Origin: Aeromicrobium sp. Leaf350
GTDB lineage: Bacteria; Actinomycetota; Actinomycetes; Propionibacteriales; Nocardioidaceae
Length of the DNA stretch: 64,000 bases
Direction of reading: 5' to 3'
NCBI RefSeq assembly: GCF_916858655.1
Contig: NZ_CAKASL010000001.1
Coordinates: 1,674,001-1,738,000, forward strand
A program made the position numbers and the translations under genes. The notes under the pieces are model-generated. The model ran no database searches and was not told the origin of the DNA. It saw only the letters and a list, made by a program, of their open reading frames with translations. Numbering within the stretch: position 1 is the stretch's first letter; every line of letters begins with the position of its first letter. Below are positions 1 through 64,000 of this stretch, one piece after another.

Positions 1-759
1 CCCACCGTCGACGAGGACGTCGACGTGCCCAAGCAGCTTATGAGCTTCGAGCGGCGCGAGCGCGAGGACGTCCGGTCGACCCGCTCGATCGAGGACGACG
101 GCTACGCGCACGTGCTGATCGACGAGGCGCAGGACCTCTCGCCCATGCAGTGGCGCATGGTCGGCCGTCGAGGTCGCCACGCCAGCTGGACCATCGTCGG
201 CGACGCCGCTCAGTCGTCGTGGCCCGTGCCGGCCGAGGCCGAGCAGGCGCGCATCGACGCCCTCGAGGGCAAGCCCGAGCACCGGTTCCGGCTGTCGACC
301 AACTACCGCAACTCCGCCGAGATCTACGAGCTCGCCGCCGACGTCGCGCGGCGGGCCATCCCCGGAGCCGACCTCGCCGACGGCGTCCGCCGCACGGGCG
401 AGCAGCCGGCACACCTCGAGGTCCCGGCCGCCGGAGTCGCCACCGCGGTGCGGGAGGAGGCCGAGAAGCTGCTCGCGCGCGTCGAGGGCTCGGTGGCCGT
501 CGTGGCGCCGCTGGCCCTGAGGGCCGCACTCGAGCGCGAGCTCGCACCCACCCTCGCGTCGCACGACCGGCTCCGGCTGCTCGACGCGCTCGAGACCAAG
601 GGACTCGAGTTCGACGCCGTGGTGGCGGCCGAGCCCGACGTGCTGATCGGCGAGTCCGAGGCGGGGTGGCGCACGTTCTACGTCGTGCTCACCCGCGCCA
701 CCCAGATGCTCACGACCGTCGGGTCGACGTCCCGGTGGAGGACGGAGGAGCCCGCGTGA
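1..759 (+). CDS. helR: HelR/HelD-like RNA polymerase-recycling helicase, C-terminal part (5' end outside window)
   Basis: The frame is open from base 1, so only the C-terminal ~250 residues are seen. Superfamily-1 (UvrD/HelD) motifs appear in order: motif II as LIDEAQDLSPMQW, motif III as IVGDAAQSSW, motif IV around STNYRNSAEIY, motif V as LETKGLEFDAVV, and motif VI as FYVVLTRATQ. This spacing, and the short loop between III and IV, is typical of the HelD/HelR proteins that bind RNA polymerase, remove it from stalled complexes and can lower rifampicin sensitivity in actinobacteria. HelD family membership follows from the motifs; the specific HelR role is inference because the N-terminal RNAP-contacting arm is not visible. 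Its TGA stop overlaps the GTG start of the next gene. Confidence 0.75.
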   Translation, partial: PTVDEDVDVPKQLMSFERREREDVRSTRSIEDDGYAHVLIDEAQDLSPMQWRMVGRRGRHASWTIVGDAAQSSWPVPAEAEQARIDALEGKPEHRFRLSTNYRNSAEIYELAADVARRAIPGADLADGVRRTGEQPAHLEVPAAGVATAVREEAEKLLARVEGSVAVVAPLALRAALERELAPTLASHDRLRLLDALETKGLEFDAVVAAEPDVLIGESEAGWRTFYVVLTRATQMLTTVGSTSRWRTEEPA

Positions 760-2399
760 AGCTCCGCAAGCCCCAGCTTCGCAAGCCCCACCTGCGCACG
801 GTGGCGTCGCGCCTGCTCGCGCTCGTGGTCCTGGTCGTGGTCGTCGCGCCGGTCGGCGTGGTGGTCGCGCGCACGACCTTCGAGTCCTCGGAGCGCTCGA
901 TCTCCATCGGCGCGCACCAGGCGACGCTGCGGCCGAACTACTCCGGCGAGATCGTCGTCGACTTCGGGCCGCTCCTGCCGCTGGCGAAGCTGCCGATCGA
1001 GGACGCGCAGCTCGACATCGGTGCCCGCATCCAGCTCGGCGACGCCGACGTCGCCTCGCTCGACGAGCTGCTGGCGCGCGACGCGGTCATCGCCTCGCAG
1101 CCCGACGGCGAGATCGCGTCGGTCGAGGCGGCGCTGCGCGACATGTGGATCGACTCCGCCCTGCGCGGGGCCGGGGTGTCCGCGGCCCTCGCGGCGGTGC
1201 TCGCCGCGGGCTGGTGGAGCATCGGTGCAGCGCGTCGGGCCGAGATCGTCGCGGGTCTGCGGAACCCGACGCCGCGTCGTCTGGTCGCCGGCGGCACGGC
1301 CGCCGTCGTGCTCGTCGGCGGTCTCGTGGTCGCGGTGCGCTCCGACCCGACCTCCGTGAGCGACGACGTGTCGTGGGTCAAGATCGCCGAGGTCTTCCCG
1401 AACCTGCCGAGCGACCCCATCCTGGAGCGCCTCGAGCTGTCCGACGGTGCCGCGCTGCGCAGTGGCGAGTCGCTGATCGAGGGCGCCATCCGCACCTACC
1501 AGGAGTCCAGCGCGTTCTTCGACCGGTTGGCCGAGACGGCGAAGGACGTCGAGGTCCGTCAGCCGGAGGAGGGGCAGACCGTCGCGCTCGTCGTGACCGA
1601 CCGGCACGACAACGTCGCGGTCGACCCGACGGCTCGGCAGATCGCCGAGAACGCCGGCGCCACGATGCTGCTCGACCTGGGTGACGACACCTCCAACGGG
1701 GCGTCGTGGGAGGAGTTCAGCATCAACTCCCTCGCGCGCGAGTTCGAGGACTTCGAGATCGTCGCCGTCGCGGGCAACCACGACCAGGGTGACAACATCG
1801 CGAAGCACATGGAGGAGAAGGGCTTCCAGCTGCTCAAGGGCGAGCCGGTCACGATCGACGGCGTCCGCTTCATAGGCGACAGCGACCCGCGCTCCTCCGG
1901 CCTGACCAAGGGCTACACGGGCGACGAGGACGACAACATCGCCGCGATCAAGGAGCAGGACCAGGCGCTCACCGAGGCCGCGTGCGACGACGGCGAGGTC
2001 GCGGTCGCGCTGGTGCACAGCGCGGCGGCGGCGCGCGAGCTCTCGGAGTCGGGCTGTGTCGACCTGATCCTGTCGGGGCACCTGCACCGCCAGGTCGGTC
2101 CCGACGTCGTGGTCAGCGACGACGGCGAGTCGACCGTCACGCTCACGACGGGCACCACCGGCGGCGCGATCTACGCCTTCGCCCTCGGCACCGGGCTCCG
2201 CCGCGAGGCGCAGATGACGCTCGTGACGTTCGAGAACGGCGTGCCGGTCGGGCTGCAGCTCGTCGACATCGACACCGGCGGCGGCATCACGCCGCAGGAG
2301 TACGTCACGCTCGAGCAGCTCCGGTCCGAGCAGGCCCCCACCGACCCCTCGACCTCCCCCACCGACGCCCCCGAACCCGGCCCCGAGACCGTCGAGTAA
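756..2399 (+). CDS. Membrane-anchored calcineurin-type metallophosphoesterase
   Basis: 547 residues. The GTG start overlaps the previous stop (GTGA at 756-759) and has a good Shine-Dalgarno (GGAGGAG, 744-750), so translation is coupled to the HelR-like gene. One N-terminal membrane segment (residues ~14-37) precedes a ~95-residue extracytoplasmic stretch, followed by two further hydrophobic segments (~130-150 and ~170-190). The C-terminal half is a metallophosphoesterase: DRH near residue 285, LGDDTSNG, AGNHDQ and GHLHRQ are the metal-binding motifs. A low-complexity Pro/Thr/Ser/Glu tail ends the protein. The domain should face outside given the membrane arrangement, but topology is inferred. 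The substrate is unknown; the family hydrolyses phosphomonoesters or diesters with two bound metal ions. Confidence 0.85.
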   Translation: MKLRKPQLRKPHLRTVASRLLALVVLVVVVAPVGVVVARTTFESSERSISIGAHQATLRPNYSGEIVVDFGPLLPLAKLPIEDAQLDIGARIQLGDADVASLDELLARDAVIASQPDGEIASVEAALRDMWIDSALRGAGVSAALAAVLAAGWWSIGAARRAEIVAGLRNPTPRRLVAGGTAAVVLVGGLVVAVRSDPTSVSDDVSWVKIAEVFPNLPSDPILERLELSDGAALRSGESLIEGAIRTYQESSAFFDRLAETAKDVEVRQPEEGQTVALVVTDRHDNVAVDPTARQIAENAGATMLLDLGDDTSNGASWEEFSINSLAREFEDFEIVAVAGNHDQGDNIAKHMEEKGFQLLKGEPVTIDGVRFIGDSDPRSSGLTKGYTGDEDDNIAAIKEQDQALTEAACDDGEVAVALVHSAAAARELSESGCVDLILSGHLHRQVGPDVVVSDDGESTVTLTTGTTGGAIYAFALGTGLRREAQMTLVTFENGVPVGLQLVDIDTGGGITPQEYVTLEQLRSEQAPTDPSTSPTDAPEPGPETVE

Positions 2400-2405
2400 C
2401 CCCCG

Positions 2406-2488
2406 AGCGGTGAGTTACGCGCCAAATTGCCTCCCGGCGGTGACTGCTGCGCCGAATTGGCATCCGTTTTGGCGGCTGTCTCACCGCT
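2406..2488. repeat. Left cluster of three 21-bp motifs flanking a DUF559-type gene
   Basis: Three copies of the motif RGCGGTGA-N6/7-GCGCCRAA lie at 2406-2426 (+), 2436-2456 (+) and 2468-2488 (-). The outer two pair as an imperfect inverted repeat (17 of 21 positions). The third copy overlaps the stop codon of the leftward endonuclease-like gene. A mirror-image cluster sits at the other side of that gene (3531-3611). Confidence 0.8.
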
Positions 2489-3428
2489 GAGGTGGGAACG
2501 GGTGGGCCGGGATTCGTGTGAAGAGCTGGCGCCAGCGTTTGCCGAAGTCGGGCGGCGGACCGTCGTACCCGCCCTTGACCAACGCGTCGTACACGCGGCG
2601 AACACTCGAGACGAGATTGCGGCCCGTCTCCTTCGTGAGCTGGACGTATCGGAGCTGAAGGTCCCGGATGTCCGCATACCGCTCGATGTCACGCAGGTAC
2701 TGACGTCGATCGGTCTGGTGGTGCCCGCCTTCGTACTCGGCGATGGTGTGCCACTCCAGCCAGGCCCAGTCGGCCACGGCGACGACGCGACCACCAGCGG
2801 TGATCTCGACGTTGAGGTCGGGCTTGGGCAGGCCGGCAAACTTCATCGCCGCCCGATGACGGGACTCCTCGACTGACCACGACCTGGCGTCGAGGTGGGG
2901 TGCGATGGTGACGGCCTGGGCTGAACCCGCTCGCCAGTCGTCGAAGCGAGCGAGGGCCAGCAGGCCGGAGACGCTCATGTGCCCTTCGCGCAACAGCCAG
3001 TCACCGACGACGATGGCATCGATCGTGATGGCTTCGGAGCAGTAGGCGACGAAGGCCGCCGTTGGTGTCACGGACACGTCGTCGGCCGGTGGCATGCGTT
3101 CGGTGCGGTGCAACATGATGCGCTCGGTGGCGATGTGGTGGTCACGGGCGACAACGAAGTGCAGCGGGAACGCCGGTCCGTGGTCCAGGCCGAGGTGTTG
3201 GATGCGAGTGATCCCCGTGAGCCGCGCGTCGGGCGGCAGCGTCAGGTGACCTGCTCTGATCCAGTCGCCGGGCGTCATGACGTGATGGATGTGAACCCAG
3301 ACCCGTGGGAACAAGCGTCGGAAGGACGACCGCCGCAACATGTGGCTCGAGACCCCGGCGGCCCGAGCGTCCTGGCTCGTGAAGGGGCCGTTCAGGACTG
3401 CGGTCGGGATGCGCGGAGGGCGGGCCAT
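2481..3428 (-). CDS. DUF559/Vsr-like endonuclease-fold protein with AbiEi-type N-terminal domain
   Basis: 315 residues from the ATG at 3428; an in-frame ATG at 3458 has a poorer upstream context. The N-terminal ~60 residues (FTSQDARAAGVS...LRRLFPRVWVH) look like the winged-helix domain found in AbiEi-type antitoxins and many actinobacterial DUF559 proteins. The C-terminal domain has the Vsr-like restriction-endonuclease-fold pattern: a basic/aromatic strand, then AEYEGGHHQ, then YLRDIERYADIRDL and a final beta strand. Such proteins are common single-copy cargo in actinobacterial genomes and their function is not established. The gene lies between two mirror-image clusters of a 21-bp motif, and its stop codon is inside one copy, which suggests that gene and repeats travel together. 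Confidence 0.7.
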   Translation of the reverse strand: MARPPRIPTAVLNGPFTSQDARAAGVSSHMLRRSSFRRLFPRVWVHIHHVMTPGDWIRAGHLTLPPDARLTGITRIQHLGLDHGPAFPLHFVVARDHHIATERIMLHRTERMPPADDVSVTPTAAFVAYCSEAITIDAIVVGDWLLREGHMSVSGLLALARFDDWRAGSAQAVTIAPHLDARSWSVEESRHRAAMKFAGLPKPDLNVEITAGGRVVAVADWAWLEWHTIAEYEGGHHQTDRRQYLRDIERYADIRDLQLRYVQLTKETGRNLVSSVRRVYDALVKGGYDGPPPDFGKRWRQLFTRIPAHPFPPQR

Positions 3429-3530
3429 GCGATCACCGGACCGCACCTCCGTGGACATGGCGAGTGGTCGCGGGCGACCTGTGGACGGAGGCGCCATCCA
3501 CAACCGCCCATCACCGCCCGTCCCGAGCCG

Positions 3531-3611
3531 GGCGGTGACCCTTGCGCCACATTCGACCCGAGTTTGGCGCAAGGGTCACCGCTCTCGTCGTTTGGCGCGT
3601 AACTCACCGCT
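3531..3611. repeat. Right cluster of three 21-bp motifs flanking a DUF559-type gene
   Basis: Copies at 3531-3551 (+), 3563-3583 (-) and 3591-3611 (-). The first two form a strong hairpin: GCGGTGACCCTTGCGCCA against TGGCGCAAGGGTCACCGC, perfectly complementary over 18 bases. The third copy is identical in reverse complement to the outermost copy on the left side (2406-2426), so the two outermost copies form a perfect 21-bp inverted repeat about 1.2 kb apart. Confidence 0.85.
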
Positions 3612-3621
3612 CCGGCGGGCG

Positions 3622-4821
3622 TCAGGTGCAGCGGGCCAGGATGAGGCGGGCGTAGGCCTCGGCGGCGGCGACGACGTCGTCGATGCGCACCTGCTCGTCG
3701 ATCGCGTGGGCGTGCTCGATGTCGCCCGGGCCGAACTGCACCGTCGCGATGCCCGCGCCCTGGTAGAGCCGCAGGTCGGAGCCGTACGGGGCGCCGACGA
3801 CCGCGGGCGAGCTGCCGACCGCGCCGACCACGTCGGCGAGGAACGCATCGCCCGTCGGCAGCGCGCCGGCCGCGAAGCGCCCGCCCGGCCACGTGACGAC
3901 CGCAGGGTTCTCGCGCAGGAACGGGTGGTCGGCGGCACGGACGGCGGCCTCGAACGCCGCCTCCGCCTCCGCGAGCGACTCACCGGGCATCACACCGTGC
4001 CGCCCCTCGGCCACGAGCAGGTCCGGCACGGTGCTGGCCCACTCGCCGGCCCGCAGGATGCCGACGCTGATCGGCCACGGCGTCCCGGTGAACGGTGCCG
4101 GCGGGGCGGTGTTGCGCCGCGCCTCGAGGTCGCGCAGCGAGCGGTGGATCGACTCGAACACGTCGATCGCGCTGGTGCCCGCAGCGCGCATCGAGCCGTG
4201 CGTCGAGTGGCCCGGCACCTCGATGCGGAACGTCAGCGACCCGGCGTTGGCCGCGACGACCTGGTGCGCGGTCGGCTCGGCGATCAGGCAGGCATCACCC
4301 CCGTGCCCGCGGCGCAGCGTCGCGAACGTGCCGAGCCCGCCGTCCTCCTCGCCGATCACCGTGTGCACCGCGAACGGCCGCGCGAGCGGAGCCTCCAGCG
4401 CCGTGACGGCGCGGGCGGCGGCGATGATCGCGACGACCCCGCCCTTCATGTCGCACACGCCGCGTCCGAACCAGGAGCCGTCGACCTCGTGGAGGTGCCA
4501 GGGATCGGCGCCCGTCCACGTCTCGGGGTCGCCCGAAGGCACGACGTCGAGGTGTCCGTTCAGCACGAGGGCCGGGTCGCCAGGTCCGGAGACGCCCACG
4601 CACCCCCACGCCTCCTCGCGCTCGACCTCCTCGCCCGGGTAGTCCGGGTCGGCGCGGAGCTCGTCGAGCTCGAGCCGCCACAGGTCGACGTCGAGTCCCA
4701 GGCCCTGCAGGGTCGCCGCGCTCCACCGCTGCGCCATGACCTCGCCCTCGGAGCCGCCGACCGAGTCGATGCTGACGAGCTGCGCGAGGTCGCGCCTGAT
4801 CAGGTCGACGTCGATGTCCAT
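3622..4821 (-). CDS. M20-family metallopeptidase (ArgE/DapE-like deacylase)
   Basis: 399 residues with the full di-zinc M20 motif set: LNGHLDVVPSG (His and Asp ligands), GRGVCDMKGG (bridging Asp), IGEEDGGLGT (catalytic and metal-binding Glu pair), EPTAHQ, the dimerisation-domain motif GHSTHGS, and a late HAHAIDE (His ligand). Length and order match acetylornithine deacetylase/succinyl-diaminopimelate desuccinylase relatives, cytoplasmic enzymes that hydrolyse N-acyl or peptide bonds. It is monocistronic, facing the 21-bp motif cluster. No neighbouring arginine or lysine pathway genes narrow the substrate, so only the family is assigned. Confidence 0.88.
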   Translation of the reverse strand: MDIDVDLIRRDLAQLVSIDSVGGSEGEVMAQRWSAATLQGLGLDVDLWRLELDELRADPDYPGEEVEREEAWGCVGVSGPGDPALVLNGHLDVVPSGDPETWTGADPWHLHEVDGSWFGRGVCDMKGGVVAIIAAARAVTALEAPLARPFAVHTVIGEEDGGLGTFATLRRGHGGDACLIAEPTAHQVVAANAGSLTFRIEVPGHSTHGSMRAAGTSAIDVFESIHRSLRDLEARRNTAPPAPFTGTPWPISVGILRAGEWASTVPDLLVAEGRHGVMPGESLAEAEAAFEAAVRAADHPFLRENPAVVTWPGGRFAAGALPTGDAFLADVVGAVGSSPAVVGAPYGSDLRLYQGAGIATVQFGPGDIEHAHAIDEQVRIDDVVAAAEAYARLILARCT

Positions 4822-4938
4822 GCCTCCAGTCTGTCAGCGCCCCAGTGCCCACCGCCCAGCGCGTCGAACGAGGCGGACGGGGTGGAGATGTCCCGGCGTT
4901 CCAGGGACTGGGGCCCGCGGTCCGTGCTTGAATGCGGC

Positions 4939-7900
4939 GTGCGTAACCGCCAAACGATGCGTTCCCTGCTGAGCCACTTGCTGTCGACGTGCCTCGTCGC
5001 CCTCGCTGCAGTCGCGCTCCTGCCGTCGCCTGCCGGAGCCGCGCCGGTCGTGGCGGAGGTGGCGGTGGGCGGTTTCCTCGATGACGTGGTGGTCACCCCT
5101 GACGGGTCACGTGTGTACGTCTCGGACCTGTCCAACGACCGGGTCGCCGTCATCGACACCGGGTCCGGGTCCGTCATCGCCGGGATCCCCGTCGCGGTCC
5201 GGCCGTCCGGGCTGGCCGTCTCGGCGGACGGGAGCACGGTGTACGTGGGAAGCCTCGGCGGCGGGCTGGTCTCCGTCATCGCCACGGCGACCAACACCGT
5301 GACGAGCACCATCGCGACGGACCTCGACACGTACCGCCTGGAGCTGTCGCCCGACGGTTCCGCGCTGTACGTGAGTGACCTGTTCACGGGCACCGTGTCC
5401 GCGATCAGCACGGCGAGCGAGACGGTCGAGTGGTCGACGAGCGTGGGTGGCAACGTCCGAGGCGTGGGGGTCTCGCCGGACGGTTCCCGGGTCTTCCTCG
5501 CGGTCGAGGGGACGTCCAGCGTCGTCGCGGTCGACACGACGTCGCGCGCCGTGGTGGGGAGCGTGACACTCGCCGCGCAGCCGTACGGGATCACGGTGTC
5601 GCCGGACGGGTCCAGGCTCTACGTCGGCAGCTCCACCAGCGCCGGACTCACGGTGATCGACACCGCGCTGATCGGCACGGCCTCGAACCCGGTCGTGGCG
5701 ACGGTGCCCACCGGTAGCGGCTCGCTCGAGTCGGCCCTCTCACCGGACGGCTCGGTCCTCTACGTCCCGGCGCTCGACAGCAGCCGGGTCGCCGTGGTGG
5801 ACCTGGCGTCGAACACGTTCGCCGCCTCGTTGCCCGTCGGCCCCACCCCGTTCGGCATCGGCGTCTCACCGACGGATGGTCGGCTGTACGTGTCGGACTA
5901 CGCCAGCGGGGTCGTGACGACCCTCGAGTACCTGCCGCTGTCCCCAGCGACGCAGAACCTGTCGTTGACGGTGGGGCAGGCGACGTCGTCAGCAGTCCTG
6001 GACGCCTCGGGCTTCCCGTCCCCGCCGAGGTACGGCGTCAGCCCGGCCCTGCCGCCGGGCCTGACGCTCGACCCCCTGACGGGGCGGATCAGCGGCGCTC
6101 CCACCGCGGCCCAGGCGGCGACGACGTACACGATCAGGGGCGCGGTGGCGCCGCAGTTCATGACGGCCCGGGTGACGATCAGCGTGGGGCCGTCGGTGGC
6201 GCCGTCGGTGGCGCCGGCCACCCAGTCGCGCTCGGCCACCGCGGGCACGGCGATCACGCCCACGACGCCCCTCACGGGAACCGGCTTCCCGGGCACGCCG
6301 ACGTACTCGGTCAACCCCACGTTGCCGGCGGGCCTGAGCATGGACACCACGACGGGCGTCGTCACCGGCACCCCGACCACCGCGCAGGCGTCGACGGCGT
6401 ACACGATCACCGGGACCTCCGGTTCCGTCTCCGCGACGTCGGTCCTCACGGTCGCCGTCGCTCCGGTGATCGCCCCGTCGACGCAGACCGTCTCGGCCTC
6501 GCTGGGCGAGGCGATCACGCCCACGTCGGTGACGCCGACGGGCTTCCCCGGCACGGTGACGTACTCGGTCTCGCCGGCCCTGCCGGCCGGCCTGTCGATC
6601 AGCTCCTCGACGGGAGCGATCAGCGGCACGCCGACCGCCGCCCAGGCGGCCTCGGACTACACCGTGACGGCCACCGACGGCACCTTCAGCGCCACAGCCG
6701 CGGTCTCGATCGCGGTGTCGTCGTTGACGCCGCCCACGCAGACCGTCACCGCGACCAACGGTGAGGCGATCACCCCGACCACCGCACTGACGCCGGCCGG
6801 CGGGTTCACCGGCACGGTGACGTACTCCGTGTCGCCGAGCCTGCCTGCGGGCCTGACGATCGACACGGCCACCGGCGTCGTCTCCGGCACGCCCACCGGA
6901 GACGCCCAGGCAGCCACGACCTACACGATCACCGGCACGGGAGCGATCTCCGGCACGGCGCGGGCGACGGTCTCGATCAGCGTCGCGCCGATCCTGGAGT
7001 GGGTCGACGTCGAGCTGCAGGGCACGGTCGGCGTCCCGCTGACGGCCACGACCCCGCCGACTCCGGTCGGCTTCCCCGACGCCGTCACCTACACCGTCTC
7101 GCCGGGGCTGCCGGCCGGCCTGTCGCTCGACCCCGACACCGGAGTCATCAGCGGCACGCCCACGGCGGCGCAGGAGTCGGCAGACTACGTGGTGACGGCG
7201 TCGGACGGCGACTTCAGCGCCGAGCGGACCGTCTCGATCCAGGTCGCCGGCGTCACCCCCGCGAGCCAGACCGTCTCGGCCACGCACGGCACGGCGATCA
7301 CCGCCACCACGACGTTCATCGCGACCGGCTTCGCCGGAGCGGTGACCTACGCGGTCGCACCGTCCCTCCCGGCCGGCCTGACCCTGGACCCGGTGACGGG
7401 TGTCATCAGCGGGACGCCGACGGGGGCCGTCCAGGCGGCGACCGACTACACCGTCACGGCCCAGGGCGCTGACGCCGGCACGGCCACCGCGACGGTCGCG
7501 ATCGGCGTCGCGGCGAGCGCGCCGGGCCCGGTCACGGCAGCCGCGGCCGCGCCAGGTGCGCATCAGGCGTTCGTGTCGTGGACGGCACCGACCGACGACG
7601 GTGGCAGCGGCCCGGTCACCTACACCGTGACCGCCGACTCCGGCGAGACCTGCACGACGTCCGGGACGTCGTGCGTCGTCACCGGTCTCGGCGAGGGCTC
7701 CGCGACCTTCACGGTCGTGGCCACCACGCCTGCCGGCTCGTCGTCCGGCGTCGTCACGGCACCCGTGACGATCGCGGCCACGGTGGTGCCGGCCGAGCTG
7801 CCCGCCGCGACCAGCGGACTTGGCGTCGAGCTCGTGGACGCTGCCGGGAACACCGTCACGTCGGTCAAGGCCGGCGAGCAGGTGACGGTCGAGGTCTCCG

Positions 7901-8280
7901 GCTTCGCGCCCGAGTCGCTCGTCGAGGTGAGCCTGTTCTCCGCCCCGGTGCTGCTCGGAGTGGTGCAGGTCGACGCGGCCGGCAACGGAACCCTCGTCGT
8001 GACGGTGCCGGCCGCGACCGCCGGTGGCGCGCACCACGTGGTGGCGACGGGCTTCACGCCGACCGGCGCCACGGGCCACGCCCTGGCCGACCTCTCGGTC
8101 GTCCCGCCGCCGGCGCCTCCGGCGGCGGGCCCCAGTGGCAGCTCGGTCAGCACCGGCGGTCGCCTGCCCGACACGGGCGCCCCGGCGCTCCCATCGATGT
8201 GGGACGGCATCCGCCTGGTGCTGCTCGGCAGCCTGGTGCTGCTGGCGGCCGCGGGGCTTCGCCGCCGCGAGGCCGTCTGA
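4939..8280 (+). CDS. Large LPXTG-anchored surface protein: beta-propeller, six Ig-like repeats, Fn3
   Basis: About 1,113 residues from GTG 4939; ATG 4957 is an alternative start, and neither has a clear ribosome-binding site. Order of parts: signal peptide with a hydrophobic core ending near PSPAGA; a beta-propeller of YVTN/SMP-30-like blades, each carrying SPDGS(R/A)LYVS-type motifs (to about residue 330); six Ig-like repeats of the He_PIG type; a fibronectin-III-like domain (PGAHQAFVSWTAPTDDGGSG); a further beta domain; a Pro/Ser-rich linker; and a sorting signal with LPDTG, a hydrophobic helix and a final RRR. It is therefore a sortase substrate covalently attached to the wall. Role (adhesion or ligand binding) is inferred only from architecture. 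No sortase lies in this window. Confidence 0.88.
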   Translation: MRNRQTMRSLLSHLLSTCLVALAAVALLPSPAGAAPVVAEVAVGGFLDDVVVTPDGSRVYVSDLSNDRVAVIDTGSGSVIAGIPVAVRPSGLAVSADGSTVYVGSLGGGLVSVIATATNTVTSTIATDLDTYRLELSPDGSALYVSDLFTGTVSAISTASETVEWSTSVGGNVRGVGVSPDGSRVFLAVEGTSSVVAVDTTSRAVVGSVTLAAQPYGITVSPDGSRLYVGSSTSAGLTVIDTALIGTASNPVVATVPTGSGSLESALSPDGSVLYVPALDSSRVAVVDLASNTFAASLPVGPTPFGIGVSPTDGRLYVSDYASGVVTTLEYLPLSPATQNLSLTVGQATSSAVLDASGFPSPPRYGVSPALPPGLTLDPLTGRISGAPTAAQAATTYTIRGAVAPQFMTARVTISVGPSVAPSVAPATQSRSATAGTAITPTTPLTGTGFPGTPTYSVNPTLPAGLSMDTTTGVVTGTPTTAQASTAYTITGTSGSVSATSVLTVAVAPVIAPSTQTVSASLGEAITPTSVTPTGFPGTVTYSVSPALPAGLSISSSTGAISGTPTAAQAASDYTVTATDGTFSATAAVSIAVSSLTPPTQTVTATNGEAITPTTALTPAGGFTGTVTYSVSPSLPAGLTIDTATGVVSGTPTGDAQAATTYTITGTGAISGTARATVSISVAPILEWVDVELQGTVGVPLTATTPPTPVGFPDAVTYTVSPGLPAGLSLDPDTGVISGTPTAAQESADYVVTASDGDFSAERTVSIQVAGVTPASQTVSATHGTAITATTTFIATGFAGAVTYAVAPSLPAGLTLDPVTGVISGTPTGAVQAATDYTVTAQGADAGTATATVAIGVAASAPGPVTAAAAAPGAHQAFVSWTAPTDDGGSGPVTYTVTADSGETCTTSGTSCVVTGLGEGSATFTVVATTPAGSSSGVVTAPVTIAATVVPAELPAATSGLGVELVDAAGNTVTSVKAGEQVTVEVSGFAPESLVEVSLFSAPVLLGVVQVDAAGNGTLVVTVPAATAGGAHHVVATGFTPTGATGHALADLSVVPPPAPPAAGPSGSSVSTGGRLPDTGAPALPSMWDGIRLVLLGSLVLLAAAGLRRREAV
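5941..7512 (+). repeat. Six tandem He_PIG Ig-like repeats within the surface protein
   Basis: Six consecutive units of about 87 codons share a core such as YSVSPALPAGLSLD followed by TGVISGTPTAAQ. The units are clearly related at protein level but diverged in DNA, so they are old duplications and not a recently expanding array. Units two to four and six share a QTVSA-like opening; unit five starts differently. Confidence 0.85.
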
Positions 8281-8319
8281 GGTCAGGCACCTGAGCCATC
8301 TGGCACCTGGCCCGCGGCG

Positions 8320-8691
8320 TCAGCCCGTCGCGGTCCAGGCGGCCAGGGCTGCCGCGCTGCGGTGGTAGTCGACACGTCCCTCGGCGATCCCGATCACGAG
8401 GTCGTAGGCCTCGTCGTCGGGCGCCTCGAGCCACACCCCGTTGACGTCGTACATGATGGCTGCGGCCAGCCAGCCGAGGCGCTTGTTGCCGTCGACGAGA
8501 GGGTGGTTGCTCACGATCGACTCCAGGAGCACCGCGACCTTCTCGTCGAGCGTGGGGTAGGCGTCCTCGCCGAAGACCGACGTTCTCGGACGGTGGCTCG
8601 CCGAGTCGAGCAGACCGACGTCGCGCACGGGGGGCAGCCCGTAACGCTCGGCGATCTGGAGGAGGTCGTCGAGAGTCAGGTAGTCGATCAT
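8320..8691 (-). CDS. Fic/Doc-family toxin (death-on-curing type)
   Basis: 123 residues containing the Fic signature NHPLVDGNKRLGW (consensus HxFxD/EGNKR), close in size to phage P1 Doc. Doc-type toxins phosphorylate EF-Tu and other Fic proteins AMPylate targets; which applies here cannot be read from the sequence. The start codon overlaps the stop of the upstream antitoxin gene by four bases (ATGA, 8688-8691), the usual antitoxin-first operon. The central motif lacks the aromatic residue often seen at the third position (Leu here), a tolerated variation in Doc-like members. Confidence 0.88.
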   Translation of the reverse strand: MIDYLTLDDLLQIAERYGLPPVRDVGLLDSASHRPRTSVFGEDAYPTLDEKVAVLLESIVSNHPLVDGNKRLGWLAAAIMYDVNGVWLEAPDDEAYDLVIGIAEGRVDYHRSAAALAAWTATG

Positions 8692-8891
8692 TGGCCGAGG
8701 CGGTCGAGCAGGTCGCCGTAGCGCGCGACGACGCGGTCGGTCGAGTCGGCGATCCGATCGTGTCGGCTCAGTCGTGACGCGCTGTCGTGGATCGCGCGTG
8801 CGGCGGCCTCGTTCTTGCTGATGCCCTGGGCAGCGGCGAGCGCCGTGAGAGCGGCGTCCTGCTCGTCGGTGAGGCGAAGGGTCATGGCCAT
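8688..8891 (-). CDS. Ribbon-helix-helix (CopG-like) antitoxin
   Basis: 67 residues starting MAMTLRLTDEQDAALTALA, the beta strand plus helix typical of ribbon-helix-helix DNA-binding proteins, followed by a charged C-terminal half that would wrap the toxin. ATG at 8891 lies 3 bases after a GGAGAA; a second ATG two codons on (8885) is also possible. It is the first gene of a toxin-antitoxin pair. RHH antitoxins usually repress their own promoter with the toxin as co-repressor. Confidence 0.85.
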   Translation of the reverse strand: MAMTLRLTDEQDAALTALAAAQGISKNEAAARAIHDSASRLSRHDRIADSTDRVVARYGDLLDRLGQ

Positions 8892-8897
8892 TTCTCC

Positions 8898-8926
8898 ATG
8901 GTATCGGGGTGGTATCGGTGTCTCAA
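8898..8926 (-). promoter_or_regulatory. Promoter and probable operator of the toxin-antitoxin operon
   Basis: On the minus strand a -35 TTGAGA (8921-8926) and a -10 TACCAT (8898-8903) are separated by exactly 17 bp. Inside lie two direct copies of GGTATCGG (plus strand, 8900-8907 and 8911-8918) spaced 11 bp, one helical turn, as expected for a ribbon-helix-helix dimer pair. The start point would fall almost on the first ATG. Confidence 0.6.
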
Positions 8927-8931
8927 GACGC

Positions 8932-8937
8932 TACAGT
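8932..8937 (+). promoter_or_regulatory. Possible -10 element for the trp leader transcript
   Basis: TACAGT lies seven bases before the leader peptide GTG. No good -35 is visible. If used, the leader transcript would begin at or next to the GTG, that is, leaderless, which is common in actinobacteria. Position and match are the only evidence. Confidence 0.35.
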
Positions 8938-8943
8938 CGCCGT

Positions 8944-8982
8944 GTGACCGTCCGACCGAACACCTGGTGGCGCCTTCCGTAG
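8944..8982 (+). CDS. trpL: trp operon leader peptide with tandem tryptophan codons
   Basis: A 12-codon reading frame begins at GTG and ends at TAG, encoding VTVRPNTWWRLP with two adjacent TGG codons (8965-8970). It lies 92 bases before the anthranilate synthase gene and is followed by alternative RNA hairpins: CCTTCC/GGAAGG with a GTAG loop (8973-8988, overlapping the end of the leader) and a terminator hairpin at 9003-9032. Ribosome stalling at the Trp codons when charged tRNA-Trp is scarce would favour read-through. This is the classical attenuation layout; a comparable leader is known ahead of a fused trpEG gene in Streptomyces venezuelae. Confidence 0.82.
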   Translation: MTVRPNTWWRLP

Positions 8983-9002
8983 GGAAGGACTCTCGTCACG
9001 CA

Positions 9003-9038
9003 CGCCCATCCCCACGTCTCGCGGGGTGGGCGTTTCTC
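9003..9038 (+). terminator. Attenuator (Rho-independent terminator) upstream of anthranilate synthase
   Basis: Stem CGCCCATCCCC (9003-9013) with GGGGTGGGCG (9023-9032), one bulged T, a nine-base loop, then TTTCTCGT. A T-rich tail is rare in this GC-rich window. With the leader peptide it forms a transcription attenuator for the gene starting at 9075. Confidence 0.8.
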
Positions 9039-9074
9039 GTCCCGGCCCCGGACTCACTCCCCTGAGGAAGCACC

Positions 9075-10970
9075 ATGACCCAGCTCGACGACCTCCTGGC
9101 GCAGCCGGCCTTCGCCCTGATCCGCTCGCGCGAGTCCGACACCGTCACGCTGATCGGCGGCCCGCGTCTGGACGTGGAGTCGCTCGCCGACATCCCCGTC
9201 GTCTCCACCACGCCCCGCCCAGGGCCCGGGGCCCCGGCCGACGGAGTCTGGGACCACCTAGTGCTGGTGCCCTTCGCCCAGGTGCGCGAGCGCGGCTACG
9301 CGGCGCATCAGGACGGCACGCCGCTGAGCGTCATCCGCGCGGACCTGCAGTCCGAGATCGGCCTCGAACAGCTGCTGCAGCTCCTGCCGGACGCGCCCAT
9401 CGAGTTCTCCGACCGCGGCGGCTTCGAGACCAGCGACGACGACTACGCGCAGGTCGTGCGGCAGATCATCGACGACGAGATCGGCCAGGGCGAGGGTGCG
9501 AACCTCGTGATCGGACGCCACTACCGCGCCCAGCTGGCGTCGTGGGGCCACGCCGAGGCGCTCACGGTGCTGCGTCGCCTGCTCGAGCGCGAGCGCGGCG
9601 CCTTCTGGACCTTCTGCATCTTCACGGGCGACCGCTACCTCGTGGGCGCGAGCCCGGAGCGGCACGTCAGCGTCGAGCACGGGGAGGTGCGGATGAACCC
9701 CATCAGCGGCACCTTCCGCCTGCGGGGGCTCGAGTCGCACGCGGCCCGCAAGACCGCGCTGCTGGAGTTCCTGCGCGACGAGAAGGAGATCTACGAGCTC
9801 TTCATGGTGGTGGACGAGGAGCTCAAGCAGATGTGCGACATCTGCCACGAGGGCGGCCTGGTGCTCGGCCCGTACCTCAAGCCGATGACGCACCTCGTGC
9901 ACACCGAGTACCTGCTCTCGGGCCGCACCGATCGCGACGTCCGCGACGTGCTGCGCGACTCGATGTTCGCCGCCACGGTCACGGGGAGCCCGGTCGAGAA
10001 CGCCTGTCGCCTGATCGAGCGCTACGAGCCCGAGGGCCGCGGCTACTACGCCTCGGTGGCGGCGCTGATCGGCCGCGACGCCGACGGCGGTCAGCGCGCC
10101 GACGCCCCGATCCTGATCCGCACGGCCGACGTGAGCCTCGAGGGCCGCCTCAAGGTGACGGCCGGCGCCACGCTGGTGCGCGACTCCGACCCCGACTACG
10201 AGACCGCCGAGACCTGGGCCAAGGCCGGCGGCATCCTCAGCGCGTTCGGCCTGGTCGACGCGGCCCCGGCGGCGACCGAGGGCTACGACGCCTTCACCCG
10301 GGAGGACGACGTGCTCATCGCGCTCGGCGCCCGCAACCAGCGGCTGAGCCAGTTCTGGCTGACGGACCAGTCGGGCGCCGCGCCCGAGGCGACGTTGCAG
10401 GGCAAGCGCGTCGTGGTCCTGGACGGCGAGGACGACTTCGTCAACATGCTGGGACACGTGTTCGGCGTGCTCGGCATGACCACCGACGTCGTCCGCCACG
10501 ACCGGTACTCGCCCGGCGACCTGGACGGCTACGACCTCGTCGTGGTCGGACCCGGCCCGGGCGACCCGCGCGACACCGCCGACCCGAAGATCGCCGTGAT
10601 CCACGGCGTCGTCGACGAGCTGTTGCGCGAAGAGCGGCCGTTCCTCGCGGTGTGCCTCGGCCACCAGGCGCTCGCGCACCGCATCGGCCTGGACCTGACG
10701 TTCAAGGACATCGTCTTCCAGGGCACGCAGAGCCGGTTGGAGGTGCTGGGTCGCACGGAGACGGTCGGCTTCTACAACACGTTCGTGGCGCGCGTGCCGG
10801 AGGCGGGCCTGCCGGCAGGGGTCACGGTCGAGCGCGACGAGCCCACGGGCGACATCCACCTGATCGCGGGGCCTCACTACCGCGGGGTGCAGTTCCACGC
10901 CGAGTCGGTGCTGACGCAGAACGGCTTCGGCATCCTGCGCGACCTCGTGCTGGACCTCGTCGGGCGCTAG
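9075..10970 (+). CDS. Fused anthranilate synthase (TrpE-TrpG / PhzE-type)
   Basis: 631 residues, with GAGGAAG ideally placed before the ATG. The N-terminal ~420 residues are a chorismate-binding synthase domain (MNPISGTFRLRG, VTGSPVENACRLIERYEPEGRGYY). The C-terminal ~200 are a class-I glutamine amidotransferase (VVVGPGPGDPRD, AVCLGHQALAHR with the nucleophilic Cys, VQFHAESVLT with the catalytic His). The reaction is chorismate plus glutamine to anthranilate, or to aminodeoxyisochorismate if it acts like PhzE. The sequence resembles PhzE, but there are no other phenazine genes nearby and a Trp-codon attenuator stands in front, so tryptophan supply is the likelier role. Its last four bases overlap the stop of the convergent exporter gene. 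Confidence 0.88.
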   Translation: MTQLDDLLAQPAFALIRSRESDTVTLIGGPRLDVESLADIPVVSTTPRPGPGAPADGVWDHLVLVPFAQVRERGYAAHQDGTPLSVIRADLQSEIGLEQLLQLLPDAPIEFSDRGGFETSDDDYAQVVRQIIDDEIGQGEGANLVIGRHYRAQLASWGHAEALTVLRRLLERERGAFWTFCIFTGDRYLVGASPERHVSVEHGEVRMNPISGTFRLRGLESHAARKTALLEFLRDEKEIYELFMVVDEELKQMCDICHEGGLVLGPYLKPMTHLVHTEYLLSGRTDRDVRDVLRDSMFAATVTGSPVENACRLIERYEPEGRGYYASVAALIGRDADGGQRADAPILIRTADVSLEGRLKVTAGATLVRDSDPDYETAETWAKAGGILSAFGLVDAAPAATEGYDAFTREDDVLIALGARNQRLSQFWLTDQSGAAPEATLQGKRVVVLDGEDDFVNMLGHVFGVLGMTTDVVRHDRYSPGDLDGYDLVVVGPGPGDPRDTADPKIAVIHGVVDELLREERPFLAVCLGHQALAHRIGLDLTFKDIVFQGTQSRLEVLGRTETVGFYNTFVARVPEAGLPAGVTVERDEPTGDIHLIAGPHYRGVQFHAESVLTQNGFGILRDLVLDLVGR

Positions 10971-11887
10971 GCGGGGGTGGGCACGGTGCGCCGGGGTCGC
11001 CAGCGCGTGATGCCGACGCCGACCAGGCAGAGCGCACCGCCGGCGAAGGCCAGGGCCGCCGGCACCTCGCCGAGCAGCACCCACGAGATGCCCGTGGCGA
11101 CGACCGGCACGAGGTAGGTCGTCGAGGCGACCTGTCCGGCCGAGAGGCGCTTCATCGCGTAGGCCCACGTGGTGAAGCCGATGGCGGTGGGGAAGACGCC
11201 GAGGTAGACCAGCCACAGCACGTCGGTCGTGCCGGCGTCGCCCAGCTCGGAGACGAGGTCCGGGCCGTACGGCAGGCACACGACCGCGCCGATGCTGCAC
11301 GCCATCCACACCGACATGCCCGGCGAGACGGTGGCCAGGGTGGGCTTCTGCGTCAGAGCACCGATCGCGTAGAGCACCGCGGCTGCGAGGCACAGGAGCA
11401 CGCCGGCGGCGCTGGCCGTCTCGACGCCGTCGCCGCTGCGGGTGCTGACCGCGATCAGCGCGACGCCCGCGAAGGCCACGGCCATGCCGGCCAGCAGCGG
11501 CTTCGGGAAGCCCTCCTTCAGCAGCCAGCCCGCGAACAGCGCGATGAGGATCGGACCGACGTTGACGACGAGGGCGGCCGTGCCGGCGTCGAGGTAGGTC
11601 TCGCCGGCGTTGAGCACGACGTTGTAGGCGCCGAACCACACGACGCCGTAGACCACGACGAGGCCGAGCGTGCGCCCCCGGGGCAAGGAGAACCGCCACG
11701 GTCGCACGAGCACCGTGAGCGCCACGGCTCCGACGAGGAGGCGACCGAGCGCCATCGGACCCGGGTCGAAGGTGTCGGTGATCGCGCGGATGCCGACGAA
11801 GGCCGACGCCCACAGCACGACCGTGATCGCGAGTGCGCCGAGCGAGAGGTCGCGGCCGGTGGCGGCGGGAGCGGGGGAGGTGGCCAC
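10967..11887 (-). CDS. EamA-family (DMT) transporter
   Basis: 306 residues with about ten hydrophobic segments in two EamA repeats (first from LSLGALAITVVLWASAFVGIR; the second from LLCLAAAVLYAIGALTQ). The Pro/Arg-containing ASAFVGIRAI and ALGRLL patterns are typical of the drug/metabolite exporter family. Inner membrane protein; substrate unknown. Single gene convergent with the anthranilate synthase gene, overlapping it by four bases at the stop codons. It is one of three EamA transporters in this window (also 17558 and 56877). Confidence 0.85.
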   Translation of the reverse strand: MATSPAPAATGRDLSLGALAITVVLWASAFVGIRAITDTFDPGPMALGRLLVGAVALTVLVRPWRFSLPRGRTLGLVVVYGVVWFGAYNVVLNAGETYLDAGTAALVVNVGPILIALFAGWLLKEGFPKPLLAGMAVAFAGVALIAVSTRSGDGVETASAAGVLLCLAAAVLYAIGALTQKPTLATVSPGMSVWMACSIGAVVCLPYGPDLVSELGDAGTTDVLWLVYLGVFPTAIGFTTWAYAMKRLSAGQVASTTYLVPVVATGISWVLLGEVPAALAFAGGALCLVGVGITRWRPRRTVPTPA

Positions 11888-11965
11888 GCTCGAACGCTAG
11901 CCACCGCCACCGACACCCCGACAGGGGCGATCCGGCCGGGTGCCGTCGACTTCCTGCCGGGCGGG

Positions 11966-13486
11966 CTACTCCTCGGAGAGCTGGCCGCCGTCGGAGTCGA
12001 GCGTGACGTCGGCGGTCTGGGTCTTCCCGTCGCGCAGGAACGTGATCTCGACGGTGTCGCCCGGCTGGTGGCCGCGCACCGACGCGACGAGCGCGCTCGA
12101 GCTGGCGACCGGGATGCCGTTGAGGGCGGTGATGATGTCGCCCGCCTTGAGCCCGGCCTTGTCGCCAGCGCCGCCGGACTCGACCTCGCGGATCTCGGCG
12201 CCGATGCCGGTGAGCTCGTCCTCCTCGGTGGCCGGCGTGACCGTGACGCCGATCTTGGCGTGCTCGACGGTCTTGCCCTCGACGAGCTGCTGCGCGACGT
12301 TGCGGGCCAGGTCGATCGGGATCGCGAAGCCCAGGCCGATCGAGCCGGACGCGCTGGAGTTGGTGCGGATCGCGGAGTTGATGCCGATGACGTTGCCCGC
12401 CATGTCGATCAGCGGACCGCCGGAGTTGCCGGGGTTGATCGCCGCGTCGGTCTGCACCGCGGGGAACACCGTCGCGTTCTCGCCGGAGGCGTCGCTCGAC
12501 TCGACGGGACGGTTCAGCGCGCTGACGATGCCGGTGGTGACGGTGCTCTCGAGGCCGAACGGCGAGCCGATCGCGATGACGTCCTGCCCGACGCGCAGGT
12601 CGGCCGAGCTGCCGAGCGTGGCGGGCTTGAGCCCGCTGACGCCCTCGGCCTTGATGACCGCGAGGTCGGTGACCGGGTCGCGGCCGAGGATCGTGGCCTC
12701 GGCGTTGGTGCCGTCGCTGAAGGCGACCGTGATGGTGCCCTCCTCGGCGGCCGTCTCGACGACGTGGTTGTTCGTGAGGATCTCGCCGTCGGCGCTCAGG
12801 ATCACGCCGGAGCCCGAGCCGCCCTCGTCGCCGCTGCGGACGTTGATCTGCACGACCGAGGGCATGACCTCGCGGGCCACGGTCTCGACGTCGCCCGTCG
12901 GGGCCTTCTCGTCGGAGGCGGGGACGTCGAGCGCGGACGTGCCGTCGGGCACCGAGCCGCCGTCGTCGTCACCCTGCAGGGCTGCGCCGCCGTAGCCGGC
13001 TCCGGCGGCGATGACCGCGACGAGCGCACCGATGCCGACGACCTTCGCGATCCGCTTGCCCCGACCGGAGCCACCCGAGCCGGAGCCCGTGGCGTCGCCG
13101 TCGGTGGGAGGAACGGCCGGGGGCACGAACGGCGGGCTGTCCGACGAGCCTGTCGGAGGGGGCCCGGACTCGGTGGGCGGCGGGACGACCGCGCCGACCG
13201 GCAGGACCGAGGTCGAGGCAGGGGCGCCGGCACTGGCCGGGTCGACCGGGTCGCTGCTCAACGGCTCTGACGCGCGGCCGGCGGACGACTCCGCCATCTG
13301 CGGCGCGACGGGCGGCGGCGGGGCCTGGGTCGCGAGGTGCTCGGTGGCCGTCTCGTCGGCGGCGGTGCCGCCGGGAGCAGGCGCGTCAGGATCCTTCTCG
13401 GGCGTCGTGTCGCGGCTGGAGTCCTCGGGGACGTCCACGGGCGGCGCAGGAACGCGCTCGGCGAAGGGATCGTGCGGTTCGTTCAT
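11966..13486 (-). CDS. HtrA/DegP-like membrane serine protease with PDZ domain (PepD-like)
   Basis: 506 residues. A Pro/Ser/Asp-rich cytoplasmic N-terminus (~140 residues) is followed by a membrane helix (~147-170), a trypsin-like protease domain and a C-terminal PDZ domain (GLKAGDIITALNGIPV). The catalytic triad is visible: H241 in TNNHVV, D274 in VTDLAVI and S355 in NPGNSGGPL. The protease acts outside the membrane on misfolded or signalling proteins. It follows the two-component genes in the order regulator, kinase, protease, as in the mycobacterial mprA-mprB-pepD locus, where MprAB controls the protease under envelope stress. The 19-bp gap to the kinase gene suggests co-transcription. Confidence 0.92.
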   Translation of the reverse strand: MNEPHDPFAERVPAPPVDVPEDSSRDTTPEKDPDAPAPGGTAADETATEHLATQAPPPPVAPQMAESSAGRASEPLSSDPVDPASAGAPASTSVLPVGAVVPPPTESGPPPTGSSDSPPFVPPAVPPTDGDATGSGSGGSGRGKRIAKVVGIGALVAVIAAGAGYGGAALQGDDDGGSVPDGTSALDVPASDEKAPTGDVETVAREVMPSVVQINVRSGDEGGSGSGVILSADGEILTNNHVVETAAEEGTITVAFSDGTNAEATILGRDPVTDLAVIKAEGVSGLKPATLGSSADLRVGQDVIAIGSPFGLESTVTTGIVSALNRPVESSDASGENATVFPAVQTDAAINPGNSGGPLIDMAGNVIGINSAIRTNSSASGSIGLGFAIPIDLARNVAQQLVEGKTVEHAKIGVTVTPATEEDELTGIGAEIREVESGGAGDKAGLKAGDIITALNGIPVASSSALVASVRGHQPGDTVEITFLRDGKTQTADVTLDSDGGQLSEE

Positions 13487-13505
13487 GGGGACAGGATCTC
13501 CGTGG

Positions 13506-14963
13506 TCACTGAGACGGCTCTGAGACGGACGTGTGAGGCGGCGAAGGGTTGGACCCGGGAACGGTCATGCGGAAGGTCGCTCCCTCGCCGGGCTCGGACT
13601 CGACCTCGACGGTACCGCCATGGCGTTCGGCGGCACGGCGAACGATCGACAGGCCCAGGCCGGAGCCGGGGAGCGTGCGTGCCTCGCGCGAGCGGTAGAA
13701 GCGCTCGAACACGTGCGGGAGGTCGGCCTCGGCGATGCCCGGGCCGTGGTCGCGGACCGTCACGACGCCGTCGAGGAGCGACACCTGGACCGTGCCCTCG
13801 CTGGGGCTCCACTTGGCGGCGTTGTCGAGCAGGTTGGTCACCGCGCGCTCCAGCGCCCGCGGCTCGCCGACGACCCACCAGGGCTCCAGCGTGGCCTCGA
13901 ACGTGACCGCCGGCGCGCGCAGCTGCACCCGGTTGATCGCGTGCTGCACGACCTCGGACAGGTCGAGCGGCTCGGGGTCGTGGTGCAGGGGCTCGTCACG
14001 GGCGAGCTCGACGAGGTCGCCGATCAGGGAGGTGAGCTCCTCGACCTGGGCGCTGATGTCGACCATGACCTCGGTCGACTGGTCGTCGGTCAGCGGGCGT
14101 CCGGCGGCGTTGGCCTGGGTCAGGAGCTCGATGTTGGTGCGCAGGCTCGTCAGCGGGGTGCGCAGCTCGTGGCCGGCGTCGGCGACGAGGCGACGCTGCT
14201 GGCTCTGCGACGCGTCCAGGGCGACCAGCATCTGGTTGAAGGACGTCGTGAGGCGGGCCAGCTCGTCGCGGCCGACGACCTCGATCGGCTGCAGCTCCTG
14301 CGTGCGGGCGACGTGCTCGGCCGCACGGGTCAGCCGGCGGACGGGCCGCAGGCCGTTGGAGGCCACGGCCCAGCCCGCGGCACCGGCGACCGCCATGCCG
14401 GCGAGCGTCGTGATGACCAGGACGAGCCCCAGCCGGTCGAGCGTGTGCTGCACGGAGTCCATGCGCTGCACCATCACGAGGGCGGCGGCGGGGCCCGCCT
14501 GCACCGCCACGACGCGGTACGCGTCGCCGTCGACCATCGCGGTGCGGGCCGAGCTGGTCTGCTGCCCGAGCGAGACCGCGACCTCGGTCTCGGTGAGCTG
14601 GACCTTCGTGCTCCCGGTCAGGGTCGCGAGCACGCGGTCGCCCTCGACCCGGTAGATCTCCATGCCGGCGACGTCCAGGAGGTCGGCGTCCTGCTCGTTG
14701 AGCGCTCCGGGCGTGTACCCGGCAGCGACGGCCTGCTCCGCGCGGGCCCGGATCGAGGCGTCGAGGTTGTCGACGAGCTCGGCGCGGACGACGACGTAGA
14801 CGCCGGCGCTGACGCTGCTCAGGGTCAGCGCGACCGCGGCGGTGGTCAGGGTCGCGACGCGGGCCGCCAGCGAGACGCGCAGCGTCCACTGGTGCATCCG
14901 CTGGTGCACCGTCTCGACCACGCCACGGCGGGGGTGTTCGCGCTCGGTCGTCGCCTGGCTCAC
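13506..14963 (-). CDS. mprB: MprB-like sensor histidine kinase
   Basis: 485 residues. Two membrane helices (~32-58 and ~178-201) bracket a ~120-residue extracytoplasmic sensor domain. HAMP follows (~202-255), then the HisKA box with phospho-acceptor H265 in [17 protein letters not shown] and an ATPase domain (DNAAKW N-box, [27 protein letters not shown]). It overlaps the regulator gene by four bases (ATGA) and precedes the HtrA-like protease. In mycobacteria MprB senses surface stress through its periplasmic domain; the same role is inferred here from synteny and architecture. Confidence 0.9.
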
Positions 14964-15649
14964 GGCGGCGTCTCGCGCAGGACGTACCCGACGCCACGCA
15001 CGGTGTGGAGCAGGCGGGTCTCGCCCTCGGCCTCGAGCTTGCGGCGGACGTAGCCGACGTAGACCTCGAGGGAGTTGGCGGTCGTGGGGAAGTCGAAGCC
15101 CCAGACCTCCTGCAGGATGAACGACCGCTCGAGCACCCGCTTGGGCCGCTGCAGGAACAGCTCCAGCAGCGTGAACTCGGTGCGGGTCAGCGAGATCTCG
15201 CGGTCGCCGCGGCGCACCTCGCGGGTCACCGGGTCGAGCGACAGGTCCGCGAACGTCAGCGGCTCCTCGTCCTCGAGGCCGGGGGTGATGCTGGCGCGGC
15301 GCAGCAGCGCGCGCAGGCGCGCGAGCAGCTCCTCGAGCGCGAACGGCTTGGTCAGGTAGTCGTCGGCGCCCGCGTCGAGGCCGTCGACGCGGTCGGTCAC
15401 GGCGTCGCGGGCGGTGAGCACGATGATCGGCACGTCGTTGCCGGCGCTGCGCAGCGCGCGGGTCGTCTCCAGGCCGTCGAGCCTCGGCATCATGACGTCC
15501 ATGACGATCGCGTCGGGCTGCACCTGCGGCGTGCGGGCGAGGGCGTCGACGCCGTCGGTCGCCACCTCGACGGTGTAGCCGTTGAACTCCAGGGACCGCC
15601 GGATCGAGTCACGAACGGCGCGATCGTCGTCGACCACGAGTATGCGCAT
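14960..15649 (-). CDS. mprA: MprA-like OmpR-family response regulator
   Basis: 229 residues from the ATG at 15649 ([12 protein letters not shown]). The receiver domain has the acidic triplet DDD near residue 8, the phosphorylation site D51 in IVMDVMMP, and the LTAR and KPF motifs. The C-terminal OmpR/PhoB winged helix ([14 protein letters not shown] ... [12 protein letters not shown]) binds DNA. A run of six G lies directly against the start with no spacer, so initiation may be leaderless. First gene of the regulator-kinase-protease operon. Confidence 0.92.
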
Positions 15650-15755
15650 CCCCCCAGTCTGCCGGGTGCTGCTGAAGGAGGCCTGAGTTTTGGGAGTCCG
15701 GAACGCTGAGGAGCTCCCTTCGAGGCTCGTCCCTCGCACCTCAGGGAGCGGAGGG

Positions 15756-16616
15756 TCAGAGGAGCGAGCGGGCGGCGTCGGCCGCGCGGGCGCCGTAGCC
15801 GCCGCCGAACAGCACCGCGTGCACCAGCAGCGGGTGCAGCTGGTGCAGCGCGACGCGGTCCTCCCAGCCCTCGGCGAGAGGGGCGGCCTCGTCGTAGGCG
15901 TCGAGGATGCGCTGCAGGTGCGTGATGCCGAACAGCGAGAGCATCGCCAGGTCGGTCTCGCGGTGACCGCCGTGCGCCGCGGGATCGATGATCCACGCGG
16001 TGTCGTCCTGGCCCCACACGACGTTGCCCGACCAGAGGTCGCCGTGCACGCGCGCCACCGGCTCGGGGTCGCCGGCGAGGGTGTGGATGCGCTTGACGAC
16101 GGTCTCGATGACGTCGGCCTCGTCGGGGGTGAGCGCTCCGCGCTGCACCGCCGCCCGCACGTAGGGCATCACGCGTCGCGAGGCGTAGAACTCGGGCCAC
16201 GAGGGCAGCGGACGGTTGGGCAGCGGCGCGAGACCGATGTAGCCGTCCTGCGCCGCACCGAACTCGTCGGCGCCGGCCGCGTGGGTGGCGGCGAGGGCGC
16301 GACCCAGCGACTCGGCGGCCTCGGTCGTGGGCCGGCCGGGCTCGATCCAGGACAGCACGAGGCAGTCGTCGTCGACCGCCAGCAGGTCCGGCACCGCGGC
16401 ACCGCCGGCGTCGCGCAGCCACCGGAGGCCGCGCGCCTCGGCGGCGAAGAAGCCGGCCGGGGCCTGGGGGCGGGTCTTGATGACCGCGGAGCGGCCGTCG
16501 GACAGTCGGAGCCGGGTCGAGGTGCAGATGTCGCCACCCGCGACCGGGGTCGTCGACACCACGGCGACGCCGAGCAGCTGCTCACCGCGTGCCGCGGTGC
16601 CCGTCATCCGTGCCAT
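15756..16616 (-). CDS. Fructosamine kinase-family protein
   Basis: 286 residues from ATG 16616. It has the aminoglycoside-phosphotransferase-like fold of fructosamine/ketosamine-3-kinases: an N-terminal ATP lobe ending in AVIKTRP (Lys for ATP), [12 protein letters not shown], the catalytic loop [13 protein letters not shown], and a [15 protein letters not shown] metal-binding segment. Known members phosphorylate protein-bound fructosamine or ribulosamine to reverse glycation; bacterial members often sit beside a low-molecular-weight phosphatase gene, as here (next gene, 10 bp upstream). That pairing supports a deglycation role, by inference. Confidence 0.85.
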
Positions 16617-16626
16617 GTCGAGGACT

Positions 16627-17139
16627 TTACGGGGCGCTGGGCCGAAGGTGTTCCGTGAGCGCATCGCTCGTGCGCTCCACCATCGCGAGCACACGGGTGA
16701 AGCCGCCCTCGTCGCCGAACCAGGGGTCCGGGACCTCGAGGTCGTCGGGCCCGGCCTCGGGGTCGAACGAGCGGTACATCCGCACCTTCTGCTGCTCCTC
16801 GACGGTCGGCGCCAGCTCGAGCACGTCGGCCTCGTTGCTGTGGTCCATGACCAGGATCAGGTCGTTCTCGGCGTAGGAGTCGATCGAGAACTTCCGGGCC
16901 CGGTGCCGGCTGGCGTCGTAGCCGGCCTCGGTCAGCGTGGCCGCGGCGCGGGGGTCCATCGGGTCGCCCGTGTGCCACCCGCCGGTGCCCGACGAGGTCA
17001 CCGTGAACCGGTCGCCGAGGCCGGCCGCCTCGAGGCGGTCCTCCAGCACCACGTGGGCCATGGGGGAGCGACAGATGTTGCCGAGGCAGACGAGCGTGAC
17101 GCGGTACGGGGCGGCGGCTGCGGCCACGGGGTCAGTCAC
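16627..17139 (-). CDS. Low-molecular-weight protein tyrosine phosphatase
   Basis: 170 residues. The P-loop CLGNICRS (C18 nucleophile, R24 binding the phosphate) and the general acid segment VPDPWFGDEGGF are intact. Cytoplasmic cysteine phosphatase. It overlaps the upstream holin-like gene by eight bases and is followed 10 bp later by the fructosamine-kinase-like gene. In other bacteria this pairing links the phosphatase to dephosphorylation of fructosamine-6-phosphates or ribulosamines; a role in tyrosine-phosphate control of polysaccharide synthesis is the alternative, though the exopolysaccharide operon is 10 kb away and its Wzc-like protein has lost the kinase P-loop. Confidence 0.9.
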   Translation of the reverse strand: MTDPVAAAAAPYRVTLVCLGNICRSPMAHVVLEDRLEAAGLGDRFTVTSSGTGGWHTGDPMDPRAAATLTEAGYDASRHRARKFSIDSYAENDLILVMDHSNEADVLELAPTVEEQQKVRMYRSFDPEAGPDDLEVPDPWFGDEGGFTRVLAMVERTSDALTEHLRPSAP

Positions 17140-17518
17140 CCTCGGGCAGGAACGCCCGGACGACGGCCTGCGCGATCGAGATGACGATCGAGGCGAGCAC
17201 GGCCCACCAGAAGCCGTCGAGGATGAAGTGCACGCCGAAGCCGTCGCTGATCGCCTCGACCAGCAGCAGCATGAGCGCGTTGATCACGAGCAGGGCGAGG
17301 CCCAGCGTCAGGATGATGAACGGCAGCGACAACAGCTTCACGACCGGCGCGACGAACATGCTGATGACGGTGAAGAACAGGCCGACCAGGACCACCGCGA
17401 GGACCCGGTTCGTCATCGTCTCGTTGGGCTCGCCGATGTCCATGTGGCTGCCGAGCAGCCAGGCCGCGAAGGCGAGCGCGACCGAGCTGGCGACCCAGGT
17501 GCTGAGGAAACGTTCCAT
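17132..17518 (-). CDS. Four-helix membrane protein of the phage-holin-4 (PF04020-like) family
   Basis: 128 residues, almost entirely four membrane helices, with the typical opening MERFLSTWVASSVALAFAAWLLG and a central FFTVISMFVAPVVKLLSLPFIILTLGLALLVINALMLLL. Despite the family name these small proteins are widespread in non-prophage chromosomal settings and their role is unknown. Nothing phage-like surrounds it. It overlaps the phosphatase gene by eight bases, so the two are probably co-translated. Confidence 0.8.
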   Translation of the reverse strand: MERFLSTWVASSVALAFAAWLLGSHMDIGEPNETMTNRVLAVVLVGLFFTVISMFVAPVVKLLSLPFIILTLGLALLVINALMLLLVEAISDGFGVHFILDGFWWAVLASIVISIAQAVVRAFLPEGD

Positions 17519-17557
17519 GGGGCGAGTCTGGCAGAGGCCCGATCCGGCCGCTCCGCG

Positions 17558-18520
17558 CTACACCGGGGTCGGGGGGAGGGTCTCCACCGCGACCCGTCGG
17601 GAGGTCTGGGCCAGCACGATCCCGCCCAGCACGAGCAGCACGCCCAGGACCTGCACGGGCGCGAGGCTCTCGGCGAACCACAACCAGCCGACGACGACGG
17701 CCCCGGCCGGCTCGAGCATCGCGACGACGCTGACGGTCATGGCCGGCAGGTGGCGCAGGGCCAGGAGCAGGAGGAAGAACGGCGCCGTCGTGCCGAGCAC
17801 CACGACCGACGTCATCGCGACCCAGGCGGGCACGCTCAGATGGTCGAGCCGCCCCAGCATCGAGGCCGTGCTGCCGAGCTGGTCCGCGGTCCAGAACGGC
17901 TGCACCACGTTGAGCACGACCGTCGCGACGAGGAACGCCCACAGGATCACGGCCAGGGGCGTCATGCTGCCCGTGTCGTGCTCGCCGAGCAGGAAGTACG
18001 CCGCGAAGCACAGACCCGCCGCGAGCGCCGCGAGGAGCCCGATCCCGTCGAACGCGACGCCGGACCAGATCCGCCCGACGAGCGCGAGCCCGACGAGCGC
18101 CAGGCCGAGCGCCGGCCACATGCGGGGCTGCACCGGCTCGCGACGCACGAACCGCACCCACAGCACGACCCAGACCGGTCCGAGGTACTCCACGAGCAGC
18201 GCGATGCTGAGCGGCAGCCGGTCGATCGCGACGTTGTAGAACCCCTGCAGGCCGGCGACGCCGACCAGTCCGAGCCCGATCACGAGCGGGACCTGGCGCC
18301 CCCGCGGCAGCCGGAAGGCGGTGCGCTCGGTCAGCAGCGCGATCAGCACCAGCACCAGCAGCGCCCCCGTCACGCGCACCGCGGTGAAGGTCTCGATGTC
18401 GGTGCCGGAGCGCAGCGGGACCCGCGACATCCCGGCGTTGACGGCGAACAGGACGGCCGCCGTCAGGACGAAGGCGTAGCCGATCCAGGGGCGGGTCGGC
18501 GCGGGGGAGGGCGTGCTCAC
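17558..18520 (-). CDS. EamA-family exporter (RhtA-like)
   Basis: 320 residues, ten predicted membrane segments in two EamA repeats. The sequence (INAGMSRVPLRSG-like opening region, VEYLGPVWVVLWVRF, LEPAGAVVVGWLWFAESL) resembles the RhtA threonine/homoserine exporter branch, but substrate cannot be fixed. Sits 16 bp after the aquaporin gene on the same strand, so it may share its transcript. Confidence 0.85.
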   Translation of the reverse strand: MSTPSPAPTRPWIGYAFVLTAAVLFAVNAGMSRVPLRSGTDIETFTAVRVTGALLVLVLIALLTERTAFRLPRGRQVPLVIGLGLVGVAGLQGFYNVAIDRLPLSIALLVEYLGPVWVVLWVRFVRREPVQPRMWPALGLALVGLALVGRIWSGVAFDGIGLLAALAAGLCFAAYFLLGEHDTGSMTPLAVILWAFLVATVVLNVVQPFWTADQLGSTASMLGRLDHLSVPAWVAMTSVVVLGTTAPFFLLLLALRHLPAMTVSVVAMLEPAGAVVVGWLWFAESLAPVQVLGVLLVLGGIVLAQTSRRVAVETLPPTPV

Positions 18521-18536
18521 GCCTCCATGGTGACGG

Positions 18537-19241
18537 TCAGTCGCGGCCGAGGATCACGTGGTGCACGGCTCCGGCGATCGCCGCCCCGACGAGGGGCGCG
18601 ACGACGAACGCCCACTGCTGCGCCAGCACGTCGCCGCCGGCGAACCACGCGACCCCGAGCGAGCGCGCCGGGTTCACCGACGTGTTGCTGATCGGGATGC
18701 TCACGAGGTGGATCAGCGTCAGGCCGAGCCCGATCGTCAACCCGCTGAAGCCCACGGCGGCCCGCTTCGCCGAGGCGCCCAGGATGATGAACAGGAACAC
18801 CGCGGTCAGGAGGGTCTCGGCGACCAGCACCGACGTGAGGTCGTAACCCTCGGGCGATCGGTCGCCAAAGCCGTTGGTGGCGAAGGCGCCCTTGGCCGAG
18901 AACCCGTCGGTGCCCCGCGCGATGACGTAGAGGACCCCTCCAGCGATGCTCGCGCCGGCGACCTGGACCGCGGCGTAGCCGGGCACGTCCTTCCACGCGA
19001 AGCGGCGTGCCAGGGCGAGCCCGACCGTGACGGCCGGGTTGAAGTGCCCACCCGAGACCGGGCCGAAGGCGTAGGCGCCGGTGACGACCGTGAGGCCGAA
19101 GGCGAGCGCGACACCGAGGTAGCCGACCTCCTCGCCAGCGAAGATCGCGGTGCCACAGCCGCCGAGCACCAGCCAGAAGGTCCCGAGCGCCTCGGCGCCG
19201 AGACGCTGGGCGGTGGTGGGGTCGGACGTGAGAGGGGTCAT
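18537..19241 (-). CDS. Aquaporin / MIP-family channel (AqpZ-like)
   Basis: 234 residues from ATG 19241, with six membrane helices and both half-helix NPA boxes: GGHFNPAVT and SVNPARS. The residue after the second NPA is Arg, and a His lies in the fifth helix (LTLIHLVSIPIS), matching the water-selective filter of AqpZ-type channels more than glycerol facilitators, which usually carry NPARD with Gly/Asp signatures. Divergent from the aminotransferase gene (71 bp between starts). Confidence 0.88.
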   Translation of the reverse strand: MTPLTSDPTTAQRLGAEALGTFWLVLGGCGTAIFAGEEVGYLGVALAFGLTVVTGAYAFGPVSGGHFNPAVTVGLALARRFAWKDVPGYAAVQVAGASIAGGVLYVIARGTDGFSAKGAFATNGFGDRSPEGYDLTSVLVAETLLTAVFLFIILGASAKRAAVGFSGLTIGLGLTLIHLVSIPISNTSVNPARSLGVAWFAGGDVLAQQWAFVVAPLVGAAIAGAVHHVILGRD

Positions 19242-19312
19242 GCCCGCACGGTAGACCCGCGATGGCCCCTCCGGGAGACCCGAACTGACCACCCCGGCCT
19301 AGTCTCGAGGTC

Positions 19313-20359
19313 ATGACGACTCCCGTGCCCAGGCCCGCGATCGCCGCCGTCCCGCCGTACCGTCCGGGTCGGCCCGCCGTGAGCGACGAGCTCAAGCTGT
19401 CGAGCAACGAGCTGCCCTTCGCGCCGCTGCCCGGCGTGCTGGCGGCGGCCACCCAGCTGCTCGGCCGGATGAACCGGTACCCCGACGCCGGCTGCACCGC
19501 GTTGTACGAGGCGCTGGCCGAGACCTTCGAGGTGGAGCCCGACCAGCTGGCCGCCGGCACCGGCTCGGTCGACGTGCTCTACCGGGCGATCGCCGCGTTC
19601 GCGGGACCCGGTGACGAGGTCGTCCTGCCGTGGCGCTCGTTCGAGGCGTACCCGCTCGCGGTCGCCGTGAGCGGTGCGACCGCCGTGACCGTGCCGCTCC
19701 GCCCGGACGCCACGCACGACATCGACGCGATGGCGGCGGCCGTCACCGAGCGCACCAAGGTCGTGCTGGTCTGCACCCCCAACAACCCGACGGGACCGGT
19801 GGTCACGGCCACCGAGCTCGAGCACCTCCTGGCGCGTGTCCCGTCGCACGTGCTCGTCGTGGTCGACGAGGCGTACGTGGAGTTCGTGCGCGACCCGCTC
19901 GCGGCCTCGGGCCTGGCCGCGCTGCAGACGCACCCGAACGTCCTCGTGCTGCGCACGTTCTCGAAGGCTCACGGCCTGGCGGGCCTGCGCGTGGGCTACG
20001 GCATCGGCTCGCCCGACGTCATCGAGGCCGTGCGCGTGGCGGTGCCGTTCGGCGTCACGGACGTGGCGCAGGTCGCCGCGATCGCGTCGCTCGGCGAGAC
20101 CGACGCGATGCGTCGCCGGGTCGAGACCGTCGTGGCGGAGCGCGACCGGGTCGCCACGGCGCTGCTCGCGGCCGGGTGGGAGGTGCCGGTCTCGGAGGCG
20201 AACTTCGTCTGGCTGCCCGTCGGGGCCCAGGCCCTCGCCGTCGCGGCCCGCTGCGAGCCCGTCTCGGTCAGGCCGTTCGCGGGCGAGGGCGTCCGGGTCA
20301 CGATCGGCGACCCGTCGGCCAACGACCTCGTGCTCGAGGCGCTGCGCGACCCGGTGTGA
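19313..20359 (+). CDS. HisC/Pat-type pyridoxal-phosphate aminotransferase
   Basis: 348 residues, fold-type I class I/II aminotransferase. Visible motifs: LSSNELPF (substrate-binding loop of HisC-like enzymes), CTPNNPTGP, VVDEAYVEF, and the PLP lysine in TFSKAHGLAGLRVGY. Close in length and signature to histidinol-phosphate aminotransferase and to the actinobacterial aromatic-amino-acid aminotransferase Pat. There are no his genes nearby, and a branched-chain 2-oxoacid dehydrogenase operon follows on the same strand 198 bp later, so a role in aromatic or branched 2-oxoacid metabolism is an alternative. Confidence 0.85.
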   Translation: MTTPVPRPAIAAVPPYRPGRPAVSDELKLSSNELPFAPLPGVLAAATQLLGRMNRYPDAGCTALYEALAETFEVEPDQLAAGTGSVDVLYRAIAAFAGPGDEVVLPWRSFEAYPLAVAVSGATAVTVPLRPDATHDIDAMAAAVTERTKVVLVCTPNNPTGPVVTATELEHLLARVPSHVLVVVDEAYVEFVRDPLAASGLAALQTHPNVLVLRTFSKAHGLAGLRVGYGIGSPDVIEAVRVAVPFGVTDVAQVAAIASLGETDAMRRRVETVVAERDRVATALLAAGWEVPVSEANFVWLPVGAQALAVAARCEPVSVRPFAGEGVRVTIGDPSANDLVLEALRDPV

Positions 20360-20423
20360 CGACAGCAGGGCCGTGCTGGTGTCGGCGTGCGGCCGGTGAC
20401 GTCTGTGTTGCAACCGGGTGAAA

Positions 20424-20472
20424 GCCCTTCCCGAAGGGCCCGTCCTCCCTTAGCGTGAGTGGGACCTAGGTC
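20424..20472 (+). promoter_or_regulatory. Two palindromes ahead of the 2-oxoacid dehydrogenase operon
   Basis: GCCCTTCCCGAAGGGC (20424-20439; 7-bp arms) and, 23 bp later, GACCTAGGTC (20463-20472, perfect). They lie in the 197-bp gap between the aminotransferase stop and the E1 alpha start. The first could end the aminotransferase transcript or be an operator; the second resembles GGGAC-type half-sites of NarL/DosR-like regulators. A -35-like TTGCAA is at 20409-20414. No regulator gene is adjacent. Confidence 0.4.
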
Positions 20473-20556
20473 ACGTCGCCCGTCCTCACCTGGTCGGCGG
20501 CGAACCACCGACACTGCCGCCGGAGACCCCGGCGTCGGCCGACGTTGGGGGATCCC

Positions 20557-21678
20557 ATGAACCCGTCCCTGCCCACCGAGAGCGATGAGTCCGACCTCGT
20601 CCGCCTGCTGACGCCCGAGGGCGCGCGGGTGGAGCACGCGGATGCCGGCTGGTCCGGCACGGACGCCGACCTGTTCGCGCTGTACCGCGACATGGTCCTG
20701 ACGCGTCGCATCGACACCGAGGGCTACGCCCTGCAGCGCCACGGCGAGCTCGGCCTGTGGCCGCCGTGCCTCGGGCAGGAGGCCGTCCAGGTCGGCACCG
20801 CCCACGCCCTGCGCGCGCAGGACATGGCGTTCCCGACGTACCGCGACCACGGCGTCGCCTGGGTCCGCGGCGTCCCGCCCGAGCGTCTCCTCGGGATCTA
20901 CCGCGGCACCGAGCACGGCGGCTGGGACCCGGCCGAGCACGGCATCGCGCTGCCGGCGATCATCATCGGCGCCCAGACCCTGCACGCGGCCGGCTACGCG
21001 ATGGGCGTGCTGATGGACGAGGCCGTGGGCCATGCCGACTCCTCGCGTGACGCGGCCGTGGCGGTCTACCTCGGCGACGGGGCCACGAGCCAGGGCGACA
21101 CGCTCGAGGCGATGTCGTGGGCCGCGTCGTTCTCGCTGCCGCTCGTGTTCGTGATCGAGAACAACCAGTACGCGATCTCGACCGCCACCAGTCGTCAGAC
21201 GACGGTGCCGCTCGTGCGCCGCGCTGCCGGCTTCGGCATCCACGGCGTGCGCGTCGACGGCAACGACGTGCTGGCCTCGCAGGCCGTCATGGAGGCGGCC
21301 CTCGGCCGGGCTCGCGACGGCCACGGCCCGACCGTGATCGAGGCGGTCACCTACCGTCGCGGCGCCCACACGACCTCCGACGACCCGTCGCGCTACCGCG
21401 CGGGGGAGGAGACCGAGTACTGGGAGGCGCGCGACCCGATCGCCCGGGTGCGCGTCCTGCTCGACTCGCTCGGCACCTTCGAGCGGGAGCTCGCCGAGCT
21501 CGACGCCGAGGCCGAGGCCCTGGGGGAGCGGCTGCGATCTGCGTGCCGCACCCTGCCCGAGCCCGACCTCGCGGCGCTGTTCGACCTGGTGCACGTCGAG
21601 ACCACGCCGGAGCTGCGGGAGCAGCAGGAGGCGGCGATCGCCTGGAAGGCCCTCGACACGGAGGAGACGGCGTCATGA
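20557..21678 (+). CDS. bkdA: Branched-chain 2-oxoacid dehydrogenase E1 component, alpha subunit
   Basis: 373 residues from ATG 20557, which follows GGGGGATCCC. Thiamine-diphosphate fold with the GDG...NN motif (YLGDGATSQGDTLEAM ... VIENNQYAIS), the phosphorylation-loop-like RRGAHTTSDDPSRYR and AFPTYRDHGVAW. Heterotetrameric E1 with the next gene product decarboxylates branched-chain (or pyruvate-like) 2-oxo acids and passes the acyl group to lipoyl-E2. Branched substrate specificity is inferred from similarity of the loop YRRGAHTTSDDP to BCKDH alpha chains. The stop overlaps the next start by four bases. Confidence 0.88.
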   Translation: MNPSLPTESDESDLVRLLTPEGARVEHADAGWSGTDADLFALYRDMVLTRRIDTEGYALQRHGELGLWPPCLGQEAVQVGTAHALRAQDMAFPTYRDHGVAWVRGVPPERLLGIYRGTEHGGWDPAEHGIALPAIIIGAQTLHAAGYAMGVLMDEAVGHADSSRDAAVAVYLGDGATSQGDTLEAMSWAASFSLPLVFVIENNQYAISTATSRQTTVPLVRRAAGFGIHGVRVDGNDVLASQAVMEAALGRARDGHGPTVIEAVTYRRGAHTTSDDPSRYRAGEETEYWEARDPIARVRVLLDSLGTFERELAELDAEAEALGERLRSACRTLPEPDLAALFDLVHVETTPELREQQEAAIAWKALDTEETAS

Positions 21679-22664
21679 CGCGCATGAGCATCGCGGCCGC
21701 CCTGAACGCCGGCCTCCGCGCGGCCCTGGAGTCCGACCCGCACGTGGTGCTGATGGGTGAGGACATCGGCGCGCTCGGCGGCGTCTTCCGTGTGACCGAC
21801 GGACTGCAGAAGGACTTCGGGGCGGCGCGCGTGATCGACGCGCCTCTCGCGGAGTCGGCCATCATGGGCACCGCCGTGGGGCTGGCGATGCGCGGCTACC
21901 GCCCCGTGGTCGAGATCCAGTTCGACGGCTTCGTCTACCCGGCGTACGACCAGCTCGTGAACCAGGTCGCGCGTCTGCACTACCGCTCCGGCGGGCTCGT
22001 GCGCATGCCGATCGTGGTGCGCATCCCCTACGGCGGCGGCATCGGTGCGGTCGAGCACCACTCCGAGAGCCCCGAGGCCCAGTTCGCGATGACGCCGGGC
22101 CTGAAGGTGCTGACCCCGGCCACGGCGCACGACGCGTTCTGGATGGTGCAGGAGGCGGTGGCGTCGGACGACCCCGTCGTGCTGATGGAGCCGAAGCGGC
22201 GGTACTGGGAGTCGAGCGAGGTCGGTGACCAGCCGGCGCCGACCTGGTCGTCGGTCGTCCGCCGCGAGGGCAGCGACGCGACGCTCGTGACGTACGGCCC
22301 GATGGTCGCGACGTGCCTGGCGGCGGCCGAGACCGCCGCCGCGGAGGGCCGCGAGATCGAGGTCGTCGACCTCCGCACGCTCTCGCCGCTGGACCTCCAG
22401 CCCGTCATGGCATCCGTGCGCCGCACCGGTCGCGTCGTCGTCGTGCACGAGGCCCAGCGCACGCTCGGCATCGGCGCCGAGGTGGCGGCTCGCATCGGCG
22501 AGCGCTGCTTCTTCCACCTCGAGGCCCCGGTGGGCCGGGTGACGGGATACGACATGCCGTACCCGCCGAGCCGCGTCGAGGAGGAGTTCCTGCCGGACGT
22601 CGACCGCATCCTCGACGCCGTCGACGCGACCTTCACCGCCGGCTCCGACGGGGAGGCCCTCTGA
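21675..22664 (+). CDS. bkdB: Branched-chain 2-oxoacid dehydrogenase E1 component, beta subunit
   Basis: 329 residues from the ATG in ATGA (21675). Transketolase-like pyrimidine-binding domain (VVLMGEDIGALGGVFRVTDGL, IDAPLAESAIMGTAVGLA, RPVVEIQFDGFVYPAYDQL, IPYGGGIGAVEHHSES) and C-terminal domain (ATLVTYGPMV, VVDLRTLSPLD, VVVHEAQRTLGIGAEVAA). It pairs with the preceding alpha subunit. It overlaps the E2 start by one base. Confidence 0.9.
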   Translation: MTRMSIAAALNAGLRAALESDPHVVLMGEDIGALGGVFRVTDGLQKDFGAARVIDAPLAESAIMGTAVGLAMRGYRPVVEIQFDGFVYPAYDQLVNQVARLHYRSGGLVRMPIVVRIPYGGGIGAVEHHSESPEAQFAMTPGLKVLTPATAHDAFWMVQEAVASDDPVVLMEPKRRYWESSEVGDQPAPTWSSVVRREGSDATLVTYGPMVATCLAAAETAAAEGREIEVVDLRTLSPLDLQPVMASVRRTGRVVVVHEAQRTLGIGAEVAARIGERCFFHLEAPVGRVTGYDMPYPPSRVEEEFLPDVDRILDAVDATFTAGSDGEAL

Positions 22665-23944
22665 TGGCGCAGTTCCGTCTCCCCGACGTGGGTGAGGGCC
22701 TGACCGAGGCCGAGATCGTCACGTGGCACGTGGCGGTCGGCGACGTCGTGGCGGTCAACGACGTGCTCGTCGACATCGAGACCGCGAAGTCGGTCGTCGA
22801 GCTGCCGAGCCCGTTCGCGGGCACCGTGACCGACCTGCTCGTGGAGCCCGGTCGCACCGTCCCGGTCGGCACGCCGATCGTCGCGATCGGTGAGGCCGCC
22901 GAGGTGGCGGACGCCGCGGCCGAGGAGAAGGCACCCGAGATGCTCGTGGGCTACGGGCCCAAGGACGAGGCGTCGGGAGGTCGGCGACGCCGGCGAGCCG
23001 CCGTGCCCGCCGCCGTGGGTGCCACGGCCACCGCGACGGTGGAGCGTCCGCGTGCCGCGCCGCCGGTGCGGCTGCTGGCCCGCCGCCTGGGTGTCGACCT
23101 GGCCCGCGTCCCGTGCGACGGCATCGTGACCCGCCGCGACCTGGAGAGCTTCGTGCGGTCGCACGACGGCGACGCGTCTCGGGTGGCTGGCGACGCCGCT
23201 GCGGCGCCCGCCCCCGCCCCCGCGACTGCGCCTGCGCCTGCGCCGAGCGCGGGGGACCGCACGGTTCCGCACACCGCCGTGCGCCGCGTGACGGCGGCGG
23301 CGATGGTCGCCTCGGCCTTCACCGCGCCGCACGTCACGGAGTGGGTCGAGGTCGACGTCTCACGCACGGTCGAGCTCGTCGAGCGCCTGCGCGGCGAGCG
23401 GGAGTGGCGCGACGTCCCCGTCTCGACGTTGCACCTGGTGCTGCGCTCGGTCTGCCTCGCGCTGCGCCGCACGCCCGAGCTGCACGCCGTCTGGGGCGAC
23501 GACGCCCTGACGATCCCCGAGCACGTCGGCCTGGGGGTCGCGGCGGCCACCGACCGAGGGCTCGTGGTGCCGGTCGTGCCGCAGGCCGAGACCCTCGACC
23601 TCCGCGGGATCGTGGAGCAGGTCGGCGAGCTCGTCGCGGTGGCGCGCAGCGGTCGTCTCCAGCCGGCCCAGATGGCCGGAGGCACCTTCACGGTGACCAA
23701 CATCGGGGTCTTCGGCGTCGATGCCGGCACCCCGATCCTGCCGCCGGGGCAGACCGGGATCCTGGCCGTCGGGGCCATCACGCGCAAGCCGTGGGTGGAT
23801 GAGCACGACCAGGTCGTGCCGCGCTGGGTCACGACGCTCGCGCTGAGCTTCGACCACCGCGCGGTCGACGGTGCGCAGGGCTCCCGCTTCCTGCGCGACG
23901 TGGCCGACCTGCTGCACGACCCGGCCCTCGCCCTGACCGTCTGA
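22664..23944 (+). CDS. bkdC: Lipoyl-dependent dihydroacyltransferase (E2)
   Basis: 426 residues. One lipoyl domain (lysine in IETAKSVVELPSP), a linker, a peripheral subunit-binding domain (PPVRLLARRLGVDLARVPCDGIVTRRDLESF), an Ala/Pro-rich hinge of repeated AP pairs, and the catalytic acyltransferase domain ending with the active-site LSFDHRAVDGAQG. Cytoplasmic complex core. No E3 (dihydrolipoyl dehydrogenase) gene follows, so the complex must share an E3 from elsewhere. A 20-bp-arm palindrome six bases after the stop may terminate the operon. Confidence 0.9.
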   Translation: MAQFRLPDVGEGLTEAEIVTWHVAVGDVVAVNDVLVDIETAKSVVELPSPFAGTVTDLLVEPGRTVPVGTPIVAIGEAAEVADAAAEEKAPEMLVGYGPKDEASGGRRRRRAAVPAAVGATATATVERPRAAPPVRLLARRLGVDLARVPCDGIVTRRDLESFVRSHDGDASRVAGDAAAAPAPAPATAPAPAPSAGDRTVPHTAVRRVTAAAMVASAFTAPHVTEWVEVDVSRTVELVERLRGEREWRDVPVSTLHLVLRSVCLALRRTPELHAVWGDDALTIPEHVGLGVAAATDRGLVVPVVPQAETLDLRGIVEQVGELVAVARSGRLQPAQMAGGTFTVTNIGVFGVDAGTPILPPGQTGILAVGAITRKPWVDEHDQVVPRWVTTLALSFDHRAVDGAQGSRFLRDVADLLHDPALALTV

Positions 23945-23949
23945 TCCCG

Positions 23950-24012
23950 CGAGACGTGGTCGCTCCGGCCTCGGATTCCGCCGCGAGGCGGTGCCGGAGT
24001 GACCACGTCTCG
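23950..24012. terminator. Strong palindrome after the E2 gene (possible terminator or dispersed repeat)
   Basis: Arms CGAGACGTGGTCGCTCCGGC (23950-23969) and GCCGGAGTGACCACGTCTCG (23993-24012) pair over 20 bp with one G.T-type mismatch around a 23-base centre. There is no T tract. A degenerate relative is at 62102-62160, so it may belong to a repeat family and not be a simple terminator. Confidence 0.6.
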
Positions 24013-24031
24013 GGGGACCTAGGATGAGCGG

Positions 24032-25315
24032 GTGCTGCTGAGGCGAGATCGTCAGGGGTCGGCGGCCCTCATCTGGGCGGTCGCGCTGGCGGCCTACCTC
24101 CTCGCCGTCTTCCACCGGTCGTCCCTGGCGGTCGCGGGCCTCGAGGCGGCCGACCGGTTCGGCATCTCGGCGGCCCAGCTCGCCACCTTCACGACGGTGC
24201 AGCTCATCGTCTACGCCGGCCTGCAGATCCCGGTCGGCCTGGCGCTCGACCGGTTCGGTCCGCGGCGCCTGCTCGTGATCGGTGCCGTCGTGATGACGAT
24301 CGGCCAGGCCTGCTTCGCCTACGTCGACTCCTACCCGGCCGCCGTCGCGGCCCGGGTCCTGGTCGGCGCCGGCGACGCCCTCACCTTCACCTGCGTGCTG
24401 CGGCTGATCGCGACCTGGTTCGCGGGCCCGCGCGTGCCGCTGATGACCCAGCTCACCGGCGCTACGGGCCAGGTCGGCGCCATCGCCGCAGCGCTGCCCA
24501 TGACGTGGGCCTTCCGGCACTGGGGCTGGACCAACGCCTACCTCACCGCGGCCGGGCTGGGGGTGCTCGTCACGGTCCTCGTGCTGCTGGTGATCCGCGA
24601 CGCCCCCGGCACGTGGCGGCGTCCCGGACCCGCGATCTCGGTCGCGTCGGTGCGGTTCAGCCTCGCGGAGTCGTGGCGGCACCCGGGCACGCGGCTGGGC
24701 TTCTGGACGCACTTCACCACGCAGTTCAGCGGCACGACCCTGGCCCTGCTCTGGGGGTACCCGTTCTTCGTGCGCGGCGAGGGCCGCACGTCCGAGCAGG
24801 CCGGCCTGTTGCTGACGCTCCTGGTCGTCGCCCTCGTGATCGCCGGGCCCGTGCTGGCACTGATCACGTCCCGGCACCCCTACCGCCGCTCGGACCTCGT
24901 GATGGGCATCGTCGTGGCGATGGCCGCGGCCTGGGGAGTCGTGCTCGCGTGGCCGGGGGACGCGCCGACCTGGCTGCTGGTCGCGCTGGTCGTGGTGGTG
25001 GGCATCGGGGCGCCCGCCTCGGTCATCGGCTTCGAGTACGGGCGCGAGTTCAATCCCGACGTCCGGCTCGGCGCCGCCATCGGCATCATCAACCAGGGCG
25101 GCTTCCTCGCGAGCCTGCTCCTGGTGGTGGCGATCGGGCTGATCCTGGACTGGCGCACCCCGAGCGGATCGGACTACACGTCCGAGGCGTTCCGGTGGGC
25201 CATGTCGGCGCAGTACGTGCTCTGGGCGCTGGGGCTCGCGAACATCTGGCGGGCGCGTCGCCGCACCCGCAAGCACGTCGCCGCGGTCCCGGAGACCGGA
25301 ACCGCGGCGACGTAG
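24032..25315 (+). CDS. MFS transporter
   Basis: 427 residues from GTG 24032 (AGGA eight bases before). Twelve hydrophobic segments; the loop-2/3 signature is present as GLALDRFGPRRLLVIGAV, and an uninterrupted pattern of helices extends to the basic C-terminus WRARRRTRKHV. Resembles the nitrate/sugar-type (MFS_1) general branch; substrate unknown. Single gene between the 2-oxoacid dehydrogenase operon and a convergent GNAT gene; its final codons form part of a terminator hairpin. Confidence 0.88.
   Translation: MLLRRDRQGSAALIWAVALAAYLLAVFHRSSLAVAGLEAADRFGISAAQLATFTTVQLIVYAGLQIPVGLALDRFGPRRLLVIGAVVMTIGQACFAYVDSYPAAVAARVLVGAGDALTFTCVLRLIATWFAGPRVPLMTQLTGATGQVGAIAAALPMTWAFRHWGWTNAYLTAAGLGVLVTVLVLLVIRDAPGTWRRPGPAISVASVRFSLAESWRHPGTRLGFWTHFTTQFSGTTLALLWGYPFFVRGEGRTSEQAGLLLTLLVVALVIAGPVLALITSRHPYRRSDLVMGIVVAMAAAWGVVLAWPGDAPTWLLVALVVVVGIGAPASVIGFEYGREFNPDVRLGAAIGIINQGGFLASLLLVVAIGLILDWRTPSGSDYTSEAFRWAMSAQYVLWALGLANIWRARRRTRKHVAAVPETGTAAT
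25275..25313. terminator. Bidirectional terminator embedded in the end of the MFS gene
   Basis: ACGTCGCCGCGGT (25275-25287) pairs perfectly with ACCGCGGCGACGT (25301-25313), 13-bp arms, 13-base loop. It spans the last codons and part of the stop of the MFS gene and lies 16 bp before the stop of the convergent GNAT gene, so it can serve both. Confidence 0.65.
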
Positions 25316-25328
25316 GGGGGCTGCTGCG

Positions 25329-25856
25329 TCAGCGTGTGCGCAGCATCATGAGGTTGACCTTGCCCTCGTGCTCGAGGCGGCCCACCTCCCGGTAACCGCG
25401 TCCCGTGTGGAACGCGATCGATCCGTCGTTGGTCTCGTAGATCTCCAGCCCGATCGGCAGGTCGCCCTCGATCGCGTCGTACAGACGCGAGGCGACGCCC
25501 TGGCGGCGGTGCGTGGAGGCGGTGACGATGCGGTCGAGGTAGACGTAGTCCTTGAGACGGTCCTCGAACCAGCGGTAGCGGCTGGAGTCGTAGTCGGCGC
25601 CCGGGGGCAGCGTGATGACGAAGCCGGCGATCGCGCCGTCGTCGTCCAGCACCAGCGCGTCGTCGGCCTCGGCCACGAGGGCGGCCAGCGACTCGCGGTC
25701 GAGCGGGCCGACGCCCTCCAGGGCACCCTGGTTGATGTCGATGACCGCGTCGAAGTCGGCGGCCTCGAGGGGCCGCACGTAGGGGCCGCTGGTGTCGGGC
25801 AGCGCCTGCTCCAAGGTCGGGGTGGACGTGATGTTCGTGCTCATGTCTGGGCTCAT
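25329..25856 (-). CDS. GNAT-family N-acetyltransferase
   Basis: 175 residues (an in-frame ATG four codons later, 25844, is an alternative start). GNAT fold: strand DDDGAIAGFVITLPPG, acetyl-CoA pyrophosphate-binding loop STHRRQGVASRLYDAIE (Q/RxxGxG/A pattern), then LEIYETNDGSIAFHTGRGYREVGR, the usual end of motif B. Cytoplasmic; acceptor unknown. TAACGT eight bases before the first ATG would suit a leaderless promoter. Confidence 0.85.
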   Translation of the reverse strand: MSPDMSTNITSTPTLEQALPDTSGPYVRPLEAADFDAVIDINQGALEGVGPLDRESLAALVAEADDALVLDDDGAIAGFVITLPPGADYDSSRYRWFEDRLKDYVYLDRIVTASTHRRQGVASRLYDAIEGDLPIGLEIYETNDGSIAFHTGRGYREVGRLEHEGKVNLMMLRTR

Positions 25857-25920
25857 CGGGCTCTACGTTATGTCAACTCCGCCGGCCACGCATCTTGAGC
25901 GACTCCGGACGACGGCGGGA

Positions 25921-26856
25921 TCAGGCCACCGTGAAGGTCTCGCCGACCGCCCGCTCGGACGCCTCCCAGAGCAGGGTGGCGAGCTCGGGGTCGCGGGCGG
26001 CACGGGTCATCGAGGCGGGTCCGGGCTTGCCGCGGACGCCCCCGAGACCCCGGGGTCCCAGGTACTCGCCGCCCTTCAGGGCCGGGTCGGTCGCCGCCTG
26101 GAGGACAGGCAGCGACCCGGCGCGCGCGGACTGGGCGACGACCTTGGTGACCTGGTGCATGAGGAACGTGAGGGGGTTGCCGCCCCCGACGGAGAAGCCC
26201 GTCTTGGTGAGCTCGGTCGAGGCGTACCCGGGGTGCGCCGCGACGCTGACGACGCCGGTGCCGGCGGCCGCGGAGCGGCGCTGCAGCTCCTGGGCGAAGA
26301 GCAGGTTGGCGAGCTTGGACTCCCCGTAGGACTGCAGCCGCTTGTAGCTCCGGGGCGAGCCCTCGGGGGTCAGAGTGCGCAGGTCGATGCCGCTCACGGT
26401 GGTGTGGGCGATCGAGCTGACGGCCACGACCCTGGCCTGCGACGCGCGCAGCAGCGGCCAGAGGCGCGCCGTCCAGAGGAAGTGGCCGAGGTGGTTGGTC
26501 GCGATCTGCAGCTCGAAGCCGTCGACCGTGCGACGGAACGGCGGCGTCATGATGCCGGCGTTGTTGACGAGCACGTCGATGCGGTCATAGGACTCCAGGA
26601 CCTGGTCGGCCGCGGATCGTGACGACGCCAGGTCGGCCAGGTCGAGCGTGACGACGTCGACCTCGACGTCCGGCACCTCGCGCCGCAGCTTCTCGAGCGT
26701 CGCGTCCGCCTTGGCCGCGTCGCGGGCCGTCACGACGAGCGAGGCGCCGTGCCGGGCCAGCTCGAGCGCGGTCTGCGTGCCGAGGCCTCCGGTCACCCCG
26801 GTGATGAGGGCGCGCGTGCCGGAGAGGTCGCCGATGTCGTCGGTCTTCCAGGTCAT
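25921..26856 (-). CDS. Short-chain dehydrogenase/reductase (retinol-dehydrogenase-like)
   Basis: 311 residues. Rossmann opening TGVTGGLGTQTALELARHG (TGxxxGxG), NNAGIM, catalytic Ser in AVSSIAH and the YGESKLANLLFAQEL (YxxxK) pair. The C-terminal part around AHPGYASTEL is typical of the retinol dehydrogenase/WW-oxidoreductase-like branch. NAD(P)-dependent oxidoreductase of unknown substrate, cytoplasmic, monocistronic and divergent from the polysaccharide operon. Confidence 0.88.
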   Translation of the reverse strand: MTWKTDDIGDLSGTRALITGVTGGLGTQTALELARHGASLVVTARDAAKADATLEKLRREVPDVEVDVVTLDLADLASSRSAADQVLESYDRIDVLVNNAGIMTPPFRRTVDGFELQIATNHLGHFLWTARLWPLLRASQARVVAVSSIAHTTVSGIDLRTLTPEGSPRSYKRLQSYGESKLANLLFAQELQRRSAAAGTGVVSVAAHPGYASTELTKTGFSVGGGNPLTFLMHQVTKVVAQSARAGSLPVLQAATDPALKGGEYLGPRGLGGVRGKPGPASMTRAARDPELATLLWEASERAVGETFTVA

Positions 26857-27320
26857 GCCGTCACGCTAGCGGCGCCCCGGTGGATCCGCCGAGGTTCGGG
26901 AGAGGGGCGGCGGGTGGAAGCGGCTCGGCGTCCCCGCGGGACAAGCGGCATGGACCAGGAGCGGTGGGCCGCGGCTCACCAATGTCCGCACGCCGCCCGG
27001 ACTCCGTCAGGACCGGAGATGATGCATTCGGGTGGCCCCAGCGACCGCGAGGCATCGGTCCTCGGCGGTCGGGCACTGGGAATGATGCTTTCCGGTTCCC
27101 GGGGCGACCCGGATGCATCACCTCCGGTTCCCGCGCCGCTCCGCCCGTCCCATTCCGTGGGATTTCTTGGTCTCGCGCCTCGGGACGTCCGACGTCGAGA
27201 GCGCTCTGACCCGACCTCTTGATCCGCGCGCGGTGTCGGTCCGGAGGCGGTTTGATCCACCGGGAGCACGTGAGTTTCGGGACCCTGCGCACGGCCTTTC
27301 CGCGTGCCAGATTTCAACCC
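26857..27320. other. 464-bp gap between divergent SDR and galE genes
   Basis: No convincing gene. It holds GGGACAAGCGGCATGGACCA (26938-26957), shared with the gap at 41108-41400, and a tandem pair of 38-bp hairpin units (27020-27057 and 27083-27120). The last 150 bases before galE are less GC-rich (ATTTCAACCC next to the start) and presumably carry the promoter of the exopolysaccharide operon; no clear -35/-10 pair or Shine-Dalgarno was found. Confidence 0.6.
27020..27120. repeat. Tandem pair of 38-bp hairpin repeats, copy 1
   Basis: Units at 27020-27057 and 27083-27120, each TGATGC-N26-GCATC(A/G), spaced 63 bp start to start. After TGATGC each runs ATTCGGGT or TTTCCGGT, with complementary CC-rich sequence in the second half. 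The same two-unit design recurs at 41187-41286 on the other side of the exopolysaccharide operon. Confidence 0.75.
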
Positions 27321-28322
27321 ATGAAGGTTCTCGTCACGGGTGGTGCGGGCTACATCGGCTCCACCACCGCGAAGGCACTCGAGCGCGCCGGGCACGTCCC
27401 CGTCGTGCTCGACTCGCTGCGCACCGGACCCCGGGCCTTCGTGCGCGACCGGATCTTCTACGAGGGCGACGTCGCCGACCGGGTCCTGCTGCGCCGCATC
27501 GTCGACGAGCACCCGGACCTCGGCGCCGTGATCCACATGGCGGCCCGCATCGTCGTGCCGGAGTCGATCGCGCAGCCCGCTGCCTACTACCGCGCGAACG
27601 TCTCCGCCTCCCTCGACCTGTTCGACGAGCTCGACGCCCTCGGTCTGCACCGCGTCGTCTTCTCCTCGTCGGCCGCCGTCTACGCGCCGACGGCGTCCTT
27701 CGAGGTCGACGAGTCGAGCCCCCTCGCGCCGGCGTCGCCGTACGCCCGCAGCAAGCGGATGATGGAGGAGGTCCTGCAAGACCTCGCCGCCGCGAGCGGC
27801 CTCCGCGCCGTCGTGCTGCGCTACTTCAACCCCATCGGCGCCGACCCGGAGCTCGACTCCGGCGTCCACCTCCCGGAGCCGTCGCACGTCATGGGCCGCC
27901 TCGTCATGGCCGCCCGCGGCGAGCTCGACGCGTTCACGATCACCGGCACCGACCTCCCGACCCGCGACGGCACCGGCCTGCGCGACTTCGTGCACGTGTG
28001 GGACCTGGCCGAGGCGCACGTGCGCGCCGTCGAGCGGTTCGACGAGCTCGTCGACGACAGCCGTCCGAGCGTCGTGATCAACCTGGGCACCGGTGCCGGC
28101 GTGACGGTGCGCGAGCTCCTCACGGCCTTCGAGGCGGTGCACGGCTCGCCCGTGCCCGTGCGTGAGGCCGAGGCGCGCCCCGGCGACGCCGTCGGCGCCT
28201 TCGCCAACGTCGACCGCGCGGTCGACCTGCTCGGCTGGAAGGCCCGTCTCGGCCTCGAGGACGGCATCGACTCCGCGCTGCGATGGGCGGCACGCCGCCC
28301 CGAGGTTCTGGGGACCGCATGA
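27321..28322 (+). CDS. galE: UDP-glucose 4-epimerase-like NAD-dependent epimerase
   Basis: 333 residues from ATG 27321 (MKVLVTGGAGYIGSTTA). Extended SDR: GxxGxxG NAD motif, catalytic Ser in FSSSAAVYA, YARSK catalytic Tyr/Lys, LRYFNPIGADPE and RDFVHVWDLAEAH, all typical of GalE, which interconverts UDP-glucose and UDP-galactose. First gene of the exopolysaccharide operon, where it supplies a nucleotide sugar. Its stop overlaps the next start by four bases. Another 4-epimerase specificity cannot be excluded. Confidence 0.88.
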   Translation: MKVLVTGGAGYIGSTTAKALERAGHVPVVLDSLRTGPRAFVRDRIFYEGDVADRVLLRRIVDEHPDLGAVIHMAARIVVPESIAQPAAYYRANVSASLDLFDELDALGLHRVVFSSSAAVYAPTASFEVDESSPLAPASPYARSKRMMEEVLQDLAAASGLRAVVLRYFNPIGADPELDSGVHLPEPSHVMGRLVMAARGELDAFTITGTDLPTRDGTGLRDFVHVWDLAEAHVRAVERFDELVDDSRPSVVINLGTGAGVTVRELLTAFEAVHGSPVPVREAEARPGDAVGAFANVDRAVDLLGWKARLGLEDGIDSALRWAARRPEVLGTA

Positions 28323-29392
28323 GTGCGCTGCGCATCCTCGAGGTCTCGACCCTCGGCGACCGGGCCCCCGCCTGGGACGCCCTGGCCGCGACCCTCCCCC
28401 TGCCGACGCCGTTCCTGATGTCGTGGTGGATCGAGGGCGTCGCGACCGAGGAGGACCACTTCGTGCTGGTCCTCGACGGCGAGACCCTCGTCGGCGGCTG
28501 GGCGCTGAGCCGGCGTCGGGTGCTCGGCGTGGACCGCTTCACCGTGCAGGGTGGCGGCAAGCTGTGCCCCGACCACCTCGACGTGGTGGCGCACCCGGAC
28601 CGCGTGGCCGAGGTCTCGGCCGCGCTGAGGACGTGGTGGCGTCGACCGGGGGCCCGGGTGCTGGACCTCGACGGAATCCGCGAGGACGCGCTCGTGACCG
28701 GCGCGATCGCGCCCGAGGCGCGGGTCGACGTCGTCGACGTCGCGCCCTACGAGAAGCTCGCGGCCGACCCGGAGGCGTATCTCGCCGCTCGTTCGAAGAG
28801 CTTCGCCAAGAGCAGCCGCAAGTACCGGCGCCGGCTCGACAACGCGCTCGTGATCCACCGCCGCCTCGCCGACGACGAGGTCCCCGCCGCGATGGAGACC
28901 TTCGCGGCGCTGCACCGCGTCCGCGACGACCGCGTCGAGCTGGCGCGCGAGCTGCCACGCATCCTGCGTGCCGTCGAGCTCGGCACCGCCGCCGGCGGCG
29001 TGCGGGTGTACGTCGGCGAGAAGGACGGCGCGACGGGTGCCGTGCTGGTGCTGTTCGCCGCCGGCGGGCGCCTGTGCGTCTACCAGACCGCCCGCGTCGT
29101 CGACGACCCCTCGTACAACCACATCGGCACGGTGCTCGACGTCGAGGCGATCATGGACGCCGCTGCCGACGGGTTCCACGAGATCGACTTCCTGCGGGGC
29201 GACGAGTCCTACAAGCGTTCCTTCGTGGCCGACGAGCGGCGTCTGCTGCGGGCGCGCGTGGCGCGTGGCGTGCGCGGTCGAGCACTGCTGGCGGCCACGC
29301 TGCTGGCCGGCCTGCTGCGCCGCCGTGCCGGTGCCGTCTACCGGTCCGTCGTCGCTCGCTCACGCGCCGACGGCGCCACGACCGCCGACTGA
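28319..29392 (+). CDS. FemAB/CelD-like GNAT acyltransferase
   Basis: 357 residues from the ATG in ATGA (28319). Double-GNAT fold of the PF13480 (BcsL/CelD-like) group: ARSKSFAKSSRKYRRRLDN in the middle is the characteristic acceptor-side motif, and the end DFLRGDESYKRSFV is the conserved C-terminal signature. Relatives are found in cellulose and other polysaccharide loci and are thought to transfer acyl or aminoacyl groups, but the reaction is unproven. Translationally coupled to galE. It may decorate the polymer made by this operon, by inference. Confidence 0.82.
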   Translation: MSALRILEVSTLGDRAPAWDALAATLPLPTPFLMSWWIEGVATEEDHFVLVLDGETLVGGWALSRRRVLGVDRFTVQGGGKLCPDHLDVVAHPDRVAEVSAALRTWWRRPGARVLDLDGIREDALVTGAIAPEARVDVVDVAPYEKLAADPEAYLAARSKSFAKSSRKYRRRLDNALVIHRRLADDEVPAAMETFAALHRVRDDRVELARELPRILRAVELGTAAGGVRVYVGEKDGATGAVLVLFAAGGRLCVYQTARVVDDPSYNHIGTVLDVEAIMDAAADGFHEIDFLRGDESYKRSFVADERRLLRARVARGVRGRALLAATLLAGLLRRRAGAVYRSVVARSRADGATTAD

Positions 29393-29452
29393 TCTCTCCG
29401 CGCAGCGCCTGGAACGGCAGGCCAGATCGTCGACATGACGCGATCCGCGAAA

Positions 29453-29469
29453 AAAGTTTCAGAAAGTTT
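29453..29469 (+). promoter_or_regulatory. Direct repeats in the gap before the coiled-coil gene
   Basis: Two AAAGTTT copies (29453-29459, 29463-29469), exactly 10 bp apart, in an unusually A-rich stretch of the 121-bp gap 29393-29513, followed by GGATCCGGATGGATC. This is the only sizeable gap inside the operon and may hold a second promoter with a helical-turn-spaced operator. A Shine-Dalgarno-like AGAGGG lies at 29506-29511. Confidence 0.4.
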
Positions 29470-29513
29470 GGATCCGGATGGATCAGACCGGGGTCTCCCT
29501 GCACTAGAGGGAC

Positions 29514-30746
29514 ATGTTCAAGCGCGACAAGGACGACCTCGGGGACGACGCCGACACCCGAGCCACTGCCTCCGACGGCCAGACGGCCGGATCCGTCGAC
29601 GACCAGGTCACCGACCAGGCCGACGACTCCACCAGCTCCGACTCCGCTGACGGCCCTGCCGCCGACGCGGTTCCGCCCGTGGCCCCCCGCCGGTCGCGGT
29701 CCCGCGACTCGTCGGAGGACGTCGACATCGACACCCTGCTCCGGCGCCTCGACGAGGTCGCTCGCTCCGCGGGCGAGTCCGGCGGCGGAGCACTGCGCCG
29801 CGTGACCGACGAGGTCCAGCAGCACAGCGACGCCCTCGCGGCCACCTCCAGCGCGCGCCAGGAGGCCCAGCGCCTCCTCACGCTGGCGACCGAGGAGCGC
29901 GAGCGCGCCTCGACCGCCGGTGCGGCGATCATCGAGGAGGCCCGCCAGATCGCAGCCCGCCTGACCGGTGAGGCCCAGTCGCACGCCGCCGAGGCCATGG
30001 CCGAGATCCAGCGGTGGGCCACGGGTCAGCGCGAGTCGATCGCCACGGTCGTCTCCGACCTCGCCGAGGCCGCCCACCGCGAGGCGGAGGACGTCCGCGA
30101 GTCGGCCTACGCGACCGCGATGGAGGAGGCTCGCGCCTCCGCCGAGACCTACGTGTCCCGCGCCGCCGCCCTGGCGACCCGTGACGCCGAGGCGCACCGC
30201 GCCCAGGCCGCCGAGGCCCTCGGCCGCACGACCGAGGTCGTCAGCGCCGCCCACGGCACGATGCAGGAGTTCGCCGTCACGATCTCGTCGTTCGTCGAGT
30301 CGATGAGCGGTCACCTCGAGGCGCTGCAGCAGGTCGTCGAGCAGGCCGAGGCCAGCCGCGCCGCGGCTGCCGAGCAGGCGCCGATCGCCGTCGATCCGCA
30401 GAGCTGGTCGCGGTCCGGGCTCGTCGACGACGACCTGGAGCTCATCGTCCTGCCGGTGCCCGTCCGTGGACCGGTCGAGGCCGACGAGACTGACGAGACC
30501 GAGGGCGACGACACCTCGGCCGACGAGGCGACGTCCGAGGACGAGCAGGTCGCCGAGACCGAGTCCACCGACGATGAGACGCCCGCGGACGACGCGGCCG
30601 AGACCGCCGTCGAGGAGACCCCGGACGAGTCCGAGGAGACCCCGGGCGACGACGAGGACGACTCCACCCCGCCCGCCGGCACGCTGCCCCCGCCGCCCGC
30701 CGGCCGTCCGCTGGGGTCGCTGTTCCGCGACCCCGGCTACCCGTGA
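29514..30746 (+). CDS. Acidic coiled-coil protein of the polysaccharide operon (DivIVA-like character)
   Basis: 410 residues; family not recognised. An acidic disordered N-terminus (~1-68) leads to a short motif DIDTLLRRLD (71-80), a long Ala/Glu/Arg-rich coiled coil (~95-300, heptad-like, no membrane segment), and an acidic Asp/Glu/Thr tail ending in a Pro-rich GTLPPPPAGRPLGSLF. The motif and the following EAQRL-type helix also occur in the small protein at 39990-40457 of the same operon, so the two look paralogous. The design (short N-terminal motif plus coiled coil) recalls DivIVA/Wag31-type scaffolds, suggesting a cytoplasmic organiser of the synthesis machinery. That is inference. Confidence 0.7.
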   Translation: MFKRDKDDLGDDADTRATASDGQTAGSVDDQVTDQADDSTSSDSADGPAADAVPPVAPRRSRSRDSSEDVDIDTLLRRLDEVARSAGESGGGALRRVTDEVQQHSDALAATSSARQEAQRLLTLATEERERASTAGAAIIEEARQIAARLTGEAQSHAAEAMAEIQRWATGQRESIATVVSDLAEAAHREAEDVRESAYATAMEEARASAETYVSRAAALATRDAEAHRAQAAEALGRTTEVVSAAHGTMQEFAVTISSFVESMSGHLEALQQVVEQAEASRAAAAEQAPIAVDPQSWSRSGLVDDDLELIVLPVPVRGPVEADETDETEGDDTSADEATSEDEQVAETESTDDETPADDAAETAVEETPDESEETPGDDEDDSTPPAGTLPPPPAGRPLGSLFRDPGYP

Positions 30747-30761
30747 AGAGCAGGAGCCCCG

Positions 30762-31880
30762 ATGCGCGTCCTGCACGTCTCCGAGGCACTCGGAGGAGGG
30801 GTGACCTCCGCCGTGACGGCCATGGTGGAGGCGACTCCTGAGATCGACCACCACCTGTACGCCCGACCGCGTCATCAGCACGACGTGGGCATCGACACGG
30901 CGCGGCACTTTGCCAGCGTCCACCCGATGTCGGGCAACCCGGCGGTGGCGATCGGCGAGCTCAGGGCGCTGGTGCGCGAGATGTACCCCGACGTCGTGCA
31001 CGCGCACTCCTCCGTCGCCGGCGTCGTGGTGCGCATGGCCGGCCTGGACCTGCCGAGCATCGTGTACAGCCCGCACTGCTTCGCCTTCGAGCGCCGCGAC
31101 GTGAGCGGGCTCGCCCGACGGGCCTTCCGCACCATCGAGCGGGTCCTGGCCCCGCGCACCGACCTGCTCCTGGCGGTCGCTCCGCACGAGATGGACCTCG
31201 CGGCCGAGATCGGCCACCACGCGCTCGCCTACGTGCCGAACCGCGCGACGATCGTGCCGCGCGCCCACGCCGAGTTCCGCTCGCCCATGAGGATCGTGAC
31301 CGTCGGTCGCGTGTGCGCGCAGAAGGACTGGCGCTACCTCGTGCACCTCAAGCGCTTCGTCGACGACCAGATCGGTCTCGACGCGACGTGGGAGTGGCTG
31401 GGCGACGGCGACGAGTCCGGCGTGCGTGAGCTCGACGACGCCGGCATCGACGTCTCGGGATGGATCGATCGCACCGAGGTCCTCGACCGGTTGACCGAGG
31501 CCCAGGTCTACGTGCACACGGCCGCCTGGGAGGCCGCACCCATCAGCATCCTGGAGGCCGCGAGCCTCGGCCTGCCGCTCGCGATCCGCTCGGAGCCGGC
31601 GCTCGACAGCCTCGCCCTGCCGGGTCTGGCCAGGGGCGTTGGTGCCCTCGCGGCCCGTCTCGAGGCGCTCGCGAACGAGCCGGCTTGGGTCGCCGCGCAG
31701 GACGCGTCGCTCGCTCTCGCCGGCCGTCACTCGGCCGAGGCGCAGGCCCAGCACCTGCTGCGCGCCTACGACCGCGCGATCGGTGGCACGCCGGCGGTCT
31801 CGCTCGTCCCGACCGGTGGTGCGGCGGGCTTCGGCGTCGTCGACGGCGTGGCGCTGCGGCGCGCGGGGAGCGACGGATGA
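30762..31880 (+). CDS. Glycosyltransferase family 4 (GT-B fold)
   Basis: 372 residues. N-terminal domain opens MRVLHVSEALGGGVTSAV (Gly-rich acceptor loop), VVHAHSSVAGVVVR; C-terminal donor domain has IVTVGRVCAQKDW and the EX7E-like AAWEAAPISILEAASLGLPL. Cytoplasmic, transfers a sugar from a nucleotide donor to the lipid-linked repeat unit. The start overlaps nothing (15-bp gap); the stop overlaps the flippase start by four bases. Confidence 0.88.
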   Translation: MRVLHVSEALGGGVTSAVTAMVEATPEIDHHLYARPRHQHDVGIDTARHFASVHPMSGNPAVAIGELRALVREMYPDVVHAHSSVAGVVVRMAGLDLPSIVYSPHCFAFERRDVSGLARRAFRTIERVLAPRTDLLLAVAPHEMDLAAEIGHHALAYVPNRATIVPRAHAEFRSPMRIVTVGRVCAQKDWRYLVHLKRFVDDQIGLDATWEWLGDGDESGVRELDDAGIDVSGWIDRTEVLDRLTEAQVYVHTAAWEAAPISILEAASLGLPLAIRSEPALDSLALPGLARGVGALAARLEALANEPAWVAAQDASLALAGRHSAEAQAQHLLRAYDRAIGGTPAVSLVPTGGAAGFGVVDGVALRRAGSDG

Positions 31881-33391
31881 ACCGTCCCGAGGAGCACATC
31901 GAGGGAGAGACCGACCCCGACCTCCGCGACCCCGAGCCCGTGCTCCGCGAGCCCGACCTCGACGAGCCCGTGCTCGCCGAGGCGGCCAAGGGTGCGGGTT
32001 GGCTCGGGCTCGGCGCGGGGGTCGTGAAGGCGTCGCAGACGATCGTCCTGCTGATCCTCGCGGCGATCCTCGCGCCGAGCGCGCTCGGCGTGCTCGCGAT
32101 CGGTGCACTCGTGCTGAACGTGACGTCCTCGATCACCGACCTCGGCAGCAGCACCGCCCTCGTGTACTGGCGCGGCGACGTCGACCGCGCCGCCCGCAGC
32201 GCGCTCTCCGTGGCGCTCGGCTCCGCGCTCGTCCTGACCGCCGTGGTGTGGGCGATCGCGCCCGCCATGGCCGAGGTCCTGAACACGGGCCCCGACGGCG
32301 CCTCCGTGATCCGCGGCCTGATGCTCTGCCTGCCGTTCCTCAGCGTCGCCGGCGTGAGCCAGGAGCTGCTGCGCCGCGACCTGGCGTTCAAGCGCCGTGT
32401 CTTCCCGGACATCATCTCGGGCATCACCGGCGCGACGGTCTCGGTCGTGCTGGCTGCGTCCGGTCTCGGCGTGCACTCGCTCGTGGTCGGCCAGCTCGTG
32501 CAGGCCGTGCTCGTGATGCTGCTGTGCTGGGCGATGCGCCCACCGGTCCTGCCCGGCTGGCGCCGTTCCGACGTCAGCGGACTCGTCGCCTACGGCGGCA
32601 GCCTCGCCGGCGCGAACATCGTGCAGCTGCTCATGCTCAACGTCGACTACGTGATCGTGGCCCACCAGCTGGGCGCGACGGACCTGGGCGTCTACTCGAT
32701 GGCGTTCCGCCTCGCCTACATGCCGTTCCTGGTCGTGGGCATGGTCGTGGCCGGAGCAGCGTTCGCGTTCCTCTGCCGCCTCGAGGGTCCTGCCGTCGGC
32801 CGTGCCGTCGGCCAGGTCGCGGTGGCGCTCTCGGTCATCTCGGTGCCCCTGCACCTCGGGATGCTGCTGCTCGCACCGCAGCTCGCGCTGCTCGGCGACC
32901 AGTGGGAGCCCGGCGTCCCGGCGCTGCGCTGGCTGGCGCTCTACGGCCTCGCGCTCACGGCGCTCCACCTGCTGATCACGGCCCTCAACGCCGTGTCCCG
33001 CACCCGCGACGGACTGGTGCTCAACCTGCTGCACCTCGCCCTGCTGACGGGTCTGCTGGTGACCTTGACGGGCCGAGGTGTCGAGCTCGTCGCCGTGTCC
33101 CAGCTCGTGGCCGTCCTGGTCACGGCCGTCGTCGCCGGATTCGTCGTGCGCCGCCGGATCGAGGGGATCGACCTCGTGCGCATCCTCGTCGTCCTGCGGC
33201 CCGTGCTGATCGGCGCGGCCGCGATGACGGCGACGGGGCTCGTGGCACACGCGCTCATGCCGTGGTCCGTCGTGTCGGTGCCCGGCCTCCTGCTCGTCGG
33301 CGTCCTGATGGTGGCCGCCTATGCCCTGCCCCTGTGGACCTCGCGGCGTCGCTTCGTCGCGCTGGTCACCGCCCTGAGGAGTAACCCATGA
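31877..33391 (+). CDS. Wzx-like polysaccharide flippase (MOP superfamily)
   Basis: 504 residues from the ATG in ATGA (31877). An acidic ~35-residue N-terminus precedes twelve or more membrane helices. The first repeat carries GVVKASQTIVLLILAAILAPSALGVLAIGALV, typical of PST/Wzx proteins, with DLGSSTALVYW after it. It would move undecaprenyl-pyrophosphate-linked repeat units to the outer face of the membrane. The stop overlaps the deacetylase start by four bases. Confidence 0.88.
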   Translation: MNRPEEHIEGETDPDLRDPEPVLREPDLDEPVLAEAAKGAGWLGLGAGVVKASQTIVLLILAAILAPSALGVLAIGALVLNVTSSITDLGSSTALVYWRGDVDRAARSALSVALGSALVLTAVVWAIAPAMAEVLNTGPDGASVIRGLMLCLPFLSVAGVSQELLRRDLAFKRRVFPDIISGITGATVSVVLAASGLGVHSLVVGQLVQAVLVMLLCWAMRPPVLPGWRRSDVSGLVAYGGSLAGANIVQLLMLNVDYVIVAHQLGATDLGVYSMAFRLAYMPFLVVGMVVAGAAFAFLCRLEGPAVGRAVGQVAVALSVISVPLHLGMLLLAPQLALLGDQWEPGVPALRWLALYGLALTALHLLITALNAVSRTRDGLVLNLLHLALLTGLLVTLTGRGVELVAVSQLVAVLVTAVVAGFVVRRRIEGIDLVRILVVLRPVLIGAAAMTATGLVAHALMPWSVVSVPGLLLVGVLMVAAYALPLWTSRRRFVALVTALRSNP

Positions 33392-34200
33392 GAACCAGTG
33401 CCCGCCTCGCCGGTCAGATCGTCAGCCCCGCCGCTCGTGTCGTCTCGCCCGTCCGCGGGCTGACGATGCTCGGCTGGCACCGCATCGGCGACGCGCCGGA
33501 CGGTCTCACGACGTCCTTCGACGACCTGCGTCGTCACCTCGACGCGATCGAGGGCTGGGGCGCCACGGTGCTGCCGCTGCTCGAGGCGGTCCGCCGCCGG
33601 GCCGACGGCACGCTGCCGTCGCGCTCGGTCGTCCTGACCTTCGACGACGGCTACGCGAGCGTCGTCGAGAAGGCCTGGCCCGAGCTGCGCGAGCGCGGAC
33701 TCCCGGCCACGCTCTACGCCGTCAGCGGCTACCTCGAGGCCGGCCGTCGCTTCCCGTGGGACCACGAGCACGCGCCCGACGCCGACCTGACCCGCCTCGT
33801 GACCGCGTCCGAGCTGCAGGACGCGGCCGCGGACGGGCTCGACATCGGGTCGCACACCGTGACCCACCGCTGGCTCCCGGGCCTGCGTCCTGCCGACGCC
33901 GCCGAGGAAGTCCACCGCTCGCGGGTCGAGCTCGAGGACCTGCTCCAGCAGCCCGTCCTGTCGTTCTCGTACCCCATGGGCGGCGTGACCCCCGAGATCC
34001 GCGCCGAGGCCGAGCGCGCCGGGTACCTCGCCGCCGTCACGACCGAGCGGGGCCGCAACGGCCGCCGACAGGACCCCCTGACGCTGCGCCGCGCCTTCGC
34101 CTTCGACCGTGCGGACGACTTCCAGCGGCAGCTCGACGGCGCCTACACCTGGATGCGGGTCGTCGAGCGCACCCGCCGCCACCGGGTGCCCCGGTGGTGA
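33388..34200 (+). CDS. Polysaccharide deacetylase (NodB-like)
   Basis: 270 residues from ATG in ATGA. NodB catalytic motifs are intact: LTFDDGYASV (Asp base and metal Asp), SHTVTH (HxxxH metal ligands) and FSYPMGG (motif 3). No signal peptide or membrane helix is obvious; the N-terminus is basic (MRTSARLAGQIVSPAARVV). Presumably de-N-acetylates an amino sugar in the polymer or its lipid-linked precursor. Translationally coupled at both ends. Confidence 0.88.
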   Translation: MRTSARLAGQIVSPAARVVSPVRGLTMLGWHRIGDAPDGLTTSFDDLRRHLDAIEGWGATVLPLLEAVRRRADGTLPSRSVVLTFDDGYASVVEKAWPELRERGLPATLYAVSGYLEAGRRFPWDHEHAPDADLTRLVTASELQDAAADGLDIGSHTVTHRWLPGLRPADAAEEVHRSRVELEDLLQQPVLSFSYPMGGVTPEIRAEAERAGYLAAVTTERGRNGRRQDPLTLRRAFAFDRADDFQRQLDGAYTWMRVVERTRRHRVPRW

Positions 34201-35651
34201 GCCCCGCCCGCGACGCGGGCCCCGAGACGTCGGAGCGCTACGAGGCGCCCTGGCTCCGTGAGACCTCCGACGACGAGCTCGAGCTCGGCGCGGTGACGCC
34301 CCCGGGCCGTGCCGAGGTGCCGACCGGTCCCCGCCTGCACCGGCTGGTCTCGGCCGCCGCGATCGTCGTCGTGACCGCGATCGCGTCGGCCGTGCTGGTC
34401 GCCGCCCCGACCGCCACTGCCCTCGGGATCGCGGGTCTGCTGGTCGTCGGCGTGCTGATGGTGCGCCTGCCCTGGACCGTGCTCTGCTACGTCGCGGTCG
34501 AGCCCTTCGGCGACCTGATCGGTGCCTCCGTCCCCGGAGGCGTCAAGGTCGTCGGGCTGCTGCTGTTCGCCGCCTGGCTCGTGCGCATCCTCGTGGACCG
34601 TCGACCCGTCGCCCTGCGGCACCCGGTGCTGGTGTGGGCCGGCCTGCTCGCGACCGCGGTGCTCGCCTCGTTCACCGTCAGCTTCAACGGTGCCGCCGGC
34701 ATCGAGGTCGCGGGCCGCTACGCCTCCTACCTCGCGGTGCTCGTGGTGCTCGTCGACACGATGCGCACCTCCCTGCCCCCGCGCCGCGTCGCGATGGTCT
34801 TCCTCGCCTCCTGCTCGGCCGCCTCCGTCGTGGGGCTCGTGACCTTCTTCACCGAGGGCGGTCGCGCGCACGGCCCGATGGACGACGCCAACGACTTCGC
34901 CTTCTACCTCGTGTGCGCCCTGCCCTTCGCCCTGCTGCTGTGGCGCGAGGGCGGTCGCCGCCGCTGGCTGGGCGCGCTCGCCATCGTGCTGCTCGCGGTC
35001 GGCATCGCCGCCACGTTCTCGCGCGGCGCGATGCTCGGCGTCGCCGCGATGCTGGTCGTCGCGCTGGTGCTCGGCCTGGTCCGCTGGCGCGACGTGGGCC
35101 TCGGTCTCGCGGCCGTCGCCGTCGCGCTGGGTGTCGTCGCCGTCTCCGCCCCCGACCTCGTGGAGCGCAGCCTCGCGGAGAAGGAGTTCGTGGCCGACTC
35201 AAACGTCGAGTCGCGCTACACCTCGTGGACCCTGGCGGCCGAGATGACGGTCGACCACCCGTTCCTCGGCACGGGGCCCGGCGGGTTCCGCACCGAGTTC
35301 GCCGCGTACGACCTCGGTCGCAGCTCGAACCCCGTCCACCTCGACGTCGTGCACCAGATGTACCTCGACGTCTCGAGCGAGCTCGGCCTGCTCGGGCTCG
35401 CCGCCTTCGTCGGCCTGCTGGGCGCGGGCGCGATCGGCGCGTGGCGGGGTCGCTCCTCGAGCGAGCCCGGGGCCGACCCCGGTCTGGCGACGGCGGTCTG
35501 CGTGGCCCTGGTCGGCACGCTCGTCGCCGCGACCTTCCTCAGCGAGCAGTACTACCTGCCCATCTGGCTGCTGGTCGCCCTCGGCGCGGCACTCGACCGC
35601 TGGCGACCCGCCGCGACCCGCCCCCACGCGTCGACGCGACGGGGGGCCTGA
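34197..35651 (+). CDS. O-antigen ligase/polymerase-like membrane protein (Wzy/WaaL family)
   Basis: 484 residues from GTG 34197 (GTGA overlap with the deacetylase stop; an in-frame GTG is also at 34194). Acidic N-terminal tail, then about twelve membrane helices with one long extracytoplasmic loop. The family signature near the loop is clear: SRYTSWTLAAEMTVDHPFLGTGPGGF, then HLDVVHQMYLDVSSELGLLGLAAF. In a Wzx-dependent locus this is the expected Wzy polymerase; ligase activity is the alternative. A TGA-to-GTG gap of one base separates it from the next gene. Confidence 0.85.
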   Translation: MSPARDAGPETSERYEAPWLRETSDDELELGAVTPPGRAEVPTGPRLHRLVSAAAIVVVTAIASAVLVAAPTATALGIAGLLVVGVLMVRLPWTVLCYVAVEPFGDLIGASVPGGVKVVGLLLFAAWLVRILVDRRPVALRHPVLVWAGLLATAVLASFTVSFNGAAGIEVAGRYASYLAVLVVLVDTMRTSLPPRRVAMVFLASCSAASVVGLVTFFTEGGRAHGPMDDANDFAFYLVCALPFALLLWREGGRRRWLGALAIVLLAVGIAATFSRGAMLGVAAMLVVALVLGLVRWRDVGLGLAAVAVALGVVAVSAPDLVERSLAEKEFVADSNVESRYTSWTLAAEMTVDHPFLGTGPGGFRTEFAAYDLGRSSNPVHLDVVHQMYLDVSSELGLLGLAAFVGLLGAGAIGAWRGRSSSEPGADPGLATAVCVALVGTLVAATFLSEQYYLPIWLLVALGAALDRWRPAATRPHASTRRGA

Positions 35652-35652
35652 C

Positions 35653-36765
35653 GTGCGCATCGCCCACCTCGTCACGCAGACCCGCGGCGGCCCGGTCGAC
35701 CACACGGTCGACGTCGCCGCCGAGCAGGTCGCGCTCGGCCACGACGTCCACCTCGTCTCGCCCGACGGCCCGCACCTCGCGGTCGCCGCAGCAGCCGGCG
35801 TGCACGTGCACACCGCCTCGATGACGGGAACCCGCGACCTGCGCGGTGCCCGCGACGTCGCCGCACGGGTGCGCGCGATCCGGCCCGACGTGCTGCACGC
35901 CCAGGACCGGCGCGCCGGACTGGTCGGCCGCACGCTGGCGCGCCCCCGGGGGGCCGCCACGGTCTACACGCTCCACGGCGTCCCCGACCCCATGGCCCAC
36001 CTCGTGCGCGGCAACGACGCCGTCAGCCCGCCGGACCGCCGCGTCCACGTGTCCAACGCTGTGGGGGAGCGCTGGCTCTCCCGCGTGCCGCGGTCGATCG
36101 TGGTGACCCCGTGCGAGGCCGTCGCGGAGTTCGCGCGCGACCACCTGGGCCTGCGCGCCGACCGGGTCGTCTCGGTCCCGAACGGCGTCGACCCGGCCTG
36201 GGCCGACCTCGGGAGCACGAACCGCCTGCTCACCGACGACGTCACGACCGTGGCGTGGCTCGGCGTCATGCAGCCGGTCAAGCGCGTCCCCGAGCTGGTC
36301 GCGGCCGCCGCGGCGGTCCCCGGGGTGCGCCTGCTGCTGATCGGCGACGGGCCCGAGCGAGGCGCGGTGGAGGCGGCGGTCGCCCGCAGCGGCGCCGCCG
36401 ACCGCATCGAGCTCGTGGGCTTCGCCGACGACCCGGCCCCGCTGCTCGCGCGGGCCGACGTGCTCGCCCTGCCGTCCGGCGCCGAGGCGTGCCCGCTCGC
36501 GGTGCTGCAGGCCATGGCCAGCGGCCTGCCCGTCGTGGCCTCGAGCGTCGGCGGCATCCCCGAGGTCGTCCGCCACGGGGTCGACGGCCTGCTGGTCGCG
36601 CCCGGTGACGCCGTCGCCCTGCGCGACGCGCTGCGGACGATGCACGTGCAGCCGGGGGACCGTCGCCGCATGGGCGAGAGCGCCCGTGCCCGTCTCCTCG
36701 ACGGCTTCACGGTGCGGCACTGCGCCGACCGCCTTCTCGCGGTCTACGAGCAGGTGGCGGCATGA
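35653..36765 (+). CDS. Glycosyltransferase family 4
   Basis: 370 residues from GTG 35653. GT-B fold: QTRGGPVDHTVDVAAEQVALGHDVH in the acceptor domain, VYTLHGVPDPMAH, VSVPNGVDPAWADL at the domain junction, LLIGDGPERGAVEAAV and the donor-site EACPLAVLQAMASGLPVVASSVGGIPEVV. Second of three GT4 enzymes of the operon. The stop overlaps the start of the third. Confidence 0.9.
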   Translation: MRIAHLVTQTRGGPVDHTVDVAAEQVALGHDVHLVSPDGPHLAVAAAAGVHVHTASMTGTRDLRGARDVAARVRAIRPDVLHAQDRRAGLVGRTLARPRGAATVYTLHGVPDPMAHLVRGNDAVSPPDRRVHVSNAVGERWLSRVPRSIVVTPCEAVAEFARDHLGLRADRVVSVPNGVDPAWADLGSTNRLLTDDVTTVAWLGVMQPVKRVPELVAAAAAVPGVRLLLIGDGPERGAVEAAVARSGAADRIELVGFADDPAPLLARADVLALPSGAEACPLAVLQAMASGLPVVASSVGGIPEVVRHGVDGLLVAPGDAVALRDALRTMHVQPGDRRRMGESARARLLDGFTVRHCADRLLAVYEQVAA

Positions 36766-37862
36766 GGATCCTGACCGTCGTCCCCGTGATGGGCGTCGGT
36801 GGCGCCGAGGTGGTCGCGGCGACCCTCGTGCGGGCCGAGCGTGACCGGGGCCACGAGGTGCTGCTCGCGAGCGCCGGTGGCTTCCGGGCCGACCGCCTCG
36901 TCGCCGACGGCGTGCCGCACCTCGAGGTGCCGCTCGCGTCGCGACGCCCGCTCGACCTCCTGCGTGCCGTCCGCGCCCTGCGTCGGGCCACCCGTCGCCC
37001 GAGCCGGCCTGACGTCGTGCACGCCCACAACGTCAAGGCCGCCGTCGTGGCGCGGCTCGCGGTCGGCCGTCGCGTGCCGGTCGTGGTGACGGTGCACGGG
37101 GTGCCCGACGGCTCGTGGCGCACCGCCGGGCGTCTCCTGACGCGCATCGCGGACGCCGTCGTCGCCGTCTCGCCGCACGTCTCCGAGCAGCTCACGGCCC
37201 ACGGTGTCCCCGCCTCGCGGGTCCGTGTGGTCCCGAACGCGGTGCAGCCGGTCGCCCGGCACGACCGTGCGGAGGCACGACTCGCCCTCGGCCTGGCCGA
37301 GGACGCCCCGGTGGCCCTCTGCCTCGCGCGCATGGTCGAGCAGAAGCGTCACGACCTCCTGGTCGCGGCGTGGCCCGAGGTCGTCGACCGCACCGACCCC
37401 TCGTCGGTGCTGATCGTGGCCGGTGACGGACCGACGCGTCCGTCCGTCGAGGCGACCGCCGTCGGTACCTGTCCGCCTGGCTCGGTGCAGTTCCTCGGCG
37501 CCCGCGACGACGCGGACCTGCTGCTGGCCGCCGCCGACGTGCTCGTGCTGCCGACCGACTGGGAGGGCCTGCCGATCAGCCTGCTCGAGGCGATGAGCGC
37601 CGAGGTTCCCGTCGTGGTCTCCCGCGTCGGCGGCGTCGTCGAGACGCTCGGCAGCGCCGTCCGGCTCGTCGAGCCGGGCGCTGTCGCCCCCCTGGCCGAG
37701 GCCCTCGCGGACCTGCTGGGCGACCCCGCCGCGCGCCGCGCCCTGGCCGATCGAGCCTCCGCGCTCGTGGCCGACCGATTCCACCCCGACCGCATGGTCG
37801 CCGGCCACGAGGCCGTCCAGGACGACCTCGTGAACGGCAGCATCCAGGAGGCCCGCGCATGA
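36762..37862 (+). CDS. Glycosyltransferase family 4
   Basis: 366 residues from ATG in ATGA. PVMGVGGAEVVAATLVRAERDRGHEV opens the acceptor domain; VVPNAVQPVARHDRAEAR, LCLARMVEQKRHDLLVAAW and TDWEGLPISLLEAMSAEVPVVVSRVGG form the donor domain with the usual catalytic Glu. Third GT4 enzyme of the operon, clearly related to the preceding one. Translationally coupled to the downstream lipoprotein gene (4-base overlap). Confidence 0.9.
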   Translation: MRILTVVPVMGVGGAEVVAATLVRAERDRGHEVLLASAGGFRADRLVADGVPHLEVPLASRRPLDLLRAVRALRRATRRPSRPDVVHAHNVKAAVVARLAVGRRVPVVVTVHGVPDGSWRTAGRLLTRIADAVVAVSPHVSEQLTAHGVPASRVRVVPNAVQPVARHDRAEARLALGLAEDAPVALCLARMVEQKRHDLLVAAWPEVVDRTDPSSVLIVAGDGPTRPSVEATAVGTCPPGSVQFLGARDDADLLLAAADVLVLPTDWEGLPISLLEAMSAEVPVVVSRVGGVVETLGSAVRLVEPGAVAPLAEALADLLGDPAARRALADRASALVADRFHPDRMVAGHEAVQDDLVNGSIQEARA

Positions 37863-38650
37863 GAACGCCGTCGATCCCGTCCCGCCCGCCCCGCCGCCCC
37901 GCGCGTCGGGTCAGCCGGGCAGCCGTGGGGCTGCTCGCGGCCCTCGCCCTGGTCCTCGCGGGGTGCTCCTCGCCCGACTCGGGCATCGTGCCGGAGCCTC
38001 TCGTCACGCCGCTCCCGTCCGACCAGCCGACGTCGGACACGGAGCTCCCGGCGGGTCCCGAGATCGTCACCTGGGGCGGTCACGACCAGCAGCTCGCGAT
38101 CGTCGTGCGCAACCAGTCCGGACTGGTGGTGCGCGACTCCGGCACCGTCATCGAGGCGATCGGCGCCGACGGCGCGGTCCTCGCCACCGTCAAGGGCAAC
38201 GAGAACACGACCTGCTGTCGCGTCGTCGGGCTGCAGCCGGGCGCCCAGTACGGCCTGTTCGCCGACCTCGAGGTGCCCGTGACGCAGGTCGACGACGTGC
38301 GGGTCACGTACCTCGAGCCGCAGACCGAGGCACCGGCGCCGGAGCCGGCTCCCGTGACGACGTCGATCGTCGGGGTCACCCACCCCGCGGGCGACACCGT
38401 GGTGCGCGTCGACGTCGACGTGTTCGCCGCGTCGAGCCCGTACCTCGTGGGCCAGGCCTTCCTGGTCGACCAGGACGACCGCCTCGTCGGGGTCGTGTCG
38501 GGCCGCTTCTACTGCTTCGGCCCCGACACGACCCGGCAGCTCGACATGCAGCTGCTGAGTCCCACCCCCCTCACCACGCGCGTGAGTCGCGTGGTCGTCC
38601 ATCCCGTTCCCGACGGCGTCCCCCCGGGCGTCTCCCACCCGTGCAACTGA
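37859..38650 (+). CDS. Putative lipoprotein of the exopolysaccharide operon
   Basis: 263 residues. A basic n-region (twin-arginine-rich, RRPARRVSR) and a hydrophobic core end in the lipobox LVLAGC, so the mature protein should be lipid-anchored outside. The mature part has no recognised domain; it contains a Cys pair (TTCCRVVG) and a beta-rich pattern with two similar halves (QQLAIVVRNQSG... and DTVVRVDVDVFAAS...). Its position between glycosyltransferase and chain-length genes suggests an accessory role in export or attachment, by inference only. Confidence 0.75.
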   Translation: MRTPSIPSRPPRRPARRVSRAAVGLLAALALVLAGCSSPDSGIVPEPLVTPLPSDQPTSDTELPAGPEIVTWGGHDQQLAIVVRNQSGLVVRDSGTVIEAIGADGAVLATVKGNENTTCCRVVGLQPGAQYGLFADLEVPVTQVDDVRVTYLEPQTEAPAPEPAPVTTSIVGVTHPAGDTVVRVDVDVFAASSPYLVGQAFLVDQDDRLVGVVSGRFYCFGPDTTRQLDMQLLSPTPLTTRVSRVVVHPVPDGVPPGVSHPCN

Positions 38651-38667
38651 CCCCAGGAAGGTCCGAC

Positions 38668-39993
38668 ATGTCCTCCATCTCCACGGCGCCCGACCAGGCG
38701 CCCTCCTCCCACTTCGCGCAGCACCACCCCGGCTCGGGGATGCGTGAGCTCGGCGCCCTGCTGTGGCGTCGTCGCGCGATCATGCTGCTCGTCGTGCTGC
38801 TCGTCGGCACCACGGTCGGGATCGGCCTGGCCGTCGCCGAGCGCTCGTACACCGCGACGACCCGCGTCACGGTGACGCCGTCGCCGTCGCTCGAGCAGAC
38901 CCCGGCGAGCTACGAGTCGCTGCTCAGCACGATGGCCGACGTCGCCGAGACGCGACCGGTGCTCGCCGACGTCAGCGACGCGGTGGGCAACCGCTCGGTC
39001 GCCCAGCTGCAGGACGGCGTGCGCAGCGCGGTCGTGGCCGGGACGCTCACGATCCAGGTGTCGGTCACCGACACCGATCCCGAGGTCGCCGCCCAGGTCG
39101 CCAACGCGGTCGTGACGCTGCTGCCGCGGTACGACCCGAGCAACGGCGGTTTCGAGTTCACCGTCACCGAGCCCGCCTCGGTCCCGCTCTCGCCGTCGTC
39201 GCCGAACATCTCGGTGACCCTGCTGGCCGGTGCCGTGCTGGCCGGCGTGCTGGCCGTGATCGCCGCCGTCGTCCACGACCGCGTGGCCCGCACGGTCGAG
39301 ACCGCCGAGGACGTCGCGGAGGGCACCGACGTGCGCGTGCTCGGCGTCGTGACCCGCCCGGACGACGCAACCGGCGTTCCCGTGACCGACGTGACGAGCC
39401 GGGAGTTCGCCTCGCTGCGCGCCCTGCGCGTGGCCCTGGAGTTCGCGACCAGCGACGAGCCGACGCGATCCCTCGTCGTCGCGCCGGTCGTGCCCGACCC
39501 GTGGAGCGGCTGGCTCGAGGTCAACCTGGCGGCGTCGCTCGCCGAGCTGGGCCACCGCGTCCTGCTGGTCGACGCGCACCGCGGCGACCTCACGCGGCAC
39601 CCCGCGCTCGAGGCCCCCGGCGAGCCGGGTCTGTACGACCTCCTGGCCGGCACGGCCGAGCTGCCCGACGTGGTGCGCAGCGGCCCGGTCGACGGTGTCT
39701 CCGTCGTACCGTTGGGCAACATCGACCTGGCCGCCCCGAGCCTGCTCGAGATGCGGTTCCGTCAGCTCGTCGACCAGGTCGACGGTGACCACGACGTGAT
39801 CCTCGTGCACGCTCCGGCGGTGACCGAGTCCGACGACGCGCGCATCATGGCGATCGCGGGCAGCCTGCTGCTCACGGTGCCGTCCGGCCGGGTCAAGCGC
39901 CCGGTCCTGGAGCGGGCGCTGGCCGACCTCCGTGCCGTGCGGATCCGGGTCATCGGAGCGGTGCTGCTGGGCGCGAAGGCGGTCACCCGATGA
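38668..39993 (+). CDS. Wzz/Wzc-like chain-length protein with degenerate BY-kinase domain
   Basis: 441 residues from ATG 38668 (AGGAAGG, 38655-38661). N-terminal Wzz-type unit: membrane helix ~37-57, extracytoplasmic domain, second helix ~183-202. The cytoplasmic C-terminus has the layout of a bacterial tyrosine kinase (BY-kinase/CpsD): EFASLRALRVALEF, a P-loop region, Walker A'-like RVLLVDAHRGDL and a switch-like DVILVHAPAV. However the P-loop region reads APVVPDPWSGWLEVNLAA, without the GK(S/T) that binds nucleotide, and the C-terminus lacks a tyrosine cluster. The kinase therefore looks inactive, leaving a structural chain-length or scaffold role. Confidence 0.8.
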   Translation: MSSISTAPDQAPSSHFAQHHPGSGMRELGALLWRRRAIMLLVVLLVGTTVGIGLAVAERSYTATTRVTVTPSPSLEQTPASYESLLSTMADVAETRPVLADVSDAVGNRSVAQLQDGVRSAVVAGTLTIQVSVTDTDPEVAAQVANAVVTLLPRYDPSNGGFEFTVTEPASVPLSPSSPNISVTLLAGAVLAGVLAVIAAVVHDRVARTVETAEDVAEGTDVRVLGVVTRPDDATGVPVTDVTSREFASLRALRVALEFATSDEPTRSLVVAPVVPDPWSGWLEVNLAASLAELGHRVLLVDAHRGDLTRHPALEAPGEPGLYDLLAGTAELPDVVRSGPVDGVSVVPLGNIDLAAPSLLEMRFRQLVDQVDGDHDVILVHAPAVTESDDARIMAIAGSLLLTVPSGRVKRPVLERALADLRAVRIRVIGAVLLGAKAVTR

Positions 39994-40457
39994 GCTCGTC
40001 CTCGGGCGTCCCCGGCGCGCACACGTTCTGGCCGCCCAGCTTTCCCCACGCCGACATCGACCGGCTGGTCGAGCGTCTCGACTCGGGTGCCGGCGACGGC
40101 GACGACGCCGAGCGCCTGCTCCTGGCGGTCACGCGCGAGGCGCAGCGCCTGCGCAGCGCGGTCGTCCGGCTGTCCGCCGCGCGGCTGGCGGCGGCCGAGC
40201 AGGAGGCGCACGACATCATGACGCGCGCCCACGCCGACGCCGAGGACGTGCGCCGCCGCGCGCTGCGTGCGCTCGACGACCGGCTCGACGAGGCCGACCA
40301 CCTGGTGCGGGCGATGCGTCGCTCGTTCCTCGTCGAGCAGAAGGCTCGTGGACACTTCCCGCCGGACGAGCCGGCGGAGGACGACCCCGAGTCGTTCCTC
40401 GACGCCGAGTCGGCGGACGGCGGTCACGACGAGCCCGGACGGGACGGTCCGACGTGA
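39990..40457 (+). CDS. Small coiled-coil protein of the polysaccharide operon
   Basis: 155 residues, overlapping the chain-length gene by four bases and the sugar transferase gene by four bases. Carries the short motif DIDRLVERLD (22-31), then a coiled coil (REAQRLRSAVVRLSAARL through DDRLDEADHLVRAMRR) and an acidic tail. Motif and coil resemble the 410-residue protein at 29514-30746. No membrane segment. Function unknown; a cytoplasmic partner of the Wzz-like protein or the sugar transferase is suggested by its position. Confidence 0.72.
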   Translation: MSSSSGVPGAHTFWPPSFPHADIDRLVERLDSGAGDGDDAERLLLAVTREAQRLRSAVVRLSAARLAAAEQEAHDIMTRAHADAEDVRRRALRALDDRLDEADHLVRAMRRSFLVEQKARGHFPPDEPAEDDPESFLDAESADGGHDEPGRDGPT

Positions 40458-41107
40458 CGGAGGTCTACGCCGACCGGCGCTTCGCGCGGGAGGGCCCCGT
40501 GGCCCGTCCCGCCTCGGCGAAGCGCGCGGTCGACGTCACGCTCGCCCTGCTCCTGCTCGTGGTCCTGTCGCCGGTCATGCTGCTGATCGCGGTCCTCGTG
40601 AAGGCCGGGGACGGCGGACCTGTCCTGTTCCACCAGATCCGGGTCGGCCGGCACGGCGCCGCCATCACGGTCCTCAAGTTCCGCACCATGAGGGTCGGGG
40701 CCGAGAACGCGCTCGGCGCCGTGCGGCACCTCGACGAGACGGGCGACGGTCCGCTCTTCAAGGTGCGCGACGACCCGCGGGTCACCCGGGTCGGGCGGCT
40801 GCTGCGCCGCACGTCACTCGACGAGCTGCCCCAGCTGTTCAACGTCGTCGCCGGCTCGATGTCGCTCGTCGGACCCCGACCGGCCCTGGTGCACGAGGTC
40901 GCGAGCTACTCCGAGCAGGAGCGCCGACGTCTGCTCGTGCGCCCCGGCATCACGGGCCTGTGGCAGGTCAACGGCCGCAGCACCCTCGCGTGGGACGACG
41001 GGGTGGAGCTCGACCTCCACTACGTCGAGCACCGCTCGATGCGCCTCGACCTCTGGATCCTGCTCCGCACGATCCCGGCCGTCCTCCTCGCCCGCGGGGC
41101 GTACTGA
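40454..41107 (+). CDS. Undecaprenyl-phosphate sugar-1-phosphate transferase (initiating enzyme)
   Basis: 217 residues from GTG in GTGA (40454). One membrane hairpin (RAVDVTLALLLLVVLSPVMLLIAVLVK) followed by the cytoplasmic catalytic domain: GGPVLFHQIRVGRHG, ITVLKFRTMR, DPRVTRVGRLLRRTSLDELPQLFNVVAGSMSLVGPRPALV, RPGITGLWQVNGRS, all diagnostic for the bacterial sugar transferase family (WbaP/PssY core). It loads the first sugar phosphate onto the lipid carrier. Last gene of the operon; only the core form, without the N-terminal four-helix extension of WbaP. Confidence 0.93.
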   Translation: MTEVYADRRFAREGPVARPASAKRAVDVTLALLLLVVLSPVMLLIAVLVKAGDGGPVLFHQIRVGRHGAAITVLKFRTMRVGAENALGAVRHLDETGDGPLFKVRDDPRVTRVGRLLRRTSLDELPQLFNVVAGSMSLVGPRPALVHEVASYSEQERRRLLVRPGITGLWQVNGRSTLAWDDGVELDLHYVEHRSMRLDLWILLRTIPAVLLARGAY

Positions 41108-41400
41108 GAGAACCGGTGCTCCGCCAGCCGTGGAGCGTGGCGGGGACAAGCGGGCATGGACCACCCAGCGCGGCGCGGACCGGCGGTGATGCGTTCGGGT
41201 AGCCCGGGCTACCGACGTGCATCACGCCTTGCAGGGTCTGCGGAGAGATGATGCGTTCGGGTGGTCGTGGCGGCCGCATTGCATCAACGCCGGTCCTCGA
41301 AGGTCGAGACGGCAGCGGACCCAGCATCCGGCCCGCTTGCGCCCGTTGTCCTGGCCCGCTTGTCGCCCGCCAGGGACAGCGGTCGCGCTGCGCGCGTCGG
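41108..41400. other. 293-bp convergent gap with repeats
   Basis: Between the stops of the sugar transferase and CHAT genes. It contains GGGACAAGCGGGCATGGACCA-like sequence (41143-41163; matches 26938-26957 except one extra G), a pair of 38-bp hairpin units, and an inverted GCCCGCTTGTC (41354-41364) complementary to GACAAGCGGGC (41145-41155). No gene is visible. The hairpins may also end both transcripts. Confidence 0.65.
41187..41286. repeat. Tandem pair of 38-bp hairpin repeats, copy 2
   Basis: Units at 41187-41224 and 41249-41286, each TGATGCGTTCGGGT plus complementary second half ending GCATCA, spaced 62 bp. The first contains the perfect 14-bp palindrome GTAGCCCGGGCTAC. Same unit length and spacing as the pair at 27020-27120. 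Confidence 0.8.
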
Positions 41401-44226
41401 TCAGGCGTCGTGGAGGACGGTGGCGCCGGCGGCGATGTAGCGGTGGGCGGCCCAGGCCCAGGGGTGGTCGGAGAACTGCTCCGAGACGTCGATGCCGGAC
41501 TGCTGCACCGCGTCGGCGGGCGAGAAGCCGGCGACGAGGTGCTGGTGGAAGCTCGTCGCGAAGGCCAGGGCGACGGAGTCGTCGACGGGCCACGTCGTGG
41601 CGACCACGCCGCGGGCTCCCGCCGCCAGCAGCGCCCACGTCAGGCCGACCGACTCGCTCGTGGTGTCGTGGGCGCGTCCCGTGGCGCAGGCGTTGAGGAT
41701 CACGAGGCAGCCGCTGAGGTCCATGCGGAGGATCTCGCCCGCCGTGATCCAGCGGTCGCCCAGCCGCAGGCCCGAGCTCGAGGGGTGCTCGGGCCAGTAG
41801 AGCCCGTGGCACGCCAGGTGCACGACGTCGTGGTGCGGCGCCAGCCGCCAGAGCGACTCGACGGAGGCGTTGCCCCCCGTGAGGATCGTGGCGTCGGGAT
41901 GGATCGCCGCCAGCGCGCGTGTCTCGTCGGCGATGCGGGGCGCGTTCGCGTCGGGCACCATCAGCGCCAGCAGGTGGGAGCGCCTCGTCGACGCGCCGCC
42001 GTCGTCGGAGCACATCGAGGTCAGGTCGTGCATGCCGGCGGCGAAGCGCAGCGAGAACGCGGCCGCCAACGTGCGACCGCCGAAGGGCAGCGCCTCGAAC
42101 GGGACGGGCTGCAGCGACCCGGGGGCCACGACCACGAGCGGCATCTCCTCGAGGTCGGCCATCAGGTCACTGATCGGCCACAGGAGCAGGGTGGCGAGCG
42201 TGTGGAGGCTGTGGTGACCCGCCCACCCGGAGCCCGGCCCGGAGCCGGAGTCGGGTCCGACGTCCGGCTCGGCGTCGCGCTGCACCCGCGAGCACTCGGC
42301 GTGCCACTCGGCGATGGCCGTCTGCACGTCGGCAGACGCACCGACGAGCCGGCGCGCGTAGACCTGGCCCTCTCGGATGACGAACGCGACGAGGTCGGGG
42401 CCGAGCTCGTGGAGCTGGAGCACGGGGCCCTCGGGGACCGGCGGCAGGGCGACGGCGTGGTCCTCGGTCAGCGGCAGGCGGGCGTGCGGGATCTGCTGTC
42501 GGATGTCGCGGCGCACGGCGACGTGGGTCGCGCGGATCGCGGCGAGGTCGATCTCGCCGGAGGGGTCAATCAGGTGGTCGAGGGCCTGTGACAGGGTCTC
42601 GAGCTCGGCCTCCCGGTGCACCGGGAGCAGCAGCGCGTCCTGGGCGGAGCGGGGGTGCTGGTTCGCGGTGGAGGCGAGGTCGCTGAGGCTCCGGGCCTTC
42701 GTGACCGCGGCCCATCGCCACGCCTCGGTGACGGCCTCGGGCGTGCCGATGTCGAGCAGGAGCTCGAGGAGGGCGCGGTCGGCCGCGGCGATGACGAGCA
42801 GGTGGGCGAGCGGACGGTACGCACCGTGCACGTGGACCGTCGGTGAGCTGGCGGCGGTCAGAGCCGCGCGGATCTCGTCGACCGCGCCGCGAAGGTCGAG
42901 CTGGAGCTGCAGGACGCGTGCCGTCGTCACAGCACGAGCGACCTCGAGACCGTTGAGCTCATGGGTCGTGATGAGGCGTCGAGCCGCGTCGAGGTGACGA
43001 TGGGCCTCGGCGCCGTGGGGCGCCGACAGGGCCGCAGCGAGCTCCGCGATGGCCAGCAGGGTGTCGTCACCGCTGTCGTGAGCCATGGCCTGGGTGAGCG
43101 CGCTGAGCCGCCGGGCCTGTTCCAGGGTCTCGCGGCCGGTGCCGACCAGGAGCGTGCTGAGTCGCAGGAGGGCGATCTCCTGCTGGTGGCGCCGCGAGGA
43201 CGTCAGGCGCTCCGCCAGGTCGATCTCGCTCGACGCGACCGCCGTGTCGCCGATCACGAGGCCGGCGAGGCCGGACACGACGTTGGCCTGGGCGGTGCCC
43301 TCGACCCGGTGCAGGCGAGTGAAGATCTCGCCAGCAGCTCGCGCCTCGAGCCGTGCGTCGTGGGCGAGGCCGGCCTGGAGCAGGGCCTCGGCCATCGCCA
43401 GGTCCAGCTCGGCGACCTCGGGCAGGAGGCCCCGCTGCTCGAAGACCGGGCGGACGTCCTCGAGCAGGTGGACGGCCTGCGGCACCCGGTCGAGGCGCAC
43501 GTAGGCCCGCGACAGGGTCAGGGCGCACCGTGCGGCCGCGACGGGCTGACCCAGGCGGGTCAGCTCCTGCCGGGCCCGCAGCAGGTCGTCGAGGGCACGG
43601 TGCGTCATGTCGAGGCTGAGGTACGAGGCAGCCCGCTCGCACGCCGTGCGGGCAGCGAACGCGGCGTCGCCGAGGGAGTGGAAGCGGTTCCACGCGAGGT
43701 CGTAGTGGTGGAGCGCGCGGCCGTGCTCAGCCCGCGCCGCCAGGGACAGACCCATCTGGCGGTGCACCCGCGCCCGGATCAGGACGACCTGGCTCCCGTC
43801 GAGCGCGGCGGGCGTCGAGGCGGGGAGGTCGTCCAGCACCCCCTCGAGGAGGTCGACCGATCGCTGCGCGTCGCCGTTCAGGCGCAGGAGCCGCGCTCGC
43901 GCGATGTCGGTGGAGTACGTCTCGAGGACGAGTCCGGCCGCGAGGAGGTCGTGCCGGGCCGCCTGGATCGCGCCGCCGGCCCGTTCGTAGTCGCCGAGGT
44001 CGCCGAGGATCTGGGCGCGCATGAGGGACGCGCGGCCGCTCACGGCCGGGTCGGCGTGGCGCAGTCCGGCGGAGTGCATGCCGTCCAGCAGACGCAGGGC
44101 CGAGCGGGGGTCGGCCTGGCGGCGACGCTCGGCCTCACGCAGGGCATGACCATCCGCGCCACCCGCACTCGTGTGCGATGCGGCGAGTCCGGGCTCCCCC
44201 CCGGGTCGTCGTACGGTGTCGGTCAC
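41401..44226 (-). CDS. TPR-CHAT caspase-like protease
   Basis: 941 residues. The N-terminal ~620 residues are helical, Ala/Leu/Arg-rich repeats of TPR type (ALRLLDGMHSAGL, RASLMRAQILGDLGDYERAGGAI, RAARCALTLSRAYVRLDRVPQAVHLLEDV). The C-terminal ~290 residues are a CHAT domain: VVVAPGSLQPVPFEALPFGG, then the catalytic His H807 in HLACHGLYW and Cys C847 in ILNACATG, and the closing GARGVVATTWPVDD segment. Both catalytic residues are present, so an active cysteine peptidase is expected. It lies seven bases after the anti-sigma-like gene in a sigma/inhibitor/protease operon. CHAT proteases are clan CD relatives of separase; some cleave a partner to trigger a response. Confidence 0.9.
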   Translation of the reverse strand: MTDTVRRPGGEPGLAASHTSAGGADGHALREAERRRQADPRSALRLLDGMHSAGLRHADPAVSGRASLMRAQILGDLGDYERAGGAIQAARHDLLAAGLVLETYSTDIARARLLRLNGDAQRSVDLLEGVLDDLPASTPAALDGSQVVLIRARVHRQMGLSLAARAEHGRALHHYDLAWNRFHSLGDAAFAARTACERAASYLSLDMTHRALDDLLRARQELTRLGQPVAAARCALTLSRAYVRLDRVPQAVHLLEDVRPVFEQRGLLPEVAELDLAMAEALLQAGLAHDARLEARAAGEIFTRLHRVEGTAQANVVSGLAGLVIGDTAVASSEIDLAERLTSSRRHQQEIALLRLSTLLVGTGRETLEQARRLSALTQAMAHDSGDDTLLAIAELAAALSAPHGAEAHRHLDAARRLITTHELNGLEVARAVTTARVLQLQLDLRGAVDEIRAALTAASSPTVHVHGAYRPLAHLLVIAAADRALLELLLDIGTPEAVTEAWRWAAVTKARSLSDLASTANQHPRSAQDALLLPVHREAELETLSQALDHLIDPSGEIDLAAIRATHVAVRRDIRQQIPHARLPLTEDHAVALPPVPEGPVLQLHELGPDLVAFVIREGQVYARRLVGASADVQTAIAEWHAECSRVQRDAEPDVGPDSGSGPGSGWAGHHSLHTLATLLLWPISDLMADLEEMPLVVVAPGSLQPVPFEALPFGGRTLAAAFSLRFAAGMHDLTSMCSDDGGASTRRSHLLALMVPDANAPRIADETRALAAIHPDATILTGGNASVESLWRLAPHHDVVHLACHGLYWPEHPSSSGLRLGDRWITAGEILRMDLSGCLVILNACATGRAHDTTSESVGLTWALLAAGARGVVATTWPVDDSVALAFATSFHQHLVAGFSPADAVQQSGIDVSEQFSDHPWAWAAHRYIAAGATVLHDA

Positions 44227-44233
44227 GTCGTCA

Positions 44234-44833
44234 TCAGGTGTCAGAACCCAGGTCCAGCCTCGCGTGCAGGGAGGCCGTCGGACTGACGACCCAGACCTCG
44301 TCGGTGGCGCGCGCCACGTCGGTGAGCCGGAACTCGCCGTCGACCTCGGGTCGGGCCACGCGTCGGGCGGTGGGGTCCGGGGACGAGAGCACGATCTCGG
44401 GGCGCGGCTCGCTGCCGTCCCAGGTCAGGAGCCCGTGGACGTCGACGAGCTCGGGGCGCCGGTGCAGCACCGAGAGGGTCAGGGTCACGCCGCTGCCCTC
44501 GAGCACGACGTGGCCGACGCCCTCGCCGTCGGCGGAGCGGGCGCCCGAGGCGACGCGCAGCGGACGTGGGTCGCCGCTGAGCTCGGAGACGGGACCGGTG
44601 CCCGGAGGCATCGTCGAGTGTCGGCGGAAGGCGTCGCGCAGGTTCTGGCGGACCTCGGACGGCGGGCTCTCCAGCGGCATCGAGGTGCCCGCCTCGCGGA
44701 AGGACCGGATCCACTCGACGGCCTCTGCCGCGCTGGGGGTGGAGTCGACGTGGGCGCGCACCGACGCGGCCGCGGCCTCGTCGAGACGGCCGTCGACCCA
44801 GTCGAGCAGGGTCGTGAAGGAAGGATTCGTCAT
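44234..44833 (-). CDS. Anti-sigma-like protein without zinc motif
   Basis: 199 residues from the ATG at 44833, overlapping the sigma gene stop by four bases. The N-terminal ~65 residues (TTLLDWVDGRLDEAAAASVRAHVDSTPSAAEAVEWIRSFREA) follow the helical spacing of anti-sigma (ASD/zf-HC2-like) domains but have neither the His nor the CxxC. A linker with RRHSTMPPGTG leads to a C-terminal beta-rich domain (~110-199; VGHVVLEGSGVTLTLSVLH, VDVHGLLTWDGSEPRPEIVL). No membrane segment. It probably binds the sigma factor, and is the natural candidate substrate of the CHAT protease encoded next. That role is inference. Confidence 0.7.
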   Translation of the reverse strand: MTNPSFTTLLDWVDGRLDEAAAASVRAHVDSTPSAAEAVEWIRSFREAGTSMPLESPPSEVRQNLRDAFRRHSTMPPGTGPVSELSGDPRPLRVASGARSADGEGVGHVVLEGSGVTLTLSVLHRRPELVDVHGLLTWDGSEPRPEIVLSSPDPTARRVARPEVDGEFRLTDVARATDEVWVVSPTASLHARLDLGSDT

Positions 44834-45519
44834 GCCAGGTCCTCCGTCATGAGGGTGCGGAGCCGCTCGAGGCAGCGCCCGCGCAGCGGACCGATGCCGC
44901 CGATCGAGCGCCCGAGTCGCGTGGCGATGTCGGCGTAGCTCGGCTCCTCGGGGTCGAAGTAGAGTGCGAGCAGGAGCTCGCGGCAGGTGCCGCCGAGGGT
45001 GGCGAGCGCGTCGTGCACGACGGTCTGCGTGTCCCAGAGCTCGTACGGGTCCTCCGTCGCAGGCTCGACGAGCGCCTCGAGCGGGAGGTCGCGGCGCGAC
45101 GTCGAGCGCACCCGCCAGGCCTGTCGGCGGGCCACGGTCATGAGCCACGATGCGAGGCGCTGGTCGTCCTCGAGCCGGTGCAGCGCGTCGATCAGCGCCA
45201 CGAACGTCGTCTGCGTGACGTCGGCGGCGTCGTCGCGACTGAGGCCGTTGCGCAGGGCGACGGAGAACACGAGGCGCTCGTAGCGCTCGACCAGGAGGTC
45301 CCACGCCGCGGCGTCGCCGGCGCGACATCGCTGCAGGAGCTCGGGGTCGGTCGGCGCGGCGAGCGCGCGGCGGATCGGCTTCGCGGGTCGGCGACGGCCG
45401 GCGCCGCCGGGCTCGGCAGGACGGAGCGGTACGACGTCACCCACGGTGGCCCCCGACCGCGGACGGCGCGCCGGTGCGACTCCGCCACGGATGTCGACGA
45501 GGTTGAGGGCGTGGTGCAC
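44830..45519 (-). CDS. ECF-type RNA polymerase sigma factor
   Basis: 229 residues from GTG 45519; GTG 45444 (204 residues) is an equally possible start with a G-rich stretch upstream. Sigma region 2: LLQRCRAGDAAAWDLLVERYERLVFSVALRNGLSRDDAADVTQTTFVALIDAL and LASWLMTVARRQAWRVR. Region 4: HDALATLGGTCRELLLALYFDPEEPSYADIATRLGRSIGGIGPLRGRCLERLRTLM. Typical ECF length with no C-terminal extension. First gene of a three-gene operon with an anti-sigma-like protein and a TPR-CHAT protease. Its own promoter target is unknown; a self-controlled operon would be usual. Confidence 0.9.
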   Translation of the reverse strand: MHHALNLVDIRGGVAPARRPRSGATVGDVVPLRPAEPGGAGRRRPAKPIRRALAAPTDPELLQRCRAGDAAAWDLLVERYERLVFSVALRNGLSRDDAADVTQTTFVALIDALHRLEDDQRLASWLMTVARRQAWRVRSTSRRDLPLEALVEPATEDPYELWDTQTVVHDALATLGGTCRELLLALYFDPEEPSYADIATRLGRSIGGIGPLRGRCLERLRTLMTEDLA

Positions 45520-45832
45520 AGGGACTCAGAGGGATCGTGCGCGATCGAGCAGCGGGGGCGCAGTTCGCGCAGGCCTGGCCGTCGTCAGCGGTCTGCGGCC
45601 CATGATGCGACGGGGCCCCGTGACGGGTCAACGTCGAGATGGGCCAACTCGCCTGAGGGCGCACGACGGACGGGGGCTGCGCTGCACCCATCGCACGACC
45701 CCCATTGCCCAGGTTCGGCCGCACTGTCGGACCGACTCACCTGCTCAACGATCGGGGAAGTTGAAAGGTTTGCAACTTCAAGTGACAAAATTGCGGATGT
45801 GAGGCAAGTCTCGCGTCGGTCGGTGTGTCGCG
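45520..45832. other. 313-bp gap upstream of the sigma operon
   Basis: Lies between the sigma factor start and the stop of a leftward membrane-protein gene. About 65 bases around 45745-45810 are strikingly A/T-rich for this window and contain the palindrome at 45757-45779. A GGCCCAT (45598-45604) / ATGGGCC inverted repeat is further downstream. I see no gene; this should hold the promoter of the sigma-inhibitor-CHAT operon on the minus strand, but no consensus element is convincing. Confidence 0.55.
45757..45779. promoter_or_regulatory. Palindromic operator-like site upstream of the sigma operon
   Basis: GAAGTTG (45757-45763) and CAACTTC (45773-45779), perfect 7-bp arms with a 9-base centre, in a locally A/T-rich region about 240 bp upstream of the sigma factor start. 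Size and shape suit a dimeric repressor such as MarR or TetR types. It could alternatively be the 3' hairpin of the membrane-protein gene, but no T tract follows. Confidence 0.45.
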
Positions 45833-46351
45833 TCACTCGCGGCCGGCGAGTCGTGTACGCCGACGCTGCCAGAACACGATGCCGCCGAAGGCGATGCCGA
45901 CCACGAGGGAGACCGTCCCGATCGTGGCTCCACGGTTGGCCTTGTCGAAGCCGTCGACCACCGCGAAGCCGTACGCCGCCGCGTCCGTGCCGCCGTCCGA
46001 GGGGACGCAGGAGATCGTGACGCCGTCGTCACCGGCGGGCTGCAGAGCCAGCAGGTGCCAGTCGGTGCCCTGCTGCTCCACCACGATGTCGAGGGCCGCG
46101 CCGGAGACCGTGTCGCCCTTCGCGTCCGGCTTGTCGGCCGGACGGGTCGTGCAGGTGATCTCCCGGTCCTGCGGCTGGTCGGTGAAGATCGCGAGGGTGC
46201 TGCCGCCCGCGTCGATGGGCTCGGTGGCGGGGGCGATCGTGGCCTCTCGCACCCCGTCCCAGGCGCTCGCGGCGACGGCCGTGCCCACCATCGACCCGGC
46301 GAGCGCGATCGCGACCGCGACCAGGTACCAGAGGGGGCTCGTGAGGCGCAC
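45833..46351 (-). CDS. Membrane protein with extracytoplasmic domain, unknown function
   Basis: 172 residues. Membrane helix ~7-29 (WYLVAVAIALAGSMVGTAVAA), an extracytoplasmic domain with two Cys (ITCTTRP and ISCVPSD, able to form a disulphide), and a second helix near the C-terminus (GATIGTVSLVVGIAFGGIVFW) followed by RRRTRLAGRE. Family not recognised with certainty; similar two-helix proteins are common single genes in actinobacteria. Monocistronic. Confidence 0.75.
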   Translation of the reverse strand: MRLTSPLWYLVAVAIALAGSMVGTAVAASAWDGVREATIAPATEPIDAGGSTLAIFTDQPQDREITCTTRPADKPDAKGDTVSGAALDIVVEQQGTDWHLLALQPAGDDGVTISCVPSDGGTDAAAYGFAVVDGFDKANRGATIGTVSLVVGIAFGGIVFWQRRRTRLAGRE

Positions 46352-46428
46352 GGAACCACCTTCTCAGACGCGACCGCGCTCGGCCGGGCACCGGCCGGGG
46401 GCCGGGCGTGCGTGTCAGGCCGCGTCGG

Positions 46429-47217
46429 TCAGAACGTGAGGGTCATCGCGCCCAGGACGGCAGCCGCGAGCTGCGCGTCCCCGTCGATGCCGACCTCGAC
46501 GTCAGCCGGGCCACGGCGGCCCGCGGCCAGCACGCAGAACGCCTCGGACGTCATGCCGAGCGTCACGTCCGCGACCGTGCCGGGCTCCGCCCGTCGCGCC
46601 CGCCCGTCCTCGCCCACGAGCAGCTCGATCGTGACGGCAGCCCCGCCGGTGACGAGCCAGCGCACCATCGTGCCGGCGGGTGCCTTGACCTTCTTGCCGA
46701 GGACGAAGCCCATGCCTGCCGCGAACGTGTGGGTCGTGACCTGGGCGCCGAGCGAGCTCAGGTCGCCCGGCACGCCGACGGCCCGACGGATGTCCTGCTC
46801 GTGCACCCAGAGGTCGACGGCGCGGTTGCGCAGCAGCGTCTCCCAGGTCCACGGCACGCCGGCGGGGGTGACCGGAGCCGTCTCCGCCAGGTCCAGCCGG
46901 GTCGAGGTGAGGAAGTCGTGCCGCTGGGCGGTGTGCTCGCGGAACGACGCGAGGAGGTCGGCGGTGGGGACGTCGCGCCGCTCGGCGACTCCGGCCTCGG
47001 TGTAGTCCGAGGCCACGATCGCGATGCCGGCGGGCGGCTCGGGCCGGCCGTTGGCGACCGTCTCGAGGTGCTCCAGGTGCGCGACGACGTCGTGCACCGA
47101 CCACCCCGGGCAGTCGGTCGGTGCGGCGATCTGCGCCGCGCTCAGCGTCGGCACGAGGTCGACCACGGCGTCGGCTGCCTGCTTCCACGCACCGACGTAC
47201 ATCTCCTGGCTGTCCAT
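46429..47217 (-). CDS. DinB-like mycothiol-dependent maleylpyruvate isomerase-family protein
   Basis: 262 residues from ATG 47217. The N-terminal four-helix metal-binding domain has WSVHDVVAHLEHLE (His ligands) and a later VHEQDIRRAVG, the pattern of TIGR03083/MDMPI_N proteins. The C-terminal part is an SCP2-like domain (GTMVRWLVTGGAAVTIELLVGEDG). Family members use or are related to enzymes using mycothiol, in line with an actinobacterial host; actual reaction unknown. Lies downstream of a strong terminator. Confidence 0.82.
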   Translation of the reverse strand: MDSQEMYVGAWKQAADAVVDLVPTLSAAQIAAPTDCPGWSVHDVVAHLEHLETVANGRPEPPAGIAIVASDYTEAGVAERRDVPTADLLASFREHTAQRHDFLTSTRLDLAETAPVTPAGVPWTWETLLRNRAVDLWVHEQDIRRAVGVPGDLSSLGAQVTTHTFAAGMGFVLGKKVKAPAGTMVRWLVTGGAAVTIELLVGEDGRARRAEPGTVADVTLGMTSEAFCVLAAGRRGPADVEVGIDGDAQLAAAVLGAMTLTF

Positions 47218-47262
47218 GCCCACACTCTGCACCACGGCGACCGGGCGGGGGAGAGGACGGCG

Positions 47263-47294
47263 AAGGGCCCGCCGGATCGCTCCGGCGGGCCCTT
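47263..47294. terminator. Terminator of the acyl-CoA dehydrogenase gene
   Basis: Perfect hairpin: AAGGGCCCGCCGGA (47263-47276), loop TCGC, TCCGGCGGGCCCTT (47281-47294). It begins 21 bases after the stop of the leftward dehydrogenase gene. The tail is only CTT-like, which is usual for high-GC terminators. Confidence 0.85.
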
Positions 47295-47315
47295 CGGGTC
47301 AGGCTCGGTCGTGCG

Positions 47316-49193
47316 TCAGAACGCGGCCTCGTCGAGCTCCATGACGGAGTCGTCGACGTTCTCGGCCATCGCGCGCTCCGCGGCCAGCTTCGGCAGCGTG
47401 TTGCGGGCGAAGAACGAGGCAGCGGCGATCTTGCCCTCGTAGAACGACTTGTCGGCGCCCGTGGCGCCGGCGTCGAGCGCGGCCAGGGCGACGTCGGCAC
47501 CGCGCAGCAGCAGCCACGCGACCGTGATGTCGCCGAGCACGTAGACCAGACGCGTCGTGTTCAGGCCGACCTTGTAGATGTTCGTGATGTCGCCGTTGGC
47601 GTCGGCCGGGTTGGCCGCCATCAGGTCGGTGAACACCGCGCCGAGGATGGCCTCGACGTCGGCCATGCCCTGCGCCAGCAGCTCGCGCTCGGTCTTGAGG
47701 CGGCCGTTGCCGGACTCATCGGCGATGAACTGCTTGATCTCGTTGGACAAGTAGCCGATCGCCCGGCCCTTGTCGCGGACGATCTTGCGGAAGAACAGGT
47801 CCTGGCCCTGGATCGCCGTGGTGCCCTCGTAGAGCGTGTCGATCTTGGCGTCACGCACGTACTGCTCGATCGGGTAGTCCTGGAGGAAGCCCGAGCCGCC
47901 GAACGTCTGCAGCGACTCGGTGCCCAGCAGCACCCAGGAGCGCTCCGAGCCGTAGCCCTTGACGAGCGGCAGGAGCAGGTCGTTGATGCCCTCCTCCGCG
48001 GAGGCGTCCTCGCCCGCCGCGTGCTTGAGCGAGATCGCGTCCTGCCAGGTGGAGGTGTAGATCGCCAGCGAGCGCAGGCCCTCGGCGAACGCCTTCTGCG
48101 TGAGCAGCGAGCGACGGACGTCGGGGTGGTGCGTGATCGTGACGCGCGGGGCGGCCTTGTCGGCGGCCTGCGTGAGGTCGGCGCCCTGGACGCGCTCCTT
48201 GGCGTACTCGAGCGCGTTGAGGTAGCCGGTCGAGAGCGTCGCGATGGCCTTGGCGCCGACCATCATGCGGGCGTTCTCGATGACGCGGAACATCTGGTTG
48301 ATGCCGTCGTGCACCTCGCCGAGCAGCCAGCCGCGCGCGGCCTGGCCCTCGCCGGTCGAGGAGTCGCCGAAGGTGACCTCGCACGTCGTGGAGACCTTGA
48401 TGCCCATCTTCTTCTCGACGTTCGTGACGTAGGCGCCGTTGCGCTGACCCGTCAGCTCTCCGGTCTCGAGGTCGAAGTGGTGCTTCGGCACGAGGAACAG
48501 GCTCAGGCCCTTGGTGCCCGGGCCGCCGTGGCCCTCGACGCCCTGGGGGCGGGCCAGGACGAGGTGCATGATGTTCTCGGACATGTCGTGCTCGCCCGAG
48601 GTGATGAAGCGCTTGACGCCCTCGATGTTCCAGGTGCCGTCCTCGTTGGGGAAGGCCTTCGTGCGGCCGGCGCCGACGTCGGAGCCCGCGTCGGGCTCGG
48701 TCAGCACCATCGTGGCGCCCCAGAGGCGGTCGACCATGAACTGCGCGATCTTCTTGTCGCGCTCGACGCCGTTCTCGAAGACGATGCGGGCGAAGGCCGG
48801 GCCGCACGCGAACATCCAGATGGGCGGGTTCGCGCCGAGCACGAACTCGGCCGAGGACCAGACGAGCGAGTTGGGGGCCTTCTGGCCACCGATCTCCTCG
48901 GGCACCTGCATGCGCCACCACTCGGCAGCCATCCACTTGTCGTAGCTCTCGACGAAGGCGGGCGTCATGGTGACGGAGTAGTTCTCGGGGTCGTAGACCG
49001 GCGGGTTGCGGTCGGAGGCGTCGAAGGACTCGGCGAGGTCCTCGCGCGAGATGCGCTCGATCTCGGCGAGGACGCTCTTGGCGGTGTCGACGTCGAAGTC
49101 CTCGAACTCGCCCTGGCCGTAGACGTCGCCTCGGCCGAACAGCTCGAAGAGGTTGAACTCGATGTCGCGCAGGTTGCTCTTGTAGTGGCTCAT
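47316..49193 (-). CDS. Acyl-CoA dehydrogenase (FadE5-like)
   Basis: 625 residues, the long form of the family. Opening [20 protein letters not shown] is the N-terminal extension domain typical of actinobacterial FadE5-type enzymes. FAD/substrate motifs: [65 protein letters not shown], and [40 protein letters not shown] near the catalytic segment. Oxidises acyl-CoA to enoyl-CoA in beta-oxidation with broad chain length. Monocistronic; ends at a strong hairpin and starts next to a TTAC-GA-GTAA palindrome. Confidence 0.92.
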
Positions 49194-49271
49194 GGCCGTT
49201 CCAATCCTGGGGGGTCTGTCGGGTTTCGCTGAAGATGGTCCGGGCGGTCGAGCGTCCCGGCTACTCCAGGG

Positions 49272-49295
49272 TACTACTTACGAGTAACTTGAGTA
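49272..49295. promoter_or_regulatory. TACT...TTACGAGTAA...AGTA operator-like site upstream of the acyl-CoA dehydrogenase
   Basis: TTAC-GA-GTAA (49278-49287) is nested in a wider imperfect palindrome with TACT and AGTA ends. It lies about 80 bp upstream of the dehydrogenase start, in an A/T-rich pocket of the 216-bp divergent gap. TTAC...GTAA-type sites are used by TetR-family regulators of fatty-acid genes in actinobacteria; the cognate regulator is not adjacent. Confidence 0.5.
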
Positions 49296-49409
49296 TCCGC
49301 TGGTCAGGGGTGCGCTGGCAAGTCGGCGAAGGACCCGGCTGTTGGCTACGGTGGGGGCGTCGCACCAGGGGGCTGCGGCTGCATCACGAGCGGGGGCTGG
49401 GGGCGCGTC

Positions 49410-50129
49410 ATGGGTCGACGACTGGCAGGGCTCGTCGCCGCGGCCGTGCTGTGCGCGTCGTGCGGCTCCCAGCCCGAGGCCGAGCCCTCGCCCGAGCCCG
49501 AGCCGACGACAGGGCGCGACACCCAGCCGGGACTGACGAAACGCGACCTGCGTCCGGCGCTCGTCCGCGCCGAGGACGTCCCGCCCACGCACGGCACCGG
49601 CTTCCAGCCGTTCTTCGTGCGGCAGGACGACGTGCCCTCCGGCAGCGACGTCGTCAGCGGCGAGCCGGAGTGCGGCGACTACCTCGACGGCGAGCTCGGG
49701 GCCCGGGCGCTGCAGCAGGTCGAGTCCGCGTACGGCGACCCGAGCACGACCGTCACCGTCACCTCGCGGGTCGAGTACTTCGCCGAGGGCGACGCCGAGG
49801 AGGTGCTCGCCACGGTGCGGGACCTCGTCGAGGCGTGCGACCGTTTCACGATGGAGCTCGAGGGCCAGGAGGTCGAGGTCGACGCGTACCTCTCCGAGCT
49901 CTCCGAGATGGACGCGTACGAGGGCCTGGGTGACGACGGCGTGCTGGTGGGACTGCTCGTCATCATCGACGGCGTGCCGTTCCGCGGCACGGCGACGACC
50001 TTGCTGCGGGTGGGTGACGTCGTGGGCACGATCGGCATCGAGGTGCCGGCGAACTTCGGGCGTGACCCGAGCCCCGAGCTCGTGACGGTGATGGACGAGA
50101 GGCTGCGCGACGTGGTTGCGGCAGCATGA
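49410..50129 (+). CDS. Lipoprotein, first of three tandem paralogues
   Basis: 239 residues. Signal peptide with lipobox VLCASC (Cys at residue 18), a Pro/Glu/Thr linker, then a ~190-residue domain with LTKRDLRPALVRAEDVPPTHGTGF, PECGDYLD, VEYFAEGDAEEVLATVRDLVEACDRFTM and a C-terminal beta/alpha part. The same order of motifs recurs in the next two genes. Two conserved Cys (PECG and EACD) probably form a disulphide. Anchored to the outer face of the membrane; function unknown. The overall pattern recalls extracellular sensor-like lipoprotein domains but no family is claimed. Confidence 0.75.
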   Translation: MGRRLAGLVAAAVLCASCGSQPEAEPSPEPEPTTGRDTQPGLTKRDLRPALVRAEDVPPTHGTGFQPFFVRQDDVPSGSDVVSGEPECGDYLDGELGARALQQVESAYGDPSTTVTVTSRVEYFAEGDAEEVLATVRDLVEACDRFTMELEGQEVEVDAYLSELSEMDAYEGLGDDGVLVGLLVIIDGVPFRGTATTLLRVGDVVGTIGIEVPANFGRDPSPELVTVMDERLRDVVAAA

Positions 50130-50154
50130 CGGTGGACGAGACGAAGGAGACGCC

Positions 50155-50889
50155 GTGACGACGTGGCGGAGCATGGTGGCAGCAGGGACGACGGTCGTGG
50201 CCCTGGTGGTCCTTGCGGCCTGTGGCGGGGACGACCCCGGGCCCGAGCCGACCCCCGAACCGACGACGACGCAGGACGACGACGCTCCCGAGGAGCTCAC
50301 GGGACAGCAGCTGCGGTCCGCGCTGCTGCGCATCGAGGACATCCCCTCTTCGCTCGGCACCGACTTCGAGAGCGCGCGACAGGCCGAGACGACCGGCGAC
50401 TCCGACGTCACCGACGGGGCGCCCGAGTGCAGCGAGTACCTGAGCGGCGACTACGGCGGCGAGGAGAGCGACCGCTACGAGTACGAGTTCCGCGACAACG
50501 TCGTCGTCACGGCGGTCTACACGACGATCCGCAGCTTCGAGGACGGTGACGTCGACGACGAGCTCGAGGCGATCCGCGACATCTTCGCGGTCTGCGACCG
50601 GTTCGAGGTGACGCCGGACGACGTGCCGATCGAGGTGGCGGTCGAGCTGACCGACTTCGCCGACCTGGAGGGCTTCGAGGACCTGGGCGAGGACGGGCTG
50701 CGGCTGCACTTCACGCTCTCCGAGGGCGGTGTCCCGACGCGGTCGATGTACTACCACTTCATCCAGATCGGCGACTTCGTCGCGCAGGCCGGCGGGCAGC
50801 TGGCCGCCGACGGTGATCCGGCTCCGTTCCTCGAGCTCGTCACGACGGCGGAGGGGAAGCTGCAGGACCTCGTCGACGAGGTGGGGTGA
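50155..50889 (+). CDS. Lipoprotein, second of three tandem paralogues
   Basis: 244 residues from GTG 50155, with GAAGGAGA six bases upstream. Lipobox VLAAC, acidic/Pro linker, then LTGQQLRSALLRIEDIPSSLGTDF, PECSEYLSGDYG, IRSFEDGDVDDELEAIRDIFAVCDRFEV. It keeps the two Cys and the block order of its neighbours but is diverged throughout, so the duplication is old. Gap of 25 bp to the first copy; probably one transcript. Confidence 0.78.
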   Translation: MTTWRSMVAAGTTVVALVVLAACGGDDPGPEPTPEPTTTQDDDAPEELTGQQLRSALLRIEDIPSSLGTDFESARQAETTGDSDVTDGAPECSEYLSGDYGGEESDRYEYEFRDNVVVTAVYTTIRSFEDGDVDDELEAIRDIFAVCDRFEVTPDDVPIEVAVELTDFADLEGFEDLGEDGLRLHFTLSEGGVPTRSMYYHFIQIGDFVAQAGGQLAADGDPAPFLELVTTAEGKLQDLVDEVG

Positions 50890-50979
50890 TTCGGAGAGAT
50901 GACGGGCAGGTCGGTGGGAACATTCTCGAGAGCCGACGCATCTGACCGTCGTCACTCCCCGACCTGTGAGGACCCCGAG

Positions 50980-51741
50980 ATGAAGACTCGTGCCCGCCAG
51001 CCCCGTTCCCTCCGCCCCCGTTCCCTCCGCCTCGCCGCCCCGGCCGCGGTCCTGTCCGCCCTGCTGCTCGTCAGCGCGTGCGGCGGCGACGACTCCGACC
51101 CCGATCCCGACCCCACGCCGTCCGAGACGGCCGAGGACGAGGAGACCGGGCTGTCGAAGGGCGACCTCGAGGACGCGCTGCTGACCGAGGACGACGTCGC
51201 CGACCTCGCGAGCGACATCGAGGAGGTCGAGGTCAACGAGGGCGAGATCACCGGTGACGACATCGTCGACGGCGACGAGGCGTGCGCCGCGTTCCTCGAC
51301 GACGACTACGGCATCGAGGAGGAGGAGAAGGCCGAGACGGAGTTCGAGTCCGAGGCCGACCAGATCAGCGTCTACTCCACGATCGAGTCGTACGCCGAGG
51401 GCGAGGCCGCGGAGGAGCTCGAGGCCACCCGCGACCTCTTCTCGGAGTGCTCGACCTTCACGGTCGACCTCGACGGCCAGGCGGTCACGGTCGACGTGCT
51501 CACGATCGACATCAGCGACCTCGACGGCTACGACCTCGGTGACGAGGGCCTGGCGGTCGACCTGACCTTCTCGGTCGAGGGCGCCGAGGTGCTGCGCCAG
51601 GGCTACACGCTGGTCCGCATCGACGACGTGCTGACGATCAGCGGCGCCGCGACGGTGGGCGACCTCGGCGACGACATCATGCTGACGATCACCGAGGCCG
51701 CCGTCGACCGCCTCCAGACCGTCCTCGACGACGCCGCCTGA
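50980..51741 (+). CDS. Lipoprotein, third of three tandem paralogues
   Basis: 253 residues from ATG 50980 (MKTRARQPRSLRPRSLR; an upstream in-frame start at 50899 would put a non-signal extension first). Lipobox LLVSAC, very acidic linker, then LSKGDLEDALLTEDDVADLASDI, DEACAAFLDDDYG, IESYAEGEAAEELEATRDLFSECSTFTV. This is the most acidic of the three. Terminator hairpin immediately follows its stop. Confidence 0.8.
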   Translation: MKTRARQPRSLRPRSLRLAAPAAVLSALLLVSACGGDDSDPDPDPTPSETAEDEETGLSKGDLEDALLTEDDVADLASDIEEVEVNEGEITGDDIVDGDEACAAFLDDDYGIEEEEKAETEFESEADQISVYSTIESYAEGEAAEELEATRDLFSECSTFTVDLDGQAVTVDVLTIDISDLDGYDLGDEGLAVDLTFSVEGAEVLRQGYTLVRIDDVLTISGAATVGDLGDDIMLTITEAAVDRLQTVLDDAA

Positions 51742-51742
51742 C

Positions 51743-51761
51743 CCACCCCCTCCTGGGGTGG
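51743..51761. terminator. Bidirectional terminator between lipoprotein and enoyl-CoA hydratase genes
   Basis: CCACCCC (51743-51749), loop CTCCT, GGGGTGG (51755-51761), then TTCAGGG. It is the only structure in the 27-bp gap between the convergent stops. Confidence 0.65.
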
Positions 51762-51768
51762 TTCAGGG

Positions 51769-52518
51769 TCAGCGCTTGAAGCGCTCGGCGAAGGCGGCGA
51801 ACTCGTCGCTCGCGAGCGAGGAGGCCTGGGCCCAGGACTCGACGTCGAGGGTCGTGGCGAGGTCGCTGGTCGACGCGACGCGCACCGACTCCTTGACGTC
51901 GGCCATGAGGCGGGGGTTGCGGGTCGCGTAGAGCGCGGCGAGCTCGGCGGCGCGTGCCTTCGGGTCGTCGACGAGCTCCTGCGCGAGGCCGAGCCGCAGG
52001 GCGGTGTCGGCGTCGACCGGAGCCCCGGCGTACAGCACCGCGGCCGCGTTGCCGGCGCCCAGGCGCTGGGTCAGCATCCACGTGCACCCGCCTCCGGGGT
52101 GCAGGCCGATCGCGGTGAACGTCGCGCTGAACTTCGCCTCGGGGCCGGCCACGATGACGTCGCAGGCCAGCGCGATGTTGAGGCCCGCGCCGACCGCCGG
52201 ACCCTGCACCGCGGCGACGGTCGGGATCGTGAGGTCGCGCAGCGGCAGGAACGAGTCGTACACGCCGAGGAGCACCTGGCGGAGCACGCCGGTCGGGCGC
52301 GTGCGGTCGCCGAAGAGGCTGTCGAGATCGGCCCCCGCGCAGAAGGCCCGTCCCTCGCCCGTGACGACCAGCGCCCGCGCCTCCGCGTCGTCCGCCACGG
52401 CGTCGATCGCGGCGCGCAGCTCGTCCAGCAGCGGCCGGTCGAGGGCGTTCAGCCGGTCGGGAGCGGTGAGCGTGATGGTGCGGACGCCGCCGTCGGCGGT
52501 CAGGTCGACGAGTGACAT
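51769..52518 (-). CDS. Enoyl-CoA hydratase/isomerase (crotonase family)
   Basis: 249 residues from ATG 52518. Crotonase fold: LTAPDRLNALDRPLLDEL, oxyanion-hole and CoA motif GRAFCAGADLDSL, AAVQGPAVGAGLNIALACDVIVAG, and FTAIGLHPGGGCTWMLTQRLG. One of the two usual catalytic Glu positions seems replaced (FTAIGLHPGGG where hydratases have a Glu-rich xEExxLG), so an isomerase or other crotonase reaction is possible. Divergent from the hydrolase gene, 30 bp apart. Confidence 0.85.
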   Translation of the reverse strand: MSLVDLTADGGVRTITLTAPDRLNALDRPLLDELRAAIDAVADDAEARALVVTGEGRAFCAGADLDSLFGDRTRPTGVLRQVLLGVYDSFLPLRDLTIPTVAAVQGPAVGAGLNIALACDVIVAGPEAKFSATFTAIGLHPGGGCTWMLTQRLGAGNAAAVLYAGAPVDADTALRLGLAQELVDDPKARAAELAALYATRNPRLMADVKESVRVASTSDLATTLDVESWAQASSLASDEFAAFAERFKR

Positions 52519-52548
52519 GGTGCCAGCGTAGGCGGTTAGTCTCGGTCC

Positions 52549-53451
52549 ATGAGCGCCGAGATCGCCGCCGGGATGCCCCAGCTCGAGGGCGTCGAGCACC
52601 GCTGGATCGACGTCGACGGGGTGCGTATCCACGTCGCCGAGGCAGGGGTCGGCAACGACGGCCCGCCGATCGTCCTGATCCACGGCTGGCCCCAGCACTG
52701 GTGGTGCTGGCACCACGTCATCCCGCTGCTGGCCGAGCGCCACCACGTCGTCGCGCTCGACAGCCGCGGAGCCGGCTGGAGCGACGCGCCGTCGCCCGGC
52801 GGCGACACCTACGACAAGCGCGTCGTCGCCGACGAGCTGGCGGCAGTCATCACGCAGCTGGGTCTGGATCGCCCGGTGGTGGTGGGCCACGACTGGGGCG
52901 CGTGGCTCGCGATCCTGATCGGCGGTCGTCATCCCGAGCTGACCCGGGGCGTCGTGGCCACCGCGATCGTCGCGCCCTGGGCCAAGATCGAGACCAAGGA
53001 CCTGTGGCGCTTCCTCTACCAGCCGCTCGTGGGCGGGCCGTGGGGCGCGTTCCTGCAGCGCGGGCTCGGCCAGGTGGTGCTGCGACGCGTGTTCGCGCTC
53101 GGGTCGCGCGACGGCAAGCCGTGGTCGGAGCGAGCCGTCGAGCCGTACCTCGCGCGCTTCCGCGAGCCGGCGCGGGCGGCGGCCGGTCGCTCGACCTACG
53201 CGACCTTCCTGACCCGGGAGTTCCGAGCCGTGCAGAAGCGCACCTATCAGGCGCCGTACGACCACGTGCCGCTGCTGTTCCTGCCGGGCCGTCGCGACGG
53301 GGTGCTGGTGCCGCGCATCGTCGCGGGCGGCCTGGTGCGCCCGACCATGTCGATGCACGTCGTCGACGACGCGGGCCACTGGGTGCCCGAGGAGCAGCCG
53401 GAGGTGCTCGTCGAGCACGTCGAGGCGTTCATCGCCGGCCTCGACGCCTGA
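52549..53451 (+). CDS. Alpha/beta hydrolase, epoxide-hydrolase-like
   Basis: 300 residues. HGWPQHWW is the HGxP oxyanion motif of epoxide hydrolases and haloalkane dehalogenases; the nucleophile is Asp in VVGHDWGAWLA, and the base is His in DDAGHWVPEEQPE. The Asp nucleophile rules out a simple serine esterase. Cytoplasmic. The substrate is unknown; the nearby crotonase gene gives no firm pathway link. Confidence 0.86.
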   Translation: MSAEIAAGMPQLEGVEHRWIDVDGVRIHVAEAGVGNDGPPIVLIHGWPQHWWCWHHVIPLLAERHHVVALDSRGAGWSDAPSPGGDTYDKRVVADELAAVITQLGLDRPVVVGHDWGAWLAILIGGRHPELTRGVVATAIVAPWAKIETKDLWRFLYQPLVGGPWGAFLQRGLGQVVLRRVFALGSRDGKPWSERAVEPYLARFREPARAAAGRSTYATFLTREFRAVQKRTYQAPYDHVPLLFLPGRRDGVLVPRIVAGGLVRPTMSMHVVDDAGHWVPEEQPEVLVEHVEAFIAGLDA

Positions 53452-53460
53452 CCCGACGGC

Positions 53461-53478
53461 CTGGTCCAGTCGGACCAG
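53461..53478. terminator. Small hairpin after the epoxide-hydrolase-like gene
   Basis: CTGGTCC (53461-53467), loop AGTC, GGACCAG (53472-53478), ten bases after the stop. Perfect 7-bp stem without a T tract. Possibly a weak terminator. Confidence 0.5.
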
Positions 53479-53604
53479 CGCGGGATGGTCCCTTCGAGCA
53501 GTATTCGCCGGTGACGCCCGGATCTGGTCGGCACGGCCCCCGCCGGACGGGAGGATGTGACCTGGCGTGTCGTGTCGACCGCCATCGCCTGATCGGGAGA
53601 ACTC

Positions 53605-54927
53605 ATGCGTCGTCGTCCTCGTCCTGCCCGCACGCTCGTGAGCCGGATGGCCATCGCCTCGGCCGCCGGCCTGGCCGTGGTCGCCTCCGGCGGCACCGCC
53701 GCCCTCGCCGAGGACTCGTCGCCGGCTGACGAGATCGCCCCGGGTGACTCCTCCTCGGTGACCGAGGACGACACCACGCCCGAGACCCCGGTCGAGGAGA
53801 CGCCCGAGACGCCCGCCGAGACGCAGCCCGAGGGCACCGAGACGGCTGAGCCGGGCACGGACTCCGAGGCGGGCGACGACGCGGCCGAGGAGACCGGCGA
53901 CGAGGCGGCCCAGCCCCTGGTGCTCGCCGACTACGGCACGCAGAAGGTCCGCATCGGCGTGCAGCAGGCCGACGGCTCCTGGCTCTCGCCGAGTGCGAGC
54001 CTGCTCGGCACGACGATGTCGATCACGATCACGGGCGTCACGGACGACGAGGGCCAGCCGCTGCCCGACGAGACCACGTCGTGCGTCGTGGAGTTCGAGG
54101 ACCGCGAGGACGAGGGCGACGCCTACGCGGACTGCGACGTCGTGAGCGACGAGGACGGCTCCCTGTACCTGGAGGCCGGTGAGTCGGCCACGATCACGGT
54201 CACCTCGGTGCCGACCGGTGTCGTCATCGCGCCGACGACCCAGGTCGTGAACCCCTGCCTCACCGACGACTGCCCGTCATTCCCGGACGCGACCTTCGTC
54301 GACTTCGACGCCTCGTCGACGCCCGCGGCGATCTCGGCGAGCACCCCGGCCGGCCAGCCGGTCGTGCTCGACGTGGTCGGCCCGATCGACTTCGGCCTCG
54401 ACAACGCCGTCACGGGCCTGACCGTCACGAGCCAGCCCGGCAACGGCACCGCCGTGGTCACCGGCGACCTCCCGCCCGTGCCCGAGGAGCCGGTCGACCC
54501 CGAGGGTCCGGGCGAGGAGGGCCCCGGCGGCGGCGGCCCGGTCCCGGAGCTGGCCCTGGCGCAGGCCCCGGTCGTCGCGGCCGCGCCGTCCGGGACCGCG
54601 CGCATCGTCTTCACGCCGAACGCCGGCTTCGTGGGCACCAACACCTTCGGCTACGCCATCGCGACGCAGAACGGCACGCTCACCGGCACGGCGACGATCA
54701 CCGTGACCGCCGCGGCCGTCACGCCGCCCGTCGTGACCTCGCCGGTCGGCTCGGGCCTCGGCACCGGAACCGGTCGCCCGGTCCGCGCCGGTGGCACCCT
54801 GCCCAGCACGGGTGGCCCGGCTGCGGAGCTGCTCGCTCTCGGTGCGGTCCTCGTGGTCGCCGGTGCGGGCGTCGGGACGATGGCGGCGCGCCGCCGGTCG
54901 GACCGCGAGCGTGCCCTCGTCGGCTGA
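53605..54927 (+). CDS. LPXTG-anchored secreted protein
   Basis: 440 residues, GGGAGA seven bases before the ATG. Signal peptide (RPARTLVSRMAIASAAGLAVVASGG...ALAE), an acidic Glu/Thr/Pro stalk (~35-105), a beta-rich middle region with Cys pairs (SCVVEFED, DADCD; NPCLTDDC), a Gly/Pro/Glu linker, an Ig-like cadherin-type stretch (ARIVFTPNAGFVGTNTFGYAIATQNG), and a sorting signal LPSTG, hydrophobic helix and RRRSDRER. Second sortase substrate in the window. Function unknown; likely a wall surface protein. Confidence 0.85.
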   Translation: MRRRPRPARTLVSRMAIASAAGLAVVASGGTAALAEDSSPADEIAPGDSSSVTEDDTTPETPVEETPETPAETQPEGTETAEPGTDSEAGDDAAEETGDEAAQPLVLADYGTQKVRIGVQQADGSWLSPSASLLGTTMSITITGVTDDEGQPLPDETTSCVVEFEDREDEGDAYADCDVVSDEDGSLYLEAGESATITVTSVPTGVVIAPTTQVVNPCLTDDCPSFPDATFVDFDASSTPAAISASTPAGQPVVLDVVGPIDFGLDNAVTGLTVTSQPGNGTAVVTGDLPPVPEEPVDPEGPGEEGPGGGGPVPELALAQAPVVAAAPSGTARIVFTPNAGFVGTNTFGYAIATQNGTLTGTATITVTAAAVTPPVVTSPVGSGLGTGTGRPVRAGGTLPSTGGPAAELLALGAVLVVAGAGVGTMAARRRSDRERALVG

Positions 54928-55567
54928 CCCGAGGTCGGTCCCGGCCGGGCTGACGCAGGTCGTCGCGCTCGGCCCGGACGACTTCCCGGTGTGGCTGGCC
55001 GTCCTCCTCTCGGAGGACGGCCAGGACCCGCCCCCGGTGGTGCTGCCCGAGGCGGCGGCGACCGAGCGGGTCGGCGACGCCTGGCTGACCCGCGCCCGCC
55101 TCGGCGAGGTCGGACAGGTCACCGCGATCGAGGTCAGCGCCCTGGTGGCACCGAAGGCCCCGCCGATGTGGTTCGCCGAGGTGCCCGAGACGGGCCCGCC
55201 GCGGGCGCTCAACCTCGTGGCGTTCGCGGGCTTCGACGTCGAGCCCGGGTCGGTGCTCGACATGGCGGCCCAGCTCGAGGTCAGGGGCCTGTCGGGCGAG
55301 CAGCAGATCGGCGCGATCCGCTGGTACCCGGACACGGGTGAGATGGACCAGGCCTACGTGGCTCCCGACTGGCGTCGGCGCAGCATCGCCACGGCGCTCA
55401 TGGGTGCGTGCGCGACGTACAACCTCGCGATCGGGAAGCCGATGGGCTGGGGCGACGGTCAGCGCACCGCGATGGGCGAGAAGTGGCGCAACAGCCACGG
55501 CTGGGGTCACCGCGCCGCCGACCTGGAGGCCCTCGCGCCCCCGATGACCCCGCCCGACCAGCGCTGA
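54911..55567 (+). CDS. GNAT-like acetyltransferase
   Basis: 218 residues if GTG 54911 is used, overlapping the surface-protein gene by 17 bases; no strong ribosome-binding site, so the start is uncertain. The C-terminal half is GNAT-like: QIGAIRWYPDTGEMDQAYVAPDWRRRSIATALMGACATYNL, with the acetyl-CoA loop WRRRSIATAL in place of the usual Q/RxxGxG/A (one Gly lost). The N-terminal half is not recognised. Acceptor unknown. Confidence 0.65.
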   Translation: MPSSADPRSVPAGLTQVVALGPDDFPVWLAVLLSEDGQDPPPVVLPEAAATERVGDAWLTRARLGEVGQVTAIEVSALVAPKAPPMWFAEVPETGPPRALNLVAFAGFDVEPGSVLDMAAQLEVRGLSGEQQIGAIRWYPDTGEMDQAYVAPDWRRRSIATALMGACATYNLAIGKPMGWGDGQRTAMGEKWRNSHGWGHRAADLEALAPPMTPPDQR

Positions 55568-55628
55568 CCCTCGACAGGAGAACCGCGACTCACCAGGATG
55601 GTGGCACCGCTACCTCTGGAGGAGTTCC

Positions 55629-56192
55629 GTGCGCCAGGTCATCGTCACCGCGTTCGTGTCGCTCGACGGGGTCATGGAGGCCCCGGGCGGCGAGCCGGGC
55701 TATCGCAACTCCGGCTGGACGTTCAAGGACGTCGAGTTCGTGCCCGAGGCCTACGAGATCAAGGGGACGGAGCAGGCCGAGGCGGGAGCGCTCCTGCTCG
55801 GCCGCACCTCGTACGAGGCCTTCGCCCCGGTCTGGCCCACGATGGAGGAGTTCGCCGCGTACAACGCGATGCCGCGCTACGTCGTGTCGACCACGCTGCA
55901 GTCCGACGACGATCGCTGGCCGGCCACGATCCTCCGGTCGGTCGATGACGTGGCGGCGTTGAAGGAGACTGACGGCGGGCCGATCTCGGTCCACGGGAGC
56001 GCGACGCTCGGAGCGTCGCTCGCCGACGCGGGCCTGGTCGACCGCTACCACCTGCTGGTCTTCCCCCTGCTGCTCGGCGCGGGGCGTCGGCTGTTCAGCC
56101 AGGCCGACCAGGACACGGTGAAGCTCCGGCTCGTGGACCACGCGGTCTACGCCAACGGCATCCAGAAGCAGGTCCTCGACGTCGTGCGCTGA
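55629..56192 (+). CDS. Dihydrofolate-reductase-fold protein (RibD C-terminal-like)
   Basis: 187 residues from GTG 55629, preceded by a good CTGGAGGAG. The pattern VTAFVSLDGVMEAPGG, LLLGRTSYEAFAPVWP, YVVSTTL, ISVHGSATLGASLADAGLVDRYHLLVFPLLLGAGRRLF is the YyaP/YwjB-type dihydrofolate reductase family, NADPH-dependent reductases of unknown substrate. Actinobacteria have many copies. Monocistronic. Confidence 0.9.
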   Translation: MRQVIVTAFVSLDGVMEAPGGEPGYRNSGWTFKDVEFVPEAYEIKGTEQAEAGALLLGRTSYEAFAPVWPTMEEFAAYNAMPRYVVSTTLQSDDDRWPATILRSVDDVAALKETDGGPISVHGSATLGASLADAGLVDRYHLLVFPLLLGAGRRLFSQADQDTVKLRLVDHAVYANGIQKQVLDVVR

Positions 56193-56226
56193 CGCCGTGG
56201 CTCGGTCACGCTTGCCGGGCAAGGGC

Positions 56227-56616
56227 CTACGACCGCCGGAAGCGGTCCATGGCTCGGCGCTCGCGCTTCGTCGGGCGTCCCGCTCCCGGGTCGCGCCGCG
56301 GCATCGCGAGGCGCACCTCGCGCGGCTCTGGCGGCGGGGAGTGGTCCTCGTAGCACTCGACCGCGACGCTGGCGCCGACGCGCTTGCTGAGCAGTCGCTT
56401 CACGACGACCACCCGCACGCCGCCCGGCGTGGTCGCCTCGATGCGGTCGCCCACGCGGACCGGCTGCGACGGCTTGGCACGCTTGCCGCCGAGGTGCACG
56501 TGCCCGCCCTTGCAGGCCGTCGTCGCGGCCGATCGGCTGCCGAACAGACGCACCGACCACACCCACGCGTCGAGGCGCACGCTCGCCGTTCCGGCGTCCG
56601 GGGTCGATCCGCTCAC
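56227..56616 (-). CDS. S4 RNA-binding domain protein (Hsp15-like)
   Basis: 129 residues. S4 domain at the N-terminus: VRLDAWVWSVRLFGSRSAATTACKGGHVHLGGKRAKPSQPVRVGDRIEA, the typical alpha-L RNA-binding motif of HslR/Hsp15, which rescues stalled 50S subunits with nascent chains in E. coli. The C-terminal RPTKRERRAMDRFRRS is basic, as in Hsp15. Divergent from a second S4-domain gene 32 bp away. Confidence 0.88.
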   Translation of the reverse strand: MSGSTPDAGTASVRLDAWVWSVRLFGSRSAATTACKGGHVHLGGKRAKPSQPVRVGDRIEATTPGGVRVVVVKRLLSKRVGASVAVECYEDHSPPPEPREVRLAMPRRDPGAGRPTKRERRAMDRFRRS

Positions 56617-56648
56617 GCGCCCGAGCCTACGTGCGGCACGCTGGTGCC

Positions 56649-56873
56649 ATGGACATCGAGGACGTGCCGATCACGGGCGACATGATCCGCCTGGGCCAGC
56701 TGCTGAAGTTCACCAACGTGGCCGAGTCGGGAGCGGACGCCGCCGCGATCGTCGCGTCGGGTGACGTCACCGTGGGCGGCGAGGTCGAGACGAGGCGTGG
56801 CCGACAGCTGGTCAAGGGCGACGTCGTCGAGATCGCGACCCCGCTGGGCACCACGGCGTTCCGCATCGCCTGA
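56649..56873 (+). CDS. Small S4 RNA-binding domain protein (YbcJ/RlbA-like)
   Basis: 74 residues, essentially only an S4 domain: MIRLGQLLKFTNVAESGADAAAIVASGDVTVGGEVETRRGRQLVKGDVVEI. Matches the short YbcJ-type proteins. RNA target unknown. Divergent from the Hsp15-like gene, with the 32-bp gap presumably shared by both promoters. Confidence 0.88.
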   Translation: MDIEDVPITGDMIRLGQLLKFTNVAESGADAAAIVASGDVTVGGEVETRRGRQLVKGDVVEIATPLGTTAFRIA

Positions 56874-56876
56874 CCG

Positions 56877-57818
56877 TCAGGTCGGCGCCGGGGGCAGCTC
56901 GCGCGGCCGCAGGCCGACGACCGCCGCCAGGATCAGCACCCCACCGACGACCGCCGTCGCGGTCAGCTGCTCGTCCAGGAGGATCGCGGCGAGCGCCGCG
57001 GCGCTGAGCGGCTCGACGAGCGTCGCGACGGTGGCCGCCGAGCCGGAGGTCGTGCGCAGGCCTGCGTAGAGCAGCCCGTAGGAGAGCGCCATCGTCGCGA
57101 CACCGAGGTAGACCAGCAGTGCGAGGGCGTCGGGCTCCGTGCTGATGACGGGCCCGGACCCGAGGGCGGCGACCACGAGGAACGGCGCGAGGGCCACCGC
57201 TCCGACGCTCGTCGCACACGTCGTGAGGGCAAGCGGGTCGATCCCGCGGGCCAGGTGGTGACCGAGCACCGTCGTCGCCGCGTACACCGCGCCGGACGCC
57301 ACCGCGAGCACGATCCCGAGCACGGGGGCGTCGCCGGCTCCGCCGTGACCGGCGGACGCCACCGAGACCAGCACGAGACCCGTGAGGGCGGAGACGAGCA
57401 CGACGACCTCGCGCGCCGTGGGTCGCGTGCCCGCACGGGTGTGCTCCCACGCGGCGGCCAGCACCGGTGCGAGGCCGAGCGAGACGACGGTCGCGACGCT
57501 CACGCCGACGGCGAGCACCGACAGGAAGTACAGCGCCTGGTAGACCGCCGTGCAGCACCCGAGGGCGACGACGAGGGCGGGTTGCGCCCGGAACGTGGCG
57601 ACGACCGAACCGAGGCGGCGGGCGACGAGAGCCAGGCCGAGCAGCGCTGCCGTGGCGACCAGCATCCTCCACGCGCTGGTCGTCATCGCGCCCAGGTCGT
57701 GGCGGTCGTTCAGGACCGTGACCACGAGGCCGCCGGTGCCCCAGAGCAGCCCGGCGGCGCACACCTGGGCCAGCCCGATGGCCGACGAGCGCTGCCCGTG
57801 CCCGACGTCGCTCGTCAC
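56877..57818 (-). CDS. EamA-family transporter
   Basis: 313 residues, ten hydrophobic segments, two EamA repeats (IGLAQVCAAGLLWGTGGLVVTVL at the start, VLGIVLAVASGAVYAATTVLG at the second). GLLWGTGG and TLVEPLSAAALAAILLDEQLT are typical family segments. Its stop lies three bases after that of the S4 gene, so transcripts converge without any spacer. Substrate unknown. Confidence 0.86.
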   Translation of the reverse strand: MTSDVGHGQRSSAIGLAQVCAAGLLWGTGGLVVTVLNDRHDLGAMTTSAWRMLVATAALLGLALVARRLGSVVATFRAQPALVVALGCCTAVYQALYFLSVLAVGVSVATVVSLGLAPVLAAAWEHTRAGTRPTAREVVVLVSALTGLVLVSVASAGHGGAGDAPVLGIVLAVASGAVYAATTVLGHHLARGIDPLALTTCATSVGAVALAPFLVVAALGSGPVISTEPDALALLVYLGVATMALSYGLLYAGLRTTSGSAATVATLVEPLSAAALAAILLDEQLTATAVVGGVLILAAVVGLRPRELPPAPT

Positions 57819-57911
57819 GACGTCAGCCTAGAGCGCCGCCGTTCCGGGACCTCTGGCCTGGTGCGCCGCGTACATTGGTCCCTGCCTGGGGGAGACAGGG
57901 AGGTGGTGCGG

Positions 57912-59159
57912 ATGAGCATCGACGACGTGCTGGCCGAGCACCACGTGCTCGACGACCCGCCCGAGGAGTGGCGCTCGATCGTCGAGCTGGCCGCGTTCAT
58001 GGCGCAGGTGCCCATGGCGACGGTCAACATCCTCACCGACGAGTCACAGCACCAGATCTCCGCCGTGGGCTTCGACGCAGCGATCTCGCGTCGCGAGGAC
58101 TCGATGTGTCGCGTCGCGGTCGAGTCGGGCGAGGCGATCGTCGTGGAGGACGCCCGCGTCGACCCCCGGTTCCAGGACAACCCGTTCGTGACGGGCGCCC
58201 TCGGATCGGTCCGGTTCTACGCGTCCACCCCCCTGCGGCTTCCGTCGGGCGACGTGATCGGCACGCTGTGCGTGTTCGACGAGCAGCCGCGGGCGATCGA
58301 ACCGGAACGGCAGGAGTTCCTGCACACCCTGGCCGACCGGATCGTCGACGTGCTCGGCCTCGCCCAGCGCAACCGCGAGCTGCAGGAGTCGCTGCGTCGC
58401 ACCGAGGTGCTGCGTGACGAGCTCCGTCGCTCCAACGACCACCTCTCGGCGTTCGCCGGGCAGGTCAGCCACGACCTCGCCGGCGTGCTGTCGACCGTGA
58501 CGATGTCGCTCGACGTCCTGGACGAGCAGCTCGCCGCCGCTGACGAGAGCTCGGAGTCGGTGCAGTTCTGGGTCGACACGGCCTTGCGCGGCAGCGAGCG
58601 CATGGCCGCAATGGTCAGTGACATCCTCGCGTTCGCGCGCGTCGGTGGCTCGCTCGATCGCAAGCCGCTCCACCTCGACGCCGTGGTCGAGTCGGTGCTG
58701 CTCGACCTCGGCATCCCGGCCGACGACCCGCGTGTCTCCCGGACGCCCCTGCCGGTCGTGGAGGGCGACGCGACGCAGATCGGCTCGGTCATGCAGAACC
58801 TGATCTCGAACGCCCTGAAGTTCGGCGGGGACGAGCCGGTCGTGGAGATCTCCGCGATGCGCGAAGGGGCGGTCTGGGAGGTGCAGGTCGCCGATCGGGG
58901 CGTGGGCATCGAGCCGGCGGACGTGGCGCGGGTCTTCGAGCCGTTGGTCCGTGCGCGCGACGACGTGCCCGGCTCCGGCATCGGTCTGGCCACGTGCCGG
59001 CGCATCATCCAGGCGCACGGCGGGACGATCGGTCTGCGGCCGCGCGAGGGCGACGGCATCGTGGCGTGGTTCCGCCTGCCCGCGGTGGTGGAGGTCCTGG
59101 CGCCGGAGTCCGTGATCCCTCCGCGAGCGGTGAGTCAGCAACCTCTCAGGGGTGCCTGA
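57912..59159 (+). CDS. Cytoplasmic GAF-domain histidine kinase
   Basis: 415 residues from ATG 57912, GGGAGG eight bases upstream (GTG 57906 is possible). A GAF domain (~10-150: FMAQVPMATVNILTDESQHQISAVGFDAAISRREDSMC and FYASTPLRLPSGDVIGTLCVFD) has the short form common in GAF kinases. A linker coil (NRELQESLRRTEVLRDELRRSNDHLSAFAGQ) leads to the HisKA box VSHDLAGVLSTVTMSLDVL, then the ATPase domain (NLISNALKFGG, VADRGVGIEPADV, GSGIGLATCRRI). No membrane helix and no adjacent response regulator, so an orphan cytoplasmic sensor. Confidence 0.9.
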   Translation: MSIDDVLAEHHVLDDPPEEWRSIVELAAFMAQVPMATVNILTDESQHQISAVGFDAAISRREDSMCRVAVESGEAIVVEDARVDPRFQDNPFVTGALGSVRFYASTPLRLPSGDVIGTLCVFDEQPRAIEPERQEFLHTLADRIVDVLGLAQRNRELQESLRRTEVLRDELRRSNDHLSAFAGQVSHDLAGVLSTVTMSLDVLDEQLAAADESSESVQFWVDTALRGSERMAAMVSDILAFARVGGSLDRKPLHLDAVVESVLLDLGIPADDPRVSRTPLPVVEGDATQIGSVMQNLISNALKFGGDEPVVEISAMREGAVWEVQVADRGVGIEPADVARVFEPLVRARDDVPGSGIGLATCRRIIQAHGGTIGLRPREGDGIVAWFRLPAVVEVLAPESVIPPRAVSQQPLRGA

Positions 59160-59204
59160 AGGGTGCTGGTCCACCGCTCCGCGCCGGGTTCCTGACCCGG
59201 GGTC

Positions 59205-59831
59205 CTACGACTGGGCGAGGTGCTCGAAGGACTCGGAGCCGATCGCGACGAGCTCGGCGTTGGTGAGGTCGAGCTCGCCGGCGAGACGAGCCGTCACGAG
59301 CTCGGCGAGCCCGGCGACGTAGAGCAGTCCCTGCGCGCGGGCCCGCGCGGCCGTCCACGTCGACGGTCCGTAGAGCCCGGCCGCCTCGCTCACGACCAGG
59401 TCGGCGAAGATGCCGAGCAGCTCGCGACGTCGGGCACGCAGGGTGGGGTGCGCGTTCGACTCCACGAGCGCGACGCGCGCGCTGACGGGATGGTCGTCGA
59501 CCCACGCGACGAGGGCCGTCAGCGCGGCAAGCACTCGCGCCGTCGCGGGACCGCCGGTGTGCTCGATCGCCTGCACGACGACGACGGCGATCTCGTCCGA
59601 GACCGTGTCGAGTGCCGCGACGAGGGCGGCCTCGCGACCCCGGAAGCTCTCGTAGAAGTAGCGCTCCGTCAGCCCGGCCTCGACGCAGATCGCGGACATC
59701 GTGGTGGCGTTCTCGCCCCGACCGCCGAGCACGGAGATCGTCGCCGTGACGAGGCGTGCGCGGCGCTCCGTCCGGCGGTCGTCCGCAGACTGTCCGCCGT
59801 AGCGTCGCGCGGGCTCGGAGGAGGTGCTCAC
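59205..59831 (-). CDS. TetR-family transcriptional regulator
   Basis: 208 residues from GTG 59831 (GTG 59861 possible). Helix-turn-helix: RRARLVTATISVLGGRGENATTMSAICVEAGLTERYFYESFRGREAALVAAL. The ligand domain is all-helical. Divergent from the P450-SDR pair, with a perfect 20-bp palindrome overlapping the P450 promoter, the usual arrangement for a TetR repressor controlling itself and the neighbouring enzymes. Ligand unknown, likely a lipophilic P450 substrate. Confidence 0.9.
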   Translation of the reverse strand: MSTSSEPARRYGGQSADDRRTERRARLVTATISVLGGRGENATTMSAICVEAGLTERYFYESFRGREAALVAALDTVSDEIAVVVVQAIEHTGGPATARVLAALTALVAWVDDHPVSARVALVESNAHPTLRARRRELLGIFADLVVSEAAGLYGPSTWTAARARAQGLLYVAGLAELVTARLAGELDLTNAELVAIGSESFEHLAQS

Positions 59832-59854
59832 GGCAGCATCCTGCCACCGCCCTC

Positions 59855-59883
59855 TTGACACGAGGTGACCGGCGTCACAAACT
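59855..59883 (+). promoter_or_regulatory. Promoter of the P450-SDR operon
   Basis: A perfect -35 TTGACA (59855-59860) and a -10-like CAAACT (59878-59883), 17 bp apart. Inside the spacer is GTGAC-CGGC-GTCAC (59865-59878), and the TetR-type palindrome starts at 59882, so repressor would occlude the -10 and start site. Confidence 0.7.
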
Positions 59884-59901
59884 GACAGGACGTCCTGTCA
59901 G
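59882..59901. promoter_or_regulatory. TetR operator
   Basis: CTGACAGGACGTCCTGTCAG, a perfect 20-bp palindrome 11 bases before the P450 start and about 50 bp from the TetR start. Size and position match TetR-family operators. Confidence 0.85.
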
Positions 59902-59912
59902 ATGGAGATCCG

Positions 59913-61274
59913 ATGACCGTCACCTCGCCCGGCCCCACCCGCGTCCCCCGTCGCCGGGCCGTGCCCGTCGTCGGCCCCACCCTCGCGTACATCGCCGATC
60001 CGCTCGCCCTGATGCGCGACCAGCATGACCGGTTCGGCGCCGTCTCGGAGATGCCGTTCCTCGGTCGGACGTGGACGGTGCTGACCGGCCCGGACGCGTG
60101 TGGGGAGGCCCTGCGCAATCCCGAGAAGGCCTTCAGCAACGAGCTCGGGTGGGACTACCTCGTCGGCCCGTTCTTCAACCGCGGGCTGATGTTGCTCGAC
60201 TTCGAGGAGCACCACCGCCACCGCCGCCTGATGCAGGAGGCGTTCACGCGCGACCGGCTCCACGGCTACGTCGACGGGCTCGGCCCCGCGATCTCGCGCG
60301 GGCTCGACGCCTGGACCCCCGGACCCGAGGTGCAGGTCTATCCGGCGCTCAAGCAGCTCACGCTGGACCTCGCGACCCAGATCTTCATGGGCGGCGCCGA
60401 CCTGATCGACCGCCAGGAGATCGACCGCGTGAACCGCGCGTTCATCGCGTGCGTCCAGGCCGCGACCGGGTTCGTCCGCGCGCCGGTGCCCGGCACGCGC
60501 TGGGGCCGGGCCACCCGCGGGCGGGCCCTGCTCGAGGAGTTCCTCGGGCGGCAGGTCGAGGCCAAGCGTGCGTCCGACGGGGACGACCTGTTCTCCGTCC
60601 TCACGCGACTGACCGACGACGAGGGCTCGTCCTTCTCCGACGAGGACGTCGTCAACCACATGATCTTCCTGCTGATGGCCGCGCACGACACGAGCACCAT
60701 CACGGTGTCGACGATGATGCGTTTCCTCGGTCAGCACCCGGAGTGGCAGGAGCGGTGCCGCGAGGAGTCGATGGCGCTCGGTGAGCACCCCGACTTCGAC
60801 GAGCTGGCCTCGCTGACGTCGCTCGACCTCGTCATGAAGGAGTCGTTGCGACTCGTCCCGCCGGTGCCCGTGCTCGCTCGCCGCACCGTCAAGGACACCG
60901 AGATCATGGGCGTGCCGATCCCCGCGGGTCGGCTGACGGCCGTGATGGTGCACCTGCAGCACCACATGGAGGAGTACTGGCCCGACCCGGAGCGGTTCGA
61001 CCCGGGTCGGTTCGCCGACGACCGTCGCGAGGACAAGGCGCACCGGCACGCGTGGGAGCCGTTCGGTGGCGGTGTGCACAAGTGCCTCGGCATGCACTTC
61101 GCCGGAGCCGAGGTCCGCGCGATCATGCACCAGCTGCTGCGCCGGTACCGCTGGACCGTGCCCGCCGGCTACTCGACCCCCCTGAACTACGGCTCGCTGC
61201 CGTTCCCGGACGACGGACAGCCCGTCGACCTCCGCCCCCTTGCCCCGCAGAACGAAACAGGAGCCCGTCGATGA
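59913..61274 (+). CDS. Cytochrome P450
   Basis: 453 residues. All P450 landmarks: I-helix oxygen-binding LMAAHDTSTITV, K-helix ExxR in KESLRLVPP, the PERFDPGRF region, and the heme-ligand loop FGGGVHKCLGMHFAG with C391. Soluble bacterial type, no membrane anchor. The I-helix has Asp-Thr in the usual places. Sequence style resembles the CYP51-like/CYP120-type bacterial clan (HDTSTITVSTMMRFLGQHPEW), but the substrate is not deducible. Co-transcribed with the SDR gene (4-base overlap) under TetR control. Confidence 0.93.
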   Translation: MTVTSPGPTRVPRRRAVPVVGPTLAYIADPLALMRDQHDRFGAVSEMPFLGRTWTVLTGPDACGEALRNPEKAFSNELGWDYLVGPFFNRGLMLLDFEEHHRHRRLMQEAFTRDRLHGYVDGLGPAISRGLDAWTPGPEVQVYPALKQLTLDLATQIFMGGADLIDRQEIDRVNRAFIACVQAATGFVRAPVPGTRWGRATRGRALLEEFLGRQVEAKRASDGDDLFSVLTRLTDDEGSSFSDEDVVNHMIFLLMAAHDTSTITVSTMMRFLGQHPEWQERCREESMALGEHPDFDELASLTSLDLVMKESLRLVPPVPVLARRTVKDTEIMGVPIPAGRLTAVMVHLQHHMEEYWPDPERFDPGRFADDRREDKAHRHAWEPFGGGVHKCLGMHFAGAEVRAIMHQLLRRYRWTVPAGYSTPLNYGSLPFPDDGQPVDLRPLAPQNETGARR

Positions 61275-62095
61275 CCCAGGAACTCACCGGACGCGTCGTC
61301 GTCATCACCGGAGGTGCGCGCGGCATCGGTCGCGCGACGGCCGAGCGTCTCGCCGCAGCCGGATGCACCGTCGTGCTCGGCGACCTCGACGCGGCCCTGG
61401 CCGCGACCGTCGCGAAGGCGATCGGTCGTGGCGCCGTGTCGGCGGAGCTGGACGTGACGTCGGCGGAGTCGTGGCGGACGTTCCTGGCCGCGACCTCCGA
61501 GGCAGGTCCCGTCGACGCGCTGGTCAACAACGCGGGCGTCATGCCGATCGGCTCGCTGCTGAAGGAGCCGGACGAGGTGACGCGCACGATCGTCGACGTG
61601 AACCTGCACGGCGTGATCCACGGGACCAAGGCGGTCGTGCCGGGCATGGTCGAGCGCGGCCACGGCCACGTCGTCAACGTGTCGTCCGCCGTCGGTCGCG
61701 TGGCGGTCGCGGACGGCGCCACCTACTCGGCCTCGAAGTTCGCGGTCGTCGGCTTCAGCGAGGCGATGCGCAGCGAGCTGCGGCCGCAGGGGGTCGACGT
61801 GAGCGTGGTGCTCCCGACCGTCGTGCAGACCGAGCTGTCGGTCGGCGTGCCCGCCGCGAAGGGCGTGAGGCCCGTGACGGCGGACGACGTCGCGAAGGTC
61901 ATCGAGCAGGTGCTGCGCAAGCCGAAGGCCGAGGTGTGGGTGCCGCGCTGGAGCCAGGCGATCGTGAAGGTCACCGGCGCGCTCCCGCGTGGAGTGCAGG
62001 ACGCGGTGAGCCGGGCGATGGGTGCCGACCGGGTCTTCAAGGCGGCTGACTCCTCGAAGCGCGAGGCCTACGAGGAGCGCGCCCGGCGCTCCTGA
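61271..62095 (+). CDS. Short-chain dehydrogenase/reductase
   Basis: 274 residues from ATG in ATGA. Classical SDR: VITGGARGIGRATAERLAAAG (TGxxxGxG), NNAGVMPIG, Ser in VNVSSAVGRVAV, YSASKFAVVGF (YxxxK). Asp at the end of strand 2 (LGDLDAALA) favours NAD. Coupled to the P450, so it probably oxidises the alcohol that the P450 makes or acts on the same terpenoid or lipid substrate. Pathway is inference. Confidence 0.9.
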   Translation: MTQELTGRVVVITGGARGIGRATAERLAAAGCTVVLGDLDAALAATVAKAIGRGAVSAELDVTSAESWRTFLAATSEAGPVDALVNNAGVMPIGSLLKEPDEVTRTIVDVNLHGVIHGTKAVVPGMVERGHGHVVNVSSAVGRVAVADGATYSASKFAVVGFSEAMRSELRPQGVDVSVVLPTVVQTELSVGVPAAKGVRPVTADDVAKVIEQVLRKPKAEVWVPRWSQAIVKVTGALPRGVQDAVSRAMGADRVFKAADSSKREAYEERARRS

Positions 62096-62101
62096 CCCGC
62101 A

Positions 62102-62160
62102 CGACGTGGTCAGCCCGGCACCGCGAACGGCCGGAAAACCATGTCGAAGTGACCACATCG
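62102..62160. repeat. Degenerate ACGTGGTC palindrome after the SDR gene
   Basis: CGACGTGGTC (62102-62111) pairs with GACCACATCG (62151-62160), nine of ten positions. The arm core ACGTGGTC equals that of the stronger palindrome at 23950-24012 and the spans are similar (59 and 63 bp). It lies in the gap after an operon end, as the other does. Confidence 0.5.
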
Positions 62161-62189
62161 GGCGGCGCTGGTCCGCCACACTGGCGCAC

Positions 62190-62609
62190 GTGCCCGCCGA
62201 GATCGTCGTCCGTCGCCTGCGCACGCGGGGTGCGCCCGGCGTGATGCGGGTGGCCGTCGACGGTCGAGCCGTCGCCTCGCTCAGCCGCCGCGAGTCGGCG
62301 CGGGTCCCGGTCGACCCCGGCCCGCGGGTCCTGACGGCCGAGATCCAGGGCATGCCGCTGCCGCCGGTCGAGATCGACGTCGCGGAGCAGGAGTCCGTCG
62401 CGGTCGACCTCTGGATGCCCGCAGCGATCCTGTTCGACCTGCACCACGCCACGATCCGTGCCTCGGTGCGGGGCGTGGTGGTGCCGTCGCCGGCCGCGCT
62501 GGAGAGCCGTCGCGCCGGTCGGCAGCTGCGGCGAGCCGGCCGGTGGCTCGCGGTGGTCCTCCTGCTCGCGGCTGCGTCCTGCGCCGTCCTGGTCGGGGTG
62601 CGCGGCTGA
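62190..62609 (+). CDS. Small membrane-anchored protein, unknown function
   Basis: 139 residues from GTG 62190. A beta-rich N-terminal domain (EIVVRRLRTRGAPGVMRVAVDGRAVASLSRRES...) resembles a short carbohydrate-binding-like or 'DUF' domain, but I do not recognise the family. A single membrane helix is near the end (GRWLAVVLLLAAASCAVLVGV). The domain would face the cytoplasm if the C-terminus is outside. No Shine-Dalgarno is visible, so start confidence is low. Stops four bases before the convergent fusion gene. Confidence 0.55.
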   Translation: MPAEIVVRRLRTRGAPGVMRVAVDGRAVASLSRRESARVPVDPGPRVLTAEIQGMPLPPVEIDVAEQESVAVDLWMPAAILFDLHHATIRASVRGVVVPSPAALESRRAGRQLRRAGRWLAVVLLLAAASCAVLVGVRG

Positions 62610-62612
62610 CGC

Positions 62613-64000
62613 TCAGCGGCCGGTCCAGCGGGGTGCCCGCTTCTCGGCGAACGCGGCAACTCCTTCGCGGGCGTCGTCGGACAGGATGACGGGGCTCGCC
62701 ATCTCGCTCTGCCGCGCGAACCCGTCCTCAGGTGCCCAGGTCGGCGCGGCGTCCACGATCTGCTTCCCGACCGAGACCGAGAGCGGTGCGTTCGCCGCGA
62801 TCCGGGCCGCGAGGTCGAGCGCCTCCGCGAGCGCAGTGCCCGGCTCCACCAGCGAGTTGACGAGTCCCAGCTCGGCCAGGCGGGCGGCCGGCAGTGCGTC
62901 CGCGACGAGCGCGAGCTCCATCGCGACCGGTCGCGGCAGGCGCACCGCGGTGCGCCAGAGGCCCCCCGCGGCGGCGAGCAGGCCGCGCTTCGCCTCGGGC
63001 AGCCCGAACGTCGCGTCCCGCGCGGCCACGACGAGGTCCGCGCACAGCACCAGCTCGAAGCCGCCCGCGAGCGCGGGTCCCTCGACCGCGGCGATGGTCG
63101 GCTTGGTCGGCGGCTCGGCGGTCAGGCCGAGCGGTCCACGGCGATCGGTCACGGGGATCTCCCCGCGGTGGGCTCCCGACAGGTCCATGCCGGAGCAGAA
63201 GCTGCCGTCGGCCCCCGTCAGCACGATCACGCGCACCGACGCGTCGGCCTCGGCGTCGTCGACGGCGCGCTCCAGGGCGAGGGCCATGGGTCGGTCGACG
63301 GCGTTGCGCACGGCGGGTCGGTCGAGCGTGATGACGAGGACCTCTCCGTCGTCGCCGTGCCGCTCGGTGCGGACCGTGGCGTCGGGCGGCGAGGGCAGGT
63401 CGGCGGCGGGAGCGTCGTCGAGGACGAGCAGGTCGCCCTCGAGCCGGATCGTGCGGCGCAGCGGGTCGGTCTCCGTGAGGAGCGCGATGTCGGCCGGGTC
63501 CTCGCGGCGCAGCAGCACGCGGTCGCCGCTCGGGGTGATCGCCGAGACGATGATCGCCTCCGGGTCGTCGGCACGGCCGAACGGCACGGTGACGGCCTCG
63601 ACCACCGCCGAGCCGTCCAGCACGGCGAGTGCCGTGCGTGCCGGCGGGCGCTCGAACGCCGGCTTCAGGTGGGCGAACGGCCGCTGCGGCGGGGTGGCCG
63701 AGTAGACGCCGAGGGCGTGCTTCGTGGCGTACCAGCCGAGGGAGCTCGACAGCCCGACGTCCTCCGGTCGGTCGCGCAGCAGCGGCACGATGGTCGAGAC
63801 CGCGTGGAGCCCGTAGTTGTTGCCGGGTCCCCCCGCCGAGGTGAGGCCGCCGGTCACGGTGAGCGGCCGGGCGGGATCGGCCCACGGCAGGCCCAGTGCC
63901 TTCGCGCCGAGCTGCACGGCCGCCGGGAAGCAGGAGTAGAGGTCGATCGGGCCCAGGTTCTCGGCCGTGACACCTGCGTGGTCGAGGGCCGCCGATGCGG
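62613..64000 (-). CDS. Thiolase-like / crotonase fusion protein, C-terminal part (5' end outside window)
   Basis: At least 461 residues; the frame stays open to base 64000. Upstream ~90 residues are the end of a thiolase-like (acetyl-CoA acetyltransferase/SCP-x-type) domain: LGPIDLYSCFPAAVQLGAKALG, PLTVTGGLTSAGGPGNNYGLHAVSTIVPLLR. Next is a ~130-residue beta-rich OB-fold-like segment. From about EVLVITLDRPAVRNAVDRPM on is a complete crotonase: GADGSFCSGMDLSG, AVEGPALAGGFELVLCADLVVAARD, GLPEAKRGLLAAAGG with Glu in place. There is no stop or frameshift between the parts, so this is one polypeptide. It may join two steps of acyl-CoA metabolism. Confidence 0.82.
   Translation of the reverse strand, partial: ASAALDHAGVTAENLGPIDLYSCFPAAVQLGAKALGLPWADPARPLTVTGGLTSAGGPGNNYGLHAVSTIVPLLRDRPEDVGLSSSLGWYATKHALGVYSATPPQRPFAHLKPAFERPPARTALAVLDGSAVVEAVTVPFGRADDPEAIIVSAITPSGDRVLLRREDPADIALLTETDPLRRTIRLEGDLLVLDDAPAADLPSPPDATVRTERHGDDGEVLVITLDRPAVRNAVDRPMALALERAVDDAEADASVRVIVLTGADGSFCSGMDLSGAHRGEIPVTDRRGPLGLTAEPPTKPTIAAVEGPALAGGFELVLCADLVVAARDATFGLPEAKRGLLAAAGGLWRTAVRLPRPVAMELALVADALPAARLAELGLVNSLVEPGTALAEALDLAARIAANAPLSVSVGKQIVDAAPTWAPEDGFARQSEMASPVILSDDAREGVAAFAEKRAPRWTGR

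Follow-up and report, generated by a model that had tools for sequence, protein, structure and literature searches.

A sigma factor, an anti-sigma-like protein and a TPR-CHAT peptidase in one actinobacterial operon: a candidate CRISPR-independent proteolytic switch

An operon of three genes in the analysed window, a stretch of 64,000 nucleotides of DNA from Aeromicrobium sp. Leaf350, may encode a proteolytic sigma switch that works independently of CRISPR. According to this model, to which we assign a probability of about one half, a CHAT peptidase would cut the protein encoded by the middle gene, most likely after Arg99, and so free an ECF σ factor. The middle protein would hold σ via an N-terminal, zinc-less anti-σ domain until the TPR part of the TPR-CHAT protein senses a signal and the caspase-like domain of the same protein is switched on. 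This domain would then cleave the middle protein within the linker that connects its two halves, with Arg99 as the most likely site, and the anti-σ domain, loosened or degraded further, would let σ go to transcribe its targets. Directly established are the order of the genes, their homology, the predicted folds, the conservation of Arg99 and of the catalytic dyad, and the fact that the gene set recurs. The neighbourhood, the ChrR-like fold, the catalytic residues and the likeness to Csx29 and DdvA fit the switch that had been proposed from the sequence at first pass; its limits include the earlier description of the ECF54 neighbourhood and the presence of an S8 protease in most relatives.

All three genes lie on the minus strand, in the order σ factor (45519–44830), middle protein (44833–44234) and TPR-CHAT protein (44226–41401). 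The first two overlap by 4 bases (44830–44833), the ATG of the middle gene overlapping the σ stop codon, and 7 bases (44227–44233) separate the second from the third; coordinates and strand agree with the arrangement described in the first-pass annotation. The σ factor (229 amino acids as listed, with a GTG start) had been called ECF-like, a classification borne out by matches above the cut-offs to Sigma70_r2 in Pfam (E 6.5e-12) and to TIGR02937 (65.4 bits versus a cut-off of 42.9; E 4.7e-18), together with a sub-threshold Pfam match for region 4. It falls into one clade with the σ factors of other loci that encode σ, middle and CHAT proteins. The GTG at 45519 is an uncertain start, and the true one may lie downstream because region 2 does not start until residue 76.

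This combination of genes is found well beyond this genome. All 15 complete loci with full-length CHAT orthologues also have the σ and middle genes, and a search by the middle protein, which yielded 40 loci across Actinomycetota, recovered within about 8 kb σ at 38 and CHAT at 31 of them; seven of the 40 have σ and middle genes with CHAT missing nearby. When the start codon nearest to the σ stop is taken, σ and middle genes overlap by 4 bases or 1 base in 39 of 45 loci. Of 396 Actinomycetota genomes sampled, 56 have the middle-protein family. Conservation of the neighbourhood, on which the first-pass annotation had chiefly staked its proposal, is thus found within the phylum, and it is far beyond chance. 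That the three genes are accidental or loosely linked neighbours with separate work is very improbable: such a reading would account for the lack of close copies of the exact operon in the rest of the genus, yet it is contradicted by the recurrence of the set across families of the phylum. Moreover, with 24 σ region-2 genes and a single PF12770 match in the whole genome, a chance meeting of the two would be rare.

In most relatives a fourth gene encodes an S8 subtilase. It is absent here, as no PF00082 match was found in the whole genome, and since most relatives have this second protease, the operon with three genes represents a reduced form. The four-gene loci differ in further respects. Their middle proteins are devoid of the long helical bundle, and a promoter-like motif, GTATCA-N15-[GA]CTCCT, is located ahead of σ, of some S8 genes and of the gene that follows CHAT. 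Since these genes have the motif in common, σ probably controls its own locus in the four-gene relatives. The motif is absent upstream of the σ gene in the window (five mismatches at best) and was detected in none of 14 window-type loci within two mismatches at the standard spacing; unguided dyad counting for the promoter of the window operon was uninformative because the sequence is GC-rich. A chagasin-like nature of the small protein encoded after CHAT in the four-gene loci found no support in Pfam or PDB searches.

The TPR-CHAT protein comprises 941 amino acids. Its TPR-like helical superhelix (residues 24–581; 42484–44157), delimited by the secondary structure of the model and by TPR matches, is presumed to be the sensor or partner-binding part, and its CHAT caspase-like domain (residues 673–928; 41443–42210) matches PF12770 with an E value of 3.7e-40 (138.6 bits versus a cut-off of 24). 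The catalytic dyad noted in the first reading of the sequence is intact: His807 (codon 41806–41808) stands within HLACHG and is conserved in 90 of 91 CHAT relatives, and Cys847 (codon 41686–41688) within LNACATG is conserved in all 91. When the AlphaFold2 model (pLDDT 78) was compared with the PDB, the best fold matches were Csx29, which ranked first, separase and DdvA. By sequence, the CHAT domain matches DdvA best among PDB entries (E 2e-13), with the His and Cys motifs aligned. A scan of genome contigs with the TPR-CHAT protein returned two loci only, both distant.

Alternatively, CHAT could be an effector, e.g. a cell-death or defence protease, whose expression is driven by σ, with the middle protein serving as its inhibitor, chaperone or substrate-recognition partner. 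CHAT proteins act as effectors in other systems, there are weak matches to the defence model BovA, and the promoter-like motif of the four-gene relatives, by which σ probably controls the locus, agrees with such a role, as does a patchy distribution: a near-copy of the whole operon is absent from 48 congeners. We nevertheless regard this reading as rather unlikely, since the core set contains no toxin, nuclease or membrane effector and CHAT is part of a tight operon with an anti-σ-like protein. Comparison of the operon with the PADLOC defence models gave no match with a convincing score.

The middle protein (199 amino acids) had been interpreted as a soluble anti-σ-like protein, and its homologues stand beside σ in 38 of 40 loci. 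AlphaFold2 predicts four N-terminal helices followed by a β-sandwich, with block pLDDT values of 93–98 for residues 1–50 and of about 80 for residues 51–70. The helices form a predicted four-helix, zinc-less domain of the anti-σ type (residues 6–73; 44615–44818), in which the motif LvDWvEGRL is conserved. ChrR was the best PDB fold match by Foldseek (E 0.0098, probability 0.91) and also the top match by VIA (Z 8.8 over 71 residues, model residues 1–75), a likeness that is modest given an rmsd of 10 Å across the 71 aligned residues. At the level of sequence the signal is weak. A zf-HC2-type match at the N-terminus remains below the cut-off (16.5 bits versus 22.2; E 0.009), two of 16 family members gave such a signal (E 0.006–0.009), and a PDB sequence search with middle-protein alignments yielded no anti-σ match, the fold search being the only one that did. 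As the protein has no cysteine at all and its zf-HC2 score is below the cut-off, the zinc (ZAS) subtype of anti-σ factor, and this subtype only, can be ruled out. Zinc-less anti-σ domains exist, and based on the model the middle protein has a predicted anti-σ-like domain from which the zinc residues are absent. The β-sandwich domain (residues 106–192; 44258–44518) corresponds to a region for which relatives show weak CarboxypepD_reg matches.

Arg99 (codon 44537–44539) is a candidate P1 residue for cleavage by CHAT. It stands at the end of a low-confidence linker, between the helical domain and the β-sandwich, is flanked on either side by linkers of variable length, and is invariant in all 88 aligned relatives that have this column. 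The sole middle protein without it, L121, is encoded in a genome where CHAT was not detected. On the other hand, the arginine is kept in genome G651, which has one of the seven loci without CHAT nearby and in whose draft assembly no CHAT was detected. Csx29 cuts Csx30 at residues 427–429 in a loop of its C-terminal domain, and no Csx30 residue is essential for the cut; by analogy an invariant P1 residue is therefore not required. The Csx30 analogy, the CHAT-less loci, the arginine retained in G651 and extra middle genes that adjoin CHAT without a σ gene of their own (L131, L137) all speak against the switch, and so do the weak anti-σ sequence signal, the modest ChrR match and the helical bundle missing from the four-gene middle proteins.

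Several of these points would suit a different mechanism, in which CHAT, joined by S8 where present, degrades σ itself and keeps its level low while the middle protein acts as adaptor or cofactor. It would match the control proposed for ECF54 (review PMC8999054) and make sense of the weak anti-σ signal, the variants lacking the helical bundle and the additional middle genes beside CHAT or S8 without σ. This mechanism appears improbable to us, given that the middle gene still adjoins σ in the seven loci without CHAT nearby, that the window-type N-terminus has a predicted fold like that of ChrR and that DdvA unites anti-σ function and CHAT. In addition, clan CD endopeptidases usually cut specifically rather than degrade their substrates.

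Parts of the proposed switch have counterparts in known systems. CHAT, subtilase and carboxypeptidase-domain neighbours are on record for the ECF54 group (Huang 2015 and Casas-Pastor 2021, as relayed in PMC8999054), for which proteolytic control has been proposed and which is described as being without an anti-σ factor (PMC8999054). Judged by neighbourhood description, the operon resembles this group in having an actinobacterial ECF σ factor beside CHAT and relatives with a subtilase; it differs in that operon and genome are without a subtilase and in that the middle protein resembles an anti-σ factor. The 'carboxypeptidase' of ECF54 is probably the middle protein, in view of the weak CarboxypepD_reg matches of its relatives. 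The neighbourhood of ECF σ factor, CHAT and subtilase is known, but neither the guard protein nor the place where it is probably cut seems to have been described before.

In the type III-E Craspase/CASP system Csx29 cleaves the σ inhibitor Csx30 (PMC10028731), and, as with Csx29, Csx30 and CASP-σ, the operon combines a TPR-CHAT peptidase (fold Z up to 27.5) with an ECF σ factor and a candidate inhibitor, the latter being different in size and domain make-up. Membership in type III-E is rejected, as the Csx29 model scores 27.8–30.3 bits against a cut-off of 300. No protein of the genome exceeds that cut-off, no RAMP (Cas7-11) gene was matched in the whole genome, and no CRISPR-like repeat array occurs around the operon (positions 30000–58000), in keeping with the claim at first pass that CRISPR genes are missing. 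In Myxococcus xanthus the ECF σ factor DdvS is controlled by a CHAT-domain protein, DdvA (PDB 8rot, 8rw5), named a transmembrane anti-σ factor by the PDB depositors, with anti-σ and CHAT in one chain; here the anti-σ-like and CHAT proteins are separate and soluble. The middle protein is also predicted to share with ChrR/RpoE and other soluble ASD anti-σ factors an N-terminal helical fold followed by a β domain. It differs from ChrR in the lack of zinc ligands and in having a β-sandwich instead of a cupin, and σ would be released by cleavage rather than by oxidation. In the CalpL/CalpT/CalpS system of type III CRISPR, a Lon-type protease triggered by cyclic oligoadenylate reportedly cleaves an anti-σ-like protein to free σ. 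By analogy the CHAT peptidase may do likewise, its fold being unrelated to that of the Lon-type protease.

It is tempting to speculate, as a tentative and rather less likely extension, that CRISPR-independent switches of this kind form a widespread family in Actinomycetota, each with a separase/caspase-like TPR-CHAT protein that cuts a hitherto unrecognised anti-σ factor at one invariant arginine, and that the Csx29/Csx30/σ system is a captured relative. If the proposed switch is real, ECF54-like σ factors would gain the anti-σ factor thought to be missing, the 'carboxypeptidase' neighbour of ECF54 would have to be re-read as that factor, and a single residue would offer itself as a directly testable cleavage site. 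Csx29 and DdvA would then belong to a broader class of CHAT-controlled σ switches.

The σ factor, middle and TPR-CHAT genes run from 45519 to 41401 on the minus strand according to the gene calls in the window, the start codon of the σ factor gene being uncertain. The σ factor and middle genes share 4 bases, and a gap of 7 bases separates the middle gene from the CHAT gene. The σ factor matched Sigma70_r2 (6.5e-12) and also the ECF superfamily model, the middle protein (199 residues) is devoid of cysteine and of any obvious transmembrane segment, and the CHAT domain of the 941-residue third protein matched PF12770 (3.7e-40) with His807 and Cys847 in place. The three-gene operon proposed in the first-pass annotation is thus borne out, and so is its claim that CRISPR genes are lacking, as neither a RAMP gene nor a protein above the cut-off of the Csx29 model was found genome-wide. 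The Leaf350 genome (3.5 Mb, three contigs) contains 24 σ region-2 matches and a single PF12770 match; a profile search of the whole genome detected no subtilase. A perfect 7-base inverted repeat (GAAGTTG-N9-CAACTTC; 45757-45779) in an AT-richer region upstream of the σ factor gene is a possible operator. Between the end of the CHAT gene and a sugar transferase gene lie two 38-base REP-like repeats (41187-41224 and 41249-41286) with palindromic ends (TGATGCGTTCGGGT...TGCATCA).

CHAT relatives were detected in 84 of 246 genomes of the family, full-length orthologues being found mostly in one other genus. Sixteen loci with such orthologues were fetched, one of them truncated by a contig end; σ factor and middle genes adjoin CHAT in all 15 complete loci. 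These three-gene loci are termed the window type. More distant CHAT proteins belong to a four-gene set (σ factor, middle protein, S8 subtilase, CHAT), whose other three members are present in 22 of 23 family-level loci (L059-L081, those not cut by a contig end). The subtilase triad is conserved (Asp in 67, His in 68 and Ser in 67 of 68 aligned sequences). Seven congeners possess a four-gene-type CHAT, and all five of their loci that were fetched (L030, L031, L033, L062, L067) contain σ factor and middle genes, three lying between carB and a guanylate-kinase-like gene. In the wider order, both genes occur at 9 of 17 CHAT loci. Overlaps of 4 or 1 bases between σ factor and middle genes were counted in 39 of 45 loci, the middle start codon being taken as the one nearest the σ factor stop.

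In the reverse test, a profile built from 37 middle-protein relatives had matches in 56 of 396 Actinomycetota genomes. Forty loci with strong matches and enough flanking contig, a non-random sample, were fetched; a σ factor gene adjoins the middle gene in 38, while 31 of the loci contain CHAT and 30 a subtilase gene. Several genomes with a CHAT-less locus carry CHAT elsewhere, and two have no detectable CHAT. In L131 and L137, S8-middle-CHAT cassettes are repeated in arrays around one σ-middle pair, so that some middle proteins have no σ factor of their own. A 412-aa frame in L031 (6196-7431, genome G005) spans σ factor and middle protein, with part of the σ factor in another frame, and probably reflects a frameshift, not a genuine fusion. 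Because a distant family (f21; gene order σ factor, middle, CHAT, S8) shares the window-type middle-protein N-terminus, and the σ factors of both groups form a single clade (25 rows, SH-aLRT 99), the window operon seems to be a subtilase-less form of an older module. None of 48 other genomes of the genus carries this exact operon, which suggests horizontal acquisition.

In an AlphaFold2 model of the middle protein (29 sequences, mean pLDDT 84), residues 6-73 form four helices at the N-terminus and residues 106-192 a β-sandwich; the linker between them is of low confidence (76-94 under 50). Foldseek, run against the PDB, placed the anti-σ factor ChrR complexed with its σ factor first (E 0.0098, probability 0.91). 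ChrR also ranked first in VIA-align, with model residues 1-75 on ChrR 4-74 (Z 8.8, 71 residues, rmsd 10); the rows just below were tied and lay on the β domain. Sequence support from zf-HC2 is weak (lowest E about 0.006; matches in 2 of 16 members), and zinc ligands are absent from the middle protein, so we call this probable anti-σ factor "anti-sigma-like". Its helical part is shorter in the four-gene variant. The β domain of its relatives weakly matched CarboxypepD_reg, a domain name without enzymatic meaning, which probably explains the "carboxypeptidase" neighbour of the literature.

Of the 91 aligned CHAT sequences, all have Cys847 and 90 have His807, and proteolytic activity hence appears to be under selection. 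In the AlphaFold2 model of the CHAT protein (pLDDT 78) the CHAT domain comes after a long TPR superhelix, and the best fold matches of the model were Csx29 (including Csx29 with Csx30, 8eey), human separase and 8rw5/8rot. The last two entries were deposited as "transmembrane anti-sigma factor DdvA", and DdvA also came first when the PDB was searched by sequence with the CHAT domain (E 2e-13). DdvA is the anti-σ factor of the ECF σ factor DdvS in Myxococcus (PMC4374960). It is a natural fusion of anti-σ function and CHAT in one polypeptide, and as such supports a functional link of the middle and CHAT genes, which are separate in the window.

Arg99 of the middle protein is found in all 88 members of an 89-sequence alignment that have this column, within a pattern of roughly [LA]-x-G-V-R-[GSA]; the equally conserved Gly134, Gly166 and Phe168 all belong to the β domain. 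Its distance varies from 8 to 17 residues to a column of the first β-strand and from 31 to 48 residues to Pro58. The linker around Arg99 is flexible and differs in length between proteins, yet the residue itself is invariant, as in a short linear motif. Arginine at P1 is a known preference of separase, a strong fold match of the CHAT protein, and of several other clan CD peptidases, and we predict Arg99 as a candidate cut site for CHAT. The one exception (L121) comes from a genome without CHAT match; another such genome, a 240-contig draft assembly, keeps the arginine. Instead of cleavage, Arg99 could serve binding.

Upstream of σ factor genes in loci other than the window type, the motif GTATCA-N15-[GA]CTCCT was present within two mismatches in 28 of 60 regions, compared with 1.8% of shuffled regions, and the spacing peaked sharply at 15. 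Further copies precede some S8 genes, follow CHAT directly in several loci, ahead of the gene of a small conserved protein, and precede ATPase-type regulator genes in three genomes of 8-10 Mb (L109, L113, L143). Loci with the motif before σ, after CHAT or before S8 include L061, L066, L068, L069, L071, L078, L080, L081, L136, L140 and others. The motif is probably the promoter of this σ factor family and a candidate regulon signature; no match turned up at the window operon or at other loci of its type. A family of proteins of about 100 residues (FRRRGLGLSRWQV...FLVF...LRLVRRR; L059, L066, L068, L069, L071, L075, L079, L081), for the most part encoded immediately downstream of CHAT and preceded by the motif in several loci, has no Pfam match; searches gave no support to its possibly being a protease inhibitor.

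A second ECF σ factor gene of the genome (G000:C1:866424-867029; L095, L147, L155) encodes a protein 77% identical to the window σ factor over 200 residues (84% over tree columns). It is adjoined by genes for a phosphatase of the HAD/PNKP type and for a protein whose N-terminus is HTH-like, and by no middle or CHAT gene. Close copies of either σ factor are absent from the 48 congeners, so that both may be controlled by one anti-sigma-like protein.

The neighbourhood of ECF54-type σ factor genes has been published in section 3.3 of a 2022 review (PMC8999054), which lists CHAT, subtilase and carboxypeptidase-domain neighbours and proposes proteolytic control without an anti-σ factor; the window locus agrees with it in gene context. 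The analysis adds the probable anti-sigma-like character of the middle protein, the variant with three genes, the promoter motif and the fully conserved Arg99; as far as open literature goes, neither the anti-σ reading nor the cut site appears to have been described before. The switch logic proposed here is also the working model for Csx29, Csx30 and CASP-sigma, where target RNA bound by Cas7-11 is the trigger (PMC10028731). Since Csx30 is cut in a loop of its C-terminal domain with no single residue being essential (PMC10028731), the analogy concerns the logic and not the site. A σ switch through CHAT cleavage of the middle protein is plausible, in which the anti-sigma-like protein would hold the σ factor, the TPR part would sense some signal, and CHAT would cut the linker, probably at Arg99, and thereby set the σ factor free.
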